Shown here piece by piece: positions 1 through 43,227 of a stretch of 43,227 nt of DNA. A program made the translations under genes and the position numbers. Positions within the stretch are counted from its first letter, which is position 1. Each line of letters starts with the position of its first letter. Source of the DNA: Vicinamibacteria bacterium. GTDB lineage: Bacteria; Acidobacteriota; Vicinamibacteria; Fen-336. The notes under the pieces are model-generated. The model made no database searches. It was not told the origin of the DNA and was given only the letters and a program-made list of their open reading frames with translations. The stretch is taken from contig JAICEW010000010.1 in the NCBI GenBank assembly GCA_025923995.1, forward strand, positions 1 to 43,227. The letters are read 5' to 3'.

Positions 1-225
1 ATGACCGGCCGCGCAAAGGCCACCTACATCATCGAGGTCGCGCTCTCCCAGGCTCCCCCGACGCTGTCGGGCTGCGACGCGCCCTACTCGGGGCAGGCGG
101 GCAAGGGCGCGGACGGCTCGAACAACAGCAAGTGTGAGCGGTTGGGCCCGAACGCGATGGACGTCGCGGTCCGCGGCTCGGACAGCAGCCAGACGGGACC
201 CATCCAGGAAACGGAAGCGCGGTAG
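1..225 (+). CDS. C-terminal part of a minor-pilin (PilX-like) protein, 5' truncated by the window
   Basis: The reading frame is open from the first base and stops with TAG, so the true start probably lies outside the window. The visible 74 residues begin near an A-T-Y-I-I-E-V segment, which resembles the 'R-Y-V-I-E' stretch in C-terminal parts of PilX-type pilus assembly proteins. The rest is polar, with two cysteines (residues about 25 and 45) that could form a disulfide, as in many minor pilins. It lies about 60 bases upstream of pilY1; the pilX-pilY1 order is the usual one in type IV pilus minor-pilin operons. Identity rests mainly on this neighbourhood, because the fragment is too short to place alone. 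Confidence 0.45.
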   Translation: MTGRAKATYIIEVALSQAPPTLSGCDAPYSGQAGKGADGSNNSKCERLGPNAMDVAVRGSDSSQTGPIQETEAR

Positions 226-283
226 GCCGATGCGACCCGAAGCGACGGACATGAACGACGACGTCACGGGAGAGAACGCTGTC

Positions 284-3200
284 ATGCAGAACAAAGGACG
301 CTCGTGGACCCGGACCCTGGCCTGGGGCCTGATCGGCGGCCTGGCGCTGCTGGTGGGCGGCGATCGCAGCGCCCGGACGGCGGGCGGCTTTGGGCAGGAC
401 CCCCTGGACGTGCTGAACCTCCAGGTCCGCGCCAACGCCATCATCGTCGTCGACTCGTCCGGATCGATGTCGGAGTCCCTCACCGCCGGCGACCTCGCCG
501 GTGACGCCCACGCCGCGAAGCTCTGGAAGGCCAAGCAGGTCCTGAAGCAGGTCATCCAGGAGAACGAGCGCAAGGTCAGCTTCCAGTTCGGCCAGTACAA
601 GCAGCCCGGCGTCGGCACCTCGAACTTCGGCTTCTGCAGCATCACGACGACACAGGCCTGCAACCCGGGCGCCTGCCCGACCGGCGAGACCTGCGTGACC
701 GGGCCCATGAGGGTGCCCACCACCGGCTTCGGGCGCTTCCTCTACACGGCGACCAGCTGCAACGCGGCGGACGCCGGCGACGAATGCCATGCCGGGGACT
801 CGATGCTGACGAACGAGCTCCTCGTCGACCTGCGGTCGTACGTCGTCCCGCCGGGCATGCGCGTCCGGATGCAGGAGGGCGGCACGAACCTGCCAGACAG
901 CGCGCAGTGCGAGGTGGCGGCGGGCACGTACCGGACCGCAATCGACTTCGCGAACGCGGTGGCCGCGGCGATGAGCAACTGCGGAACGGGCGGCAACACC
1001 TACACGGTCACGGTCGACCTGAACAACACGACGGGCGTGGCCGGGCCACCATACCTCACGTACAACCACCGCTTCCGGTTCCAGCGCGCCAGCGGCAGCT
1101 TGACCTGGCTGATCCGATGGAGCCAGATGACCGGCACCTACAACCCGCTGCGCCTCTTCCTGGTCGCCAACGGGTTCAACACCGACCCCCCCGCGACCTT
1201 CACCACGGCGGCGTACGTCCCGAACAGCACGCCCAACACGGGGATCGACCTCAAGCGCGATCTGACCACCAACGCGACCAACGGCGGCAAGTTCAGCGAG
1301 ACGCTCAGTGGAGAGACGTTCACCCACTACAAGCTCTACGCCCGGAGGTTCTTCAACGGGCAACGGGTTCTCGTGCGTCCCGACGGCGTCGCCTGCAGCG
1401 TGACGCCCAACGCCGGCACGACCGGCATCGGCGGCGACGGCACCGGCCCCGGCCAGGAGCCGTGGGTGGACATCGAGCGGGGGACGAACACGTGCACGGC
1501 CGCGACGCCCGCGCAGGTGGTGCGGTTCCACTTCTCCTCCGTGCCTCGATCGACCAACTTCCTGGGCGACGGCAACGCGGACGGCGAGTGGCGATCGTGG
1601 TCGGGCAACACCACCTGCGGCGGGTTCGAGTCGCTGGTCCCGCTCCAGCCCTGCACCCAGAACGCGCAGTTCGAGCTGGTGAGCCCGTTCCTCGACAACG
1701 AGATCGAGATCGACGCGTCGAGCCGCTGGCCGGTCAACTACACCGAGGACGGAGCCGGCAACGTGACAAGCCAGCCGGCGGTCGGAGGCATGCGCGCCGC
1801 CGGTAACACCCCGATCGCGCAGAGCCTGCTGGACATCGACACCGTCTGGGAGACGTCGCTGTGGCCGACGATCAGCGCCTACAGCACCAACGGTCCCTTC
1901 CCCAAGACGTTCGTCATCTTCCTGACGGACGGCGACGACACGTGCGAAACCGCGACCGGCGGCAGCGCTCTCAGCGACGACCAGCGGGCGCTGCGCGCGG
2001 CGTACCGTGCCCAGCTGCTGTACCAGTCGGTGGACACGTCGCCCACGATACCGGCGCGGCGCGTCGCCTCCTCGGTCACCACGTTCGTGGTGGCCTTCGG
2101 CACGGGCGCCTCGGGCACCCGCTCCGACTGGATCGCCTACGGCGGGAGCGGGATGAACAACGCCCCCAACCCGACGAACGTCATCCCGCTGACCAACCAC
2201 GGCGGCACCATCGGCTCGCGCTGGTCGCGCGGCCCGACGGCCGCGGAGCTCGCCGCCTGCACCAGCTGCCGGCCCGCGTTCCTGGCCGGTGACGAGGAAG
2301 CCCTCGGCCGCGCGCTGCAGATCGCGATCGACCAGGGCCAGGCGGCGGGCACGTTCTCGGACCAGCAGTCGGTGACCGACTCCATCTTCGAGCTGTCGTT
2401 CGCGGTCGGCTTCGATCCGCGGAACCCGCAGACGCGGTACTCCTCCTCCGTGCCGGTGCTGCTGCAGTCCGTCTTCGACATGCCCAACTTCAACGGCCGA
2501 TTCCGCGCCTTCAAGCGCGGCGTCGGCACCTCGGACCTGGTGTGGGACGCCGGCGACAAGCTCCGGCTCCGGGTCCTCAACGGTGTCACCGGCACCGACG
2601 GCATGGGGACCGGCTTCTGGAGCTACAACGAGCTGCGCGGCAGCGGGACCGACGCCAACATCGTGTCCTCGAACGCGCGCATCAAGCGCCGCATCTACAC
2701 GTCGAACGGCAACGGCGTGTTCCAGCCCACTCAGGACGACCTGCTCAACGGGACGGGCCCCGGCCGCATCACGCTGTGGCCGGCCGAGGCCTCGGTCGAC
2801 CCCGCGGGGCCGGGCGGCATCTTCGACGACGAGATGCACATCCAGATGGGACAGGTCTTCCAGGAGAATCCGCCGCCGGCGCCCATGACGACGGTCAGCT
2901 ACGACTACCTGCGGGCCAAGTACGGCGCCTGCACGGCCACGGTGGCGGCGGACCAGCACCCGAACTGCCGTCCGCTCTCGCAGGAGCCGCCGGCCATCCT
3001 CACCGCCGTTCCTCCGACCGCGACCAACATGAACCAGGCGGTCCTGGAGGCTCGCCGCATCATCCTGGCGTCGATGGCGGGCGCCAAGCTGCACAAGACC
3101 GGCAACATCGCCATACGGCGTGCGGCCGACAAGCAGCTGCTGTTCCTCGCCAAGGAGTGGCCGATCGTGGAGTCGACGCTGGCCGCCCCCGCGATCGTCG

Positions 3201-4987
3201 GCCCGCCCCCGCCCGAGGCGCCCGGGCAGCACGCGCTCGAGTGGGACCTGTTCGTGAGGGGTCCGCGTGACAACAACGGCGACGCGCTCAACCACGTGAC
3301 GAAGGGCCTCGGCCTGCGCGATCCCGACAAGGACTCGAACGACAACCAGAACGACTCGCGCCAGGCGCTCAAGCCGGTCATGACCGTGGCCTACCACGCG
3401 GCCAACGACATGCTGCACGCGTTCCGCGCCGGCCCCTGCCGCGACAACTCGGCCACCAGCAGCTGCCTCAACGGCGTGAACGAGGGCGGCGGCGAGGAGC
3501 TGTGGGGCTACGTCCCGTACGACCTGCTGGGCAACCTGCCCAAGCTGGTCTTCCCCCAGACGCGGGCCGACCATACCTACATGCTCGCGGCCCCGATCCG
3601 CCTGACGCCCGTGTTCGTGCCCGGGGCCTGGAGCATCTCGTCCGACATCCGGGGCGAGGGGCTGTGGCGGCACATCATCGTCTTCGGCCGCGGCATCGCC
3701 GGGCGCCACATGACCGCGCTCGACGTCACCGCGCCGGGCCCGTTCACGCAGGGCTCGCTCTCCACCGCCGGTCCCATCGTGCTGTGGAACCGGGGCAACC
3801 CCGACACGCAGAACGGCCTGGTCGGCGGCCCGGCCAACAACACCGTGTCCGGCAACGACGACCTGGCCGCGTACGCCGAGATGGGCCAGACGTGGTCCGT
3901 GCCGGCCATCGCCTTCGTCGAGGCCGCCCGCAACCCCACGCCGCGCAAGCCGGCGGGCGTGGAGTTCGTCGCCTACGTGGGATCGGGCTACACGGGCCGC
4001 GAGCCGTCCTCGCCCGAGCCTGAGGGCAAGCGGTTCTACGCGATGGACGCGCTGACGGGTGACGTCATCACCTCGACGAACGTCGGCAACCGCAGCGGCT
4101 TCGTGCCTTACGAGAACGCGATCGTCGCGGGCCCGGTCGCCTTCAACGCGCTGGCGCTCTCGAACCGGCTGGTGGCGACGCACCCGGCGGAGACCCCGTC
4201 CACGCGTGTGTACTTCAACGACATCCACGGGCGCCTGTTCCGGATCATGACGGACGACCCGAGCACCGTCACGCTCCTCGGGGACATGAACGGGAACGCG
4301 AACACCGTGCTCCATCCGCTCGGGGTGTCGCCCTCGCTGCTGTTCTACGGCGAGCCGAGCGAGCAGGAGTACCCGCACATCTACGTCGAGTCCGGCAACG
4401 ACAACCGCATCTTCTCGCCGGAGGCCGTCCCGGCCACGACCCCGCCGTTCAAGGCGTGGGCCCTGGTCGACAAGGACCTGACGTCCGATCCCGACGCGGG
4501 CGACGGCGTGGACGGTCCGGTCGAGGTGCTGTTCACGAAGGAGTTCCCGAACCTCTACCGCGGCACGGCCCAGCCGGCCACCGCCTTCAGCGAGAGCGGC
4601 TTCGGCCGCGTGTTCTTCGTGGGCACGCGGTTCAACCCGCCCGGCACGCAGTTCGCGCCGCCGCCGCCGCCGTGCCGTTCCAGCTTCGACAGCATCCTGT
4701 TCGCGCTGGGCGCCGGCACCGGCAACGCCGCCTACGACCTCAACACCGGCGGCGATACGGACGAGTACATCGAGTACATCGACGAGCAGCTCAAGTCCGT
4801 GCAGACGCAGGGTGGTCAGGTCATCGTCGACCGCGGCCTCAACACGACCGCGCCGACGCCGCCTCCGCCCGACGTCATCGCTCCTCCGATCGACGGCAGC
4901 GTCTTCGCAGGGCTGAGCGTGCCGCCGCAGTTCGTCGTGAGCCACCGGGAGACGCCGTTCAGCGGCGCTTCCGCGGTCTGCCGCTAG
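284..4987 (+). CDS. pilY1: PilY1-family type IV pilus tip/adhesin protein with N-terminal vWA domain
   Basis: A 1567-residue exported protein. I chose the ATG at 284 because GGGAGAG (268-274) lies 9 bases upstream and the next residues form a signal peptide (basic M-Q-N-K-G-R, then a hydrophobic run to about residue 26). ATGs at 230 and 251 are in frame but would put a charged tail before the signal. A von Willebrand A fold follows: MIDAS D-S-S-G-S at residues 57-61, and the later 'FLTDGDD' strand of such domains near residue 547. The C-terminal third (about residues 1050-1450) carries the PilY1 beta-propeller pattern, with 'LWGYVPYDLL', 'YVGSGYTG' and 'FYAMDALTGD'. An Asp/Asn-rich loop near residue 1011 might bind calcium. 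PilY1 proteins act at the pilus tip in adhesion, surface sensing and control of retraction. The gene follows a minor-pilin-like gene and ends at a strong hairpin. Confidence 0.87.
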   Translation: MQNKGRSWTRTLAWGLIGGLALLVGGDRSARTAGGFGQDPLDVLNLQVRANAIIVVDSSGSMSESLTAGDLAGDAHAAKLWKAKQVLKQVIQENERKVSFQFGQYKQPGVGTSNFGFCSITTTQACNPGACPTGETCVTGPMRVPTTGFGRFLYTATSCNAADAGDECHAGDSMLTNELLVDLRSYVVPPGMRVRMQEGGTNLPDSAQCEVAAGTYRTAIDFANAVAAAMSNCGTGGNTYTVTVDLNNTTGVAGPPYLTYNHRFRFQRASGSLTWLIRWSQMTGTYNPLRLFLVANGFNTDPPATFTTAAYVPNSTPNTGIDLKRDLTTNATNGGKFSETLSGETFTHYKLYARRFFNGQRVLVRPDGVACSVTPNAGTTGIGGDGTGPGQEPWVDIERGTNTCTAATPAQVVRFHFSSVPRSTNFLGDGNADGEWRSWSGNTTCGGFESLVPLQPCTQNAQFELVSPFLDNEIEIDASSRWPVNYTEDGAGNVTSQPAVGGMRAAGNTPIAQSLLDIDTVWETSLWPTISAYSTNGPFPKTFVIFLTDGDDTCETATGGSALSDDQRALRAAYRAQLLYQSVDTSPTIPARRVASSVTTFVVAFGTGASGTRSDWIAYGGSGMNNAPNPTNVIPLTNHGGTIGSRWSRGPTAAELAACTSCRPAFLAGDEEALGRALQIAIDQGQAAGTFSDQQSVTDSIFELSFAVGFDPRNPQTRYSSSVPVLLQSVFDMPNFNGRFRAFKRGVGTSDLVWDAGDKLRLRVLNGVTGTDGMGTGFWSYNELRGSGTDANIVSSNARIKRRIYTSNGNGVFQPTQDDLLNGTGPGRITLWPAEASVDPAGPGGIFDDEMHIQMGQVFQENPPPAPMTTVSYDYLRAKYGACTATVAADQHPNCRPLSQEPPAILTAVPPTATNMNQAVLEARRIILASMAGAKLHKTGNIAIRRAADKQLLFLAKEWPIVESTLAAPAIVGPPPPEAPGQHALEWDLFVRGPRDNNGDALNHVTKGLGLRDPDKDSNDNQNDSRQALKPVMTVAYHAANDMLHAFRAGPCRDNSATSSCLNGVNEGGGEELWGYVPYDLLGNLPKLVFPQTRADHTYMLAAPIRLTPVFVPGAWSISSDIRGEGLWRHIIVFGRGIAGRHMTALDVTAPGPFTQGSLSTAGPIVLWNRGNPDTQNGLVGGPANNTVSGNDDLAAYAEMGQTWSVPAIAFVEAARNPTPRKPAGVEFVAYVGSGYTGREPSSPEPEGKRFYAMDALTGDVITSTNVGNRSGFVPYENAIVAGPVAFNALALSNRLVATHPAETPSTRVYFNDIHGRLFRIMTDDPSTVTLLGDMNGNANTVLHPLGVSPSLLFYGEPSEQEYPHIYVESGNDNRIFSPEAVPATTPPFKAWALVDKDLTSDPDAGDGVDGPVEVLFTKEFPNLYRGTAQPATAFSESGFGRVFFVGTRFNPPGTQFAPPPPPCRSSFDSILFALGAGTGNAAYDLNTGGDTDEYIEYIDEQLKSVQTQGGQVIVDRGLNTTAPTPPPPDVIAPPIDGSVFAGLSVPPQFVVSHRETPFSGASAVCR

Positions 4988-5014
4988 TCGGGCAGACCTC
5001 GCCGCTGACGTAAG

Positions 5015-5048
5015 GGGCCCGATCCTCCGCTCGCGGGGGGTCGGGCCC
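5015..5048 (+). terminator. Hairpin terminator after pilY1
   Basis: Arms GGGCCCGA (5015-5022) and TCGGGCCC (5041-5048) pair perfectly and the stem continues inward through a U-G pair and two C-G pairs, giving at least 11 pairs. It lies 27 bases after the pilY1 stop and before the promoter of the next gene. No T tract follows, so it is not a textbook intrinsic terminator. Confidence 0.5.
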
Positions 5049-5075
5049 GCCGTGCCCCGGAACCCTGAAAATCGC

Positions 5076-5104
5076 TTGGCAAGCGCACCCAGCGGGTGTA
5101 CGCT
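5076..5104 (+). promoter_or_regulatory. Sigma-70-type promoter for the zinc-ribbon/TPR gene
   Basis: TTGGCA (5076-5081), a 17-base spacer and TACGCT (5099-5104). The predicted transcription start near 5111 is only a few bases before the ATG at 5116, and there is no Shine-Dalgarno, so the message may be nearly leaderless. Confidence 0.5.
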
Positions 5105-5115
5105 TCAAGAAACGT

Positions 5116-6216
5116 ATGAGGGCCGAGCGGATCTGTCCCAACTGCGGCACGCGCAACAAGCCGAAGTGGGAGTTCTGCGTCCGCTGTGCCACTTCGCTCA
5201 CCGACGAGCCCGTCGGCAGCATCAGCAGCGCCGAGTCCGCCGACGTCGAAGAGCCGGCGTATGAAAGCGGCTTCAACTGGCGCCCCCTGCTGGTGGCCGC
5301 GGTGCTGCTCGCCGTGGCCGTCGCCGCCTTCGTGACGTTGCGCCGGCTTCCGGCCGATCGCCCCGAGCCCTCCCTGTTCACGATGGGGACCGAGACGACC
5401 GCCGCCGTGGCGGGACAGCCCGCTGCGGCCGCGCCCGGACCACTGGACGACCTGGCCCGGGCCGAGCGGCTCCTGACGAGCCGCAGGCCGGCCGAGGCCG
5501 CTTCCATCCTGGCGGAGCTTGCCGCGCGGGAGCCCGACAACGGCCGCGTCCGCAAGCTCTACGCGCAGGCGCTGGTGGACAGCGGGCGCGGGGAGGAGGC
5601 GATCGCGGAATGGACGGCGGTCGTGCAGCTGCTGCCGGGTGACCTGCGGTCGCGGTTCGACCTGGCCCGCTCCCTGGACGCGGCGGGGCGGCAGGATGAC
5701 GCCGAGCGGGCCTACGGCGAGCTGTTGTCGCTCAATCCCAACAACACCGAGGGACTGCGCCTGGCGGCGGGCCTCGCCACCCGGCGCGGCAAGCACGCAG
5801 AGGCGCTGCCCCTCCTGCGGCGCCTGGCCGAGGTCGTCCCGCACGACCTCTCCGTCCAGCAGGACCTGGCGTTCGCGCTCGAGAAGACGGGCGAGCCGAA
5901 GAACGCGGTGGCCATGTACGAAGGCATCGTGCGCACGATGCCGACGGCCTCGATCGCCCGGTCCCGGCTGGCCGAGGTGCTGTTGTCCGAGGGACAGCCG
6001 GAGCGCGCGGTCGCGCTCTACCGCGAGGGGTTGAGCCTGCAGCCGACGATGCCGGTCTTCCACCGCGGCCTGGCGGACGCGCTGGAGCGGACCGGACAGC
6101 TGCAGGAGGCCGCGGCCGCCTACCGCGAGTACCTGCGGCTGGCCCCCAACACGCCGGACGCCGCGCGCGTGGCGGCGCACGCCGAGCGGCTGGAGAAGCG
6201 GGTCTCGTCCTCCTGA
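5116..6216 (+). CDS. Zinc-ribbon, single-pass membrane TPR protein
   Basis: A 366-residue protein. The N terminus is a zinc ribbon of the C-x2-C ... C-x2-C kind (C7, C10, C21, C24). A linker leads to one transmembrane helix (about residues 57-75), so the ribbon is probably cytoplasmic and the C-terminal part periplasmic. From about residue 100 to 360 there are tandem tetratricopeptide repeats with the usual spacing of A/G, Y and P (for example 'A-L-V-D-S-G-R-G-E-E-A' and 'Y-R-E-G-L-S-L-Q-P'). TPR domains are protein-binding scaffolds; no enzymatic motif is visible. The gene follows pilY1 but has its own promoter and is separated by a hairpin. It likely forms a unit with the next two genes (16- and 20-base gaps). 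A role in pilus or envelope assembly is possible but unproven. Confidence 0.85.
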   Translation: MRAERICPNCGTRNKPKWEFCVRCATSLTDEPVGSISSAESADVEEPAYESGFNWRPLLVAAVLLAVAVAAFVTLRRLPADRPEPSLFTMGTETTAAVAGQPAAAAPGPLDDLARAERLLTSRRPAEAASILAELAAREPDNGRVRKLYAQALVDSGRGEEAIAEWTAVVQLLPGDLRSRFDLARSLDAAGRQDDAERAYGELLSLNPNNTEGLRLAAGLATRRGKHAEALPLLRRLAEVVPHDLSVQQDLAFALEKTGEPKNAVAMYEGIVRTMPTASIARSRLAEVLLSEGQPERAVALYREGLSLQPTMPVFHRGLADALERTGQLQEAAAAYREYLRLAPNTPDAARVAAHAERLEKRVSSS

Positions 6217-6232
6217 CCCGGAGGTAACGCGC

Positions 6233-6757
6233 GTGCTCCGAACCGGGTCCCTGTTCCTCCTCTCGGCGTTGCTCTCTGCGGTGGCCGTCGACGCCGCCGA
6301 CGCGCGCAAGCCCACTCCGACGCCGACGCCGACACCCGCGCCCAAGGCTTCTCCGTCCGTGGCCAAGCCCACGACGAAGCGCGTCTTCACCAACGACGAC
6401 CTGGAAGCCGCGCGGGAGAAGCCGAGCGCGGTCCAGGACCTCTCCGCGACCGGTGGAGAGCCGTACGAGCCGTCGCGCGAGACGCTCCCCGACGCGCAGG
6501 ACCAGCCGATCGAGGACCCGGCCGCGGCCGCCGCGCAGCAGATCGCGGAGATGGAGGCCACGATCAAGGCCCTCGACGACCAGGCCAACCAGCTGCTCTG
6601 GGCGTATCTCCAGTCGACCGACACCAACGAGATCCTCCGGCTCAAGGCCGAGCAGAAGGAGGTGCTCGACCGCAAGAAGGAGGCGGAGGCCGAGCTGGCG
6701 CGGATGCGTGGCGGAGCGGCCGGGCCGGCGCCGACTCCCACCCGCGAGCCGGGCTAG
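6233..6757 (+). CDS. Small secreted 'TNDDL' protein with Pro/Thr linker and coiled coil; function unknown
   Basis: A 174-residue protein starting at a GTG preceded by GGAGGT (6220-6225). It has a signal peptide (residues 1 to about 21), a Pro/Thr repeat linker (about 27-48), the motif K-R-V-F-T-N-D-D-L (49-57), an acidic disordered stretch, and a C-terminal coiled coil (about 95-160) rich in E, K, A and L. No catalytic motif is visible. A second, unlinked gene at 15890-16336 encodes the same order of parts: signal, R-V-Y-T-N-D-D-L, then a charged helix. The shared motif suggests one family of exported proteins, perhaps binding a common partner. The gene lies between the TPR gene and the response regulator with short gaps, so all three are probably co-transcribed. 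I do not recognise an established family. Confidence 0.75.
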   Translation: MLRTGSLFLLSALLSAVAVDAADARKPTPTPTPTPAPKASPSVAKPTTKRVFTNDDLEAAREKPSAVQDLSATGGEPYEPSRETLPDAQDQPIEDPAAAAAQQIAEMEATIKALDDQANQLLWAYLQSTDTNEILRLKAEQKEVLDRKKEAEAELARMRGGAAGPAPTPTREPG

Positions 6758-6777
6758 AAGCGTCCGGCACCGACCTC

Positions 6778-8142
<1,365 letters not shown>

Positions 8143-8157
8143 CGCGCCGACGGCGCG
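8143..8157. terminator. Short hairpin between convergent genes
   Basis: CGCGCC (8143-8148), loop GAC, GGCGCG (8152-8157), immediately after the response-regulator stop and just before the stop of the opposing gene. Six G-C pairs could serve both strands, but in GC-rich DNA such a short palindrome may be chance. Confidence 0.28.
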
Positions 8158-8163
8158 CGGCTC

Positions 8164-9300
8164 CTACTCGACCCTGAACTCCATCAGCTCGACCGGCGTC
8201 AGGACGAAGTCGAGCGACCACCCGCCCGTGATGCTCCCCGGGTTGTTGTTCTGGTCGTCCGAGACGTAGAGCGACCAGGTGCCGTTCGGGTTGGTGCCGG
8301 TGAACTGCGTCGCGAACGTGAACGCGCCCGCCGGGGCCGCCTCGGGATACGGCGGCAGGCCGGGCGTGCGGAACGTGTCGGCCGCCACGTAGTTGGTGGG
8401 CCGGTACGACGTGTTGTTCACGAGGGCCGCCGAGTCGGGCAGGGCGATGGGCGCGTCGTCGTCGAGCGTGAAGGTCACGTTGGTGATCGGGTTGATGCCG
8501 CCCGCGTCCGAAGCGAACGAGAACGCGGCGCCCGTCGGGCCCACCAGCAGGAACTCGAGGTCGTCCGGGTTGGGGTGGGTCACGCCGCGGAGAACGACCG
8601 CCACGGAGACGATCGTGTTCTGCGCGCCCGAGACGGTGATCGTCGAGGGGTTGGGGTTGCCGAAGCCCCACCGGTCGTGGATTCGCACCAGCGTCGGCGA
8701 GGAGAACTGGGTGGACCCGGTCGTCGTGGTGGTGATGAACAGCTGGAAGCCGCCGGCCAGCCAACCGACGTCGGGCCCGGACCCGGTGTCGTCGATCACG
8801 TACAGGCTCCAGGTGCCGTTGGGGTTCGTGCCGTCGAAGTTCGTGAGCGAGACCGACGCCGGCGGCGCGGGCGCGGGCGGGAGGAAGCCGTCCGAGGAGG
8901 TGTCGACGTTGCTGGGCCGGAAGACGCCGGACACCACGGGCCCGCCGTCGGGAATCGTGCTGCCTGCCTCGTCGTCGAGCAGGAGGTTGGCGCTGGTGAT
9001 GTCGGTTCCGCCGCCCACGTCGGAGACGAGCAGCGTGGCCGCGCCCGTCGGCCCCACGATCATGATGTCCACGTCGTCGGGGAACGTGTGGCGCCAGCCC
9101 AGGACGGACACGTCCACGTCGGTGATGGTGCCCGTCATCCCGCTCACCGTGATCGTCGAGGGGTACGGGTCAGCGGCGCCGACGGGGGTGGGGTCGCTGA
9201 CCGGGATGGGGCTCAGGTTGCTGAAGACCTGCGCCCGGGCCGGAGCGGCCGCGGCCAGGGCCACGGCGAGGGGACCGGCGAGTCGCAGGGAACGCCGCAT
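8164..9300 (-). CDS. Exported protein with two tandem proprotein-convertase P-like domains
   Basis: A 378-residue protein. The ATG at 9300 has GGAGG close upstream and begins a clean signal peptide (cleavage near A-R-A/Q, residue 23). The mature part is two copies of a beta-sandwich unit (about 42-190 and 212-368). Each contains S-T-I-T-V-S-G near its start, 'V-G-P-T-G-A' in the middle, and G-T-N-P-N-G-T-W-S-L-Y-V (157-168 and 335-346), followed by D-D. This matches the P/Homo-B domain that accompanies subtilisin-like proteases, whose 'N-G-x-W-x-L-x-x-x-D' strand is diagnostic. No protease domain is attached, so it may be a surface or secreted binding protein, as in other stand-alone P-domain exoproteins. 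It is last in a minus-strand series after the DUF1513 gene but has a plausible promoter of its own. Confidence 0.8.
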   Translation of the reverse strand: MRRSLRLAGPLAVALAAAAPARAQVFSNLSPIPVSDPTPVGAADPYPSTITVSGMTGTITDVDVSVLGWRHTFPDDVDIMIVGPTGAATLLVSDVGGGTDITSANLLLDDEAGSTIPDGGPVVSGVFRPSNVDTSSDGFLPPAPAPPASVSLTNFDGTNPNGTWSLYVIDDTGSGPDVGWLAGGFQLFITTTTTGSTQFSSPTLVRIHDRWGFGNPNPSTITVSGAQNTIVSVAVVLRGVTHPNPDDLEFLLVGPTGAAFSFASDAGGINPITNVTFTLDDDAPIALPDSAALVNNTSYRPTNYVAADTFRTPGLPPYPEAAPAGAFTFATQFTGTNPNGTWSLYVSDDQNNNPGSITGGWSLDFVLTPVELMEFRVE

Positions 9301-9341
9301 GGCATCGCCTCCAGTCCAGGGGTCAGGATGAGCCACTTTCT

Positions 9342-9384
9342 GGAACGCTGCCGGAGTGTAACGTTCCCCGAGGGGGGATGCCAG
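9342..9384 (-). promoter_or_regulatory. Promoter with overlapping inverted repeat upstream of the P-domain gene
   Basis: Read on the minus strand: CTGGCA (9384-9379), 18-base spacer, TACACT (9360-9355). GGAACG (9342-9347) and CGTTCC (9362-9367) form an inverted repeat flanking the -10 element, the geometry of a repressor site. The hexamers are imperfect and the repeat arms only 6 bases, so this is tentative. Confidence 0.35.
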
Positions 9385-9393
9385 CGCGGCGCG

Positions 9394-10551
9394 TCAGGCG
9401 GCCGGACCGTCCCAGTTGAAGATGTGGGAGCCCGAGAGCGTGGACGTGGCCACGACCGGCTGGGCGCGGGGCGTCAGCGTCTCCGGGTCCAGCAGCGCCA
9501 GCGTGCCCTGCCCGTAGCTCAGCACGAGCGAGCGGCCGTCCAGCGTCCGCGTGATGCCGCGCGGCACCGGCAGGTCCAGGTGCTTGACCAGGCGCCGGCC
9601 GTCGAGGTCCCAGAACGTCACGATGTTGCCGTCCGGGTTGGTCACGCCCACGACCCGGCGGCCGTCATCGATGCAGACGCTCAGCGACTCGCCCACCATG
9701 CGCTGCACGACCTCCTGCGGCCTGGCCATCGTCTCGAACGGCCCCGCGCCGGTGCGGATGGTGACGCCGCCCTGCGACTCGCGCGGCAGGCCGTCCCGCG
9801 GCGCCGAGACGGCGACCACGTCCCGGCGGGCGCTGATCGCCAGGTGCCCCGCGTTGATGCGAGGCGTGTCGAACGTCAGCTTCTCCAGCAGCTTCCTCGA
9901 CTCCGCGTCGACGAAGGTGACGCTCGGCAGCGCGTCCGTCTCGGCCGCGCCGCCGCCGTTCGTGATGGCGAGCGTCCTGCCGTCGTCGATCAGGTGGCAG
10001 TCGTGCGGGCTCTGGCCGTAGGTCGGGAACTCGCCCAGCTCCTGGAACGTCTTCGCGTCGCGCACCACGATCAGGCCGTTGCGCGTCTCCAGGTGGTTCT
10101 CGGTCGCGAACAGCACCGCGCCGTCGCGGGAGAACGCTCCGTGCCCGTAGAACGCGCGGTGCGGCGGGGTGCGGATGGCGCGCGTGACGCGGCCCGTGAG
10201 CAGGTCCACCTCGCAGCAGCCCGCGCCCTTCTTCTCGAACACCACCGCCCGCTGCGGCTCGCGCGGATGGAACGCGAGGCCGTGCCCGAAGAACTCCATG
10301 TCGATCGCGCGCGAGCGGGCGCCGCCGTCCAGGTCGAACACGCAGAGCACGTGCGTCATCACGCCGGTGTCGGTGGTGAGGAAGCGCCCGGCCCCGACGA
10401 TGACCCCCTTGCGCTCGGGACGGAGGGCGCAGGAGCCCCCCAGCCCGGCGCCGAGCGCGGCCGCGCCCGCGGCCAGCAGGAAGTCGCGGCGGGACGGCGA
10501 AGGCAGGGCCGACGGGAAGGGCGCGGCGGGCTGAAGCGTCGCGGAAGGCAT
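9394..10551 (-). CDS. DUF1513-family protein with Tat signal, likely periplasmic beta-propeller
   Basis: A 385-residue protein. The N terminus has a twin-arginine signal, S-R-R-D-F-L (20-25), followed by an Ala/Gly-rich hydrophobic stretch, so it should be exported folded by the Tat system; tatA/B and tatC lie about 11 kb away. The body shows the DUF1513 pattern: 'HGLAFHP', 'YGHGAFSRDG...LFATEN', 'GEFPTYGQSPHD', 'TLAITNGG', then a closing 'LDLPVPRGI'. These beta-strand repeats resemble a seven-bladed propeller. DUF1513 proteins are often encoded near Efe-type iron uptake, imelysin or di-haem peroxidase genes; none of those is here, so the usual context is missing. Function is unknown. The gene lies 63 bases downstream of typA and has a possible -10 element of its own. 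Confidence 0.82.
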   Translation of the reverse strand: MPSATLQPAAPFPSALPSPSRRDFLLAAGAAALGAGLGGSCALRPERKGVIVGAGRFLTTDTGVMTHVLCVFDLDGGARSRAIDMEFFGHGLAFHPREPQRAVVFEKKGAGCCEVDLLTGRVTRAIRTPPHRAFYGHGAFSRDGAVLFATENHLETRNGLIVVRDAKTFQELGEFPTYGQSPHDCHLIDDGRTLAITNGGGAAETDALPSVTFVDAESRKLLEKLTFDTPRINAGHLAISARRDVVAVSAPRDGLPRESQGGVTIRTGAGPFETMARPQEVVQRMVGESLSVCIDDGRRVVGVTNPDGNIVTFWDLDGRRLVKHLDLPVPRGITRTLDGRSLVLSYGQGTLALLDPETLTPRAQPVVATSTLSGSHIFNWDGPAA

Positions 10552-10573
10552 CAGGAGGTCCGCAGACGAGGCG

Positions 10574-10579
10574 AGTCTA
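10574..10579 (-). promoter_or_regulatory. Possible -10 element (TAGACT) for the DUF1513 gene
   Basis: TAGACT on the minus strand, 22 bases before the ATG at 10551, in the short gap after typA. No matching -35 is visible. The same hexamer stands before tRNA-Leu at 38860. Confidence 0.3.
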
Positions 10580-10614
10580 GCACGCCGGCTCGTGGTGGGG
10601 CGGCCGGTCGCGCC

Positions 10615-12420
<1,806 letters not shown>

Positions 12421-12473
12421 GGGTCTCCAGTCGGACCCATCGGGGGCCCGCGCAAACCCGTAAGGATACCACG

Positions 12474-13064
12474 TCAGCGCCGCGGGCCGATCAGCCTCTC
12501 GTAGTCCGCGGGCGTGTCGATCCCGGCCCGGCATCCGGCGTCCCCGGGGACGTGCGTGACCCACTCGGGGTGCGCCGCCAGGACCGCGCGCGCGCCCGCG
12601 TCGGGGGGCGCCGCGCGCAGGGCGGGCCAGGCCTGGCGGGAGAAGCCGCCGGGGTGGCCGCGCCGGCCATCGCGGCTGGGCACGGCGACGACGGCGCCGT
12701 CACCGAGCGCGCCCACCACGCGGTCGATGGTATCGGGCTCGACGAGGGGGTGGTCCACGGGGTGGAGCAGCACCGCATCCGCTCCTGCCGCTTCCGCGTC
12801 GTCGAGGCCCCGCCAGATCGAGGTCAACATGCCCTCGCGATGGCGTTCGTTCACCGCGAAGACGACCGAGGACGGCGCGCCGGCCTCGCGCATCACGCGC
12901 TCCGCCTCGTGTCCCACGACCGCGATGACGCGGTCGATCCCGGGCCGCTCGAAGCGCTCCGCCAGCAGGGCCAGGAACGTCTGGCGGCCGATCGGCAGCA
13001 ATGCCTTGGGACCGCCCATGCGGACGCCCGCTCCCGCCGCCAGGATCACGCCGGCGATCTTCAC
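12474..13064 (-). CDS. MobA-like nucleotidyltransferase (possible molybdenum-cofactor cytidylyltransferase)
   Basis: A 196-residue protein of the NTP-transferase fold, GTG start. The nucleotide-binding loop L-A-A-G-x-G-x-R-M-G-G-P-K lies at residues 8-20. The metal-binding Asp lies in H-P-V-D-H-P (D104). R-G-H-P-G-G-F follows near 135-141, and G-I-D-T-P-A-D-Y near the end. The pattern is closest to MocA-like enzymes, which transfer CMP or another nucleotide to molybdopterin ('GHP' rather than the MobA guanylyl pattern). Other sugar or cofactor nucleotidyltransferases share this fold, so the substrate is not fixed. No other molybdenum-cofactor gene is in the window. It is divergent from argF across about 118 bases; a -10-like TAGTCT lies 9 bases upstream of the GTG and there is no clear Shine-Dalgarno. 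Confidence 0.85.
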
Positions 13065-13073
13065 CTGCGCGCC

Positions 13074-13079
13074 AGACTA
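13074..13079 (-). promoter_or_regulatory. Possible -10 element (TAGTCT) for the mobA-like gene
   Basis: TAGTCT on the minus strand, 9 bases before the GTG at 13064. No good -35 is visible. The spacing would give a leader of only a few bases. Confidence 0.3.
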
Positions 13080-13102
13080 CACCAGCGCCACCGCCCCGAG
13101 GT

Positions 13103-13132
13103 TTGACGAGCCTCGACGCGGGCGCGGATAAT
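13103..13132 (+). promoter_or_regulatory. Sigma-70-type promoter for argF
   Basis: TTGACG (13103-13108), 18-base spacer, GATAAT (13127-13132): five of six consensus bases in each hexamer. It gives a leader of about 45 bases before the ATG at 13183. This is the best consensus promoter in the window. I see no clear ARG-box-like palindrome around it. Confidence 0.6.
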
Positions 13133-13182
13133 CAGCGCTCGAGCGCGCCGCGCGGGCGCGCGTGCCGCCTCGCCCAATCGAA

Positions 13183-14109
13183 ATGAAGCAGAAGCACCTG
13201 TTGTCACTCCGGGAGTACTCGCGGGCCGAGATCGAGGAGATCTTCGACCTGGCCCGGAAGCTCAAGGCGCGTCCCGGGGACTACGCGGACGCGCTCAAGC
13301 GCAAGTCGCTGGCGATGATCTTCCAGAAGCCGTCCACGCGGACCCGGGTGTCGTTCGAGGTGGGGATGTTCCAGCTGGGCGGCCAGGCCCTGTACCTGGG
13401 CATGGACTCCATCCAGATCCAGCGGGGCGAGACCGTGGCCGACACCGCCCGCGTGCTGTCGCGCTTCGTGGACGGCATCATGGCCCGCGTCTTCGCGCAC
13501 CAGGACGTGGTCGACCTGGCCCGCTACGGCACCGTGCCGGTGATCAACGGGCTCTCGGACCAGCTCCACCCCTGCCAGGCGCTGGCGGACTTCTTCACGC
13601 TGCTGGAGCGGCGGGGGAAGCTCGACGGCGCGAAGCTGGCGTACATCGGCGACGGCAACAACGTCTGCCACGCGCTGATGCTGGGAGCGGTCAAGCTCGG
13701 CGTGTTGATGTCCATGGCCTGCCCCGCGGGGTACCAGCCCAACCCGCTGATCCTGAAGAGCGCCATCCGCGACGCGCAGAAGGAGCGCACGCCGGCGCCC
13801 GTGGTGACCACCGACCCCATGGAGGCGGCCAAGGGGGCCGACGTCGTCTACACCGACGTGTGGACGTCGATGGGCCAGGAGACCGAGTCGGCGGCGCGGG
13901 TGAAGGCGTTCCAGGGCTTCATGGTCACGCCGCAGATGATGGCGGCCGCGCACAAGGACGCGGTCTTCATGCACTGCCTGCCCGCCCACCGCGGCGAGGA
14001 GGTGGCCGCGGAGGTGGTGGACGGCCCGCAGTCCGTCATCTTCGACGAGGCGGAGAACCGCCTGCACGTGCAGAAGGCGCTGCTGATCCTGCTGCTGGGC
14101 GGCAAGTAG
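13183..14109 (+). CDS. argF: Ornithine carbamoyltransferase
   Basis: A 308-residue cytoplasmic enzyme that makes citrulline from ornithine and carbamoyl phosphate in arginine synthesis. Carbamoyl-phosphate contacts are S-T-R-T-R (51-55) and H-P-C-Q (129-132). The ornithine-binding region includes D-V-W-T-S-M-G-Q-E (225-233), and the catalytic cysteine lies in H-C-L-P-A-H-R-G-E-E (264-273), which separates it from aspartate carbamoyltransferase. The ATG at 13183 gives the family N terminus; a GTG 21 bases earlier only adds unrelated residues. No other arginine gene is nearby, so argF stands alone behind its own promoter. A perfect 11-bp hairpin follows. Confidence 0.96.
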   Translation: MKQKHLLSLREYSRAEIEEIFDLARKLKARPGDYADALKRKSLAMIFQKPSTRTRVSFEVGMFQLGGQALYLGMDSIQIQRGETVADTARVLSRFVDGIMARVFAHQDVVDLARYGTVPVINGLSDQLHPCQALADFFTLLERRGKLDGAKLAYIGDGNNVCHALMLGAVKLGVLMSMACPAGYQPNPLILKSAIRDAQKERTPAPVVTTDPMEAAKGADVVYTDVWTSMGQETESAARVKAFQGFMVTPQMMAAAHKDAVFMHCLPAHRGEEVAAEVVDGPQSVIFDEAENRLHVQKALLILLLGGK

Positions 14110-14110
14110 C

Positions 14111-14137
14111 CGGCCGACGCCGAGCCGGCGTCGGCCG
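14111..14137. terminator. Bidirectional hairpin between argF and the lipoprotein gene
   Basis: CGGCCGACGCC (14111-14121), loop GAGCC, GGCGTCGGCCG (14127-14137): a perfect 11-bp stem one base after the argF stop and six bases before the opposing stop at 14144. It is well placed to end transcription from both sides. There is no T tract on either strand. Confidence 0.65.
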
Positions 14138-14143
14138 TACGGG

Positions 14144-14638
14144 TCAGAACTGCGCCGGGAAGCAGGTCGTGATGTACGACCGGGGACCGTGCCGCACGTG
14201 CCCGGACGAGACCCAGATGTTGTACTGCTCGTTGAACTCGTTCGTGTTCTTGACCTGGATCTCCTCGATCTCCTCGCGGGCGCACACACCCTGCGCCTGG
14301 ACGTTCGCCACGACGCTCTTGATGTACTTGTCCCGATCGAGCACGCGGTAGGCCCCGCCGCCCAGGTCGTCGCTCAGGTCGAAGTACTCGGGATGCTCGC
14401 GGATCGTCCGCTGGATCGCGTTTTCCACGTACTCCCACAGCACGGGGGAGAGCTTGGGGCAGGTGTCCTTGAGATCGGGCAGGGCGGGAAGCGGGCAACC
14501 CGACGTCTGCGGCGAGGCCGCGGGGACCGGGGTGGGAGTCGGAGGGAGCGGCGGCTGCGTGGCCGGCGGCGTGACCGAAGCTCCGCCGCCGCAGGCCGCA
14601 AGTCCGACGAGAAGGAAGACGATGGGCAGACGCTGCAT
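14144..14638 (-). CDS. Lipoprotein of unknown function
   Basis: A 164-residue protein starting at ATG 14638. Signal peptide with lipobox L-A-A-C (C16), then Gly and a Pro/Thr-rich linker to about residue 45, then a folded domain with five cysteines (for example C-P-L-P near 49 and a penultimate-region T-T-C-F-P). The last part has 'K-N-T-N-E-F-N-E-Q-Y-N-I-W' and ends F-P-A-Q-F. The cysteines suggest disulfides in the periplasm or on the outer membrane. The residues after the lipobox are G-G-G, not Asp, so outer-membrane sorting is plausible. I do not recognise the domain. It lies downstream of aroB with a 122-base gap that holds a possible promoter and a leader hairpin. Confidence 0.78.
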   Translation of the reverse strand: MQRLPIVFLLVGLAACGGGASVTPPATQPPLPPTPTPVPAASPQTSGCPLPALPDLKDTCPKLSPVLWEYVENAIQRTIREHPEYFDLSDDLGGGAYRVLDRDKYIKSVVANVQAQGVCAREEIEEIQVKNTNEFNEQYNIWVSSGHVRHGPRSYITTCFPAQF

Positions 14639-14660
14639 CAGGAATGACCTCTCGCTGGCG

Positions 14661-14710
14661 CGCTGGCCATCGACCCCTGAAGATCGGCCAGCGGCAAGAG
14701 GCGTCTTATA
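14661..14710 (-). promoter_or_regulatory. Possible -10 element and leader hairpin of the lipoprotein gene
   Basis: TATAAG on the minus strand (14710-14705) is the only near-consensus -10 in this gap; no good -35 is seen. The resulting leader would contain a hairpin with arms CGCTGGCC (14661-14668) and GGCCAGCG (14686-14693), extended by three pairs across a bulge. The hairpin could instead end aroB transcription. Confidence 0.35.
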
Positions 14711-14760
14711 CACCAGCCGCTGTTCAGCAGGGGGGAACGACGCGTGAGCGGACGCTCGGC

Positions 14761-15861
14761 CTAGCGTCGCGTGAGGGCTTCCCGGCTGGCCATCACCCGC
14801 AGCGCGTGCCGGATCTCGGGGAGCGCGACGTCGTCCCGCACGACGACGCCGCCGATGCGGGTGGGGAGCACGAACACCGCGCGCCCCCCTCTCGCCTTCT
14901 TGTCCCCCTTGAGCGCCGTCAGCACCTTGTCGGCCGCGATGTCGGAGACCCGCGGGCGCGGACCCAGGTGGTCGACGCCCGCCGCGATCGTGTCGAACGC
15001 GGCCTCCGCCAGCAGCCCGCGGCGACGCGCGATCCACGAGGCCCCGATGAGGCCCCAGCCCACCGCCTCGCCGTGCGTGAAGCGCCGGTAGCGCGTGACC
15101 GTCTCCAGCGCGTGGCCGATGGTGTGGCCCAGGTTGAGCACCCGGCGCAGGCCGCCCTCGCGCTCGTCCTTCTCGACCACCTCGGCCTTGATGCGGCACG
15201 CGGACGCGATCGCGTTCTCCAGCTCGACCCGGTCCCAGCCCGTCAACCCGGCCGGTGCCGAGTGCAGCGCCTTGAAGAGCGCGCGGTCGGAGAGCACGCC
15301 GCACTTCAGGACCTCGTAGGCCCCGCTCTGGCACTGCCGGCGCGGCAGCGTCTCGAGCAGGCTGGGGTCGATCACCACCGCGCGCGGCTGGTGGAAGGCG
15401 CCCAGGAGGTTCTTGGCGCCCGGGTGGTTGATGCCGACCTTGCCCCCGACCGAGCTGTCGACCATCGCCAGCAGGGTGGTCGGCACCTGCACCCAGTCGA
15501 TGCCGCGCATGTAGGTCGCGGCGGCGAAGCCCGCGACGTCGCCGACCACGCCCCCGCCGAACGCGATCACCAGCCCGTCGCGGCCCAGGCCCGTCTTCCA
15601 CAGGGCGTCGTGGACGGCGGCCAGGCTCGCCTGGTCCTTGTGCTCCTCGCCGTCCGGGATGAGCACGCGCGTGAGGGAGCCCAGCTTCTGGAGCGGCCTT
15701 TCCAGCCGCTGCCCGTGCAGGGACCAGACGCGGGAGTTCGACACCACGAGCGCGCGTCGGCCCTGCAGCGGCGCCATCAGCTCGTTCAGGGACCCGAGCA
15801 GGCCGTGCCCGATGGAGACGGTGTAGGCCCGCGCGCCCAGGTCGACGGGGATCTCCAGCAT
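14761..15861 (-). CDS. aroB: 3-dehydroquinate synthase
   Basis: A 366-residue enzyme that converts DAHP to 3-dehydroquinate in the shikimate pathway, using NAD and a divalent metal. NAD loop G-G-G-V-V-G-D (102-108); substrate loop D-S-S-V-G-G-K-V-G-I-N (135-145). Metal ligands are expected in 'Y-E-V-L-K-C-G' (Glu), 'N-L-G-H-T-I-G-H' (His) and 'H-G-E-A-V' (His). The start at ATG 15861 gives the normal family length; the open frame runs further up to 16056 but that part overlaps the upstream gene. A TATTCT (minus strand, 15880-15875) 13 bases upstream could be a -10. Other aro genes are not in the window. It follows the small secreted protein gene after 28 bases, and the two may be co-transcribed. 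Confidence 0.96.
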   Translation of the reverse strand: MLEIPVDLGARAYTVSIGHGLLGSLNELMAPLQGRRALVVSNSRVWSLHGQRLERPLQKLGSLTRVLIPDGEEHKDQASLAAVHDALWKTGLGRDGLVIAFGGGVVGDVAGFAAATYMRGIDWVQVPTTLLAMVDSSVGGKVGINHPGAKNLLGAFHQPRAVVIDPSLLETLPRRQCQSGAYEVLKCGVLSDRALFKALHSAPAGLTGWDRVELENAIASACRIKAEVVEKDEREGGLRRVLNLGHTIGHALETVTRYRRFTHGEAVGWGLIGASWIARRRGLLAEAAFDTIAAGVDHLGPRPRVSDIAADKVLTALKGDKKARGGRAVFVLPTRIGGVVVRDDVALPEIRHALRVMASREALTRR

Positions 15862-15889
15862 GGGAACGGCGACGAGAATAGCACGGCCG

Positions 15890-16336
15890 TCAGCGCAGCC
15901 AGCCGGGCAGCGCGCCCGCGCGGCGGGCCCGCTCCTCGAGGCGCAGCTCGGCCTCGCGGGCCCGCTCCTCCAGTGCCCGCCGGCGCGTTTCCAGCGAGAC
16001 GATGCGCGGATCGCTGTAGGGCCGGGCGCCGGGCTGGCGGCGCAGCTCGTCGACACGCTCGGCCAGGGACGCGGCCCGCTCGCGCAGCTTCCGGGCCTCC
16101 TCGGCCGTACGGTCGGCCTGCGCGCGCCAGTAGCGCTCGTCGTGACCCGTGTCCCTTTCGGCGGGACGGGCCCGAGCCGTCTCCGCCCGCGGGGCGGGCT
16201 CCGACTGCACGCCCGTCTGGCCGCGATAGGGCGCCACCCGGTCGAGGTCGTCGTTGGTGTAGACGCGCGGCTTCTCGCCCGCCGCCGCGGCCGAGCAGGC
16301 GAGGCCCAGCAGGGACGTGACCATCATCCGTTTCAC
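15890..16336 (-). CDS. Small secreted 'TNDDL' protein with charged coiled coil; function unknown
   Basis: A 148-residue protein. I prefer the GTG at 16336, which gives M-K-R-M-M and a short hydrophobic signal peptide to about residue 19, with GGAAAG about 9 bases upstream; ATGs at 16327 and 16324 are alternatives. After the signal comes K-P-R-V-Y-T-N-D-D-L (22-31), a Pro/Ala/Arg-rich linker, and two strongly charged helices (about 55-85 and 100-140) rich in E and R with heptad-like L and A. The motif matches K-R-V-F-T-N-D-D-L in the protein at 6233-6757, with the same domain order. L-A-C at 12-14 is a poor lipobox, so signal peptidase I cleavage is more likely. No catalytic residues are apparent. 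It precedes aroB on the same strand. Confidence 0.7.
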   Translation of the reverse strand: MKRMMVTSLLGLACSAAAAGEKPRVYTNDDLDRVAPYRGQTGVQSEPAPRAETARARPAERDTGHDERYWRAQADRTAEEARKLRERAASLAERVDELRRQPGARPYSDPRIVSLETRRRALEERAREAELRLEERARRAGALPGWLR

Positions 16337-16466
16337 GGGAACGGTCTTTCCGGGAGAGGAGCGCGGTCCGGAAGGAGAGGAGCGGCGAGGCCGGGCGGAC
16401 GCTATCACCGCTCCCGCGCGGGCGTCAAACCCGGGGCGCCTCCGGGTCCTCCCACGCGTTTGCGAC

Positions 16467-16472
16467 TAGAAT
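16467..16472 (+). promoter_or_regulatory. Possible -10 element (TAGAAT) for nadB
   Basis: TAGAAT, five of six consensus bases, 23 bases before the nadB ATG. No -35 match at 16-18 bases. The same C-TAGAAT heptamer precedes pcm and the duplicated protein gene. Confidence 0.4.
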
Positions 16473-16495
16473 CGGGGCTTTTGACGTCATCACGC

Positions 16496-18049
16496 ATGAA
16501 CGAGCAAGAGATCCGCACGGATTTCCTGGTACTGGGATCGGGCATCGCCGGCCTGCGGGCCGCGGTCGGCCTGGCGCGCCATGGGCGCGTGCTGGTGGTG
16601 ACGAAGGACCAGCCGACCGAGAGCAACACCGGATACGCGCAGGGCGGCGTGGCCGTCGCTCTGGGCACGGACGACCACACGGACCTGCACTGGGAGGACA
16701 CGCTCGCGGCCGGGGCCGGCATCGTCTGCCCCGCGGCGGCCCGCGTGCTCGTCGACGAGGGCCCGGAGCGCATCCGCGAGGTCGCGTCGTGGGGCGCGCG
16801 CTTCGACCGGGAGGAGGGCCGCTTCCACTTCACGCGCGAGGCCGCGCACTCCCGCAACCGCGTGCTGCATGCGCTGGGGGACGCGACGGGCTGGGAGATG
16901 GTCCGGGCCCTGCTCGAGAAGGCCCACCGCACGCAAGGCATCGAGGTGCGCTCGTTCGCCTGCTCGACCGACCTGGCGGTCGCGGACGGACGGGTCCTGG
17001 GCTGCCGGTTCCTGGACGAGCAGGGTGCCGTGACCACGGTGCTGGCTCGCGCGACGCTGCTGGCGACGGGGGGCGCGGGGCAGGTCTTCGCCGAGACCAC
17101 GAACCCGCAGGTGGCGACCGGGGACGGCGTGGCCATGGGCCTGCGCGCGGGCGCCGCCCTGCTCGACATGGAGTTCGTCCAGTTCCATCCGACCGCGCTC
17201 GCGATCGCGGGCGCGCCGCGGTTCCTCGTGTCCGAGGCGGTGCGGGGCGAGGGCGCGTACCTGCTGAACGCGGCGGGGGAGCGCTTCACGGACGAGCTGG
17301 CCCCCCGCGACCAGGTCGCGCGCGCGATCTTCCGCGAGCGACGGGAGGGCGGGCCGGTGACGCTCGACCTGCGCCACCTCCCGTCGGAGCGGGTCCGCAC
17401 GCGCTTCCCGCGCATCGTCGCCACCTGCGCGCGGTACGGCCTCGACGCCACGCGGGAGCCGGTGCCGGTCACGCCCGCGGCCCACTACGTGATGGGCGGC
17501 GTCGCCACCGACCTGCACGCGCGCACGACCCTGCGCGGCCTCTACGCCGCGGGCGAGGTGGCGGCCACCGGCGTGCACGGTGCGAACCGGCTGGCCAGCA
17601 ACTCGCTGCTCGAGGGGCTCGTGTTCGGCGCGCGGTCGGCCGAGGCCATGGCAGCGGACGCGCGGGACGCCGCGCCGGAGCGGGCTCCCGCGGGAGCGGC
17701 CGGCGCCCTCCCGGCGGCCGGCCGCGAGGAGATCCGCAAGCGCGCCTGGGACTGGCTGGGGCTGGTGCGCGACCGCGACGGCCTGTCCGGCCTCCAGCGC
17801 TTCCTGGACGACGCCCGCGCCGCCGGAGGCGCCGTCCCGCGCGACCGCGCCTCCACGGAGACGCGCAACATCGCCGACGTGATCCAGGCCATGGTCCGCT
17901 GTGCCCTCTTCCGCGAGGAGAGCCGCGGCGCCCACTTCCGCAGCGACTTCCCGGAGCGCGACGACCCGCGCTTCCGCGGCCACACGCTGCTGGAGGCGGG
18001 CGCCGCCCACCTCACGGACGTGGAACAGCCCCTGCAAGTGAAGGTGTGA
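16496..18049 (+). CDS. nadB: L-aspartate oxidase
   Basis: A 517-residue FAD enzyme that oxidises L-aspartate to iminoaspartate, the first step of de novo NAD synthesis. The dinucleotide-binding motif G-S-G-I-A-G (14-19) follows a beta strand. Family marks are 'T-G-Y-A-Q-G-G' in the FAD region, 'E-F-V-Q-F-H-P-T', 'S-E-A-V-R-G-E-G-A-Y-L' and 'H-Y-V-M-G-G-V', which distinguish it with fumarate/succinate dehydrogenase flavoproteins; the length and C-terminal helical domain ('E-T-R-N-I-A-D-V') fit NadB. ATG 16496 gives the standard N terminus. nadA and nadC are not in the window. The stop overlaps the start of terC by one base (TGATG), so translation is coupled. Confidence 0.95.
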   Translation: MNEQEIRTDFLVLGSGIAGLRAAVGLARHGRVLVVTKDQPTESNTGYAQGGVAVALGTDDHTDLHWEDTLAAGAGIVCPAAARVLVDEGPERIREVASWGARFDREEGRFHFTREAAHSRNRVLHALGDATGWEMVRALLEKAHRTQGIEVRSFACSTDLAVADGRVLGCRFLDEQGAVTTVLARATLLATGGAGQVFAETTNPQVATGDGVAMGLRAGAALLDMEFVQFHPTALAIAGAPRFLVSEAVRGEGAYLLNAAGERFTDELAPRDQVARAIFRERREGGPVTLDLRHLPSERVRTRFPRIVATCARYGLDATREPVPVTPAAHYVMGGVATDLHARTTLRGLYAAGEVAATGVHGANRLASNSLLEGLVFGARSAEAMAADARDAAPERAPAGAAGALPAAGREEIRKRAWDWLGLVRDRDGLSGLQRFLDDARAAGGAVPRDRASTETRNIADVIQAMVRCALFREESRGAHFRSDFPERDDPRFRGHTLLEAGAAHLTDVEQPLQVKV

Positions 18050-19137
18050 TGCCGGCAGTGTCCCTGTTCCCGTTCGGCGAGTACTGGTGGTTCTACGTCG
18101 GCTTCACCGTCTTCGTGGGGGTGCTGCTGGCGCTGGACCTGGGGGTCTTCCACCGCAAGGCCCACGAGGTCTCGTTCAAGGAGGCCGCCACCTGGAGCGT
18201 CGTCTGGGTCACGCTCGCGCTCGTGTTCTGCTTCGTCTTCTATCGGTACATGATCCACGCCTTCACGAACGAGCCCCGCTTCGCCGGCCTGGCGGGCTTC
18301 GACCCCGTCGCGACCGCGCGCACGGCCGCCCTCGAGTTCCTCGCCGGCTACGTGGTCGAGTACTCGCTGTCGGTCGACAACATCTTCGTGTTCGTGGTGG
18401 TGCTCAGCTACTTCAACGTGCCGCTGCGGCTGCAGCACCGCGTGCTGTTCTTCGGCATCCTGGGCGCGCTCGTCTTCCGCGCCATCTTCATCGCGCTGGG
18501 CGCGATCCTGCTGCGCTTCACCTGGGTGATCTGGGTCTTCGGCGTGTTCCTCATCTACACCGGCATCCAGATGATGTTCGGCTCGGAGAAGCCGGTGGAG
18601 CCGGAGGAGAACGCGATCATCCGCGGGTTCCGCCGCTTCGTGCCCGTCTGCGACAAGATCGTGGGCCATCGGTTCTTCGTCGTGATCAACGGCGTCCGGC
18701 ACGCGACCCCGCTCTTCGTGGCCCTGCTGTTCCTGGAGATGACCGACATCGTGTTCGCGGTGGACTCGGTGCCGGCCATCTTCGCGCTCACGCGCGAGCC
18801 GCTGATCGTCTTCACCTCGAACATCTTCGCCATCCTGGGCCTGCGCAACCTCTACTTCATGCTGCGCGGCGCGATCGACAAGTTCCACATGCTGAAGTAC
18901 GGCCTGGGCATCGTGCTCGTCTTCGTGGGCTGCAAGATGACGTTCCTCAACTACCTGTTCGGCGGCCACTTCCCGATCGCCTGGTCGCTGGGGATCATCG
19001 TGGGCGTGATCGGCGTCTCGATCGCGCTCTCGCTCCTGTTCCCCAAGCCGCCGGACGAGGGGGGAGGGCCGCCCATCCACCTGCCGCCCACGGCGGAGCT
19101 CGTGATCGATCACAAGGAAGGGAAGAAGGGGTCGTAA
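18049..19137 (+). CDS. terC: TerC/Alx-family membrane protein (metal transport)
   Basis: A 362-residue polytopic membrane protein with about eight or nine hydrophobic helices. Family marks are the acidic residues in helices: 'L-A-L-D-L-G-V-F' near residue 28, 'E-Y-S-L-S-V-D-N-I-F-V-F' near 104-115 and 'E-M-T-D-I-V-F-A-V-D-S-V-P-A-I' near 228-242. The length and the long loop before the third block place it with Alx-type members, which are linked to manganese export; TerC proteins are otherwise named for tellurite resistance and also help metalation of exported enzymes. It sits inside the nadB-proS operon rather than behind a manganese riboswitch, and I see none here. The C-terminal tail is charged and cytoplasmic. 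Confidence 0.92.
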   Translation: MPAVSLFPFGEYWWFYVGFTVFVGVLLALDLGVFHRKAHEVSFKEAATWSVVWVTLALVFCFVFYRYMIHAFTNEPRFAGLAGFDPVATARTAALEFLAGYVVEYSLSVDNIFVFVVVLSYFNVPLRLQHRVLFFGILGALVFRAIFIALGAILLRFTWVIWVFGVFLIYTGIQMMFGSEKPVEPEENAIIRGFRRFVPVCDKIVGHRFFVVINGVRHATPLFVALLFLEMTDIVFAVDSVPAIFALTREPLIVFTSNIFAILGLRNLYFMLRGAIDKFHMLKYGLGIVLVFVGCKMTFLNYLFGGHFPIAWSLGIIVGVIGVSIALSLLFPKPPDEGGGPPIHLPPTAELVIDHKEGKKGS

Positions 19138-20583
19138 GTGGACAAAGAGCGGACGATGAAAGAGATCACGCCCCGCAGCGAGGACTTCTCGCAGTGGTAC
19201 CTGGACGTGGTGCTGAAGGCCGAGCTGGCCGACTACGGGCCGGTCAAGGGATGCATGGTCATCCGCCCCTACGGCTTCCGCATCTGGGAGCTGATGCAGG
19301 CGGACATGGACCGCCGCATCAAGGAGACCGGGCACGTCAACGCGTACTTCCCCCTGCTCATCCCCAGGAGCTTCCTGGAGAAGGAGAAGGACCACGTCCA
19401 GGGGTTCTCGCCGGAGTGCGCGTGGGTGACGATCGGCGGCGGCGAGGAGCTGGAGGAGCCGCTCGCCATCCGTCCCACCTCCGAGGCCATGATCTGCTCG
19501 ATGTACGCGAAGTGGGTCAACTCCTGGCGCGACCTGCCGGTGCTGCTCAACCAGTGGTGCAACGTGCTGCGCTGGGAGAAGGTCACGCGCCCCTTCCTGC
19601 GCACGACCGAGTTCCTGTGGCAGGAGGGGCACACGCTGCACGCCACGGAGGCCGAGGCGGAGGAAGAGACCCTGAAGATGCTCGAGGTCTACCGGAGCTT
19701 CTCCGAGGAGATGCTGGCCATGCCGGTGCTGACCGGCCGCAAGACCGAGAGCGAGAAGTTCGCGGGCGCGCTGCGTACGTACGCGATCGAGGCCCTCATG
19801 GGCGACGGCAAGGCCCTGCAGGCCGGCACCAGCCACAACCTGGGCCAGCACTTCGCGACGGCGTACGGGATCGACTTCCTGGACAAGGACCAGCAGCGCG
19901 CCAAGCCCTGGTCCACCTCGTGGGGCTCCTCCACGCGCCTGATCGGCGGGCTGATCATGACGCACGGGGACGACAACGGGCTCGTCCTGCCGCCGAGGGT
20001 GGCGCCCTACCAGGTCGTGATCGTGCCCATCCCGCCGCGCAAGGGCGACTGGAACGAGCAGGTGCTGCCCAAGGCCCGCGAGGTGATGGCCGCGCTCAAG
20101 GGCGCCGGCATCCGCGTGCACCTGGACGACAGGGACAACCAGCAGACGGGGTTCAAGTACGCGGACTGGGAGATGCGGGGCGTGCCGCTGCGCCTGGAGC
20201 TGGGCCCCAAGGACATCGAGAAGGACCAGTGCGTGCTGGTGCGCCGCGACACGCGCGAGAAGTCGTTCGTGCCGCTGGCCGGGCTGCCCGATGCCGCCCG
20301 CGACCTGCTGGAGCGCCTGCAGGCGGCCCTGCTGGAGCGGGCGCGGGGGTTCGTGAAGGACAACACGACGCGCGTCTCGACCTACGCCGAGTTCAAGGAG
20401 GCCATGACGGGCAGGCGCGGATTCATCCTGGCCGGATGGAACGGCGATCCGGCCATCGAGGCCCGGATCAAGGAGGAGACGAAGGCCACCATCCGCGTCA
20501 TCCCCCTGGACGGCGGCGCGGAGACGCCCTGCGTCGTGACCGGCCAGCCCGGCCGGGAAGTCTGGTTCGCCCAGGCGTACTAG
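19138..20583 (+). CDS. proS: Prolyl-tRNA synthetase, archaeal/eukaryotic type (short, no editing insertion)
   Basis: A 481-residue class II synthetase charging tRNA-Pro. Motif 2 is R-T-T-E-F-L-W-Q-E-G-H-T-L-H-A-T, and motif 3 is G-S-S-T-R-L-I-G-G-L-I-M-T-H-G-D-D. There is no insertion domain between motifs 2 and 3, and the protein has a C-terminal extension ending in tyrosine (F-A-Q-A-Y). These are features of the archaeal/eukaryotic ProRS type, in which the terminal Tyr folds back to the active site. Many bacteria instead have a longer enzyme with an editing insertion. I use GTG 19138, one base after the terC stop, with GAAGGGG just upstream; ATG 19156 is an alternative. C-x-V near the end is all that remains of a zinc-site region. 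Confidence 0.95.
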   Translation: MDKERTMKEITPRSEDFSQWYLDVVLKAELADYGPVKGCMVIRPYGFRIWELMQADMDRRIKETGHVNAYFPLLIPRSFLEKEKDHVQGFSPECAWVTIGGGEELEEPLAIRPTSEAMICSMYAKWVNSWRDLPVLLNQWCNVLRWEKVTRPFLRTTEFLWQEGHTLHATEAEAEEETLKMLEVYRSFSEEMLAMPVLTGRKTESEKFAGALRTYAIEALMGDGKALQAGTSHNLGQHFATAYGIDFLDKDQQRAKPWSTSWGSSTRLIGGLIMTHGDDNGLVLPPRVAPYQVVIVPIPPRKGDWNEQVLPKAREVMAALKGAGIRVHLDDRDNQQTGFKYADWEMRGVPLRLELGPKDIEKDQCVLVRRDTREKSFVPLAGLPDAARDLLERLQAALLERARGFVKDNTTRVSTYAEFKEAMTGRRGFILAGWNGDPAIEARIKEETKATIRVIPLDGGAETPCVVTGQPGREVWFAQAY

Positions 20584-20586
20584 AAT
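20581..20586 (+). promoter_or_regulatory. Possible -10 element (TAGAAT) for pcm, overlapping the proS stop
   Basis: TAGAAT begins with the proS stop codon and ends 6 bases before the pcm GTG, the usual distance from a -10 to the transcription start. It would give a leaderless pcm message. No -35 match is visible, and the stop codon supplies half of the hexamer. Confidence 0.35.
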
Positions 20587-20592
20587 GGGCCT

Positions 20593-21309
20593 GTGGGCTC
20601 GCAGGCGCTCCTGCCGCCGGTGCTGATGGCCATCGCCACCCTGTCCTGCCGACCGACCGTGTACGGCCGGGACGACGCCGATTCCACGCGAGCCCGGACG
20701 CGAATGGTCACGGAGCAGATCGAGGCCCGCGGCGTCAAGGACCCGGCCACGCTGGGCGCGATGAGGACCGTGCCCCGGCAGGAGTTCGTGCCCGCCTCCT
20801 CCGGCGCCGACGCCTACGGCGACCACCCGCTCCCGATCGGCCACGGGCAGACCATCTCGCAGCCCTACATCGTCGCCTTCATGACCGAGGCGCTGGGGCT
20901 GAAGCAGGGCGCGATCGTGCTCGAGGTGGGGACGGGCTCGGGCTACCAGGCGGCCGTCCTGGCCCAGATCGCCGAGCGCGTCTACTCGGTCGAGATCCTG
21001 CCGGCGCTGGCCGAGGAGGCGCGCGCCCGCCTGGCGCGCCTGGGCTACAGCAACGTGCAGGTGCGCGTCGGCGACGGCTACCAGGGGTGGCCGGAAGCCG
21101 GACCCTTCGACGGCATCATGGTCACCGCGGCCGCGCCGCGCGTGCCGGACCCCCTCAAGGCCCAGCTCAAGGACGGAGGCCGGCTCGTGATCCCGGTGGG
21201 GGACGAGTCGCAGGAGCTCATGGTGGTGACCCGCCGCGGGGACGCGTTCGAGGAGCGCCGGATCCTGCCCGTCCGCTTCGTGCCCATGACCGGGAAGGTG
21301 CGCCAATGA
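20593..21309 (+). CDS. pcm: Protein-L-isoaspartate O-methyltransferase, probably exported
   Basis: A 238-residue S-adenosylmethionine enzyme that repairs isoaspartyl residues in damaged proteins. The SAM motif is V-L-E-V-G-T-G-S-G-Y-Q (109-119), preceded by the diagnostic G-H-G-Q-T-I-S-Q-P (83-91). The conserved domain starts only at residue 38 (M-V-T-E-Q-I-E-A-R-G). The first 37 residues contain a hydrophobic run ending in A-T-L-S-C, which resembles a signal peptide or weak lipobox. If the GTG at 20593 is used, the enzyme would be periplasmic, next to the exported DUF192 protein that follows. If translation starts at ATG 20704 it is cytoplasmic, but that ATG has no Shine-Dalgarno. The stop overlaps the DUF192 start (ATGA). 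Confidence 0.9.
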   Translation: MGSQALLPPVLMAIATLSCRPTVYGRDDADSTRARTRMVTEQIEARGVKDPATLGAMRTVPRQEFVPASSGADAYGDHPLPIGHGQTISQPYIVAFMTEALGLKQGAIVLEVGTGSGYQAAVLAQIAERVYSVEILPALAEEARARLARLGYSNVQVRVGDGYQGWPEAGPFDGIMVTAAAPRVPDPLKAQLKDGGRLVIPVGDESQELMVVTRRGDAFEERRILPVRFVPMTGKVRQ

Positions 21310-21755
21310 CGCTGCGTTCCGCGCGCGCGCTCGCCGCCGCCGGCCTCGCCCTCTGCGCCGCCTCCTCCGCGGCGGCTCCCGCGGTGATCCCGCTCAAGCT
21401 GCCCAGCGGCACGGTCCTCCAGACCGAAGTGATGATCAAGGACCCCGAGCGGCAGATGGGCCTGATGTTCCGTCCGTCGCTCCCGCGCGACCAGGCGATG
21501 CTGTTCATCTTCGAGTCCGTGGACTTCCACGGGATCTGGATGAAGAACTGCAAGTTCCCGATCGACATCGTGTGGCTCGACGAGCAGCGCAAGGTGGTGC
21601 ACGTGGCGGAGAGCGTGCCGCCGTGCAAGGCGGACCCCTGTCCCGTCTACGAGCCGATGCAGCGGGCGGCCTACGTGGTGGAGATGAACGCCGCCCAGGC
21701 CAGGCAGGAGAAGGTGGCCCTGGGAGCCACCCTCGACTTCACGCTTCCGCGCTGA
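21306..21755 (+). CDS. Exported DUF192-family protein
   Basis: A 149-residue protein with a signal peptide (residues 1 to about 24). The DUF192 pattern is complete: 'E-V-M-I-K-D-P-E-R-Q-M-G-L-M-F-R' (41-56), 'A-M-L-F-I-F-E' (64-70), 'W-M-K-N-C-K-F-P-I-D-I-V-W-L-D' (78-92) and a C-terminal 'Y-V-V-E-M-N-A'. DUF192 is a small beta-rich periplasmic domain of unknown biochemical role. One variation is N-C in the usual 'W-M-K-N-T' position, with two further cysteines at P-P-C-K-A-D-P-C that could form a disulfide. It overlaps pcm by four bases and overlaps the opposing tatC by 17 bases at the 3' ends. Confidence 0.9.
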   Translation: MTLRSARALAAAGLALCAASSAAAPAVIPLKLPSGTVLQTEVMIKDPERQMGLMFRPSLPRDQAMLFIFESVDFHGIWMKNCKFPIDIVWLDEQRKVVHVAESVPPCKADPCPVYEPMQRAAYVVEMNAAQARQEKVALGATLDFTLPR

Positions 21756-22497
21756 CCTCGATCTCCCGCCGGCGCGGCCGGCCGAACAGCGCGGCCACCG
21801 CGACCCCCAGCAGGTAGAGCCCGAGCATCGGCAGCGCCAGCAGCGACTGCGTCACCATGTCCGGCGTGGGCGTGATGATCGCCGCCACCACGAAGGAGAT
21901 CACCACCGCGTACTTGAACTTCCGCATCAGGAAGCCGGGCGTGACCAGCCCGATGCGGGACAGCACGAAGATCACGACCGGAAGCTGGAACACGATCCCC
22001 AGGCCCAGCAGGAACCACGAGTAGAACGAGTAGTACTCGCCGACCTTGGGCAGGAACTGCATGTCGTCCCCGCCGAAGTCCACCAGGAAGCGGAAGGTGA
22101 TGGGGAAGAGGTAGTAGTGGCCGAAGGCCGCGCCGCCCAGGAAGAACAGGGTGCCGGCCAGGATGAAGGGCAGCGCGTACGCCTTCTCGTGGCGGTACAG
22201 GCCGGGCGCCACGAACGCCCACACCTGGTAGAGGACAGCCGGGGCCGCGAGGAAGATCCCGACGAAGAACGACATCTTCAGCTTCAGCATCAGCGCCTCG
22301 GACGGGCTGGTGAAGATGAACTTGATGTCGGGATGGGACACGCGCAGCGGCTGCGTCAGGAAATGGAAGATCGGGTCCCGGAAGAACCAGCAGAGCGCGG
22401 TCCCCGCGATGAGACAGAGCAGCACCTTGATGAGCCGCGAGCGCAGCTCGTCCAGGTGCTCGAGGAACGACATCTTGTCCGGGTCGACCGTGGCCAT
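21739..22497 (-). CDS. tatC: Sec-independent protein translocase TatC
   Basis: A 252-residue, six-helix inner-membrane protein, the receptor for twin-arginine signal peptides. The N-terminal cytoplasmic signature F-L-E-H-L-D-E-L-R-S-R-L (11-22) is intact, as is the first periplasmic-loop region with 'P-A-V-L-Y-Q-V-W-A-F-V-A-P-G-L' and the conserved 'E-K' following. It lies 13 bases downstream of tatA/B, the normal pairing. The C-terminal tail 'P-R-R-R-E-I-E-V' is cytoplasmic. Its last 17 bases overlap the end of the convergent DUF192 gene, and no terminator separates them. A substrate candidate in the window is the DUF1513 protein at 9394-10551. Confidence 0.97.
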   Translation of the reverse strand: MATVDPDKMSFLEHLDELRSRLIKVLLCLIAGTALCWFFRDPIFHFLTQPLRVSHPDIKFIFTSPSEALMLKLKMSFFVGIFLAAPAVLYQVWAFVAPGLYRHEKAYALPFILAGTLFFLGGAAFGHYYLFPITFRFLVDFGGDDMQFLPKVGEYYSFYSWFLLGLGIVFQLPVVIFVLSRIGLVTPGFLMRKFKYAVVISFVVAAIITPTPDMVTQSLLALPMLGLYLLGVAVAALFGRPRRREIEVSAEA

Positions 22498-22510
22498 CGG
22501 GTGGCGCGAT

Positions 22511-22930
22511 TCAGGCGGGCTTGACTTCGGCGTCCCTGTCGGCCGGTGTCACCGCGGGCTCGTCCGCCGCGGGCGAGTCCGGCGGCGCGGGCGGCTCCAG
22601 GCGGGTCGGCGTCTCCATCGCCGGCGGCGGCTCGACCCGGTCTCCCTCGAAGCGGCTCACGGTCGGCGTCTCGGGCGGGACCGGCTCCGGCTGGGGGACG
22701 GGCCCCGCGGTCACGGCCACGGGTGCGGGCCCCTCGGCCACCGCCGGCAGCGTCTGCTCCGCCTCCACCTCGTCCTCGATGGTCCGCTTGAAGTCGCTCG
22801 ACGCCTTGCGGAACTCCGCCAGCATCTTGCCCATCGTCTTGCCGATCTCCGGCAGCTTCCGGGGGCCGAAGACGATCAGCGCGACGACGAGGATGAGGAC
22901 GATCTCGGGTCCGCCCAGCGTGCCGAACAT
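22511..22930 (-). CDS. tatA: TatA/TatB-family translocase subunit
   Basis: A 139-residue protein: a short periplasmic start, one membrane helix (about residues 7-21), the F-G-P-R-K-L-P-E-I-G-K hinge (22-32), an amphipathic helix to about residue 52, then a long Pro/Glu-rich tail that is probably disordered and cytoplasmic. The hinge and helix define the TatA/B family. The length and acidic residue near the membrane helix start (G-G-P-E) lean toward TatB, but one gene before tatC can serve both roles in some bacteria, so I leave A or B open. Only one copy is visible here. It lies 46 bases downstream of the HEAT/ankyrin gene. Confidence 0.92.
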   Translation of the reverse strand: MFGTLGGPEIVLILVVALIVFGPRKLPEIGKTMGKMLAEFRKASSDFKRTIEDEVEAEQTLPAVAEGPAPVAVTAGPVPQPEPVPPETPTVSRFEGDRVEPPPAMETPTRLEPPAPPDSPAADEPAVTPADRDAEVKPA

Positions 22931-22976
22931 CGGATCCCGATGGTAGCACCGGAGGGCCCGGGCCGGGTCGGCGCGG

Positions 22977-24932
22977 TCAGGGCGCCGACTTCTTCGCGGC
23001 CGGCTTCGGCGCCGAGGCCTTGCGCACCAGGGCCTGGGCGCGAGGGTTCCCGGCGTACGCCGCGATCAGCTCCTGCGCCCGGGCGGCCGGCAGGCGGAAG
23101 CCGGCGGCGATCAGCTCCTCGAGGCCGTCGTGCGCGGAGTAGAGGCCGAACTCGAACGCGGTGAGCCCGTCGGTCTGCTTGTCGCCCAGGCGCGCCCCCG
23201 CCTTGATCAGCGTGCGCATGATCACCCGGTCGCATCCGTTGCTGGCCGCGTGCATGAGCGGGGTGATGCGGTTGGCGTCCGTCTTGTTGACGTCGGCTCC
23301 GCTGGCCAGCAGCAGCTCCAGCGTCTCGCGCACGTTGTCCGCCGTGGGCCGCACCTTCTCGTCGCACGGGCTCCAGCTCATCAGCGAGCACAGGGCCGTC
23401 TGGCCGTGCGTCTCGACGAACACGTGGTTGGGCGACATGCCGGCGTCGAGGAAGGCCGAGACCACCTGCAGGTCCGCTTCCATGAGCGCCCGCTCGAACT
23501 GCGCCTCGTCGAACGCGACGCCCTTGGCACGCAGGTAGGAGTGGGCGCGGACCTCGGCGCTGCCGTCGCCCTCGGAGCGGGCGAGCGCCAGCGTGGGCTG
23601 CCGCACGCGGCCGCTGCGGACCGAGGCGATCGTCTCGTCGATCGTCTCGCTCTTGCGCCCGACGCGGGCCTGGTAGGCCTCGAGCGCGGGGAGCGCGGCC
23701 TGCGCCTCCCCGCCCCGGTTCCTGAGCGCGAACAGGATCTGGCCCGCGCCCACGCCGTCGGGCCGCGAGAGACCCTCCGCCAGCGCCGCCGCGGCGACGG
23801 AGGGCTCGAGCTGCAGCTTGTCGAGGGCCGCGACCGCCTCCTCGCACACCCGGCTCACGATGTCCTCGCGGATGGCCTCCTGGAGCGCCGGCAGCGCCAC
23901 CCGCGCGACCTGCTCCTTGTCCGCCCGCGTTCCCGGCGCCGAGCGGTCGCCGATGCGGCCCAGCGCCTCGGCGGCGGACTCGCGCTCGTTCTCGTTGCCC
24001 TTGAGCAGGAGCTGGGCGATCGCGGGCGCGTGCTCGTGCGCGATCGGCCCCGCGATCGCGAGCGCTTCGGTCGCGTCGCGCCGCAGGCCACGGTTCGCCA
24101 GCAGCCGCCCCACCGCGGGCGCCCACGCCCGCACGTCGACCTCGTCCGTGAGCTTCTCGAGCTGGGCGATCGCCTCGGCCTGCGTCTCGGTGTCCATGAC
24201 CGCGAGCAGGTCGATCAGGATGTCGCGCCACGCATCCGGCGGCGGCGCGAACGCCGCGAGGACCCGCAGCATGCCCTTGCGCCCGGGCGTCCCTGGGCGC
24301 AAGGCGTCCACCAGCGGCGGGATGAGCGTGCGGTCCTGCGTCTTCGCCAGCCGCGCGAGCGCCGCCTGCGCGTCGTCGCGCTGCTGACGTCCCTCGGAAT
24401 CGGAGAACGGCGCGTCCCCGTAGCGCAGGTAGTAGTCGAGGATCGGGTCCAGCAGCATCGCCGGAGGCGCGTGCCCGATCAGGCCCTCCGCGGCGACGAA
24501 GCGGACCCAGGGGTTGCCGTGGCCGAGCGCGCGGCGGCGGGCCGGGACCAGCTCCTCGGCGTCGACCCCCATCGATTCGAGCGCGCCCGCAGCCATCATG
24601 GCCACGTCCGGCACGTCGTCCAGGCGCGCGCGCAGCGCGTCCTTCGACGAGCCCGCGACCTTGTGCAGCCGCCAGAGCGAGCGCGCGGCGTTCTCGCGCA
24701 CCTCCGCGTCCGGGTCCCCCAGCGCCTGCGTGAGGGCCGCGACCGACTGGGGGTCGTCCCAGGAGCCGAGTCTCTCCGCGGCCGAGGCGCGCTCCTCGGG
24801 CTTCCTGCTGCGCGCGATCGTCTCCAGGTCCTTGCGGTGGACCTTGTCGAAGAACGAGTCCGCGGCGGCCGGGCCGGGTATCACGGACAGGGCCAACGCC
24901 AGGACGCGCAGCGACAGACGGCTCTCGACCAT
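22977..24932 (-). CDS. Exported protein with HEAT-like repeats and C-terminal ankyrin repeats
   Basis: A 651-residue protein with a signal peptide (1 to about 24) and GGAGGAG before ATG 24932. From about 40 to 430 it is made of HEAT-like helical repeats, for example 'A-L-G-D-P-D-A-E-V-R-E-N-A-A-R-S-L' (70-86) and 'A-L-G-H-G-N-P-W-V-R-F-V-A-A-E-G-L'. From about 465 to 610 it switches to ankyrin repeats, best seen in 'L-E-L-L-L-A-S-G-A-D-V-N-K-T-D-A-N-R-I-T-P-L-M-H' after residue 540. The C terminus is a Lys/Ala/Pro tail. Both repeat types bind proteins; no enzyme motif is seen. A fusion of the two in an exported protein is uncommon. It precedes tatA/B on the same strand. Its partner is unknown. 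Confidence 0.85.
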   Translation of the reverse strand: MVESRLSLRVLALALSVIPGPAAADSFFDKVHRKDLETIARSRKPEERASAAERLGSWDDPQSVAALTQALGDPDAEVRENAARSLWRLHKVAGSSKDALRARLDDVPDVAMMAAGALESMGVDAEELVPARRRALGHGNPWVRFVAAEGLIGHAPPAMLLDPILDYYLRYGDAPFSDSEGRQQRDDAQAALARLAKTQDRTLIPPLVDALRPGTPGRKGMLRVLAAFAPPPDAWRDILIDLLAVMDTETQAEAIAQLEKLTDEVDVRAWAPAVGRLLANRGLRRDATEALAIAGPIAHEHAPAIAQLLLKGNENERESAAEALGRIGDRSAPGTRADKEQVARVALPALQEAIREDIVSRVCEEAVAALDKLQLEPSVAAAALAEGLSRPDGVGAGQILFALRNRGGEAQAALPALEAYQARVGRKSETIDETIASVRSGRVRQPTLALARSEGDGSAEVRAHSYLRAKGVAFDEAQFERALMEADLQVVSAFLDAGMSPNHVFVETHGQTALCSLMSWSPCDEKVRPTADNVRETLELLLASGADVNKTDANRITPLMHAASNGCDRVIMRTLIKAGARLGDKQTDGLTAFEFGLYSAHDGLEELIAAGFRLPAARAQELIAAYAGNPRAQALVRKASAPKPAAKKSAP

Positions 24933-25053
24933 TGGCGCTCCTCCGGTTCACCGCCAAGGACGTCCGACGGCCGCCCGATGTTACCGGCACCGCCGCAGGT
25001 CGCCGGCCAGGGACCGGTCCGATTGAAAGGAAGCTATTGATTCGATTAAACTT
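24933..25053. other. Divergent intergenic region between the HEAT/ankyrin gene and nfeD
   Basis: 121 bases. Minus side: the ribosome binding site at 24935-24946. Plus side: TTGAAA (25023-25028) could be a -35 for nfeD, but no clear -10 follows at 16-18 bases. ATTGATTC (25036-25043) followed by TTAAA is unusually AT-rich for this DNA and resembles the palindrome at 38259-38269. Confidence 0.4.
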
Positions 25054-26331
25054 GTGACCGCGGTGAGGATGCTCGGCGCTGTCGTCGCCCTGGCCCTGCC
25101 GGTGCTCGCGGCCGCACCGGGGACCATCCCGATCGTCGAGCTGGACGGCGTGGTGCACCCCGTGAGCGCCGCGCACGTCGCGGCCACCATCCGGCACGCG
25201 GACCGGGACGGCGCGCCCCTCCTGGTCCTGAGGATGAACACGCCGGGCGGGCTGGACACGTCCATGCGCCAGATCGTGGACGCGATCCTCGCGTCCCGCA
25301 CGCCCATCGCCGTGTTCGTGGGGCCGTCGGGCGCGCGCGCGGCATCCGCGGGCTTCGTGATCGCGGTCGCGGCGGACATCGCGGCCATGGCGCCGGGCAC
25401 GAACCTGGGCGCGGCCCATCCCGTCTCCGGGATGGGGTCGATGGACGAGGTGATGTCGAAGAAGGTCGCGCAGGACGCGGCCGCCTACGTGCGCGGCAAG
25501 GCGGAGCGCCGAGGCCGCAACGTCGAGATGGCCGAGAAGGCGGTGCTGGAGAGCCGGGCCTTCACCGAGCGGGAGGCGTTGGAGCTGAAGCTGATCGACC
25601 TGGTGGCGAGCGACGTGCCCGAGCTGCTGCGCGCGCTGGACGGCCGGAGCGTGCGGCGCTTCGACGGGGCGTCCGTGACGCTGCGGCTGGCCGGCGTGTC
25701 CACCACCGACGTGCGCATGACCTGGCGCGAGCTGGTCCTGTCCGCCATCGCGCGGCCGGAGCTGCTGTTCCTGCTCCTGCTGGGGGCGATGGCCGGGATC
25801 GGGGCCGAGCTGTCGCATCCCGGCCTCCTCTTTCCCGGGATCCTGGGCGTGTTCTGCCTGATCCTCTTCCTGTTCGCGAGCCAGGTGCTGCCGGTGAACT
25901 GGGCGGGGGTCCTCCTCATGGTGCTGGCGCTCGCGCTGTTCGCGGCCGAGGTGAAGGTCACGTCCTACGGCCTCTTGACCGTGGCCGGCTGCGCCGCCAT
26001 GATCCTCGGGGGCATGATGCTGGTCGACTCGGACGCAGCGGCCGTGCGCGTGCCGCTCTCCGTCATCCTGCCCGGCGCGATCACGGTCGCCCTGGGCGCG
26101 GCTGCGCTGGTGCGGCTGGTGGTCAGCGCGCAGCGCCTCTCGCCCACGACCGGCGCCGAGGGCATGCGCGGCCTCACCGCGGTCGCCGAGGGGCCGCTCG
26201 ATCCGGCCGGCTGGGTGCAGGTCGCGGGCGAGCGCTGGCGCGCGACGGCCGACCGCCCGGTCGAGGCGGGCGGGCGCGTGAGGGTCGTCGCCGTCGAGGG
26301 GCTCGCGCTGCGCGTGCGGAGGGAGGGCTGA
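25054..26331 (+). CDS. nfeD: NfeD-family membrane-bound ClpP-class serine protease
   Basis: A 425-residue protein of the long NfeD (NfeD1b) type. Signal peptide, then a ClpP-like protease domain (about 25-220) with the nucleophile in G-A-R-A-A-S-A-G (S98) and a candidate general-base Lys at 137 in '[11 protein letters not shown]', matching the Ser-Lys dyad of the archaeal stomatin protease PH1510. Four or five membrane helices follow (about 245-345), then an OB-fold NfeD domain ('[16 protein letters not shown]'). These proteases cleave stomatin, encoded by the next gene, with a one-base stop/start overlap. I use GTG 25054; ATG 25069 is possible. Neither has a good Shine-Dalgarno. Confidence 0.93.
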
Positions 26332-27074
26332 TGGGTGGCTCCGTCGTGGTGGGCCTCGTCCTCTTCTGGCTGCTGCTCTCCCTCAAGGTCCTGAACGAGT
26401 ACGAGCGGGGCGTCGTCTTCCGGCTGGGCAAGCTGCAGCGGCAGGCCAAGGGGCCGGGGCTGGTGCTGGTGGTCTGGCCCATCGACCGCATGCAGCGGGT
26501 CAGCCTGCGCACGGTCGTGCACGACGTGCCGCCGCAGGACGTGATCACGCGCGACAACGTCAGCGTCAAGGTGAACGCGGTCGTCTACTTCCGCGTGATC
26601 GACCCCGTGCAGGCGGTGGTGCAGGTCGAGGACTACCTCTACGCGACGAGCCAGATGGCGCAGACGACGCTGCGGAGCATCCTGGGGCAGGCGCACCTCG
26701 ACGAGCTGCTGTCCGAGCGCGAGCGCCTCGGGCAGATGCTGCAGGAGGTCATCGACCTGCACACCGACCCGTGGGGCGTGAAGGTCTCGCAGGTGGCGGT
26801 CAAGGCCGTGGACCTCCCGCACGAGATGGTGCGGGCCATGGCCCGGCAGGCGGAGTCGGAGCGGGAGAAGCGGGCGAAGATCATCCACGCGTCGGGCGAG
26901 TTCGAGGCGTCGCGCCAGCTCACGGAGGCCGCGCAGACCCTGGCCAGCGAGCCCACGGCGCTGCACCTGCGCTACCTGCAGACGCTGACGGAGATCGCGG
27001 CCGAGAAGAACTCGACCATCGTGTTCCCCATCCCCATCGACTGGCTGCGCGCCTTCCAGGGCCCGGAGAAATGA
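26331..27074 (+). CDS. SPFH/stomatin-family membrane protein (slipin)
   Basis: A 247-residue protein with an N-terminal membrane helix (about 4-20), the stomatin entry motif '[13 protein letters not shown]', the SPFH core with '[25 protein letters not shown]' (around 66-90), and a C-terminal coiled coil starting near '[16 protein letters not shown]'. Slipins form oligomeric scaffolds in the inner membrane and pair with NfeD proteases, as here. The last residues 'I-V-F-P-I-P-I-D' are typical of the family and are near the NfeD cleavage region. Translation is coupled to nfeD by TGATG. Confidence 0.95.
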
Positions 27075-27077
27075 CGA

Positions 27078-28241
27078 TTGGGTAGCTTCATCGGCGCAGG
27101 TCCGTTCGACGGCGGCGACGACCTCATCGTCCGGGGCGACCTGGAGACGACGAGCGTCGCCGAGCTGTTCCGCTCGCTGGTGGGCAGCCGCGAGACGGGC
27201 ATCCTCACGCTGCGCAACGGCGAGATCACCAAGAGCGTGTACATCCAGAAGGGCCGCGTAGTGTATGCGGCCAGCACCAACCCCGACGAGCGGCTGGGCG
27301 AGAGCCTGCTGGTGCTGGGCAAGATCACCGCGCGCCAGTACCTGGAGGCCTCGCGCATGATCCGCCCGGGGCGGCGGCTGGGCGGCATCCTGGTCGAGCT
27401 GGGCGCCCTGGAGCCGGACGACCTGATCCCGTCGGTCGAGCAGCACGCGCGCGAGATCCTGATGGACCTCTTCGGCTGGGTCCACGGCGAGTACGAGCTC
27501 AACATCAAGGACATGGACCCGGACAACGTGATCACGCTCAACATCTCGACCGAGAACCTGATCCTGGAGGGCATCCGCCGCTGCCGGTCCTGGAGCCAGG
27601 TGGCGCGCGGGATCGGCGGGATCGACACCGTCTACCTGCCCACCGGCAACACCGAGGTGCTCTTCAAGCTGGAGCTGAGCGCGGAGGAGCAGGAGGTGCT
27701 CTCGCACGTGAACGGCCGCTCCACTGTCGAGCACATCTGCGACGTGTCGTACCTGTCGAACTACGAGACCTGCCGCGTGCTGTGGGCGCTGGACGTCCTG
27801 GGCGTGGTCAAGCGGGTGCAGGGGGCGGCGGAGGCGCACGCCGCCGGCGAGGGCGCGCGCGAGCACCAGAAGATCCTGGACCTGGAGGGGATCGTCGAGA
27901 CCTTCAACTCCATGTTCGGGCGGATCTACGGGTTCCTGCAGGGCCGCGTGGGCGGTGGCGTCGACGAGTTCATGGACACGGCGCTCGACGAGGTGGGCCG
28001 GCAGTACGGCGCGCTGTTCGAGGGCGTCGACCTCAAGCACTACGGGCGCGCGGACTACGAGCAGATGCTCGCGAACATCGCGGACCTGCCGGCCGACCAG
28101 CGCAAGGCCATCATGGTGTCGGGGCTCAACGAGCTCATGTACGTGATGCAGCTGCAGGTGCGGACGCGCTACGGAAAGCAGGAGGAGGCGGTGGTGGCGG
28201 GCCTCATCAAGGAGGGGCTGCGGCGTTTGAGCGGATCCTGA
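27078..28241 (+). CDS. DUF4388 (PATAN-type) domain protein
   Basis: A 387-residue cytoplasmic protein starting at TTG 27078, four bases after the stomatin stop, with GGAG 10 bases upstream. The N-terminal DUF4388 domain (about 12-110) shows 'L-E-T-T-S-V-A-E-L-F-R-S-L-V-G-S-R-E-T-G' and 'K-S-V-Y-I-Q-K-G-R-V-V-Y-A'. A second segment with 'R-R-L-G-G-I-L-V-E-L-G-A-L' (resembling a GspE/MshEN N-terminal turn) follows, then helices to the end. DUF4388 domains occur in signalling proteins of Myxococcota, Desulfobacterota and Acidobacteriota and are thought to be protein- or ligand-binding modules linked to gliding, pili or two-component systems. The placement directly behind nfeD-stomatin suggests a role with that membrane scaffold; this is inference. 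Confidence 0.85.
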   Translation: MGSFIGAGPFDGGDDLIVRGDLETTSVAELFRSLVGSRETGILTLRNGEITKSVYIQKGRVVYAASTNPDERLGESLLVLGKITARQYLEASRMIRPGRRLGGILVELGALEPDDLIPSVEQHAREILMDLFGWVHGEYELNIKDMDPDNVITLNISTENLILEGIRRCRSWSQVARGIGGIDTVYLPTGNTEVLFKLELSAEEQEVLSHVNGRSTVEHICDVSYLSNYETCRVLWALDVLGVVKRVQGAAEAHAAGEGAREHQKILDLEGIVETFNSMFGRIYGFLQGRVGGGVDEFMDTALDEVGRQYGALFEGVDLKHYGRADYEQMLANIADLPADQRKAIMVSGLNELMYVMQLQVRTRYGKQEEAVVAGLIKEGLRRLSGS

Positions 28242-28291
28242 CGCGGCCGGCTGCGGGGGATGCCGTAAGATAGACGGGACGGGGAGGCGAT

Positions 28292-29011
28292 TTGGCGCAT
28301 CAGGACGACTACTTCTACGAGATCCAGCTCAGCAACAAGCAGCTCGTGTTCTATTTCATGGCCGGCGCCACCGGGCTCATCCTGAGCTTCCTGGCCGGCG
28401 TGATGGTCGGGCGCGGCGTGGACCAGGGGGCGGACGTGCAGGCCGCCCGCGGCACGCCCGTCGAAGAGCGCGTGGTGACGGAGGAGACCGTCCGTCCGGC
28501 GCCTCCGGCGGCCGAGGAGCTGACCTACGCCCAGCGGCTGGAGAGCGACAAGGCCGACGAGGGGCTCGAGAAGCCGGCCCCGGCCGCGCGCACGATCGCG
28601 GACAAGCCGCCGACCGCCTCCGCGCCCGCCGCCGTGGCGTCGGCGCCGGCCGCGACGCTGCGCGAGGCCCCGGCGCAGTCCCAGGCTCCCGCGCCACCCG
28701 TGACGACCCGGCCCGAGCCGAAGCCGTCCGCGAAGCCGGCCACGCCGCCGCGCACCGCGGCCGCCGAGGCGCCCGCGGCCCGGGGACAGTTCACGATCCA
28801 GGTGGGTGCGTTCAAGGACCGCGCGAGCGCCGATGCCATCATGGGCCGCCTCAAGGGCAAGGGGTTCGCGGCCTACGTGGTGGCTCCGGCGAACCCCGAC
28901 GGGCTCTTCAACGTGCGCGTCGGCTCCTTCGGCGCCCGTCCCGACGCCGAGCGCGTCCAGACCCGCCTGCGGGACCAGGAGAAGTTCAAGCCGTTCATAG
29001 TCAAGAACTGA
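28292..29011 (+). CDS. SPOR-domain membrane protein
   Basis: A 239-residue protein starting at TTG 28292 with GGGGAGG (28281-28287) upstream. A short cytoplasmic N terminus, one membrane helix (about 19-39), a long Pro/Ala-rich periplasmic linker (about 60-160), then a SPOR domain (about 163-239) opening with 'F-T-I-Q-V-G-A-F-K-D' and containing 'Y-V-V-A-P' and 'F-N-V-R-V-G-S-F'. SPOR domains bind denuded glycan strands in septal peptidoglycan, so the protein probably localises to the division site, like FtsN or DedD. It ends at a strong hairpin that closes the nfeD unit; TAAGAT at 28266 might be a -10 of its own. Confidence 0.92.
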   Translation: MAHQDDYFYEIQLSNKQLVFYFMAGATGLILSFLAGVMVGRGVDQGADVQAARGTPVEERVVTEETVRPAPPAAEELTYAQRLESDKADEGLEKPAPAARTIADKPPTASAPAAVASAPAATLREAPAQSQAPAPPVTTRPEPKPSAKPATPPRTAAAEAPAARGQFTIQVGAFKDRASADAIMGRLKGKGFAAYVVAPANPDGLFNVRVGSFGARPDAERVQTRLRDQEKFKPFIVKN

Positions 29012-29043
29012 TCAGGGGGGCGGCTGCGTCGCCGCCCCCCTGA
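29012..29043 (+). terminator. Strong hairpin terminator after the SPOR gene
   Basis: TCAGGGGGGCGGC (29012-29024), loop TGCGTC, GCCGCCCCCCTGA (29031-29043): a perfect 13-bp stem starting one base after the stop codon. No T tract follows (next bases GACCCCCC). Confidence 0.75.
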
Positions 29044-29126
29044 GACCCCCCGCGCTCGCGCCGGGAGTGAATCCCGTCGCTCGCTTGGCCCGTGGCCGTC
29101 GGTTCGAACCAGGATGGGGCGTCTCA
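29041..29126 (+). promoter_or_regulatory. lipA leader region with long-range inverted repeat and central palindrome
   Basis: TGAGACcCCCC (29041-29051) can pair with GGGGcGTCTCA (29116-29126), 10 pairs with one mismatch. Between them is the palindrome GGTTCGAACC (29101-29110). The left arm shares TGA (29041-29043) with the upstream hairpin, so the two structures compete for three bases. No clear promoter is seen. Function is unknown; chance pairing in GC-rich DNA cannot be excluded. Confidence 0.25.
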
Positions 29127-29130
29127 ACAT

Positions 29131-30027
29131 ATGAACAGCGATCGCTCCGTGACGATCGAGCGCCTGCCGGCCTGGGCGCGCAAGGGCGATCCGCTCTCGC
29201 CGGCCGCGCGGTCGGTGCGCGTGCTGCTCCGGGAGCAGCGGCTGCACACGGTCTGCGAGGAGGCGCGCTGCCCGAACCTCTCCGACTGCTTCAGTCGGGG
29301 CACGGCGACGTTCATGCTCCTCGGCGACCGGTGCACGCGCCGGTGCGACTATTGCTCGGTCGACACGGCGCGTCCGCTGCCGGTCGACGCGGAGGAGCCG
29401 GCGCGCGTGGCCGACGCGGCCCATCGGCTGGGCCTGCGCTACGTGGTGCTGACGTCGGTGGCGCGGGACGACCTGCGCGACGGGGGCGCCTCCCAGTTCG
29501 CGGCGTCGGTCCACGCGGTCCGCCTGAAGCTGCCCGAGGCCGAGATCGAGGTGCTGACGCCCGACTTCAAGGGCGACCAGGACGCGCTGCGCTCGGTCCT
29601 GTCGTCCGCGCCCGACGTGTTCAACCACAACATCGAGACGGTGCCGCGGCTGTTCCCCCAGGTGCGCGCGCAGGGTGACTACGCGCGGAGCCTCCGCCTG
29701 CTCTCGGACCTCAAGCGGCTGCGTCCCGGCCAGGTCACGAAGAGCGGGCTCATGATCGGCCTGGGGGAGACGGACGACGAGGTCGTGGGCGTGCTGGCCG
29801 ACCTGAGGTCGTGCGGCGTCGACATCGTGACGCTCGGCCAGTACCTGCAGCCGACCCGTGCCCACCGGCGCGTCGATCGCTACGTCACTCCCGAGGGCTT
29901 CGCGTCCCTGGAGCGCCGCGCGCGCGAGCTGGGCTTCCCGACGGTCTACTCCGGCGTGTTCGTGCGCTCGTCGTTCCACGCGGCCGAGGTGTTCCACGGC
30001 CGCGGCGCCGCGGCCCCTCCCGCGTGA
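29131..30027 (+). CDS. lipA: Lipoyl synthase
   Basis: A 298-residue radical-SAM enzyme that inserts two sulfurs into octanoyl groups on lipoate-dependent proteins. The auxiliary cluster ligands are C42, C47 and C53 (C-E-E-A-R-C-P-N-L-S-D-C). The radical-SAM cluster motif is C68-x3-C72-x2-C75, and the fourth ligand of the auxiliary cluster is in R-S-S-F (279-282, usually R-S-S-Y). All cluster ligands are present, so the enzyme should be active. ATG 29131 gives the family length; a GTG at 29092 in frame only adds residues encoded by the leader. lipB is not in the window, so octanoyl transfer is encoded elsewhere. The stop overlaps the lnt start (GTGA). Confidence 0.96.
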   Translation: MNSDRSVTIERLPAWARKGDPLSPAARSVRVLLREQRLHTVCEEARCPNLSDCFSRGTATFMLLGDRCTRRCDYCSVDTARPLPVDAEEPARVADAAHRLGLRYVVLTSVARDDLRDGGASQFAASVHAVRLKLPEAEIEVLTPDFKGDQDALRSVLSSAPDVFNHNIETVPRLFPQVRAQGDYARSLRLLSDLKRLRPGQVTKSGLMIGLGETDDEVVGVLADLRSCGVDIVTLGQYLQPTRAHRRVDRYVTPEGFASLERRARELGFPTVYSGVFVRSSFHAAEVFHGRGAAAPPA

Positions 30028-31565
30028 ACGTCACCCAGTGGCCCGGCTGGCGCGGCGAGGCGCTGGCGGCTCTGTCCGGCGTCCTGCTCGCGCTGTCCTT
30101 CCCCAAGTTCGGCCACTGGTCGCTGGCCTGGATCGCGCTGGCGCCCCTGCTGATGGCGGTGGCGGCGGCCCCGACCGGCCGGAGCGCGTTCCGGCGCGGC
30201 TACGTCACCGGCGCGGTCTCGTCCATCGGGATCGTCTACTGGACCGAGGCCGTCGTGGTCCAGTTCGGAGGGCTGCCGCTGGTGGTGGGCATCGTCGTGA
30301 TGGTGCTCCTCAGCCTCGCGCTCGCCTTGTTCCCGTCGCTCTTCGCGTGGATGGTGTGGCGCTGGGTCCGTCGCTTCGGGGCCGCGGCGGTGCTGCTCGC
30401 GCCCGTCGCCTGGGTCGCCACGGAGATCCTGCGCGCGCACACGCTGTTCCGCTTCTCCTGGTGCCTGCTGGGCTACAGCCAGCACTCGAACCTGCCCTTC
30501 ATCCAGATCGCGCAGTACGGCGCGGTCTACGTCGTGTCCCTGGTGGTGGCGGCCTCGAGCGCGGTCCTCGCGTACCTGGCCCTGGCCCGGACCCCGAGGG
30601 CGCGCGCGGGCGCCGCGTCCGGGCTGGTGATCCTGGTCTGGGCCGTCGGCATGCACGGGGCCTGGATGCTCTCCCGTCCGATCGCTTCCTCCGGACGCGT
30701 CCGCGTGGGACTGGTGCAGGCCTCCATCCGCCAGGACGAGAAGTGGGACCCGGCCCGGGCCTGGAGCAACATCGACCGCCACGTCGCGCTCACCCAGCGC
30801 GCGGCCGACCGCGGCGCGCGGTTCGTGGTCTGGCCGGAGTCCGCGGTGCCGTTCTACTTCGACCACACGCCGGGGCTCGGGGCCCAGCTGCGCCAGCTGG
30901 CCCAGACCCGCCGGCTGCACCTGCTGTTCGGCAACGACGACCGCGACGCGCGCGGCGAGGGGCGCATCCGCTACTTCGTGGGCGCCAAGATGCTCGACCC
31001 CGGCGGCGAGCTGGTGCTGCGCTACCACAAGCTGCGCCTGGTGCCGTTCGGCGAGTACGTGCCCATGCAGCCGCTGCTGACGCTGGGCGGCCGCTACGCC
31101 GCCAAGCTGGTGGACCAGGTCGCGGACTTCACGCCCGGCAGCGAGCACGTGCTGGGCCAGGTCGAGGGCCACCCGGTGGGGGCCACCATCTGCTACGAGG
31201 CGATCTTCCCCGACCTGGTGCGCGGGTTCGCGGCGGGCGGGGCGGAGATGCTGGTCAACATCACGAACGACGGCTGGTACGGCCGCACCTCGGCTCCGTA
31301 CCAGCACCTGGCCATGGCCGGCTTCCGCGCGGTCGAGAACGGCAAGTACCTGGTGCGGGCCGCCAACACCGGCATCACCGCGGTCGTGGATCCGCGCGGG
31401 CGCGTGCTGGAGAAGACCGCGCTGTTCGAGGAGACGGTCCTGGTGCGCGACGTGCCCTTCGTGCCCGGCACGACCTTCTACGCCCGGCACGGGGACGTGT
31501 TCGCCTGGACCTGCTTCGCGGCGGCGGTCGTCCTCACGGGAGCGACGCTACGAAAAGTACAATGA
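30024..31565 (+). CDS. lnt: Apolipoprotein N-acyltransferase
   Basis: A 513-residue inner-membrane enzyme that adds the third acyl chain to lipoproteins, needed in diderm bacteria for export to the outer membrane. About seven N-terminal membrane helices (to about residue 220) precede a nitrilase-type periplasmic domain with the catalytic triad E272 (W-P-E-S), K336 (Y-H-K-L-R-L-V-P-F-G-E-Y) and C390 (I-C-Y-E), spaced as in the E. coli enzyme (267, 335, 387). A last helix follows. GTG 30024 overlaps the lipA stop by four bases. Its substrates in this window include the lipoproteins at 14144-14638 and 32699-33607. Confidence 0.96.
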   Translation: MNVTQWPGWRGEALAALSGVLLALSFPKFGHWSLAWIALAPLLMAVAAAPTGRSAFRRGYVTGAVSSIGIVYWTEAVVVQFGGLPLVVGIVVMVLLSLALALFPSLFAWMVWRWVRRFGAAAVLLAPVAWVATEILRAHTLFRFSWCLLGYSQHSNLPFIQIAQYGAVYVVSLVVAASSAVLAYLALARTPRARAGAASGLVILVWAVGMHGAWMLSRPIASSGRVRVGLVQASIRQDEKWDPARAWSNIDRHVALTQRAADRGARFVVWPESAVPFYFDHTPGLGAQLRQLAQTRRLHLLFGNDDRDARGEGRIRYFVGAKMLDPGGELVLRYHKLRLVPFGEYVPMQPLLTLGGRYAAKLVDQVADFTPGSEHVLGQVEGHPVGATICYEAIFPDLVRGFAAGGAEMLVNITNDGWYGRTSAPYQHLAMAGFRAVENGKYLVRAANTGITAVVDPRGRVLEKTALFEETVLVRDVPFVPGTTFYARHGDVFAWTCFAAAVVLTGATLRKVQ

Positions 31566-31583
31566 CGAGTGGGAGGGAACGAC

Positions 31584-32712
31584 GTGGCTGACGACCTGAT
31601 GCAGCGCTTCTCCGACCTGGCAGCGAGGGCCGCGGACATTCGCGGCTATCTTTGAGGACGGCAAGCTGCGTGACGAGCTGGGCCGCCTCGAGACGAGGAT
31701 GGCCGACCCCGACTTCTGGAAGGACCAGCAGGAGGCGCAGAAGGTCCAGAGGCGCCGCAAGCGGATCGAGGCCGACCTCGACCTGCTGAAGCGCCTGCGC
31801 TCGCAGGAGGACGACACGAAGGTCCTCCTGGAGTGGCGCGAGGCGGGGGAGGACGTCGACAAGGACCTGAGGCCGGCGCTCGACGCGCTCACCGGGACGA
31901 TCGAGGGCGCCGAGACCCAGAAGATGCTCGGCGGCGAGCACGACCGCGCGGACGCGATCCTCTCGATCAACGCGGGCGCGGGCGGCACCGAGAGCCAGGA
32001 CTGGGCCGAGATGCTGCTGCGGATGTACCTGCGCTGGTGCGACCGCCACGGGTTCAAGCGCGACATCACCGACATCCAGGCGGGCGAGGAGGCGGGCATC
32101 AAGAGCGTGACCGTCCTGGTGCACGGCGAGTACGCCTACGGCAACCTGGCGGTCGAGGCGGGCGTGCACCGCCTCGTGCGCATCAGCCCCTTCGACTCCG
32201 CCGCCCGCCGGCACACCTCGTTCGCGTCCGTGTTCGCCTGGCCCGAGATCGACGAGGAGATCGAGATCGAGATCCAGGACAAGGACCTGCGCGTCGACAC
32301 CTACCGCTCCAGCGGCGCCGGCGGGCAGCACGTCAACGTCACCGACTCCGCGGTGCGCATCACCCACCTGCCGACGAACATCGTGGTCTCCTGCCAGAAC
32401 GAGCGCAGCCAGATCCGCAACCGGGAAGTGGCCATGAAGGTGCTGAAGGCCCGCCTCTACGACCTGGAGCTGCAGAAGCAGAAGGCGAAGCTGGACGCGG
32501 TCGAGAGCGCCAAGAAGGACATCGCCTTCGGCAGCCAGATCCGGTCGTACGTCATGCAGCCCTACCGCATGGTCAAGGACCACCGCACCAAGTACGAGGT
32601 GGGCGACGTGGACCGCGTGATGGACGGCGACCTGGACGGGTTCATCAAGGCCACGCTGATGGCCAAGGCCAAGGGCACCCTGGGTCAGGCGGCGGCGGGT
32701 GAGGACGTGTAG
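31584..32712 (+). CDS. prfB: Peptide chain release factor 2, with programmed +1 frameshift
   Basis: RF2 ends translation at UGA and UAA. Reading starts at GTG 31584 (GGGAGGG 6 bases upstream), runs 23 codons to T-A-T C-T-T, meets in-frame TGA at 31653-31655, and must shift +1 to continue from GAG 31654. The product is then 375 residues. The downstream part carries the RF2 marks: S-P-F tripeptide (201-203) and G-G-Q (246-248), with numbering almost equal to E. coli. The frameshift autoregulates RF2: low RF2 slows termination and favours the shift. The next codons encode the family sequence, so this is regulation and not a broken gene. It follows lnt after 18 bases; TACAAT at 31558-31563 may be a -10. 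Confidence 0.95.
31641..31655 (+). promoter_or_regulatory. prfB programmed frameshift site (CTT-TGA)
   Basis: TAT-CTT-TGA at 31647-31655 matches the conserved slip site encoding G-Y-L before the stop. The preceding hexamer CGCGGC (31641-31646) takes the place of the usual internal Shine-Dalgarno AGGGGG. The base after TGA is G rather than the usual C. Confidence 0.88.
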
Positions 32713-33607
32713 GTGGGCCGGGCCGCTCCTCGCGGCCTCGGTCCTTCTCGCCTGCGAGCGGACGGCCGCGACCGCTCCGCCGCCTCCGGCGTCCGCGGCC
32801 CCCGGCGGGCCGACGCTCGCGTACGAGCGCACCGTCGGCGGCAACCAGGACCTGTACGTCACCGGGGCGGACGGCAAGGAGCGCCGCCTCACGAACGAGG
32901 CGGGCACGGACATGCTGCCGCGCTACAGCCGCGACGGGAAGACGATCTACTTCGCGTCCGAGCGCACCGGCAACTGGCAGCTCTACACGATCCCGGCGGA
33001 GGGCGGGCCCGCGCGCCGCGTCCGCACCAACGCGTTCCGCGAGTGGCAGGTCGAGCCGTCCCCGGACGGGCGCAGCATCGCCTTCCTCTCGAACCAGGGC
33101 GGCCCGGAGCAGCTCTGGGTGATGGACCTCGCGTCCCAGGCGCAGCGCATGATCGTCGCGCACGGCCGCAAGACCATCTTCGGCAACCCGTCCTGGAGCC
33201 CGGACGGCCGCCGCCTCACGTACTCGTCCAACGCGGAGGTCGGGCACCAGATCTACGTGGCGAACGCGGACGGCACCGGCGAAACGCGCATCACCGGTTA
33301 CCGCCGCGGAGGGTGCGAGCCGCGCTTCCACCCCGACGGGCGTCACGTGCTCCACATCAGCCGCGGGCACCTGGCCGAGAAGAGCCGCATCGTCCAGCGT
33401 GACCTCACGACGGGGGAGGAGAAGGTGCTCGTGGACTGGCCGGCCCTCAACTACACCCCGACCTACTCGCCCGACGCGAGCGAGGTGGCGTTCACGTCGA
33501 ACGTCACGGGCGACTGGGTGGTCTATCGCCAGCGCCTGGCCGACGGGAAGTCGTGGCGCGTCACCTTCGGGCCCGGATCGGCCCGCTCGCCGGAGTACAG
33601 GCCGTAG
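32699..33607 (+). CDS. Lipoprotein with TolB-like PD40 beta-propeller repeats
   Basis: A 302-residue protein with a signal peptide and lipobox L-L-A-C (C19), then a short Pro/Ala linker and a beta-propeller built of PD40/TolB repeats: 'L-P-R-Y-S-R-D-G-K-T-I-Y-F-A-S', 'V-E-P-S-P-D-G-R-S-I-A-F-L-S', 'N-P-S-W-S-P-D-G-R-R-L-T-Y-S-S', 'Y-T-P-T-Y-S-P-D-A-S-E-V-A-F-T'. It resembles the TolB propeller and the DUF5050-like domains but has no N-terminal TolB domain, and no tol genes are near, so it is not TolB itself. It begins at GTG 32699, overlapping the end of prfB by 14 bases. Likely attached to a membrane facing the periplasm; the ligand is unknown. Confidence 0.85.
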   Translation: MRTCRWAGPLLAASVLLACERTAATAPPPPASAAPGGPTLAYERTVGGNQDLYVTGADGKERRLTNEAGTDMLPRYSRDGKTIYFASERTGNWQLYTIPAEGGPARRVRTNAFREWQVEPSPDGRSIAFLSNQGGPEQLWVMDLASQAQRMIVAHGRKTIFGNPSWSPDGRRLTYSSNAEVGHQIYVANADGTGETRITGYRRGGCEPRFHPDGRHVLHISRGHLAEKSRIVQRDLTTGEEKVLVDWPALNYTPTYSPDASEVAFTSNVTGDWVVYRQRLADGKSWRVTFGPGSARSPEYRP

Positions 33608-33610
33608 GCG

Positions 33611-34030
33611 ATGATGCGCCAGACGAGCGAGCGCCTCGCAATCACCACCAGGCGTGGGCTCAACGAGATCACGTCCGCGGTGGAGGCGGTGGTCGAGGCG
33701 TCGCGCGTGCGCGAGGGGCTCTGCACCGTCTTCATCCGCCACACCTCGGCCAGCCTCCTCATCCAGGAGAACGCCGACCCCGCGGTCCAGCGGGACCTGG
33801 AGGCGTTCCTCTCGCGCCTCGTGCCCGAGGGCGACCCGCTCTACACCCACACCGCGGAGGGCGACGACGACATGCCCTCGCACGTGAAGGCGGCGCTCAC
33901 GCGGACGAGCGAGCCGATCCCGATCGCGGATGGCCGGCTGGTGCTGGGGACCTGGCAGGGGCTCTACGTCTGGGAGCACCGCCGGCGGTCGCACCGCCGC
34001 CAGGTCCACGTCCACGTGATCGGAGAGTAG
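33611..34030 (+). CDS. yjbQ: YjbQ/UPF0047-family protein (secondary thiamine-phosphate synthase enzyme)
   Basis: A 139-residue protein of the UPF0047/YjbQ family. The signature is present: 'F-I-R-H-T-S-A-S-L-L-I-Q-E-N-A-D-P' (about 41-57), 'D-D-D-M-P-S-H' (about 84-90) with conserved His, and 'G-T-W-Q-G-L-Y-V-W-E-H-R' (about 113-124). The family forms a trimeric beta-barrel; members have weak thiamine-phosphate synthase activity, and the conserved His and Glu residues may bind metal. It is the last gene of the lipA unit, three bases after the propeller gene, and converges on mrcA with only 12 bases between. The true cellular role remains open. Confidence 0.92.
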   Translation: MMRQTSERLAITTRRGLNEITSAVEAVVEASRVREGLCTVFIRHTSASLLIQENADPAVQRDLEAFLSRLVPEGDPLYTHTAEGDDDMPSHVKAALTRTSEPIPIADGRLVLGTWQGLYVWEHRRRSHRRQVHVHVIGE

Positions 34031-34042
34031 CCGCCCGGCGCT

Positions 34043-36340
34043 TCAGGGGGCCGCAGGCGCGGCGGCGGCCGACGCGTACGACGAGCGGGGCTCGGTCCCG
34101 GCCACGAACGCCTCCATGCGCACCCCGGGCGTGCCCGCGGGAGCGGGACGCCCGCTCCCGTCGACGGGAACGAACACGATGTTGGCGGGGACGGGCAGAT
34201 CCTCGATGGGCTTGTCCTTCGTGGCGGACGCCCAGAACTCCATCCAGATGGGGAGCGCGGTGCGCGCGCCGTCCTGCCCGCGGCCGAGGCTGAGGGCCTT
34301 TTCGTCGAACCCGATCCACACCGCGGCGGCCAGCGCGGGCTCGTAGCCCACGAACCAGCCGTCGGTCCAGTCGCTGGTGGTGCCCGTCTTGCCGGCGATG
34401 GGCCGCTTGAGCGAGCGCGCCCGCGCGGCGGTGCCCCGCTCGACGACGCCCTTCAGGAGGCTCGTCATGATGTACGCCGTGTCGGCGCGGACGGTGTCCG
34501 ACGCGGAGGGCCGCGCCTCCTCCACGATGTTCCCCTCGCGGTCGGTGATGCGCGAGACGTACATCGGCTTCATGCGCAGCCCCTGGTTCGCGAAGGTCCC
34601 GAACGCGGAGGCCATCTCGAGCGGCGTGGCCTCGCCGGCTCCGATGGCGAGCGGCAGGTACGGCTGCAGGGGCCCGGTCAGCCCGAACCGCTGCGCGTAC
34701 TCGAGACCGGTCTTGATGCCGATGGCCTGGAGCGTCTTGATGGCGGGGATGTTCCGGCTCTGCTCCACCGCGCGCCGCAGCGGGATGGGACCCCAGAACG
34801 TGAAGTCGTAGTTGTGTGGCGACCAGACGCTCTGGTTGTCGGGGAACGAGATGGGGGAGTCCACGATCACCGTCGACGGCGTGTAGCCTGCCTTCTCGAG
34901 CGCCGCGGCGTAGACGATCGGCTTGAAGGCCGAGCCCACCTGGCGGAAGGCCTGCGTGGCCCGGTTGAACTTGCTGCGGTCGAAGTCGTACCCGCCGACC
35001 ATGGCCCTGACGGCCCCGGTGCGCGGCTCGACCGCCACCAGCGCGCCCTCCAGCTTCGGGTCCTGCTCGAGCTGGACCTGCGCGATCTTCTGGTCGCCCG
35101 CCTCCTTCAGCGACTCCACCAGCACGGGCACGATCGCCCCCTTGGGGAGCGCGTCCGCCACGTTCGTGCGGCGCGTCCAGGCGATGTCGCGGGCCGTCAG
35201 CGCCGCGCGGTAGTCGCCCACCTGGACGACCGCGAGCGACCGGTCCGAGTTGAGGACGACGCCGTGCACGATGGTGCCCGCCTGGAGCGGCTGGTCCCAC
35301 TCGTCGAGCTTCACCACGTCGGGGAAGCGGCCGTCCTGCAGCACCGTCGCCTCGGGCCGCACGTAGCCGCGTGCCTTGCGGTCGAGGCGGCGCAGGCCCT
35401 GGCGCAGCGCCTCCGTGGCCGCCTTCTGCATGCCGGGGTCGAGCGTCGTGTACACGCGCAGGCCGCCCTGGTAGATGCGCTGGCTGCCGTACTCGCGCTC
35501 CAGGTACTTGCGGATCTCCTCCAGGAAGTAGGGAGCGATCGAGGGCGCGTCGCGGTGCAGGGCCAGCGCCAGCGGCTGCGCCTGGGCGCGTTCCGCCTCG
35601 TCGCTCGAGATGTACTTCTCCTCCAGCATCCGCTGCAGAACGTGGTTGCGCCGCCGCAGGGCCGCCTCGGGCTGGTCCAGGGGCGACAGGCGCGTCGGGT
35701 TCTGGGGCAGCCCGGCCACCAGCGCCGCTTCCGCGAGCGTCAGGTTCTTGATCGACTTGCTGAACAGGAACTGGCTGGTGGCCTCGACGCCGTAGTTGCC
35801 GTTGCCGAAGTACACCTGGTTGCAGTACAGCGTGAAGATCTCCTCCTTCGTGAAGTTCTTCTCGATCTGGAAGGCGAGGATGATCTCCTTGATCTTGCGC
35901 TCGTAGGTCTTCTCCGGCGTCAGGAACAGCACGCGCGAGAGCTGCATGGTGAGCGTCGAGAAGCCCTGTCCCTTGCGGCCGGAGCGCAGGTTGGAGATGG
36001 CGGCGCTGGGGACGCGCCAGAGGTTGACGCCGATGTGCTTCCAGAAGTCCTCGTCCTCGACCGCGACCACCGCGTTGCGCAGCTGGGGCGGGATGTCCTG
36101 GAAGCCGACGATGACCCGCCGCTCGATGGCGAACGTGCCCAGCAGCCCGCCGTCGGCCGCGTAGACCTCGGTGATGATGTTGGGCTCGAAGTTCTCGAGG
36201 GACGAGACCTGCGGCAGGTCCGACTCGTAGGCGAGGTAGATGCCGGCGAACGCGCCCAGCAGGATCGCGCCCGCGAACAGCGCCGCCAGCCCCGCCCGGC
36301 GCAGCATGGACGTGGGAGGCGGAGTCGCGATCGGCGGCAC
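34043..36340 (-). CDS. mrcA: Class A penicillin-binding protein 1A (transglycosylase/transpeptidase)
   Basis: A 765-residue bifunctional peptidoglycan synthase. One N-terminal membrane helix (about 15-37), then the GT51 transglycosylase with catalytic Glu in V-A-V-E-D-E-D-F-W-K-H (E95 or E97) and the 'F-S-T-L-T-M-Q-L-S-R' motif. The transpeptidase motifs are S470-x-x-K473 (G-S-A-F-K-P), S528-R-N530 and K651-T-G-T-T. All active-site residues are present. Between the two domains is an OB-like region typical of PBP1A. The start is GTG 36340 or ATG 36307; the GTG has TATAGT 6 bases upstream and no Shine-Dalgarno, so it may be leaderless. It is downstream of the FecR/DUF6600 gene on the same strand. 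Confidence 0.95.
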   Translation of the reverse strand: MPPIATPPPTSMLRRAGLAALFAGAILLGAFAGIYLAYESDLPQVSSLENFEPNIITEVYAADGGLLGTFAIERRVIVGFQDIPPQLRNAVVAVEDEDFWKHIGVNLWRVPSAAISNLRSGRKGQGFSTLTMQLSRVLFLTPEKTYERKIKEIILAFQIEKNFTKEEIFTLYCNQVYFGNGNYGVEATSQFLFSKSIKNLTLAEAALVAGLPQNPTRLSPLDQPEAALRRRNHVLQRMLEEKYISSDEAERAQAQPLALALHRDAPSIAPYFLEEIRKYLEREYGSQRIYQGGLRVYTTLDPGMQKAATEALRQGLRRLDRKARGYVRPEATVLQDGRFPDVVKLDEWDQPLQAGTIVHGVVLNSDRSLAVVQVGDYRAALTARDIAWTRRTNVADALPKGAIVPVLVESLKEAGDQKIAQVQLEQDPKLEGALVAVEPRTGAVRAMVGGYDFDRSKFNRATQAFRQVGSAFKPIVYAAALEKAGYTPSTVIVDSPISFPDNQSVWSPHNYDFTFWGPIPLRRAVEQSRNIPAIKTLQAIGIKTGLEYAQRFGLTGPLQPYLPLAIGAGEATPLEMASAFGTFANQGLRMKPMYVSRITDREGNIVEEARPSASDTVRADTAYIMTSLLKGVVERGTAARARSLKRPIAGKTGTTSDWTDGWFVGYEPALAAAVWIGFDEKALSLGRGQDGARTALPIWMEFWASATKDKPIEDLPVPANIVFVPVDGSGRPAPAGTPGVRMEAFVAGTEPRSSYASAAAAPAAP

Positions 36341-36346
36341 GAAGAA

Positions 36347-36352
36347 ACTATA
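36347..36352 (-). promoter_or_regulatory. Possible -10 element (TATAGT) for mrcA
   Basis: TATAGT on the minus strand ends 6 bases before the GTG at 36340, a spacing that would place the transcription start at the start codon. No clear -35 is visible. Confidence 0.35.
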
Positions 36353-36391
36353 GCTTAGGCGGACCGCCGGCCGGCATTCGACGTGGGGCGG

Positions 36392-38182
36392 CTATTGATC
36401 CCGGCTCCGCTCGCGCCGGACTGCGCCGCGCTCGTTGCCGCCGTCGTTCTTGGGCGGAGGCGGAGGAGGTGGCGGGGGCGACTGGCGCTCTGGCTTGGGC
36501 TCGGTGCGGATCTGCCGCGGCTCCGCGCGGGGCGTGTCCTGCTGCCGCGACCGCTGGCGCGGGCTCGCCTGCTCGTCGCGCGGCGGAGGAGCGGCCCGCT
36601 CGTCGTCGCGCTTCCTCAGCTTGTCGAACCAGGGGCGCAGCGCCTCGCGGTCGCCGTCCTCGGTGCGCGAGGCCTCCGGGCGGCGCCGGACGGCCGCGTC
36701 CGGCCGAGGGCTGGGGGTGGCCTCGGGGCTGGGCTGCTGGAACATCGCGCGCCGGCCGCCCCAGCTCCAGACGTCGGGCGATTCCCGCGCGTCCTGGCGC
36801 ACACCGCTGTCGGCCGGCTCGCGCCGTCCGCGGGGCGACCACGAAGGGTTCCTGGCCTCGCCGTCCTTCGTCTCGCGCTCGCGCTCAGCCTCGCTCTCGT
36901 AGCGCGTGCGCGCGACGGGGCGTGGGATGGTCGTCTGGTTGTCCGTGCGCAGCTCCGGCACCGTGTCGCCGACGCCGGGCCGCGCGCGGACGTTGCGCGG
37001 CACCGCGCCCTCCGCGACCGTGCCCTCCCGCGTGATGCGCGCGCGCGCCATGTCGACCGGACGCATCTGGGCGACCGGCACCGCCGTCGCGTCCACGCGG
37101 CGCCGGGCCACGTCGCGCGACGCCAGGTCCACGCGCCGCACGTACGTCCACGGGGACGAAGAGGCCACCGAGCCCCGCGGCACCGCGCGGCCGCGGTGCT
37201 GCACCACGACCGCCTGGTTGCCGTATCCCAGCGGGCACCAGCCCACGTAGTCGTGCCCGGCGGACCAGGAGACCCAGCCCGGACCCCACGTGTTGCCGGG
37301 GATCCAGTACCACCCGCTCGCGTAGCCCCACCGGCCGTAGTGCGACGGGGCCCAGCCCCACGGCTCGCTGGGCACCCACGTCCATCCGTACGCGGTCCAG
37401 GCCCAGCGGCCGAAGCTGTACGGCGCCCACGAAGACGACACGTACGGCCGCCAGACGTTGCCGACGCCCGCCTCGAAGGACCAGGCGCCGTGGTTCTGGA
37501 AGTCCTCCGCGAACGGGCTCAGCTCCTCGGGCAGGTACTCGTTGCCACGTGCGGTGCCGGTCGGGCCGCCCAGCTCCGCGTCCCAGCGCGCGAAGTCGTC
37601 GGGCGCCTCGCGCCTGTCGAAGCGATCGGGCCCCAGGATGCGGTCGCCGCGGCGGGCGAAGGCGCGCTCGCCGCTGCGCACGCGCGCGCGGTCGGCCGCG
37701 TCGAGGGACGCGTCCCCTTCGAACACCGAAAGGCGGGTCTCGCCCTCGACCGCGTCCACGCGGTACACGCCGCGCGCCTGCAGGCTGGCGGCGGCGCTGG
37801 GGGTCTCGATCAGGAACTCGGGGGAGCGCGACCCGTCCTGCTGGTGGACGTAGACGCTGCCCGACCACAGGCGCAGGACGACCTGGCCGCCGTTCTGCCG
37901 GTCGTATCCGTCGTAGTCGAGCTTGCTGCGGCTGTCGACGCGCAGGAGCGAGCCGTCGGCGAAATGGAGCTCGATGCGGCCGCGGGCATCCGTCCACACG
38001 CGGTCCCCGGGCAGGAACGGCATGTTGGGGACCGCTTCCTCCGAGCTGGTCTCGGTCGCGCTCTGCAGCGTGACCCCCGGCTCGACCACGCGCACGCGGG
38101 CGTGCCGGAAAGGCTCCTCGGCCGAGGCCAGGCCGAGCGGGACGGCCAGCACGGCGGCGAACGCGACCAGACGGCCTGTCAT
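36392..38182 (-). CDS. Exported FecR-domain and DUF6600 protein with disordered tail
   Basis: A 596-residue protein, signal peptide 1 to about 21, GAGGGGG upstream of ATG 38182. A FecR domain (about 30-180) contains 'G-D-R-V-W-T-D-A-R-G-R-I-E-L-H-F-A-D-G-S' and 'G-V-Y-R-V-D'. From about 233 to 318 comes a tryptophan-rich DUF6600-type block with short aromatic repeats such as 'R-W-A-W-T-A-Y-G-W-T-W-V-P' and 'Y-G-R-W-G-Y-A-S-G-W-Y-W-I-P-G'. The rest (about 330-596) is Arg/Pro/Glu-rich and probably disordered, with a run of ten prolines near the end. It lacks the membrane anchor and sigma partner of classic FecR regulators, so a periplasmic structural or binding role is more likely. It lies between the secretin N-domain gene and mrcA. 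Confidence 0.85.
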   Translation of the reverse strand: MTGRLVAFAAVLAVPLGLASAEEPFRHARVRVVEPGVTLQSATETSSEEAVPNMPFLPGDRVWTDARGRIELHFADGSLLRVDSRSKLDYDGYDRQNGGQVVLRLWSGSVYVHQQDGSRSPEFLIETPSAAASLQARGVYRVDAVEGETRLSVFEGDASLDAADRARVRSGERAFARRGDRILGPDRFDRREAPDDFARWDAELGGPTGTARGNEYLPEELSPFAEDFQNHGAWSFEAGVGNVWRPYVSSSWAPYSFGRWAWTAYGWTWVPSEPWGWAPSHYGRWGYASGWYWIPGNTWGPGWVSWSAGHDYVGWCPLGYGNQAVVVQHRGRAVPRGSVASSSPWTYVRRVDLASRDVARRRVDATAVPVAQMRPVDMARARITREGTVAEGAVPRNVRARPGVGDTVPELRTDNQTTIPRPVARTRYESEAERERETKDGEARNPSWSPRGRREPADSGVRQDARESPDVWSWGGRRAMFQQPSPEATPSPRPDAAVRRRPEASRTEDGDREALRPWFDKLRKRDDERAAPPPRDEQASPRQRSRQQDTPRAEPRQIRTEPKPERQSPPPPPPPPPKNDGGNERGAVRRERSRDQ

Positions 38183-38258
38183 GACGTGCCCCCTCGCAGG
38201 TCCTTCACGGTCTCACGGAATGCAAGCGGTGTGCCGCAGGTCACAGCCATCAAGTGCC

Positions 38259-38269
38259 ATTGATTCAAT
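38259..38269. other. AT-rich palindrome upstream of the FecR/DUF6600 gene
   Basis: ATTGATTCAAT is a perfect palindrome around a central T, followed by ATTTAAAAC. It sits 77 bases upstream of the FecR gene start in the 144-base gap after the secretin-fragment gene. The octamer ATTGATTC recurs upstream of nfeD at 25036. It may be part of a promoter or operator; no clear -35/-10 pair is seen. Confidence 0.3.
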
Positions 38270-38326
38270 GATTTAAAACAGCATGAAACGGCTCCCGACT
38301 GTCCCCGGCGCAGGTCAGCCGCGCGC

Positions 38327-38803
38327 CTACTGGACGATATCGGTGACGAACAGCGTGTTGGTCCGGGCGTCGAACTCCACGGTCCCGCGCGGCGACAGGA
38401 AACGGCGCAGCAGCGGCGCCAGCTCCTGGGCCCGGGCGTACGAGAGCCGATACGTGTTCGTTCGAAGCGGGCGCGCCAGGGCGCGGGCCTCGTCGAGCTT
38501 CCGCCGCTCCGCCGCCTCCGCGATCAGCTTGGAGGCGGGGGCCACGCGCACGATGTCGCCCTCGGCCTCGTGCGCCAGCCCGCAGGAGCGGAGCGCCAGG
38601 TCGAGGACCGTGGGCCACTCGACGTCCTTGAGCGTGAGCGTCAGCCTGCAGGACACGCCCGCGTCGGCCACCACCTGGAAGCCGCCGACCTCGGCGAGGA
38701 GACGCACGACGTCGATGACGTTCGCGTCCTTGACGTCGATCGAGAGCTTCGTGGGCCCGGTCGGCGTCTGGGCCAGGGCCAGTGCCAGCAGGAGGGTGCT
38801 CAT
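38327..38803 (-). CDS. Stand-alone secretin N-terminal (N0 and partial N1) protein, PilQ-like, without the pore
   Basis: A 158-residue exported protein. After a short signal peptide (about 1-12) it has an STN/N0 domain: 'L-S-I-D-V-K-D-A-N-V-I-D-V-V-R-L-L-A-E-V-G-G' (20-41) and 'V-E-W-P-T-V-L-D-L-A-L-R' (61-72), closing with 'G-D-I-V-R-V-A-P' (82-89). A helix leads to the first part of an N1 domain: 'Y-R-L-S-Y-A-R-A-Q-E-L-A-P-L-L' (118-132) and 'T-N-T-L-F-V-T-D-I' (148-156). This is the start of PilQ-type secretins, but the protein stops just there, with no barrel. It may be a truncated paralogue or a real small protein that binds pilus or secretion components. TACGCT 9 bases upstream could be a -10; GGAG precedes the ATG. 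Confidence 0.82.
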   Translation of the reverse strand: MSTLLLALALAQTPTGPTKLSIDVKDANVIDVVRLLAEVGGFQVVADAGVSCRLTLTLKDVEWPTVLDLALRSCGLAHEAEGDIVRVAPASKLIAEAAERRKLDEARALARPLRTNTYRLSYARAQELAPLLRRFLSPRGTVEFDARTNTLFVTDIVQ

Positions 38804-38836
38804 GACTCCGTGAGCGTAACGCCAAACGCTTCGGGG

Positions 38837-38865
38837 TTGAAGAGGGAAAGGTTCGCTGATAGACT
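38837..38865 (+). promoter_or_regulatory. Promoter for tRNA-Leu
   Basis: TTGAAG (38837-38842), 17-base spacer, TAGACT (38860-38865), placing the transcription start about 10 bases before the tRNA. It is divergent from the secretin-fragment gene. Confidence 0.5.
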
Positions 38866-38882
38866 CGTCGCTTCGTCCCGCC

Positions 38883-38969
38883 GCCGGAGTGGCGGAATTG
38901 GCAGACGCGCACGGTTCAGGGCCGTGTTGGCTTCGGCTAGTGTGGGTTCAAGTCCCACCTCCGGCACCA
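38883..38969 (+). tRNA. tRNA-Leu (anticodon CAG)
   Basis: A complete 87-base type II tRNA with encoded CCA. Acceptor stem GCCGGAG (38883-38889) pairs with CTCCGGC (38959-38965); discriminator A at 38966, then CCA. The anticodon stem CACGG/CCGTG encloses loop TTCAGGG with anticodon CAG at 38917-38919, which reads CUG, the commonest Leu codon in this DNA. A long variable arm and the T arm (GTGGG-TTCAAGT-CCCAC) follow. The 3' end abuts a large palindromic element. Confidence 0.97.
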
Positions 38970-39076
38970 AAAAACAGTCGATGCATCCTCACGCGCTGCG
39001 TTGCTCGTCGCTCGCGTAGCCGTCAGTACGCGTCGCTCCTCGTCGCCTTGCGCGTGAGGCGCCTCGACTGTTTCTT
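38969..39076. repeat. About 105-base imperfect palindrome abutting the tRNA 3' end (REP/BIME-like)
   Basis: Three nested arm pairs: AAACAGTCGA (38972-38981) with TCGACTGTTT (39064-39073), extended outward through one mismatch to 38969 and 39076; CCTCACGCGC (38987-38996) with GCGCGTGAGG (39050-39059); and CGCGTA (39013-39018) with TACGCG (39027-39032) around an 8-base loop. The interior also has two similar GCTCGTCGC-like runs. Each outer arm is perfect over 10 bases. It has no coding frame. It may terminate tRNA transcription or be a dispersed extragenic palindrome. Copies elsewhere in the genome cannot be checked here. Confidence 0.7.
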
Positions 39077-39207
39077 GGACTGGCTTCCGGAATGACGACT
39101 ACGGCATCGGACGTCGGCGCTTTCGCGCCTCGTCAGGCCTCCAGCCCCACCTCGATTCGAACCATGGGCTGACAGGGAAGCGGCGGGCCGTTAGGCTGGA
39201 TACAAGA

Positions 39208-41442
39208 ATGGGTATGCGGGATCAGGTCGTGGGATTGCTCCACGCGGAGCGGAAGCCCGTCTCCGTGCGGGAGCTGGTGAAGAGGCTGCGTCTCGAAGGG
39301 GACCAGCGCAGGGAGCTGAAGTCGGTATTGAGGAAGCTGATCGGTGACGGTGAGGTCGTGAACGTGCGGGGGGCCCGGGTGGGCCTTCCCGACCGGATGA
39401 ACCTGGTGGTGGGGCGGCTGTCGTGCAGCCCGTCCGGATACGGGTTCGTGACGCCGGAGCGGCGTGGGCTGTCGGACGTCTACGTCTCGGCCGTGAACAT
39501 GAAGGAGGCGCTGCAGGGCGACCGGGTGGTGGTGCGCGTGGAGCGCGTCTCGCCCAAGGGGCCCGAGGGTCGGGTCATCCGCGTGCTGGAGCGCGCGCTC
39601 ACGCGCCTGGTGGGCCGCTACGAGGAGGACGGACGTTTCGGCGGCCACGTGGTGCCGTTCGACAAGCGCGTGCTGCACCAGCTGTTCGTCCCGCCGGGCC
39701 AGGAGGGGGGAGCCGCGTCGGGGCAGATGGTGAGCGCCGAGATCACGCGCCCGCCGACGGCCACGCGCAACCCGACCGGCCGCGTGCTGGAGGTGCTGGG
39801 GCGCCTGGCGGACAAGGGCGTCGACCTCAAGGTCGTGATGGCCAAGCACGCGCTGCCGGACTCGTTCCCGCCCGAGGTGGAGGAGGAGGCGGCCCGCGTG
39901 CCCCGGTCCGTGCGCGACGAGGACCGCGCCGGCCGGACGGACTTCCGTCCCTGGCCGACCATCACGGTCGACCCCGAGACCGCGCGCGACCACGACGACG
40001 CGATCAGCCTCGACCGCCTGCCCAACGGGCACTGGCTGCTGGGCGTGCACATCGCGGACGTCGCGCACTACGTGCCGGAGGGCTCGCCGCTGGACCAGGA
40101 GGCGTACCTGCGCGGGACCTCGGTGTACTTCCCGGACCGCGTGGTGCCCATGCTGCCGCACGCGCTCAGCAGCGGCATCTGCAGCCTGGTCGAGAACCAG
40201 GATCGCCTGACGCAGTCGGTGGTGCTGGAGCTGGACGGCAAGGGGCGGGTGGTCAAGGCCGAGTTCCACGACGGGGTCATCCGCAGCGCCGCGCGCCTGT
40301 CGTACCAGCAGGCGCAGGCGATCGTGGACGGCGACCCGCAGGTGCGCGGGACGCACGCCTCGCTCGTGGGCCTGGTCGGGCGCATGGACGAGCTGGCGAA
40401 GCTGATGCGCAAGCAGCGCTACGTGCGCGGGTCGCTGGACTTCGACCAGCCGGAGCCGAAGCTCGTCCTCGACGAGTCGGGCGAGGTGGCCGGCATCGTG
40501 GCGCACGAGCGGCTGGACAGCATGCGCGTGATCGAGGAGTTCATGCTGGCCGCGAACGAGGCGGTCGCCGAGAAGCTGTCGAGCGCGGGGGTGGGCGCGC
40601 TCTTCCGCATCCACGAGCAGCCCGACCCCGAGAAGGTCGAGGAGTTCTGCGACCTGGTGGCCTCGCTCGGCTACCGCGTGCCGGCCCACCTGGAGCAGGT
40701 CCGCCAGGAGGACTTCCAGCGCATCCTGCGCCAGATCGAGGGCAAGCCGGAGCAGCGGCTGGTCTCCTACCTGCTGCTGCGCACCATGAAGCTGGCGCGC
40801 TACCACGAGGAGAACCTCGGGCACTTCGGCCTGGCCACCGAGATGTACGCCCACTTCACGAGCCCCATCCGCCGCTATCCGGACCTGGTGGTGCACCGCG
40901 CGCTGCGCGCCCTGCGCCAGGGGCTCCCTTCGGCGCTCTCGCAGGACCGGCTGGCGGAGATGGGACGCCACCTCTCCGAGCGCGAGCGGATCGCGTCGGA
41001 CGCCGAGCGCGAGCTGACCGAGTGGAAGAAGGTCCGCTACATGTCGGACAAGATCGGCGAGGTCTACCCGGGCTACGTGACCGGCGTACAGTCGTTCGGC
41101 CTGTTCGTCGAGCTGGACGGCGTCTACGTGCAGGGCCTCGTGCACGTCTCGTCCCTCGGAGACGACTACTACGCCTACGACGAGCGCGCGCACACGCTCA
41201 AGGGCGAGAACACCGGGCGCGCCTACCGCCTGGGCGACGCCGTGCGCGTGACGGTGGCGAAGGTGGATCTCGAGCAGAGGAAGGTCGACTTCGCGCTGGC
41301 GGACCTGCCCGAGCGCGCCGCGAGCGCACGGCTCCGGCCGCCCTCCGCGAGGCCGCGAGCCAGCGCGGGGCGCGCGCCCCGCGCGGGCACGCGGCAGGCG
41401 GCCCGCAAGCCGGAGCGCCGGCCGCAGGGGCGGCGAAGGTGA
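39208..41442 (+). CDS. rnr: Ribonuclease R
   Basis: A 744-residue 3'-to-5' exoribonuclease of the RNase II family, which degrades structured RNA and works in quality control. Order: N-terminal winged helix (about 1-60), two cold-shock domains ('S-G-Y-G-F-V-T-P' near 77-84), the RNB catalytic domain, an S1 domain near 620-700 ('G-Y-V-T-G-V-Q-S-F-G-L-F-V'), and a basic Arg/Ala/Pro tail. The magnesium-binding Asp residues lie in D255-P-E-T-A-R-D261-H-D263-D264. The 'H-F-T-S-P-I-R-R-Y-P-D-L' motif is near 550-561. The basic tail is typical of RNase R. ATG 39208 or 39214 could be used. It lies behind the palindrome that follows tRNA-Leu. Confidence 0.96.
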   Translation: MGMRDQVVGLLHAERKPVSVRELVKRLRLEGDQRRELKSVLRKLIGDGEVVNVRGARVGLPDRMNLVVGRLSCSPSGYGFVTPERRGLSDVYVSAVNMKEALQGDRVVVRVERVSPKGPEGRVIRVLERALTRLVGRYEEDGRFGGHVVPFDKRVLHQLFVPPGQEGGAASGQMVSAEITRPPTATRNPTGRVLEVLGRLADKGVDLKVVMAKHALPDSFPPEVEEEAARVPRSVRDEDRAGRTDFRPWPTITVDPETARDHDDAISLDRLPNGHWLLGVHIADVAHYVPEGSPLDQEAYLRGTSVYFPDRVVPMLPHALSSGICSLVENQDRLTQSVVLELDGKGRVVKAEFHDGVIRSAARLSYQQAQAIVDGDPQVRGTHASLVGLVGRMDELAKLMRKQRYVRGSLDFDQPEPKLVLDESGEVAGIVAHERLDSMRVIEEFMLAANEAVAEKLSSAGVGALFRIHEQPDPEKVEEFCDLVASLGYRVPAHLEQVRQEDFQRILRQIEGKPEQRLVSYLLLRTMKLARYHEENLGHFGLATEMYAHFTSPIRRYPDLVVHRALRALRQGLPSALSQDRLAEMGRHLSERERIASDAERELTEWKKVRYMSDKIGEVYPGYVTGVQSFGLFVELDGVYVQGLVHVSSLGDDYYAYDERAHTLKGENTGRAYRLGDAVRVTVAKVDLEQRKVDFALADLPERAASARLRPPSARPRASAGRAPRAGTRQAARKPERRPQGRRR

Positions 41443-41454
41443 TCGCGCCGATGC

Positions 41455-41483
41455 GCGACAAGGCGGGGCCGTTTCGCTAGAAT
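41455..41483 (+). promoter_or_regulatory. Promoter for the duplicated protein gene (and pgi)
   Basis: GCGACA (41455-41460), 17-base spacer, TAGAAT (41478-41483), four and five consensus bases. It lies in the 116-base gap after rnr and leaves a leader of about 70 bases with a good ribosome binding site. Confidence 0.45.
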
Positions 41484-41558
41484 TACGCCGGATTCCGACA
41501 ACCGGCTCCCGTTCCGCGGGTGCCCCGTAAGCCCCCACCCTGGAAGGGAGGTCCAACG

Positions 41559-41897
41559 ATGCCGCCGGAAGCACGCAGCGTTTCCCTCAATCTGTCCAGC
41601 CGCGAGCTGATCTTCCTGCAGAAGGTCACCCGGCAGGAGTACCACTTCATCACGGACGACGAGCAGGAGGCGCGCCTGCGGCTGCGCGACAAGCTGCTCG
41701 AAGGCTTCTTCGACCAGAACGAGAGCCGGATCGTGCTGAACCTGACGCGTGACGAGCTGCTGTTCCTGATCAAGGTCGCGCGCGAGAACTACTCGTTCAT
41801 CGTGCGGGCCGAGAAGGAGGCGCGGCTGGCCCTGGCCGCCAAGCTGCACAAGACGGCGGAGGCCGTGTTCGGCGTCAGCAGCAAGGTCGAAGACTGA
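41559..41897 (+). CDS. 112-residue protein made of two homologous ~41-residue repeats; unknown family
   Basis: ATG 41559 follows GGGAGG (41546-41551) at 7 bases. Residues 8-48 and 58-98 align without gaps at a period of exactly 50: both read L-N-L, then E-L, F-L, K-V, R, Y, F-I, E-x-E-A-R-L-x-L, K-L at identical positions (21 of 41 identical by my count). Each unit looks like a short strand (L-N-L) then two helices, as if the protein were a duplicated alpha/beta module. No signal peptide, membrane helix, cysteine or recognisable catalytic motif. It is acidic and basic in balance, probably cytoplasmic. The stop overlaps the probable pgi start (CTGA), suggesting co-translation with pgi. I recognise no known family. 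An in-frame ATG/GTG further up (41520) lacks a ribosome binding site. Confidence 0.88.
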   Translation: MPPEARSVSLNLSSRELIFLQKVTRQEYHFITDDEQEARLRLRDKLLEGFFDQNESRIVLNLTRDELLFLIKVARENYSFIVRAEKEARLALAAKLHKTAEAVFGVSSKVED

Positions 41898-43227
41898 CGA
41901 CATCCCGCGTCCGACTCGACCTGACCGGCTGCCTGCGCGAGACGATCGGCCGCGCGGGCCTGACCGCGCGAGAGCTGGCCCAGGGCACCCGCGCCGCCGT
42001 GGCCGGCGGCAAGCGCCTGCGCCGCGCCCTCGACGCCGGCCGCTACGGCTTCGACGCCATCCTGGACGACCGGCGGGCCCTGGAGGCCGCGCGGGCGGAG
42101 GGACGGCGCCTCTCGCGCCTGGCCGACACGCTGGTCGTGGACGGGATCGGCGGGTCCGCGCTGGGTGCCTTGGCGCTGGAGGCCGCGCTGCGTCCGAAGC
42201 GCAAGCGCCTGGTCATCCTGGACAACGTCGATCCCGAGGTGGTCTCGGCGCGGGTTCGGTCCCTGGACCCCACGCGCACCGCGGTCAACGTCGTCACCAA
42301 GTCCGGCGGCACCGCGGAGACCGCGGCCAACATGCTGATCCTCCTCGACTGGATGGAGAAGCGGCTGGGCGCGTCGTACGTGAAGCGCTGGTGCGCGACG
42401 ACGGACCCGGAGCAGGGCGAGCTGCTCAAGCTGGCCCGCCGGCTCGGCATGCCGACGCTGGCGGTCCCGCCCAACGTCGGCGGGCGGTTCTCGGTCCTGA
42501 CCGCGGTCGGCCTGCTGCCCGCCGTGTTCCTGGGCCTCGACGTCGACGCGCTGTTGAAGGGCGCGCGCGACATGCGCAAGCACTGCTGGACCGCGGCGCC
42601 CGAGCGCAACGCGGGGGTGATGGGCGCGGTCGTGCTCTACCTGATGGCACGCAAGCGCGCGCGCAACATCCAGGTGCTGATGCCGTACGCGGGCAGCCTG
42701 GTGGCGCTGGCCGACTGGTACAAGCAGCTGTGGGCGGAGAGCCTGGGCAAGCGCCTCGACCGTAAGGGGCGCGTGGTCGAGACCGGGCAGACGCCGGTGA
42801 CCGCGCTGGGCGCGACGGACCAGCACTCCCAGGTGCAGCTCTACATGGAGGGCCCGCACGACAAGGTCGTGACCTTCCTGGAGGTCGAGGAGTTCCGTCC
42901 CGACGTCCGCATCCCGCGCCTGCACGCCGACCTGGCCACGACAGGCTACCTGGGCGGGCGCACGCTGGGGGAGCTGCTCAACGCCGAGCGGCGTGGCACC
43001 GAGATCGCGCTCACGCAGTCGGGACGTCCATGCTTCGCGTACCTGCTGCCCCGCATCGACGCGCACGTCGTCGGCCAGCTCATCTACCTTTTCGAGTTCC
43101 AGACCGCGCTGTCGGGCGAGCTGTACGGCATCGACGCGTTCGACCAGCCGGGGGTCGAGGCGGGGAAGGTGGCCGCCTACGCGCTGATGGGCCGCGAGGG
43201 GTACGAGAAGGACGCGGCCCGGCTGCG
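41894..43227 (+). CDS. pgi: Glucose-6-phosphate isomerase, 3' end outside the window
   Basis: The frame is open to the last base; about 444 residues are visible. It interconverts glucose-6-phosphate and fructose-6-phosphate. Motifs: G-I-G-G-S-A-L-G near residue 86 (sugar phosphate), T-K-S-G-G-T-A-E-T near 134, G-G-R-F-S-V-L-T-A-V-G-L, catalytic W-A-E-S-L-G-K near 280, the His in G-A-T-D-Q-H-S-Q, and D-Q-P-G-V-E-A-G-K near the end. The family N terminus (V-R-L-D-L-T-G) starts at about 41909, yet there is no ATG, GTG or TTG in frame before it. The best candidate is CTG 41894, overlapping the upstream stop TGA as CTGA, with AAGG (41883-41886) upstream. GTG 41999 would drop about 35 residues. Confidence 0.93.
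   Translation, partial: MTTSRVRLDLTGCLRETIGRAGLTARELAQGTRAAVAGGKRLRRALDAGRYGFDAILDDRRALEAARAEGRRLSRLADTLVVDGIGGSALGALALEAALRPKRKRLVILDNVDPEVVSARVRSLDPTRTAVNVVTKSGGTAETAANMLILLDWMEKRLGASYVKRWCATTDPEQGELLKLARRLGMPTLAVPPNVGGRFSVLTAVGLLPAVFLGLDVDALLKGARDMRKHCWTAAPERNAGVMGAVVLYLMARKRARNIQVLMPYAGSLVALADWYKQLWAESLGKRLDRKGRVVETGQTPVTALGATDQHSQVQLYMEGPHDKVVTFLEVEEFRPDVRIPRLHADLATTGYLGGRTLGELLNAERRGTEIALTQSGRPCFAYLLPRIDAHVVGQLIYLFEFQTALSGELYGIDAFDQPGVEAGKVAAYALMGREGYEKDAARL

Follow-up and report, generated by a model that had tools for sequence, protein, structure and literature searches.

P0001, a 112-residue protein of the Vicinamibacteria, may be a lineage-specific housekeeping protein, single-copy in the family of the analyzed genome, in which a former homodimer has been fused into one chain to give a small pseudo-dimer that serves as a binding or adaptor protein in the cytoplasm. 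We give this reading a probability of about 0.4. The protein consists of two copies of a module of ∼45 residues, and comparison of the copies indicates that this module was most likely duplicated and fused once, before three families of the class split. In the genomes searched, P0001 is restricted to these three families of a single class of soil bacteria. The window, a stretch of 43,227 nucleotides, spans an entire contig from a draft genome of 6.8 Mb.

Gene, distribution and database searches

The two-repeat protein is encoded at 41559..41897 on the + strand, with an ATG at 41559 and a TGA at 41895-41897; the reading frame is kept in relatives and is under purifying selection. As an earlier note based on this DNA had proposed, the gene carries a strong ribosome-binding site, AAGGGAGGT (41544..41552, +, read from the sequence), 6 nt before the ATG, and purine-rich sites also precede most orthologues. 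The promoter-like TAGAAT (41478-41483) pointed out in the same note belongs to a GCGACA-17-TAGAAT element (41455..41483, +), the sole promoter-like match, with 0.0 expected. Among eight further orthologues from the same family, three (L046, L047 and L053) have the exact TAGAAT 5' of the gene, and three more have TAGACT or TAAACT there. Given this recurrence, the gene probably has a promoter of its own and would not be expressed chiefly as an add-on to rnr or pgi. Elsewhere in the window, a tRNA-Leu (cag) gene at 38883-38969 overlaps a spurious open reading frame.

Of the 14 genomes in the window's own family (f1), 12 have an orthologue, always in a single copy and 78-91% identical to P0001; the two genomes without one are both less than 70% complete (63-68%). 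A second family (f2) contributes orthologues from three genomes (about 50% identity), and a third (f10) contributes homologues from four genomes, with one or two paralogues each (about 37-40% identity). No match was found in the other families of Vicinamibacteria (193 genomes searched), and in a sample of 396 genomes from the phylum Acidobacteriota, 391 had none. A scan of one genome for each of 84,980 species, which uses exact peptide words and reaches close relatives only, matched only close relatives, those with names being Acidobacteria or Vicinamibacteria metagenome-assembled genomes. The dN/dS ratio of roughly 0.15-0.3 indicates purifying selection, and P0001 is somewhat more conserved than the neighboring RNase R. 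One f10 paralogue A sequence (L061, contig 47 of G040) stops resembling the family partway through repeat 2, beyond SFLTM, and may have been frameshifted or degraded.

Pfam, NCBIfam and PHROG scans of P0001 and all 17 family members gave nothing above the curated cut-offs in the window protein, nor did single-repeat queries against Pfam and PHROG. Combined with the lack of a match in the PDB, this agrees with the earlier statement that no described family fits. The candidates below threshold were RMMBL (Pfam; 16.9 against a cut-off of 21.6 bits), PipX (Pfam; 15 against 25), CsgA (Pfam) and Icd-like (NCBIfam); matches of other family members were weak as well. The best PDB match by sequence, actin, had an E-value of 0.46 and is attributed to chance. 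Searches by fold returned nothing below E 0.6 for the whole-protein model or below E 4.7 for the single-repeat model. Searches of phage, plasmid and viral-contig sequences yielded no P0001 relative, and tblastn against 50,697 phage records gave no match.

Internal duplication and predicted fold

The best internal match of P0001 pairs residues 8-46 (repeat 1, 41580..41696, +) with residues 58-96 (repeat 2, 41730..41846, +), both delimited by self-alignment and profile comparison. The match has a period of 50, is free of gaps and contains 21 identical residues out of 39. Its BLOSUM62 score of 92 lies far above every one of 5,000 composition-preserving shuffles (mean 22.0, SD 4.1, maximum 47), which confirms the duplication described in the earlier note. 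Since codon positions 1, 2 and 3 of the two copies agree at 23, 29 and 24 of 39, respectively, the duplication is old and not the product of recent DNA copying. At the level of families, the first and second repeats align with 98.8% probability over 42 gap-free columns (hhalign). In a tree of 32 repeats, which rests on few columns and is indicative, the second repeats of all lineages form one group (support 87/91) with the first repeats outside it. Every complete homologue carries both repeats. The clustering and the universal two-repeat architecture point to what was most likely a single fusion event that predates the split of the three families, in keeping with the ancestral duplication and fusion, and the repeat conservation among homologues, that the earlier note had put forward for checking. 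Single-repeat relatives were absent from the genome itself and from related genomes, the best match beyond the known copies having an E-value of 0.08. In f10 paralogue B, only repeat 2 still has the YxFIT loop; it has been lost from repeat 1.

An AlphaFold2 model built with 17 sequences has moderate confidence (pLDDT 78, pTM 0.67) and a β-αα-β-β-αα order, with strands at residues 8-12, 50-52 and 57-62 and helices at 14-24, 33-48, 64-75 and 83-104. Modeled alone, a single repeat yields two helices only and no strand, which is consistent with each strand pairing outside its own repeat.

TraY of the F plasmid is a monomer that contains a whole ribbon-helix-helix (RHH) dimer within one chain (PMC12117103), and this fused homodimer makes RHH the obvious fold candidate for P0001. 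The P0001 model runs through the order strand, helix, helix twice, and the alternation of the sequence suggests that each strand may have an outward-facing Asn. However, the hhalign score against 30 RHH_1 proteins from relatives, 10.2, lies within the range of the decoys (mean 8.5, maximum 13.0), no RHH family of Pfam matches, and the PDB fold matches listed for the moderate-confidence models, whole or single-repeat, include no RHH protein. In addition, the helices are separated by a loop that exceeds that of RHH proteins by several residues, and the strand residues are not conserved, some being acidic in paralogue B. The profile score and the fold search thus do not support a tandem RHH assignment (PF01402 / TraY-like), and P0001 was not filed as RHH; that it is a TraY-like tandem RHH DNA-binding protein acting as an autonomous repressor is unlikely.

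Gene neighborhood

The rnr gene (RNase R, 39208..41442, +; assigned from the Pfam RNB, CSD and S1 domains and from synteny) lies directly upstream of the P0001 gene in 8 of 12 f1 genomes and is confined to this family as a neighbor. Downstream, selB is found in 10 of the 12 (directly in nine, after one gene in G008) and pgi in the remaining two, the window genome and G003. The two genes alternate at the same site (in the window and at L053 of G003, pgi), and where the contig extends far enough, a PilZ gene comes after selB or pgi in most cases. In f2 and f10, neither rnr, selB nor pgi adjoins the gene: f2 has a pectinacetylesterase-type gene upstream and varying genes downstream, f10 paralogue A is flanked by apt and a transglutaminase-like gene, and f10 paralogue B by cytochrome c-like, TlpA-like, bactofilin and DnaB_C-domain genes. 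Because its neighbors change among families, the P0001 gene outlives every one of them, and the coupling to pgi is a local arrangement. Of the linkages that the earlier note wished to see surveyed, the one to rnr is the commoner but confined to f1, and the one to pgi is not conserved.

The order rnr, P0001 gene, selB, as frequent as it is in f1, raises the idea of a protein that assists selenocysteine insertion or RNase R. This is improbable: G003 keeps the P0001 gene with no detected match to SelA or SelB, the f2 genome G014 has both SelA and SelB but the P0001 gene is located elsewhere, and most sampled Acidobacteriota lack the gene. The window genome has SelA and no SelB match; its contig ends inside pgi, and selB may lie beyond.

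The window's pgi (phosphoglucose isomerase, 41894..43227, +; PF00342, E 3.5e-43) runs off the contig end and starts at either CTG 41894 or GTG 41999. Its frame contains no ATG, GTG or TTG before GTG 41999, and homology to the G003 pgi extends back to ∼41897; together, these imply a start at CTG 41894 that overlaps the TGA of the P0001 gene (C-TGA). The previously reported overlap of stop and start thus stands with the non-standard CTG and falls with GTG 41999, the first standard start. That P0001 is a translationally coupled partner or regulator of phosphoglucose isomerase is highly improbable. Its stop does adjoin the pgi frame here and the gene order recurs in G003, but selB takes the place of pgi in all other f1 genomes with the gene, nine of these ten keep it with no matching pgi anywhere, and pgi adjoins it in no f2 or f10 genome. 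The link to sugar-phosphate metabolism suggested earlier is accordingly not upheld, and it serves as a caution against reading function from the neighbors in one genome.

Proposed architecture and comparison with known systems

The P0001 module would be a strand-helix-helix unit whose N-terminal strand may pair with that of the other copy, the two being related by a pseudo-two-fold axis. Each half would be held together by conserved motifs, E-x-x-F-(L/I)-x-(K/R) in helix A and E-x-x-A-R-x-x-L in helix B, and the fused unit could stand in for a former homodimer. A fusion of this kind accounts for the repeat with no need of a two-fold symmetric partner. In its proposed binding or adaptor role, P0001 would more probably have a nucleic acid (RNA or DNA) than a metabolic enzyme as its partner. 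A nucleic-acid role, to which we give little better than one chance in three, is suggested by the basic tails of paralogue B and by the RNA-related f1 neighbors (rnr, usually selB). All four paralogue-B proteins of f10 (L058-L060 and L062) carry N-terminal Lys/Ala-rich tails of 24-74 residues, 39-47% of them Lys/Arg, which resemble histone-H1-like bacterial tails. Against such a role, P0001 itself is near neutral (net charge -1, pI 6.2) and has no basic tail, and the fold searches with the whole and single-repeat models recovered no known nucleic-acid-binding fold. The change of neighbors among families also counts against the fused pseudo-dimer reading as a whole.

A bolder reading has a slim chance of being right: the fused pseudo-dimer would represent a novel fold or superfamily and act in Vicinamibacteria as a lineage-specific factor, possibly essential, that is associated with RNA or DNA, and phages would carry single-module cousins of it. 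Three BFVD phage proteins (A0A8D9CDL5, A0A6J5NNQ6 and A0A6J5LR92) resemble the P0001 model, with Foldseek probabilities of 0.96-1.0 and TM-scores on the query of 0.65-0.69, at E-values of 0.0036 or worse and 11-13% identity; they have no known function. The profile phrog_7471, phage proteins of unassigned function, is weakly matched by residues 7-41 of P0001 (E 2e-5, profile positions 13-50). The match spans 38 of its 63 positions, and 8 of the 17 family members match at E <0.1. Unlike the two-repeat P0001, phrog_7471 has the length of a single repeat. A search of 40 related genomes did not detect it, and a control search there was also empty.

P0001 belongs to a hitherto undescribed protein family, strongly conserved, from a class of soil Acidobacteriota that has received little study. 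It is otherwise one among many conserved proteins without known function, and its family cleanly documents how a module was duplicated and fused into one chain long ago. The sole precedent found in literature searches is F-plasmid TraY. Unlike TraY, P0001 has no detectable profile similarity to RHH proteins and no RHH protein among its listed fold matches, its inter-helix loop is longer and its context is chromosomal. What the two would share, on the P0001 side according to the model, is a short chain in which two strand-helix-helix copies replace a homodimer (PMC12117103).
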